DNA from: Syntrophales bacterium
GTDB lineage: Bacteria; Desulfobacterota; Syntrophia; Syntrophales; UBA2192
Length of the DNA stretch: 13,243 nt
Assembly (NCBI GenBank): GCA_025454095.1
Contig: JALOPC010000013.1
Coordinates: 1 to 13,243 of the forward strand
Direction of reading: 5' to 3'
This document shows, in pieces, positions 1 through 13,243 of this stretch. The translations under genes and the position numbers were made by a program. The notes beneath the pieces were generated by a model. The model worked only from the letters and a program-made list of their open reading frames with translations, had not been told where the DNA came from and did not search any database. How positions within the stretch are numbered: the stretch's first letter is position 1; each line of letters starts with the position of its first letter.

Positions 1-78
1 CCAGCTTCCCGGCTTCCTCTTCGAAAAAGGTCATAGGCCTTGCAAGCAATATAAGGAAGGGTTACACTCCAGCCCATC

Positions 79-1356
79 ATGCCCTACGAATTTTTTGTCA
101 GCCTCCGGTATCTCCGGGCCAGACGGAAACAGGTCTTTGTTTCCATCATCACCTTCATCTCCATGGCGGGCATCCTGCTGGGGGTCGCGGCGCTCATCAT
201 CGTGCTGGCCGTGATGAACGGCTTCGAGAAGGAGCTTCGCGACAAGATTCTGGGGATCAACGCCCACATCATCCTCATGGAGTACACGGGTCCCATGAAG
301 GACCACGACCGCGTCAAGAGCGAGATCGCCTCCGTACCGGGGGTTGTGGCCTCCACGCCGTTCATCTACAGCCAGGCGATGCTGAAAAACGGCGACAGCG
401 TGAGCGGCATCGTCATGCGGGGACTCTCGCCGGCGGATGCCCGGGACGTGATCAATTTGGGCCGGATGCTGGAGGGCCGCCTGGAAAACCTCGCGGCACG
501 GGAACGGGAAGCGCTGCAGATACCCAGGGCGCTGGCCGACGTCCCCGGCATCGTCCTCGGGAAGGAGCTGGCGCGCCACGTGGGGGCGTCCCTCTACGAC
601 GCGGTCCACGTCGTCTCGCCGCAGGGGATCGCCACCCCCCTGGGGATGGTTCCGCGGATGAAGAAATTCGTCGTCGTGGGCATTTTCGAGTCGGGCTTTT
701 ACGAGTACGATTCGAACCTGGCCTACATCGCCCTGCCCGACAGCCAGGAGTTCCTCGGCCTGGGCGACCGGGTCACGGGCCTTGAAATAAAAGTCGATAA
801 CATTTATAAGGCAAGGGAAATCGCCGGGGCGATCGAGATGAAGCTGGGCTACCCCTTCTGGGCGAGGGACTGGATGAAGATGAACCGGAACCTCTTCGCG
901 GCCCTGCGCCTGGAAAAGCGGGTCATGTTCATCATCGTGGGCCTGATCGTGCTCGTGGCGGGCTTCAACATCATCTGCACGCTGATCATGGTCGTCATGG
1001 AGAAGACCAAGGACATCGCGATCCTGAAATCCATGGGCGCCTCGGCGAACAGCATCATGAAGATTTTCATGCTTCAGGGGGTCATCATCGGGGGCATCGG
1101 AACGCTCCTGGGAACCATCCTGGGGCTCACGGTCGCCTGGAACATCGGGCCCATCACCCGGTCCATCGAGAACCTCTTCGGGTTCAAGATCCTGCCCGGG
1201 GACGTCTACTACCTGAGCGAGCTGCCGGCGCTCGTCAACTACGAGGACGTGGCGATCATTGTCGCGGGCAGCCTTCTCGTCAGCCTGCTGGCGACCATCT
1301 ACCCGGCCCGGAACGCGTCGAGGCTTGATCCCGCGGAGGCAATCCGGTATGAGTAA
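79..1356 (+). CDS. lolC: Lipoprotein-releasing ABC transporter permease, LolC/LolE family
   Basis: Inner-membrane permease that, with the ATPase LolD, extracts outer-membrane lipoproteins and passes them to the periplasmic carrier LolA. The 425-residue protein has the MacB/FtsX-type layout: a first membrane helix at about 20-47 (running into [13 protein letters not shown]), a periplasmic domain at about 48-278, and three more helices at about 282-307, 328-355 and 390-408. It ends in the family hallmark PAEAIRYE. The sequence following the second helix, [15 protein letters not shown] (308-322), is the typical coupling region. The length matches LolC/LolE (about 400-415). ATG 79 is the first start after in-frame stops at 34 and 52; a purine-rich AAGGAAGG lies at 54-60, further upstream than ideal. 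The stop overlaps lolD by 8 nt. Only one permease gene is present, so it may act as a homodimer or hybrid LolF-type subunit, unless a second copy lies elsewhere. Codons 235-244 are unusually AT-rich because they overlap a promoter-like element. Confidence 0.93.
782..810 (+). promoter_or_regulatory. Candidate internal sigma70-type promoter within lolC
   Basis: TTGAAA (782-787) and TATAAG (805-810) are separated by exactly 17 nt, matching 10 of 12 consensus positions for a housekeeping sigma factor. A purine-rich stretch at 813-818 would hold the transcription start. The element sits in a patch (781-810) with only 7 G/C of 30 bases, inside a gene that is otherwise very GC-rich, and uses AT-ending codons its surroundings avoid. 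It points towards lolD, bamA and the lpx genes, so it could give them transcription independent of the lolC upstream promoter. Sequence-based only. Confidence 0.45.
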
Positions 1357-2041
1357 GGCGGCGGGCGGCCGGATCGAGATCCGGAACCTCAGCAAGACGT
1401 ACATGATGGACGGCACGCGGATCGACGCCCTGAAAGGGGTCAACCTCGACATCGCCCGGGGCGACTCGCTTGCCATCCTCGGCGTCTCGGGGGCGGGCAA
1501 GAGCACACTGCTGCACATCCTCGGGACGCTGGATCACCCGACGGAGGGGACCTTCCTCTACGACGGGGTGAGCATCTTCGAGTGGAACGAAAAGAAACTG
1601 GCGGAGTTCCGGAACCGGAAAGTGGGGTTCGTCTTCCAGTTCCACCACCTGCTGCCGGAGTTCACGAGCCTCGAGAACACGATGATGCCGGCGCTCATCG
1701 CCGGGCTGACGCGCGGTGAGGCACGCCGAAAGGCCGAGGCCATCCTCGACGAGGTGGGGCTCACGGAGCGGAGGGTCCACAAGCCCGGCGAGCTCTCGGG
1801 CGGCGAGCAGCAGCGGGTGGCCGTGGCGAGGGCCCTCGTGATGGAGCCCGAAATGCTGCTGGCCGACGAGCCGACGGGAAACCTCGACTCGGAGACGGGC
1901 ACGAAAATCCACGAGATGCTCGTCAACCTGAACCGGACCCGGGGGATCACGCTCGTCGTGGTCACCCACAACCAGTCGCTGGCGGACCGCATGTCGCGAT
2001 GCATCGGCTTGCGCGACGGACGGATCGTGAAGGGTGAGTGA
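1349..2041 (+). CDS. lolD: Lipoprotein-releasing system ATP-binding protein LolD
   Basis: Cytoplasmic ATPase that powers lipoprotein release by the Lol permease. The 230-residue protein is a complete single nucleotide-binding domain: Walker [10 protein letters not shown] at 45-53, Q-loop glutamine Q97 in [14 protein letters not shown] signature LSGGEQQ at 149-155, Walker B MLLADEP at 169-175 with catalytic E174, the D-loop GNLD and the switch histidine H207 (VVTHN). The [10 protein letters not shown] stretch is characteristic of LolD among the MacB/LolD/FtsE ATPases. Start ATG 1349 lies inside the end of lolC (8-nt overlap) and has GGAGG at 1335-1339, 9 nt upstream, which argues against longer in-frame versions. 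Its stop sits 1 nt before the bamA ATG, so translation of the three genes is probably coupled. Pairing with lolC separates it from MacB-type export ATPases. Confidence 0.95.
2029..2038 (+). promoter_or_regulatory. Shine-Dalgarno sequence choosing the bamA start
   Basis: GAAGGGTGAG lies at the very end of lolD. Its AAGGG core (2030-2034) is 8 nt before ATG 2043, the usual distance. An in-frame GTG at 2034 would fall within this element and have no ribosome site of its own, so ATG 2043 is preferred. Confidence 0.6.
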
Positions 2042-2042
2042 T

Positions 2043-4691
2043 ATGACCGTACCCGGAAAACCCCGTGCCCTGGCAATACTGTTGATCCTGGCCTGCCTTC
2101 TCGCCGCACCCCTGGAGGCCCTTGCCCAGAGGATCGCCGTCTTCCCCTTCGACATCTACAGCGAGCGGGACGCGACCCTTCTGCGCAACGCCATCTACAA
2201 CAGCATGACCCTCGAGCTCGGCAAGGTCCGGACGGTTCAGGTCGTCCCGAGAGACCAGTTCGCCGCGCTCGTCGGCGGGAAGAAGGCCGACGAGGAGCTC
2301 GCGGTTTCCGTGGGCAGGCAGGTCAAGGCCGACTACGTGATCCTCGGGAGCCTCACCCAGCTCGGCACGCGGGTGAGCCTCGACGCCAAGGCCGTCAACG
2401 TGGAGACGGGCGCCGCGATCACGGGCCTCTTCGCCCAGGGGACGGGCATCGAGAACACGGGGGCCTTCGCGGCCCAGCTGGCGCGGGAGGTCCTCGCCCG
2501 GGTCTCGGGCAGGCAGGTCGTCGCCCGGGTGGAGCTTTCGGGCAACCGCCGGATCGAGAACACCGTCATCTTCAACGCGCTCAAGAGCGCGAAGGGGAAA
2601 CTCTTCTCCGAGGAAGACCTCTCGGCCGACATCCGGGCCATCTACCGGATGGGCTACTTCAGCGACGTGAAGGCCGACGTGACGGACTCGCCGGACGGCA
2701 AGGTGATCACCTTCCTGCTCGACGAGCGCCCCTTCGTCAACGACATCCGCATCAAGGGCAACGAGGCCCTGTCGTCGGACGACATCCGCGGCTCCCTGTC
2801 GTTCAAGGCCAAGCAGGTCTACAACCCCGACCGGATCAAGGCCGACACGGACAAGATCAAGGCCCTCTACGACGACAAGGGGTACTTCAACGCCGAAATC
2901 TCCTTTGCGACGGAGAAGGTCCGGGAGCGGGACATCAACGTCGTCATCGACATCAAGGAGAACGAGCTGCTCTACGTGAAGAGCATCGAGTTCGCAGGCA
3001 ACCAGGCCTTCACGGACAAGGAGTTGAAAAAGCTCATGGAGACCTCGGAGTGGACGATGTTCTCCTGGCTCACGGACTCGGGGCTCCTCAAGAAGGAGAA
3101 GCTGCGCGACGGCCTCAACCGGGTGAAGGTCTTCTACATGAACAACGGATACATCCAGGCCCAGGTGGGCGAGCCGGACATCACCCACGACAAGAAGTGG
3201 ATCTACGTGAAGATCCTGATTTCCGAGGGCAGGCAGTTCAAGGTCGGCAAGGTCGAGATCACGGGTGACGGCATCTCGGTACCGAGGCAGGAGCTCCTCG
3301 ACAGGCTCAACATCCGCAAGAAGGACTACTTCGACCGGGAGGCCATCGCCAAGGACATCGACTACCTCACGCGGATGACCCAGAACGACGGGTATGCCTA
3401 CGCCGAGATCAGCCCAAAGACCCAGACGAATGACGCCGAGCAGAAAGTCGACATCACCTACAACATCAAGAAAGGCAACCTGGTCTATTTCAACCGGGTC
3501 AACATCACCGGCAACACGAAGACGCGCGACAAGGTCATCCGGCGGCAGCTCGATTTCACCGAAGGGGATCTCTACAACAGCGACAAGCTCAAGAACAGCT
3601 ACGCCCGGCTCAACCGGCTGCGCTACTTCGAAGAGGTGAACTTCCAGACCGCCAAGGGACCCGAGGAAAACCTGACGGACATCAACATCGGCGTCAAGGA
3701 GCGCCCGACAGGGCTCTTCTCGATCGGCGCGGGATACAGCGGCCAGGACGGTGCCATGATCATGGCCCAGATCGCCCAGCAGAACCTCTTCGGCCGGGGC
3801 CAGAGCCTGAGTCTCCAGACCTCCCTGGGAACGGAAAACAGCACGATCGACCTCTCCTTCACCGAGCCCTACCTCTTCGACATGCCCCTCTGGATGAAGG
3901 CGGACATCTGGAAGGCCTACCGGGAGTACGACACCTACGATCTCGACACGCGGGGGTTCGGCGTCACCTTCGGCTACCCCGTTTGGGAAAAGATCATGGG
4001 TTATCTCGGCTACAAGTTCGCAATCAACGACGTGACGGACGTGCTTCCCACGGCGGCGCAGGATATCAAGGACCAGCAGGGCGAAACGACCCAGAGCGGC
4101 ATCCTGACGGCTCTGGCCCGGGACACCACCGACGACGCGGTCTTCCCGACCACGGGCTCGCGCAACCGCCTGTCCGGCGATTTCTACGGCGGCGTCTTCG
4201 GAGGGGATGTCGCCTTCGGGAAATACAACGGCGCCACGTCCTGGTTCTTCAAGGTCCCGCCCTTCGGGGAAGACCTCGTCTTTTCGCCCCGCGCCCGGAT
4301 CGGCTATATCCAGGCCTTCGAGGGCAAGGAAATCCCCATCTACGAGCGCTACATCCTGGGCGGCCTCAACTCCCTCCGGGGACTGAAAGACGTGGGGCCA
4401 CGCGATCCCGTGACGGGGGACGTCATCGGCGGCACGACGATGCTGGTCTTCAACTTCGAGTTGATCTTCCCGCTCATCAAGAACGCCGGCATGAAGGGGG
4501 TCGTCTTCTTCGACACGGGCAACGCGTGGGAGAACGAGTACGACCTGGGTGACATGCGGAAAACGGCGGGCGCCGGCATTCGCTGGTACTCCCCCATCGG
4601 GCCGCTGCGACTCGAGTGGGGCTACGTGCTGGACCCGAAAGAAGGGGAGCCGGCCTACCGCTGGGACTTCACGATCGGGTGGTTCATGTAA
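2043..4691 (+). CDS. bamA: Outer-membrane protein assembly factor BamA with extra N-terminal domain
   Basis: Essential Omp85-family beta-barrel that inserts outer-membrane proteins, including LptD. The 882-residue protein has a signal peptide (hydrophobic core about 9-22, likely cleavage after ALA at 28), then an extra domain at about 29-155, five POTRA repeats starting near 158, 230, 309, 398 and 480 (each opening with a strand such as VARVELSGN, VNDIRIKGN or VKSIEFAGN), and a C-terminal barrel at about 557-882. SLRGL at 777-781 is the counterpart of the VRGF loop-6 motif; the end, RWDFTIGWFM, is an aromatic-rich last strand. E. coli BamA is 810 residues and lacks the extra domain, which resembles TolB-N/CsgG/FlgO-type folds (IAVFPF, VVPRDQF, KADYVILGSL, VNVETG). 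ATG 2043 is chosen over GTG 2034 by its ribosome site. It follows lolD by 1 nt and precedes skp, the usual chaperone neighbour. Confidence 0.96.
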   Translation: MTVPGKPRALAILLILACLLAAPLEALAQRIAVFPFDIYSERDATLLRNAIYNSMTLELGKVRTVQVVPRDQFAALVGGKKADEELAVSVGRQVKADYVILGSLTQLGTRVSLDAKAVNVETGAAITGLFAQGTGIENTGAFAAQLAREVLARVSGRQVVARVELSGNRRIENTVIFNALKSAKGKLFSEEDLSADIRAIYRMGYFSDVKADVTDSPDGKVITFLLDERPFVNDIRIKGNEALSSDDIRGSLSFKAKQVYNPDRIKADTDKIKALYDDKGYFNAEISFATEKVRERDINVVIDIKENELLYVKSIEFAGNQAFTDKELKKLMETSEWTMFSWLTDSGLLKKEKLRDGLNRVKVFYMNNGYIQAQVGEPDITHDKKWIYVKILISEGRQFKVGKVEITGDGISVPRQELLDRLNIRKKDYFDREAIAKDIDYLTRMTQNDGYAYAEISPKTQTNDAEQKVDITYNIKKGNLVYFNRVNITGNTKTRDKVIRRQLDFTEGDLYNSDKLKNSYARLNRLRYFEEVNFQTAKGPEENLTDINIGVKERPTGLFSIGAGYSGQDGAMIMAQIAQQNLFGRGQSLSLQTSLGTENSTIDLSFTEPYLFDMPLWMKADIWKAYREYDTYDLDTRGFGVTFGYPVWEKIMGYLGYKFAINDVTDVLPTAAQDIKDQQGETTQSGILTALARDTTDDAVFPTTGSRNRLSGDFYGGVFGGDVAFGKYNGATSWFFKVPPFGEDLVFSPRARIGYIQAFEGKEIPIYERYILGGLNSLRGLKDVGPRDPVTGDVIGGTTMLVFNFELIFPLIKNAGMKGVVFFDTGNAWENEYDLGDMRKTAGAGIRWYSPIGPLRLEWGYVLDPKEGEPAYRWDFTIGWFM

Positions 4692-4697
4692 ACAACA

Positions 4698-4794
4698 GGC
4701 AGAAGGCGTAAGCCAAAAGACAGAAGGCGAAGGGCGAACGGACATGACAAATGAAATCTTGTTCCCTGCCGCCTTTAGCCGTAAGCCCTCTGCC
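4698..4794. repeat. Imperfect inverted repeat with short word repeats, bamA-skp spacer
   Basis: The left arm 4698-4727 and the reverse complement of 4765-4794 agree at 22 of 30 positions, with a 37-nt loop, so the transcript could fold into a long imperfect hairpin. Within it CAGAAGGCG occurs at 4700-4708 and 4721-4729, GTAAGCC at 4708-4714 and 4781-4787, and the right side reads as repeated TTAGCC/TAAGCC words. There is no T-tract, so it is not a typical intrinsic terminator. It could modulate bamA versus skp transcript levels, or be a passive repeat remnant. Confidence 0.6.
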
Positions 4795-4827
4795 CTTAGC
4801 CCATTATTTATCAAGGAGACCCATACC

Positions 4828-5382
4828 ATGAAAAAGCATCTGACCCTCATCGGCCTTCTGGCGATCGCCGCCGTCTTTGCGTTTTCGGCCACGGAGGCCG
4901 CCGCCCAGAAGATCGGCTTCATCAACATGCGGGTGATCATCCACGATTCCGAGGCCGGCAAGAAGGCATCGGTGGAGTTCAAGAAGGAAGTCGAGAAAAA
5001 GAAGTCCGACATCGCCAAGAAGGAAGAGGAACTCAAGAAACTCAAGGACGAACTCGAAAAGCAGAGGTCGGTGCTCACGGCGGATGCCTACCGGGACAAG
5101 GAGGCGGGTTACCAGACCAAGTTCCGCGACTACCAGCGCATGGTCCAGGACGCCAACGAGGCGCTGGCGCAGAAGGAGCAGGCCTTCACGTCGAAGATGA
5201 TCCCCGAGATCCTCAAGGTCGTCCAGAAGGTGGGCAAGGACGGGAAATACGACGCCATTCTCGACCTCAACAACCCCGTCATCGTCTACCACGACCAGGA
5301 GGACAACCTCACGAAGAAGATCATCGAGGAGTACAACAAGGGCGCCGGGAAATCAGCAGCCCCCGCCAAGGGCAAGAAGTAG
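4828..5382 (+). CDS. skp: Periplasmic OmpH/Skp-family chaperone
   Basis: Periplasmic holdase that keeps unfolded outer-membrane proteins soluble on the way to BamA. The 184-residue product has a clear signal peptide (MKKHLTLIGLLAIAAVFAF, cleavage most likely after AAA at 26), a short first strand QKIGFINMRVII typical of OmpH proteins, and a long charged coiled-coil hairpin from about 44 to 135 rich in Lys/Glu heptads, which forms the tentacle of the Skp trimer. A second short strand region (DAILDLNNPVIVYHD) closes the body. The tail is Lys/Ala-rich (KSAAPAKGKK). E. coli Skp is 161 residues, so this is slightly longer. ATG 4828 has a strong AAGGAG at 4813-4818, 9 nt upstream; upstream in-frame codons lack signal-peptide character. 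It is placed between bamA and lpxD, as in many proteobacteria. Confidence 0.93.
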   Translation: MKKHLTLIGLLAIAAVFAFSATEAAAQKIGFINMRVIIHDSEAGKKASVEFKKEVEKKKSDIAKKEEELKKLKDELEKQRSVLTADAYRDKEAGYQTKFRDYQRMVQDANEALAQKEQAFTSKMIPEILKVVQKVGKDGKYDAILDLNNPVIVYHDQEDNLTKKIIEEYNKGAGKSAAPAKGKK

Positions 5383-5399
5383 CCCGGGCGGACCGAATC

Positions 5400-5406
5400 G
5401 GTGATC
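5400..5406 (+). promoter_or_regulatory. Extended anti-SD match (GGTGATC) choosing the lpxD start
   Basis: GGTGATC equals the 3' half of the full Shine-Dalgarno complement AAGGAGGTGATC. In that register the last G of the core is 8 nt before ATG 5410. The in-frame GTG at 5401 lies inside this element, so ATG 5410 is the better start. Confidence 0.45.
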
Positions 5407-5409
5407 TCC

Positions 5410-6441
5410 ATGGGGAAGACCCTCTCCGAAATCGCAGCGTTTCTTCAGGCAGCCGTCGTGGGGGACGGCGCCGTCGAGATCCGCGACATCAAGGGGCTGG
5501 ACGAGGCCGGCGAGGGGGACCTCACGTTCCTCGCCAACCCGAAGTACCGCAAGAAAATCGCCACGACGGCCGCCTCGGCGATCCTCGTGTCGGCGCCCGT
5601 CGAAGGGACGGGCAAGAACTTCATCGTCGTGAAGGACCCCTACGCGGCCCTCGCCCGGCTGCTTGCGCTTTTCTACCCGGAAGAACGCGATTTCCAGGGC
5701 GTGAGCCCCGCGGCCTTCATCGGCCCCGGCGCCCTCGTCGCGGAAGGGGCCACCGTCTACCCGGGGGTCTACGTGGGTGAGGGCGCCCGGGTCGGCCGGG
5801 GCACCGTCCTGTACCCCGGCGTCTACGTCGGGCACGGCGCCTCCGTGGGCGAGGACTGCACCCTGTACCCGAACGTGACGGTCTACCGCCGCTGCCTCAT
5901 CGGCAGCCGCGTGATCCTGCATGCGGGTGTTGTCGTGGGGAGCGACGGGTTCGGGTTCGCCAACCCCGGCATCGAGAACCGCAAGGTTCCCCAGGTGGGC
6001 ATCGTCCAGATCGACGACGACGTGGAGATCCAGGCCAACACGACGATCGACCGGGGCACCCTGGGAAAGACCTGGATCCAGCGCGGCGCCAAGATCGACA
6101 ACCTCGTCCAGATCGCCCACAACGTCGTCATCGGCGAGAACTCGATCGTCGTGGCCCAGGTGGGCATCTCGGGCAGCACCCGTCTGGGCAAGCGCGTCAT
6201 CATCGGCGGCCAGGCGGGGCTCGTGGGGCACATCCACGTCGGCGACAACGTCATGATCGCGGCCCGGGCCGGCATCAACAAGGACATCCCCGCCTCGCGC
6301 ATCATGTCCGGCGCACCGGCCATCCCCCATGCGGAGTGGCTGCGCCTCAACGCCCACATCCTGCGCCTCCCGGAGATGCACAAGACCGTACAGGAACTCC
6401 GGAAGAAGATCGAAGAGCTCGAAAAGAAACTCAACCCGTAA
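5410..6441 (+). CDS. lpxD: UDP-3-acyl-glucosamine N-acyltransferase LpxD
   Basis: Cytoplasmic acyltransferase of the third lipid A step, transferring a 3-hydroxyacyl chain from ACP to the 2-amino group of the LpxC product. The protein has 343 residues (E. coli 341). The N-terminal uridine-binding domain (about 1-95) carries the family signature [11 protein letters not shown] at 36-46. Residues about 98-300 form the left-handed beta helix of hexapeptide repeats, with [12 protein letters not shown] at 231-242; H237 corresponds to the catalytic H239 of E. coli. A C-terminal helix (about 321-342, [17 protein letters not shown]) completes the trimer-associated tail. The start is ATG 5410, set by an extended ribosome site; GTG 5401 would add three residues. 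It lies 27 nt after skp and 15 nt before lpxA. If GnnA/GnnB work as proposed, its natural substrate would be the 3-N-acylated diamino sugar, giving two amide chains per sugar. Confidence 0.96.
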
Positions 6442-6456
6442 GAGAGAACACGGCTT

Positions 6457-7230
6457 ATGAACATACACCCGTCTGCAGTCATATCGCCCGACGCGAAACT
6501 CGCCGAAGGCGTGGAGGTAGGCCCGTTCAGCGTGATCGGGCCCAGCGTCTCGATCGGGAAAGGGACCGTCATCGGCTCCCACGTCGTGATCCAGAGCCAC
6601 ACGGACATCGGCGAGAACAACCGCATCCTCCAGTTCGCCTCCGTGGGGGCCCCGCCCCAGGACCTCAAATACAAGGGCGAGGAGACGCGCGTCGTCATCG
6701 GCAACAACAACACGATCCGCGAATTCGTGACGATCAACCGCTCCACCACGGCCGACATCGGGGTCACGAAGATCGGCAGCAACAACCTGATCATGGCTTA
6801 CTGCCACGTGGCCCACAACTGCCTGCTCGAGGACAACATCGTCATGGCCAACGCGGCCAACCTGGCCGGGCACATCCACGTGGAGCGCTTCGCCATCATC
6901 GGCGGGCTGACCGGCATCCACCAGTTCTCGCGGATCGGGCAGCACTGCATCATCGGCGGGGCCTCCGCGGTGACCAAGGACGTCCCGCCCTACACGACGG
7001 CGGCGGGCCATTACGCCTCGCTCTACGGTCTCAACCTCATCGGCCTGAAGCGCAGGGGCTTCTCCGAGGAGACCATTGCCGCCCTGAAGAAAGCCTACAA
7101 GATCTTCTTCCGCTCGTCGCTCACGGTGGCCAAGGCCGTCGCACAGGCCCGCGCCGAGGTAGCCGACCTGCCCGAAGTGCGGACCTTCATCGAGTTCATC
7201 GAGACGTCGAAGCGGGGAGTCACGAGATAG
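6457..7230 (+). CDS. lpxA: UDP-N-acetylglucosamine (or 3-amino analogue) acyltransferase LpxA
   Basis: First lipid A acyltransferase, loading a 3-hydroxyacyl chain from ACP onto position 3 of the UDP sugar. The 257-residue protein (E. coli 262) has hexapeptide-repeat beta-helix sequence to about residue 185, then the helical tail beginning LKRRGFSEE. Catalytic H120 (in CHVAHNC, matching E. coli H125), H117 (E. coli H122), Q68 in QDLKYKGE and N193 are present. At the acyl-chain ruler, G168 aligns with E. coli G173, consistent with a long chain of about C14 or more, whereas the residue matching E. coli H191 is Y186. ATG 6457 has only a modest purine run (AGAGAG, 6441-6446). fabZ, often found between lpxD and lpxA, is absent. 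Because gnnA and gnnB follow directly, the true acceptor may be UDP-GlcNAc3N, giving an amide rather than an ester. Confidence 0.95.
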
Positions 7231-7264
7231 GGGATCGGGTCTAGGGTATCGGGTATAGGGTTTG
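7231..7264. repeat. Degenerate G-rich heptamer tandem repeat after lpxA
   Basis: Immediately after the lpxA stop the sequence reads as GGGATC, GGGTCTA, GGGTATC, GGGTATA, GGGTTTG: four seven-base units of the form GGGTNTN preceded by one six-base unit. The rest of the 128-nt lpxA-gnnA spacer (to 7358) holds a small possible hairpin (GGTTTGGA and TCCAACC, 7257-7281) and nothing else recognisable. Its role is unknown; the four evenly spaced G-triplets could in principle stack as a weak quadruplex on the coding strand or mRNA. Confidence 0.6.
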
Positions 7265-7358
7265 GAAAAGACCTCCAACCTTCTGACGTTCATGCCCTCT
7301 TCCCGTCGATCCGTCGGACCCGGCAGCATCGCCCGAGAACAGCGATCATGGACAGGAA

Positions 7359-8309
7359 ATGGACAAGCCAATACGCGTGGGCGTGGTGGGGATCGGGCAT
7401 CTCGGGAACTACCACCTCCAGAAATACCAGAAACTCGAGAACGTGAAAATCGTCGGCGTCGCCGACGCGGACCGGTCGAAGGCCGACAAGGCCGCGGCGG
7501 CGTTCGGCTGCACGGTCTTTGCCGATCACCGCGAACTCGTGGAGCACGTGGACGCCGTGAGCGTCACCGTCCCCACCCAGGCCCACCACGCGGTGGCGCG
7601 CGACTTTCTGGCCGCCGGCAGGGACGTGCTGATGGAGAAGCCGTTCACGGCCACCCTGGAGGAGGCCGACGACCTCATCGCGCTGGCCGCGGCGCAGGAC
7701 CTCGTCCTGCAGGTCGGCTTCATCGAGCGGTTCAACCCGGCCATCGTCGCCCTCGACAAGGTGATCCGCCGGCCCCTCTTCATCGAGTCGCACCGGCTTC
7801 ACCCCTTCGTCGAACGGGGCACCGACGTGGACGTCGTCCTCGATCTCATGATCCACGACCTCGACCTCATCCTGCACTACGTGCGCTCCCCCCTGACGAA
7901 CGTGGAAGCCGTCGGGGTTTCCGTCCTGTCGGACAAGGTCGACATCGCCAACGTGCGGCTCACCTTCGAAAACGGCTGCGTGGCCAACATCACCGCGAGC
8001 CGGGTGACCCTCAAGCACATGCAGAAGCTGCGCTTCTTCGGCCTCGAGGGGTACCACTCCATCGATTTCAGCAAGCGCGAGGTTGTCTCGCTGGCGCGCA
8101 GGGAAAAAGAGGGGGGGAAAATGGAGATCGGGCTCAACGACGTCAAGGTCCGCCAGCACGACCCCCTCGAAGAGGAGATCCGCTCGTTCGTCGACGCCGT
8201 CGTGCACCGCACGGCACCCCGCGTCTCGGGGCTCGAGGCCCGGAAATCCCTCGAGCTCGCCCTGCTCATCAACGAGAAGATGAAGACGGGGAGGGACCTC
8301 AAGCTATGA
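7359..8309 (+). CDS. gnnA: Gfo/Idh family UDP-GlcNAc 3-dehydrogenase, GnnA-like
   Basis: NAD(P)-dependent oxidoreductase proposed to oxidise the 3-hydroxyl of UDP-GlcNAc to a 3-keto sugar for transamination by the next gene. The 316-residue protein has an N-terminal Rossmann fold with VGIGHLG at 10-16, VADAD at 34-38, the family motif EKP at 93-95 with the conserved K94, then GFIERFNPA at 120-128 and a C-terminal sugar-binding domain with DLMIHDLDL at 162-170; H166 is the usual catalytic-site histidine of the family. ATG 7359 begins one residue-turn before the first strand and is preceded by AGGA placed too close to be a good ribosome site, so initiation may be weak. It overlaps gnnB by 4 nt (ATGA). 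Similar proteins make 3-keto sugars for O-antigen (WlbA/WbpB), but the location between lpxA and lpxB, as in A. ferrooxidans, favours GnnA. Confidence 0.8.
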   Translation: MDKPIRVGVVGIGHLGNYHLQKYQKLENVKIVGVADADRSKADKAAAAFGCTVFADHRELVEHVDAVSVTVPTQAHHAVARDFLAAGRDVLMEKPFTATLEEADDLIALAAAQDLVLQVGFIERFNPAIVALDKVIRRPLFIESHRLHPFVERGTDVDVVLDLMIHDLDLILHYVRSPLTNVEAVGVSVLSDKVDIANVRLTFENGCVANITASRVTLKHMQKLRFFGLEGYHSIDFSKREVVSLARREKEGGKMEIGLNDVKVRQHDPLEEEIRSFVDAVVHRTAPRVSGLEARKSLELALLINEKMKTGRDLKL

Positions 8310-9406
8310 TCCCCATGGTGGATTTGCGCAGGCAGTACCTGCAGCTCAAGGAAGAGATCGACGCAGCCGTCCTGGACGTGCTGGACAAGACCCAGTTCAT
8401 CCTGGGGCCCAACGTGTCGGAGCTCGAGGCCGAGGTGGCCCGCTACCACGGGGTACCGCACGCCGTCGGCGTGGCCAACGGGACCGACGCCCTGCTGCTC
8501 GCGCTGCGCGCCCTCGGGATCGAAGCGGGCGACGAGATCATCACGACCCCCTTCACCTTCATCGCCACGGCGGAGGTCGCCGGGCTGCTGGGCGCCGTGC
8601 CCGTCTTCGTCGACATCGACCCGAAGACCTTCAACCTCGACCCGGCGCGCCTCGAGGCGGCCGTCACGGAAAAGACGAGGGCGATCATCCCCGTGCACCT
8701 CTTCGGGCAGCCCTGCGACATGGACCCGATCCTCGACGTCGCCAGGAGGCACGGCCTGAAGGTCATCGAGGACTGCGCCCAGGCCTTCGGCGCCCGGTAC
8801 AAGGGGCGGATCGTGGGGACCCTGGGCCATGCGGGCTGCACCAGCTTCTTCCCCAGCAAGAACCTCGCCTGCTACGGCGACGGCGGCATGGTGATCACGG
8901 CCGATGAGGAAACCGACGCCGCGCTGCGTGTGCTGCGCAACCACGGGAGCGCCGTCCGCTACACCCACAGCACCCTGGGCTACAACAGCCGCCTCGACGA
9001 GATCCAGGCGGCCATCGTGCGCGTCAAGCTCCGGCGCATCGACGCCCTCAACGAGGGCCGGCGTCGGGCCGCCGGCCTGTACCGGAAGTCCATCCGACGG
9101 ACCGGCGTCGTGCTGCCGTACGAAGCCGAGGACTGCCGCCACGTCTACCACCAGTTCACCCTCCTCACGGACGAACGCGAGCGGCTCCAGGAGGCGCTCA
9201 CGAAGGCCGGCATCGCCAGCGCCGTCTACTATCCCATCCCCCTGCACCTGCAGGAGGTCTTCCGGAACAGCGCGGCATGCCGCCACGGGGATCTGCCGGC
9301 AAGCGAGGATGCGGCCCGGCGGGTCCTGTCGCTCCCCATGTTCCCGGAAATCACCGAAGAGGAGATCCAGCGGATCAGCGACGTGATCAATGGTGCCACC
9401 GCGTAA
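8306..9406 (+). CDS. gnnB: DegT/DnrJ/EryC1 aminotransferase, GnnB-like (UDP-GlcNAc3N formation)
   Basis: PLP-dependent sugar aminotransferase proposed to convert the 3-keto product of GnnA to UDP-GlcNAc3N, usually with glutamate as amino donor. The 366-residue protein shows the complete fold-type I pattern: MVDLRRQY near the N terminus, ANGTDAL at 58-64 (PLP phosphate binding), TTPFTFIATAE at 80-90, EDCAQAFGA at 155-163 with D156 contacting the pyridine nitrogen, and SFFPSKNLACYGDGG at 180-194 with the Schiff-base lysine K185. ATG 8306 overlaps the gnnA stop as ATGA and has GGGGAGGG at 8288-8294. The 3' end overlaps lpxB by 17 nt. Close relatives such as WbpE/WlbE aminate UDP-3-keto-GlcNAcA for O-antigen, but no C6 dehydrogenase partner is present here. 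Family assignment is firm; substrate is inferred from context. Confidence 0.82.
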   Translation: MIPMVDLRRQYLQLKEEIDAAVLDVLDKTQFILGPNVSELEAEVARYHGVPHAVGVANGTDALLLALRALGIEAGDEIITTPFTFIATAEVAGLLGAVPVFVDIDPKTFNLDPARLEAAVTEKTRAIIPVHLFGQPCDMDPILDVARRHGLKVIEDCAQAFGARYKGRIVGTLGHAGCTSFFPSKNLACYGDGGMVITADEETDAALRVLRNHGSAVRYTHSTLGYNSRLDEIQAAIVRVKLRRIDALNEGRRRAAGLYRKSIRRTGVVLPYEAEDCRHVYHQFTLLTDERERLQEALTKAGIASAVYYPIPLHLQEVFRNSAACRHGDLPASEDAARRVLSLPMFPEITEEEIQRISDVINGATA

Positions 9407-10574
9407 GGAACATCGCCGAGCCGTCATGATCGTGGCGGGCGAGGCCTCGGGAGACCTGCACGGGGCGCACCTCGTCCGCGAGATGAAGGCCGCCGACCCC
9501 TCGCTTTCCTTCTGCGGCGTGGGCGGGCGCAACCTCGAGGAAGAGGGGGTCCGCCTCGTGGCCCGATCCTCCGACATGGCCGTCGTGGGCTTCACGGAGG
9601 TCTTCTCGAAGCTCCGATTCATCGCCGGGGTCTTCTTCCTCCTGCGCCGGATGCTCCGCGAGGAGAACCCGCCGCTGCTCATCCTCATCGACTACCCCGA
9701 CTTCAACCTCCGGCTGGCCGCGGCGGCGAAGAAGGCGGGGGTGCCCGTCTTCTACTACATCAGCCCCCAGGTATGGGCCTGGAGGAAGAACCGGATCCAT
9801 CGCATCCGCGAGGTCGTGGACCGCATGGCCGTGATCCTGCCCTTCGAAAAAGACGTCTATGCGCAGATGGGCGTCGACGTCGACTTCGTGGGCCACCCCC
9901 TGCTGGATGCCGTGGCGCGGACCCGCAGCCGCGAGGAGGCGTTGGCGGCCTTCGGACTGCGCGATGCGCAGCCCATCGTCGCGATCCTCCCCGGCAGCCG
10001 CGAGAAGGAGGTGACGACCCTGCTGCCCGAGATGGCCGGCGCGGCGGAGATCCTCGCCCGGGACTTCCCGGGGGCTCAGTTTGTGCTCCCCCGGGCCGAC
10101 ACGGTGGATCCCGGCCTTGTGCAGGGAATTTTGAGTCGGCAACGCGCAGCGGTCAGGGTCCTGGACGGCCAGATGTACGATGCCGTGGGACTGGCCGATG
10201 CCGCCATGGTGGCCTCCGGCACGGCCACCCTGGAGACGGCCCTGCTGGAGACGCCGATGGTCATCGCCTACCGGATCTCACCGCTCACGGCCGCCGTCGG
10301 CAAGCGGTTCATCCGGGTGGAGCACATCGGTCTGGTCAACCTCATCGCGGGCAAGCGGCTGGCGCCCGAGCTGGTCCAGGAAGACGCGAGCGCCTCGAGG
10401 CTGGCCGCCGAGATCAAGGCGCTCCTCTCGGACCGGGAGCGGCGCGACGCCATCCGCAGCGAGCTGGCCGCCATTCGGCACAAGCTCGGGGAGCCCGGCG
10501 CCGCGCGCCGCGCGGCGGCCATCGCCCTGGGACTGGTGAACAGAGGGGCCGGGGCCGGAGGGGAAAAGGCTTGA
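9390..10574 (+). CDS. lpxB: Lipid A disaccharide synthase LpxB
   Basis: Peripheral inner-membrane glycosyltransferase (family GT19) that condenses a lipid X-type monosaccharide with its UDP derivative to the beta-1,6 disaccharide. The 394-residue protein (E. coli 382) has VAGEASGD at 15-22, IDYPDFN at 100-106 (D101 aligns with E. coli D98), YISPQVWAWR at 123-132, FVGHP at 166-170, ILPGSREKEV at 199-208, SGTATLE at 276-282 and the late signature HIGLVNLIAGKR. ATG 9390 lies within the last codons of gnnB (17-nt overlap); GTGATC just upstream could pair with 16S rRNA. ATG 9426 is an alternative preceded by AAGGAA 15 nt away, but would begin at the first strand with no lead-in. The short tail NRGAGAGGEKA is not conserved. 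The lipid X-forming hydrolase LpxH or LpxI needed to supply its substrate is not in the window. Confidence 0.95.
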   Translation: MVPPRKEHRRAVMIVAGEASGDLHGAHLVREMKAADPSLSFCGVGGRNLEEEGVRLVARSSDMAVVGFTEVFSKLRFIAGVFFLLRRMLREENPPLLILIDYPDFNLRLAAAAKKAGVPVFYYISPQVWAWRKNRIHRIREVVDRMAVILPFEKDVYAQMGVDVDFVGHPLLDAVARTRSREEALAAFGLRDAQPIVAILPGSREKEVTTLLPEMAGAAEILARDFPGAQFVLPRADTVDPGLVQGILSRQRAAVRVLDGQMYDAVGLADAAMVASGTATLETALLETPMVIAYRISPLTAAVGKRFIRVEHIGLVNLIAGKRLAPELVQEDASASRLAAEIKALLSDRERRDAIRSELAAIRHKLGEPGAARRAAAIALGLVNRGAGAGGEKA

Positions 10575-10599
10575 CCCCGGAAATGATCCTGCATACATT
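10571..10599 (+). promoter_or_regulatory. Candidate sigma70-type promoter for msbA-lpxK
   Basis: TTGACC (10571-10576) overlaps the lpxB stop codon and TACATT (10594-10599) follows after exactly 17 nt; 9 of 12 positions match consensus. Transcription would start near 10606 and give a leader of about 36 nt before the msbA ATG. The spacing and the AT-rich -10 within GC-rich DNA support it; there is no experimental evidence. Confidence 0.35.
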
Positions 10600-10600
10600 C

Positions 10601-10632
10601 TGCCTGACACCCGGTGCCTGGGGCCTGGAGCC
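10601..10632. repeat. Low-complexity TGCCTG-type word repeat, lpxB-msbA spacer
   Basis: The spacer reads as variants of one short word: TGCCTGACACCCGG, TGCCTGGGGCC, TGGAGCC. It resembles in style, but not in sequence, the word repeats in the bamA-skp and lpxA-gnnA spacers. Short and degenerate, so it could be chance. Confidence 0.3.
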
Positions 10633-10641
10633 TTTTTTCGA

Positions 10642-12372
10642 ATGAAGCTATACCTTCGACTCCTTCGACTCGTCAAACCGCACTCACCGAGGCTCATCCT
10701 GGCGATGCTCTGCATGGCCGTGGTGGGCGCCGCGACGGCGGCGTCGGCCTACCTGGTCAAGCCGGCCATGGACGACATCTTCCTCGACCGCAACGAGGGG
10801 ATGCTCATCCTCATCCCCATCGCGGTGATCGTCATCTACCTGCTCAAGGGGCTCTGCAACTACGGCCAGACCGTCCTGATGAGCCACATCGGGTTCCGGG
10901 TCATCACGGACCTGCGCAACGACCTCTACCGCCACATCCTGCGCCAGCCCCTGTCCTTCTTCACGAAGCACCCCACGGGGATCCTGATCTCGCGGGTCAC
11001 CAACGACGTCACCTACCTCCAGGGCGCCGTGTCGGAGGCGGTGACGAGCCTGTTGAAAGATTCGTTCACCCTGGTGGGCCTCGTCGTCGTCATCTTCTGG
11101 CGCGACTGGAAGCTCGCGATCATCGCCTCGCTCGTCTTCCCGCTGGCCGTCTACCCCATCGCCCAGTTCGGGCGCCGCATGCGGCGCATCGCCACGGAGT
11201 CCCAGGTCTCCATGGGGGACCTCATCTCGCTGCTGCAGGAAACGATCACGGGAAACCGCATCGTCAAGGCCTTCGGCATGGAGGAGCACGAGAACCGGCG
11301 CTTCGCGAAGGAAAACGAGCGCCAGTACAAGCTCACCATGAAGTCCGTCACGGTCCGCGCGATCTCGAGCCCCCTGATGGAGTTCCTGGGCGGCCTCGGG
11401 ATCGCCGCCATCATCTTCTACGGGGGCTACCAGGTCATCGCCGGGACCTCGACGCCGGGGACCTTTTTCTCGTTTCTCGCGGCGCTGCTCATGCTCTACG
11501 AGCCCGTCAAGCGGCTCACGAACGTGAACAACACGATCCAGCAGGGCCTCGCCGGCGCCGAGCGGATTTTCGAGATCCTCGACACGGAGCCCGCCATTCA
11601 GAACGGCCCCGGGGCCGCGGAGCTTCCCCCGATCCGGGAGGAGATCTCCATCGAACGCGTCACCTTCCGCTACGACGAGGCGCCGGTTCTGCGCGACGTG
11701 TCCCTGAAGATCCGGGCCGGCGAGGTGATCGCCTTCGTCGGGATGAGCGGCGGCGGCAAGACGACTCTTGTGAACCTCATCCCCCGCTTCTACGACGTCA
11801 ACGAGGGCCGCGTCGCCGTCGACGGCACGGACATCCGCACCGTGACACTCGAGTCTCTCCGGGCCCAGATCGGGATCGTGACCCAGCAGACGATCCTCTT
11901 CAACGACACCGTCCGGGGCAACATCGCCTACGGGGACGTCCGCCGAAGCGACGAGGACGTCATCCGGGCGGCAAAGGCGGCCAACGCCCACGACTTCATC
12001 CTGAAGCTCCCCCAGGGGTACGACACGGTGATCGGGGAGCAGGGAATCAAGCTCTCGGGCGGCGAGAGGCAGCGCATCTCCATCGCGCGGGCCCTCCTGA
12101 AGGACGCCCCCATTCTCATCCTCGACGAGGCCACCTCGTCGCTCGACACGGAGTCCGAGATCGAGGTCCAGGACGCCCTCGAGAAGCTGATGAAGGGCCG
12201 CACGACCCTCGTCATCGCCCACCGCCTCTCCACGATCCGCAACGCCGACCGGATCATCGCGCTCGTGGACGGGCGGATCGTCGAGGAGGGGACCCACGAG
12301 AGCCTCATGGAGAAGAAGGGCGAATACTTCAAGCTGCACAACCTGCAGTTCAAGGACGACGCGCCGGGATAG
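10642..12372 (+). CDS. msbA: Lipid A export ATP-binding/permease protein MsbA
   Basis: Homodimeric ABC exporter that flips core-lipid A across the inner membrane. The 576-residue protein (E. coli 582) is a half-transporter: about six membrane helices in residues 1-310, then a nucleotide-binding domain with Walker A GMSGGGKTT at 367-375, Q-loop at Q415 (TQQTILFNDTV), ABC signature LSGGERQ at 471-477, Walker B ILILDEATS at 491-499 with E496, and switch H527. QTILFNDTVRGNIAYG and ISIARALLKDAPILILDEATSSLD-type sequence are typical of MsbA. The residue after the first Walker glycine is Met rather than the commoner Arg or Ser. ATG 10642 has GGAG at 10627-10630, 11 nt upstream. It lies 67 nt after lpxB, with a candidate promoter between them, and 64 nt before lpxK. 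Membership of the lipid A cluster supports MsbA over a general multidrug exporter. Confidence 0.93.
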   Translation: MKLYLRLLRLVKPHSPRLILAMLCMAVVGAATAASAYLVKPAMDDIFLDRNEGMLILIPIAVIVIYLLKGLCNYGQTVLMSHIGFRVITDLRNDLYRHILRQPLSFFTKHPTGILISRVTNDVTYLQGAVSEAVTSLLKDSFTLVGLVVVIFWRDWKLAIIASLVFPLAVYPIAQFGRRMRRIATESQVSMGDLISLLQETITGNRIVKAFGMEEHENRRFAKENERQYKLTMKSVTVRAISSPLMEFLGGLGIAAIIFYGGYQVIAGTSTPGTFFSFLAALLMLYEPVKRLTNVNNTIQQGLAGAERIFEILDTEPAIQNGPGAAELPPIREEISIERVTFRYDEAPVLRDVSLKIRAGEVIAFVGMSGGGKTTLVNLIPRFYDVNEGRVAVDGTDIRTVTLESLRAQIGIVTQQTILFNDTVRGNIAYGDVRRSDEDVIRAAKAANAHDFILKLPQGYDTVIGEQGIKLSGGERQRISIARALLKDAPILILDEATSSLDTESEIEVQDALEKLMKGRTTLVIAHRLSTIRNADRIIALVDGRIVEEGTHESLMEKKGEYFKLHNLQFKDDAPG

Positions 12373-12436
12373 AACAACGAGGAAGCCGGCACGGGCTGAC
12401 CGGCCCGCCCCGGATCACAGGTGAAGCAGGCCAGAC

Positions 12437-13243
12437 GTGGAAGCCCTGATCCGAAACATGTGGGGGGACCCCCGGAACGAGTTCCGCAGGCCTCTCCACA
12501 TCTTTTTTTATCTGCTCTCGCTGCCCTACGGGGCCGCGGTCCGCGCGCGGAACCGCCTGTTCGACCTCGGCGCGCTGCCCCAGGAAGACGCCGGCTGCCC
12601 CGTGGTGAGCGTGGGCAATCTCACCGTGGGGGGCACGGGCAAGACGCCCATGACGATCCGGGTGGCGGGCATGCTGAGAGAGCGGGGCATGCGTCCCGCG
12701 GTTCTGAGCCGCGGCTACGGAGGGAAGAGCACGGCCGGCGTGCTCGTCGTCTCCGACGGCAGGCAGACCCTCGCGGGACCGGACGAGGCGGGCGACGAGC
12801 CCGTGCTCATCGCGCGCCGCCTGCCGGGTGTCCCCGTGCTGGCGGGGGCGAAACGGGCGCTCACGGGACGGTATGCCCGGGAAAATTTCGGCGCCGACGT
12901 GCTCGTGCTCGACGACGGGTTCCAGCACCGCTGGATCCGCCGCGATCTCGACATCGTGCTGCTCGACAGCCGCGAGCCCCTGGGAAACGGCTTCCTCCTG
13001 CCGCGGGGCTTCCTCCTCCCGCGGGGTCCCCTGCGGGAGCCGCCCGCCTCCCTCGAGCGCGCCGGCGTCGTCGTGCTGACCCGGTCGGAGGGCCGAACCG
13101 AGCCTCTCGACGGGGGCCTCGCGGGACTCGTTGCCGGGCGACCTGTGCTGCGGACGCGTATCCGGCCGACGACGCTCGTCGCAACGGACGGCACCGAGAT
13201 GCCCCTTGCGCATCTGGCGGGCAGAACGGTCTTCGCCTTCGCG
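12437..13243 (+). CDS. lpxK: Tetraacyldisaccharide 4'-kinase LpxK, 3' end beyond the window
   Basis: Membrane-associated kinase that adds the 4'-phosphate to the lipid A disaccharide. The 269 residues visible lack the C-terminal part of a family usually about 320-350 long. They include an N-terminal membrane-anchoring helix (about 20-36), the P-loop VGNLTVGGTGKTP at 59-71 with K69, LSRGYGGK at 90-97, GDEP at 119-122, and LDDGFQHRWIRRDLDIVLLD at 158-177, all LpxK signatures. GTG 12437 is chosen because the resulting start (VEALIRNMW) aligns with E. coli MIEKIW; AGGTGA at 12419-12424 is its possible ribosome site. ATG 12458 is an in-frame alternative eight codons shorter. Residues 186-197 contain a tandem FLLPRG duplication. 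waaA/kdtA, which often sits between msbA and lpxK, is absent: only 64 nt separate them. Confidence 0.95.
   Translation, partial: MEALIRNMWGDPRNEFRRPLHIFFYLLSLPYGAAVRARNRLFDLGALPQEDAGCPVVSVGNLTVGGTGKTPMTIRVAGMLRERGMRPAVLSRGYGGKSTAGVLVVSDGRQTLAGPDEAGDEPVLIARRLPGVPVLAGAKRALTGRYARENFGADVLVLDDGFQHRWIRRDLDIVLLDSREPLGNGFLLPRGFLLPRGPLREPPASLERAGVVVLTRSEGRTEPLDGGLAGLVAGRPVLRTRIRPTTLVATDGTEMPLAHLAGRTVFAFA
12992..13027 (+). repeat. In-frame 18-nt tandem duplication within lpxK
   Basis: 12992-13009 and 13010-13027 are identical at 16 of 18 bases, the two differences being synonymous (CTG/CTC and GGC/GGT). Each encodes FLLPRG. Most LpxK proteins have one copy, in the form GNG-xLLPxGPLRE, so this is a six-residue insertion that keeps the frame. 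Confidence 0.85.

Follow-up and report, generated by a model that had tools for sequence, protein, structure and literature searches.

The 13,243-nt stretch of Syntrophales DNA that we analyzed (the window) contains an intact pair of coupled genes, gnnA and gnnB, embedded in an operon for lipid A synthesis, and this pair probably forms a UDP-GlcNAc3N pathway that feeds lipid A and gives it amide-linked chains at the 3 and/or 3' positions. Almost all of the phylum's sampled genomes that bear lpx genes, moreover, encode GnnA, mostly without an adjacent GnnB, and the protein is conserved after loss of gnnB. The features of the window are as follows:

79-5382 (region), lolC, upstream of the lpx genes (NCBIfam lolCE, above cut-off)
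79-5382 (same region), lolD, bamA and a skp/ompH-like gene, before lpxD (named from the reading of open reading frames only)
5401..6441, + strand, lpxD, UDP-3-O-acyl-glucosamine N-acyltransferase (NCBIfam TIGR01853, 370 bits, cut-off 242.5)
6457..7230, + strand, lpxA, acyl-ACP--UDP-GlcNAc acyltransferase (NCBIfam NF003657, 385 bits, cut-off 226)
7231..7358, + strand, lpxA-gnnA spacer of 128 nt
7359..8309, + strand, gnnA, Gfo/Idh/MocA-family protein of 316 aa, predicted UDP-GlcNAc 3-dehydrogenase (PF01408; EKP lysine K94, H166)
8306..9406, + strand, gnnB, DegT-family PLP aminotransferase of 366 aa (Pfam PF01041, 434 bits; Schiff-base K185)
9390..10574, + strand, lpxB, lipid-A-disaccharide synthase (TIGR00215, 329 bits, cut-off 190)
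10642..12372, + strand, msbA, lipid A flippase (TIGR02203, 646 bits, cut-off 602)
12437..13243, + strand, lpxK, tetraacyldisaccharide 4'-kinase, truncated by the contig end (TIGR00682, 165 bits, cut-off 92)

The reading frames of gnnA (7359-8309) and gnnB (8306-9406) are both open and intact, and the stop codon of the first overlaps the start codon of the second by 4 nt in an ATGA at 8306-8309, in agreement with the coordinates and overlap given in an earlier note on this DNA. The 17-nt overlap between gnnB and lpxB that was also claimed there holds if lpxB starts at the ATG at 9390 and would disappear with the alternative start at ATG 9426; the frame is open from ATG 9390 and the codons before ATG 9426 are conserved in five relatives from the same genus (tblastn, alignments from LpxB residue 1, L003-L007), which favors the claim. 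Likewise borne out was the location inside an lpx operon, as lpxD, lpxA, lpxB, msbA and lpxK were recognized around the pair with NCBIfam and Pfam models, and the guess of a Desulfobacterota host fits the labels of proteins with 91-93% identity to GnnA, which name Syntrophales or Syntrophaceae. The window makes up an entire contig of its genome, and order and phylum are assigned here by way of the labels on near-identical proteins and on named loci. A scan of the spacer (7231..7358) found neither a sigma-70-like promoter nor a terminator-like site, and an Rfam scan of the window gave no match at gathering scores. A G-rich imperfect repeat, GGGATCGGGTCTAGGGTATCGGGTATAGGG, lies directly 3' of the lpxA stop codon (7231-7265). 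Genes for the export of lipoproteins and for assembly of the outer membrane (79-5382) run directly into those for lipid A synthesis.

The assignment of the two proteins rests on their catalytic residues and their phylogenetic placement. E93-K94-P95 of GnnA and K185 of GnnB, both of which the earlier note had singled out, are invariant in alignments A1, A4 and A3, and K94, D162 and H166 (the last of which we take to be the catalytic histidine) are identical in all 49 rows from gnnAB pairs. In the NCBIfam scan neither GnnA nor GnnB of the window reached any equivalog cut-off; the best model for GnnA, NF040723 (UDP-GlcNAc 3-dehydrogenase, archaeal), scored 219.8 bits, under its cut-off of 450. 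Characterized GnnA was a nearer relative of the window GnnA than were WlbA and further sugar dehydrogenases. In the GnnB tree, which was built without A. ferrooxidans GnnB and from which the short rows L029 and L032 were dropped, all 39 gnnA-adjacent rows and one protein from G096 formed a clade with support of 100/98 and with WbpE outside it. The G096 protein was the sole one of 36 placed non-adjacent GnnB-like proteins to fall inside the clade, which in a larger quick tree gained one long row, G089.

A. ferrooxidans GnnA and GnnB carry out UDP-GlcNAc3N synthesis. In a GnnA tree from which the short row L124 was dropped and L063, L065 and L092 were omitted as repeats, the GnnA of that organism is a long branch among Geobacter and gammaproteobacterial sequences, whereas Syntrophales GnnA forms its own branch apart from it. 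The lpx operons of Geobacter and Geobacteraceae (L097, L098, L099, L104) have the same lpxA-gnnA-gnnB-lpxB order as the window and encode GnnB proteins 56-59% identical to that of the window, but their GnnA groups with A. ferrooxidans GnnA and that of Syntrophales does not. WlbA/WbpB and WlbC/WbpE, which serve the 3-amination of UDP-GlcNAcA for O-antigen, belong to the same two protein families as the products of gnnA and gnnB and share with them the logic of 3-oxidation followed by 3-transamination. O-antigen clusters commonly carry DegT and Gfo/Idh enzymes like these, and 14 of the 36 other placed GnnB-like proteins have nearby Gfo/Idh genes that are distant from GnnA, which gives some ground for the view that the product of the pair is a UDP-3-amino sugar destined for O-antigen or capsule and that its location in the lpx operon is accidental. 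We regard that view as very improbable, given that the window aminotransferase is not in the WbpE clade, that GnnA is nearer to GnnA than to WlbA, and that the operon position of gnnAB is conserved across Syntrophales. Since both enzymes group with GnnA/GnnB, apart from the UDP-GlcNAcA enzymes WlbA/WbpE, and are embedded among lpx genes, supply of UDP-GlcNAc3N for lipid A, as the earlier note had put forward, is the best reading.

In the pathway that we propose, GnnA would oxidize the 3-hydroxyl of UDP-GlcNAc with NAD+, GnnB would transaminate the resulting 3-ketone with glutamate as the donor, and the LpxA encoded next door would N-acylate the UDP-GlcNAc3N so formed; the remaining lipid A pathway would then carry the product on to chains that are amide-linked at 3 and/or 3'. 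What the sequence data show directly is that the genes are intact and lie in the operon, and that their products have the expected folds, clade membership and catalytic residues; the substrate, both reactions, acceptance by LpxA and the lipid A product are predicted from these. Should the pathway feed lipid A in this way, LpxA would be expected to accept UDP-GlcNAc3N. A column-by-column comparison of LpxA from 66 genomes with gnnA and 12 without it revealed no residue linked to gnnA (best p 1.3e-4 in 1455 tests, not significant), and none of the active-site positions stood out in the same comparison. The relevant loop of the window LpxA is of the E. coli type, and that of 3hsq, which we take to be the UDP-GlcNAc3N-selective LpxA of Leptospira, is one residue longer. 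For these reasons a fully diaminoglucose backbone cannot be claimed, and the proposal of amide linkage for all four primary chains was not sustained, the selectivity of LpxA being unreadable from its sequence. The suggestion in the earlier note that such chains matter for membrane durability likewise found no support here. A 3hsq-like loop, longer by one residue, was seen in two Rhodocyclales (L117, L162) in which lpxA directly follows gnnA-gnnB. Extra LpxA copies were also observed (loci L117, L162, L122 and L058), with two lpxA genes at one Ectothiorhodospiraceae locus, and a second LpxA, with 35-42% identity, is encoded in ten genomes of the phylum sample.

The E. coli-like loop would also suit an LpxA that uses UDP-GlcNAc as well, in which case the pair would still make UDP-GlcNAc3N and the lipid A would be of hybrid or mixed composition, a sub-case that overlaps our main reading. 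Hybrid GlcN3N/GlcN backbones in Campylobacter jejuni and Capnocytophaga canimorsus, as described in PMC7956469 and PMC3342949, lend it some plausibility, but the embedding of the pair in the operon suggests steady co-expression, and we consider such an outcome possible yet rather doubtful. Backbones made entirely of GlcN3N and GlcN/GlcN3N hybrids both appear compatible with the data.

The distribution of the pair within the order showed a feature not visible from the window alone, which is that gnnB is frequently missing beside gnnA, even in the window's own genus. Among 41 Syntrophales genomes (40 relatives plus the one to which the window belongs), gnnA was found in 31 (E <= 1e-20) and lpxA in 39 (E <= 1e-40); gnnB lay behind gnnA in 20 of the 31 and was missing there in the other 11, which means that the pair is not obligatory. 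For three of the 10 genomes that gave no gnnA match, true absence is not inferable, as the relevant contigs of G007 and G008 break off at or within lpxA and G039 lacks an lpxA match as well. In G006, which belongs to the same genus as the window and is estimated to be 100% complete, gnnB has been cleanly deleted between gnnA and lpxB. In G036, about 75 codons of gnnB are left as three same-frame pieces that lack the lysine, although an assembly fault is possible there. Two further genomes with apparently broken gnnB genes (G005, G022) were rejected as cases of loss because of runs of N in the assemblies, and both were counted as having gnnAB.

Eight of the 11 genomes that lack gnnB beside gnnA, including G006 and G036, had no match to the window GnnB at E <= 1e-60. 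With an aminotransferase profile, paralogues were found in seven of these eight, at E 1e-105 to 1e-110 in G006, G011, G025 and G035 and more weakly, at E 1e-61 to 1e-68, in G013, G019 and G036, and none in G028; a distant GnnB-like partner is hence possible in most gnnB-less Syntrophales. The four stronger paralogues all fall in a sub-clade, W2, that goes with WbpE. We did not adopt W2 as the partner in these genomes, though it may still be one, because it also occurs in G004 and G005, which have gnnAB, and in G010 and G029, which gave no gnnA match. Selection on gnnA was estimated in the window's genus, where dN/dS was 0.108-0.189 for the six pairs involving G006 (values that include the time before gnnB was lost) versus 0.106-0.247 for 15 other pairs, and in two orphans of one family (G019 and G035), where it was 0.104 at a dS of 1.77, which is near saturation. 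As judged from these substitution patterns, gnnA is not relaxed after loss of gnnB.

Two Syntrophales loci differed from the usual arrangement. In G012, a gnnA-gnnB-lpxB block is detached from lpxA and lies in another neighborhood (L048, G012:C83; L047, G012:C47), and its proteins are 79% (GnnA), 76% (GnnB) and 68% (LpxB) identical to those of the window, as against 61-67% (GnnA), 63-68% (most GnnB) and 41-59% (full-length LpxB) in other families. The block was likely acquired by horizontal transfer, and the transferred cassette looks to have replaced the native lpxB. The usual position between lpxA and msbA in G012 gave no lpxB match. In G021 (L055, G021:C2), msbA directly follows lpxA at a distance of about 200 nt, and gnnA, gnnB and lpxB are jointly missing from the operon; all three are in place in its family mate, G037 (L061).

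In a sample of 118 genomes from the phylum, gnnA was found in 108 (E <= 1e-40) and lpxA in 113, and the two went together, as gnnA was present in 107 of the 113 genomes with lpxA versus one of the five without it (Fisher p 1.3e-4, uncorrected for relatedness). This breadth, together with the gnnAB pairs of Geobacter lpx operons, reduces the novelty that the earlier note had implied: the pair is of a known type. By match coordinates, gnnB lay beside gnnA in at least 10 of the 108 genomes among the matches listed, with losses at contig ends not set apart. Operons of the lpxA-lpxI-gnnA-lpxB type in other Desulfobacterota, Nitrospirota and Omnitrophota differ from that of the window in having an orphan gnnA that adjoins lpxB with no gnnB beside it, and among the best 80 of 580 named loci an orphan gnnA beside lpxB was found in Nitrospirota, Omnitrophota, Verrucomicrobiota and Zixibacteria. 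The orphan GnnA proteins are mostly 43-52% identical to that of the window and have the same catalytic residues; K94, D162 and H166 are kept in all 61 orphan rows, on which basis these proteins seem to be functional dehydrogenases. In such operons (e.g., L101), the gene that separates lpxA from gnnA was called lpxI by its position and start alone. Read by eye, the window (6442-7358) is unlike L101 in that it has no fabZ in the lpxD-lpxA gap and no lpxI in the lpxA-gnnA gap. A profile search for LpxI (PF06230) found it in none of the 41 Syntrophales genomes, so a different UDP-diacylglucosamine hydrolase would be needed there.

A candidate partner for orphan GnnA emerged from a second aminotransferase tree of 156 rows, built by a quick method with no bootstrap, in which three related groups were separated: the GnnB clade (41 rows including the one long extra, support 89), the WbpE clade (33 rows, support 100) and a third clade, S (47 rows, support 98). 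Clade S holds one protein from each of 47 phylum-sample genomes, a count that leaves out G060 (S-type score of 618 bits). All 47 have gnnA and none has gnnB adjacent to it, so that S occurs in 47 of the 98 gnnA genomes without an adjacent gnnB among the matches listed; it was not found in the 10 phylum genomes with gnnAB or the 10 without gnnA (a 394-bit protein of G138 being unplaced). The difference had a p of 2e-5 by genome (47/98 versus 0/20) and of 0.03 by family (25/51 versus 0/6, with family f14 on both sides). Of the 10 genomes without gnnA, four have no lpxA either, and against the remaining six p is 0.03. No Gfo/Idh gene was nearby at the seven S loci whose surroundings were inspected. 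Because none of the 41 Syntrophales genomes yielded an S-clade protein, S does not explain the orphans of that order. We also rejected the idea that S tracks gnnA inside family f68 (7 genomes), as G156-G159 have gnnA with no S-level match and G136 and G160 have one; from those four gnnA genomes it follows that S is not required. We consider clade S a lead, namely a candidate partner aminotransferase for GnnA.

These observations bear on whether GnnA may have a role in lipid A independent of GnnB, either alone or with another aminotransferase, with gnnB an accessory in some lineages, the window's included. The excess of gnnA over adjacent gnnB in the phylum sample, the deletion in G006 and the remnant in G036, the intact catalytic residues of the orphans, the low dN/dS values and the distribution of S would all fit such a role. 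We think this unlikely, since the pair of the window is intact and coupled, since the f68 genomes show that S can be dispensed with, and since further DegT paralogues, which most Syntrophales without gnnB possess (G006 included), could serve as GnnB. A bolder possibility, which we hold to be less likely than not, is that throughout the phylum gnnA is a core, almost ubiquitous lipid A gene whose partner has been swapped: the unlinked and as yet unassigned S in roughly 50% of genomes that have no adjacent gnnB, the operon GnnB in Syntrophales and relatives of Geobacter, and no close partner in some Syntrophales, where a distant enzyme or GnnA alone may act. Lipid A of the GlcN3N type would in that case be the phylum's rule.

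The literature bears on these proposals in several ways. Lipid A built on GlcN3N is known from several phyla, according to PMC8036547, PMC3342949, PMC7663294, PMC7956469, PMC10248169, PMC3087551, PMC3333781, PMC4641369 and PMC11123243, and the reference list of PMC8549069 cites a paper on the structure of GnnA. PMC5644692 places gnnA and gnnB of Mesorhizobium loti apart from each other and from the lpx genes. The lipid A of Desulfovibrio desulfuricans is described in PMC3354558 as a simple disaccharide of glucosamine whose chains are ester-bound, which calls for caution in assuming GlcN3N in all relatives. Our literature search returned no paper joining an lpxA/lpxI/lpxB operon with a Gfo oxidoreductase, and for Desulfovibrio, syntrophs, Geobacter and the like there was no gnnA among the matches listed.

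From the gnnAB pair, lipid A with amide-linked chains is predicted for syntrophic anaerobes. If the product of GnnA is used throughout the phylum, a large environmental group would have a lipid A whose chemistry departs from the textbook form. A direct enzymatic test is feasible, given a conserved dehydrogenase that has outlived the gene of its partner and an enzyme that is a candidate to replace that partner.
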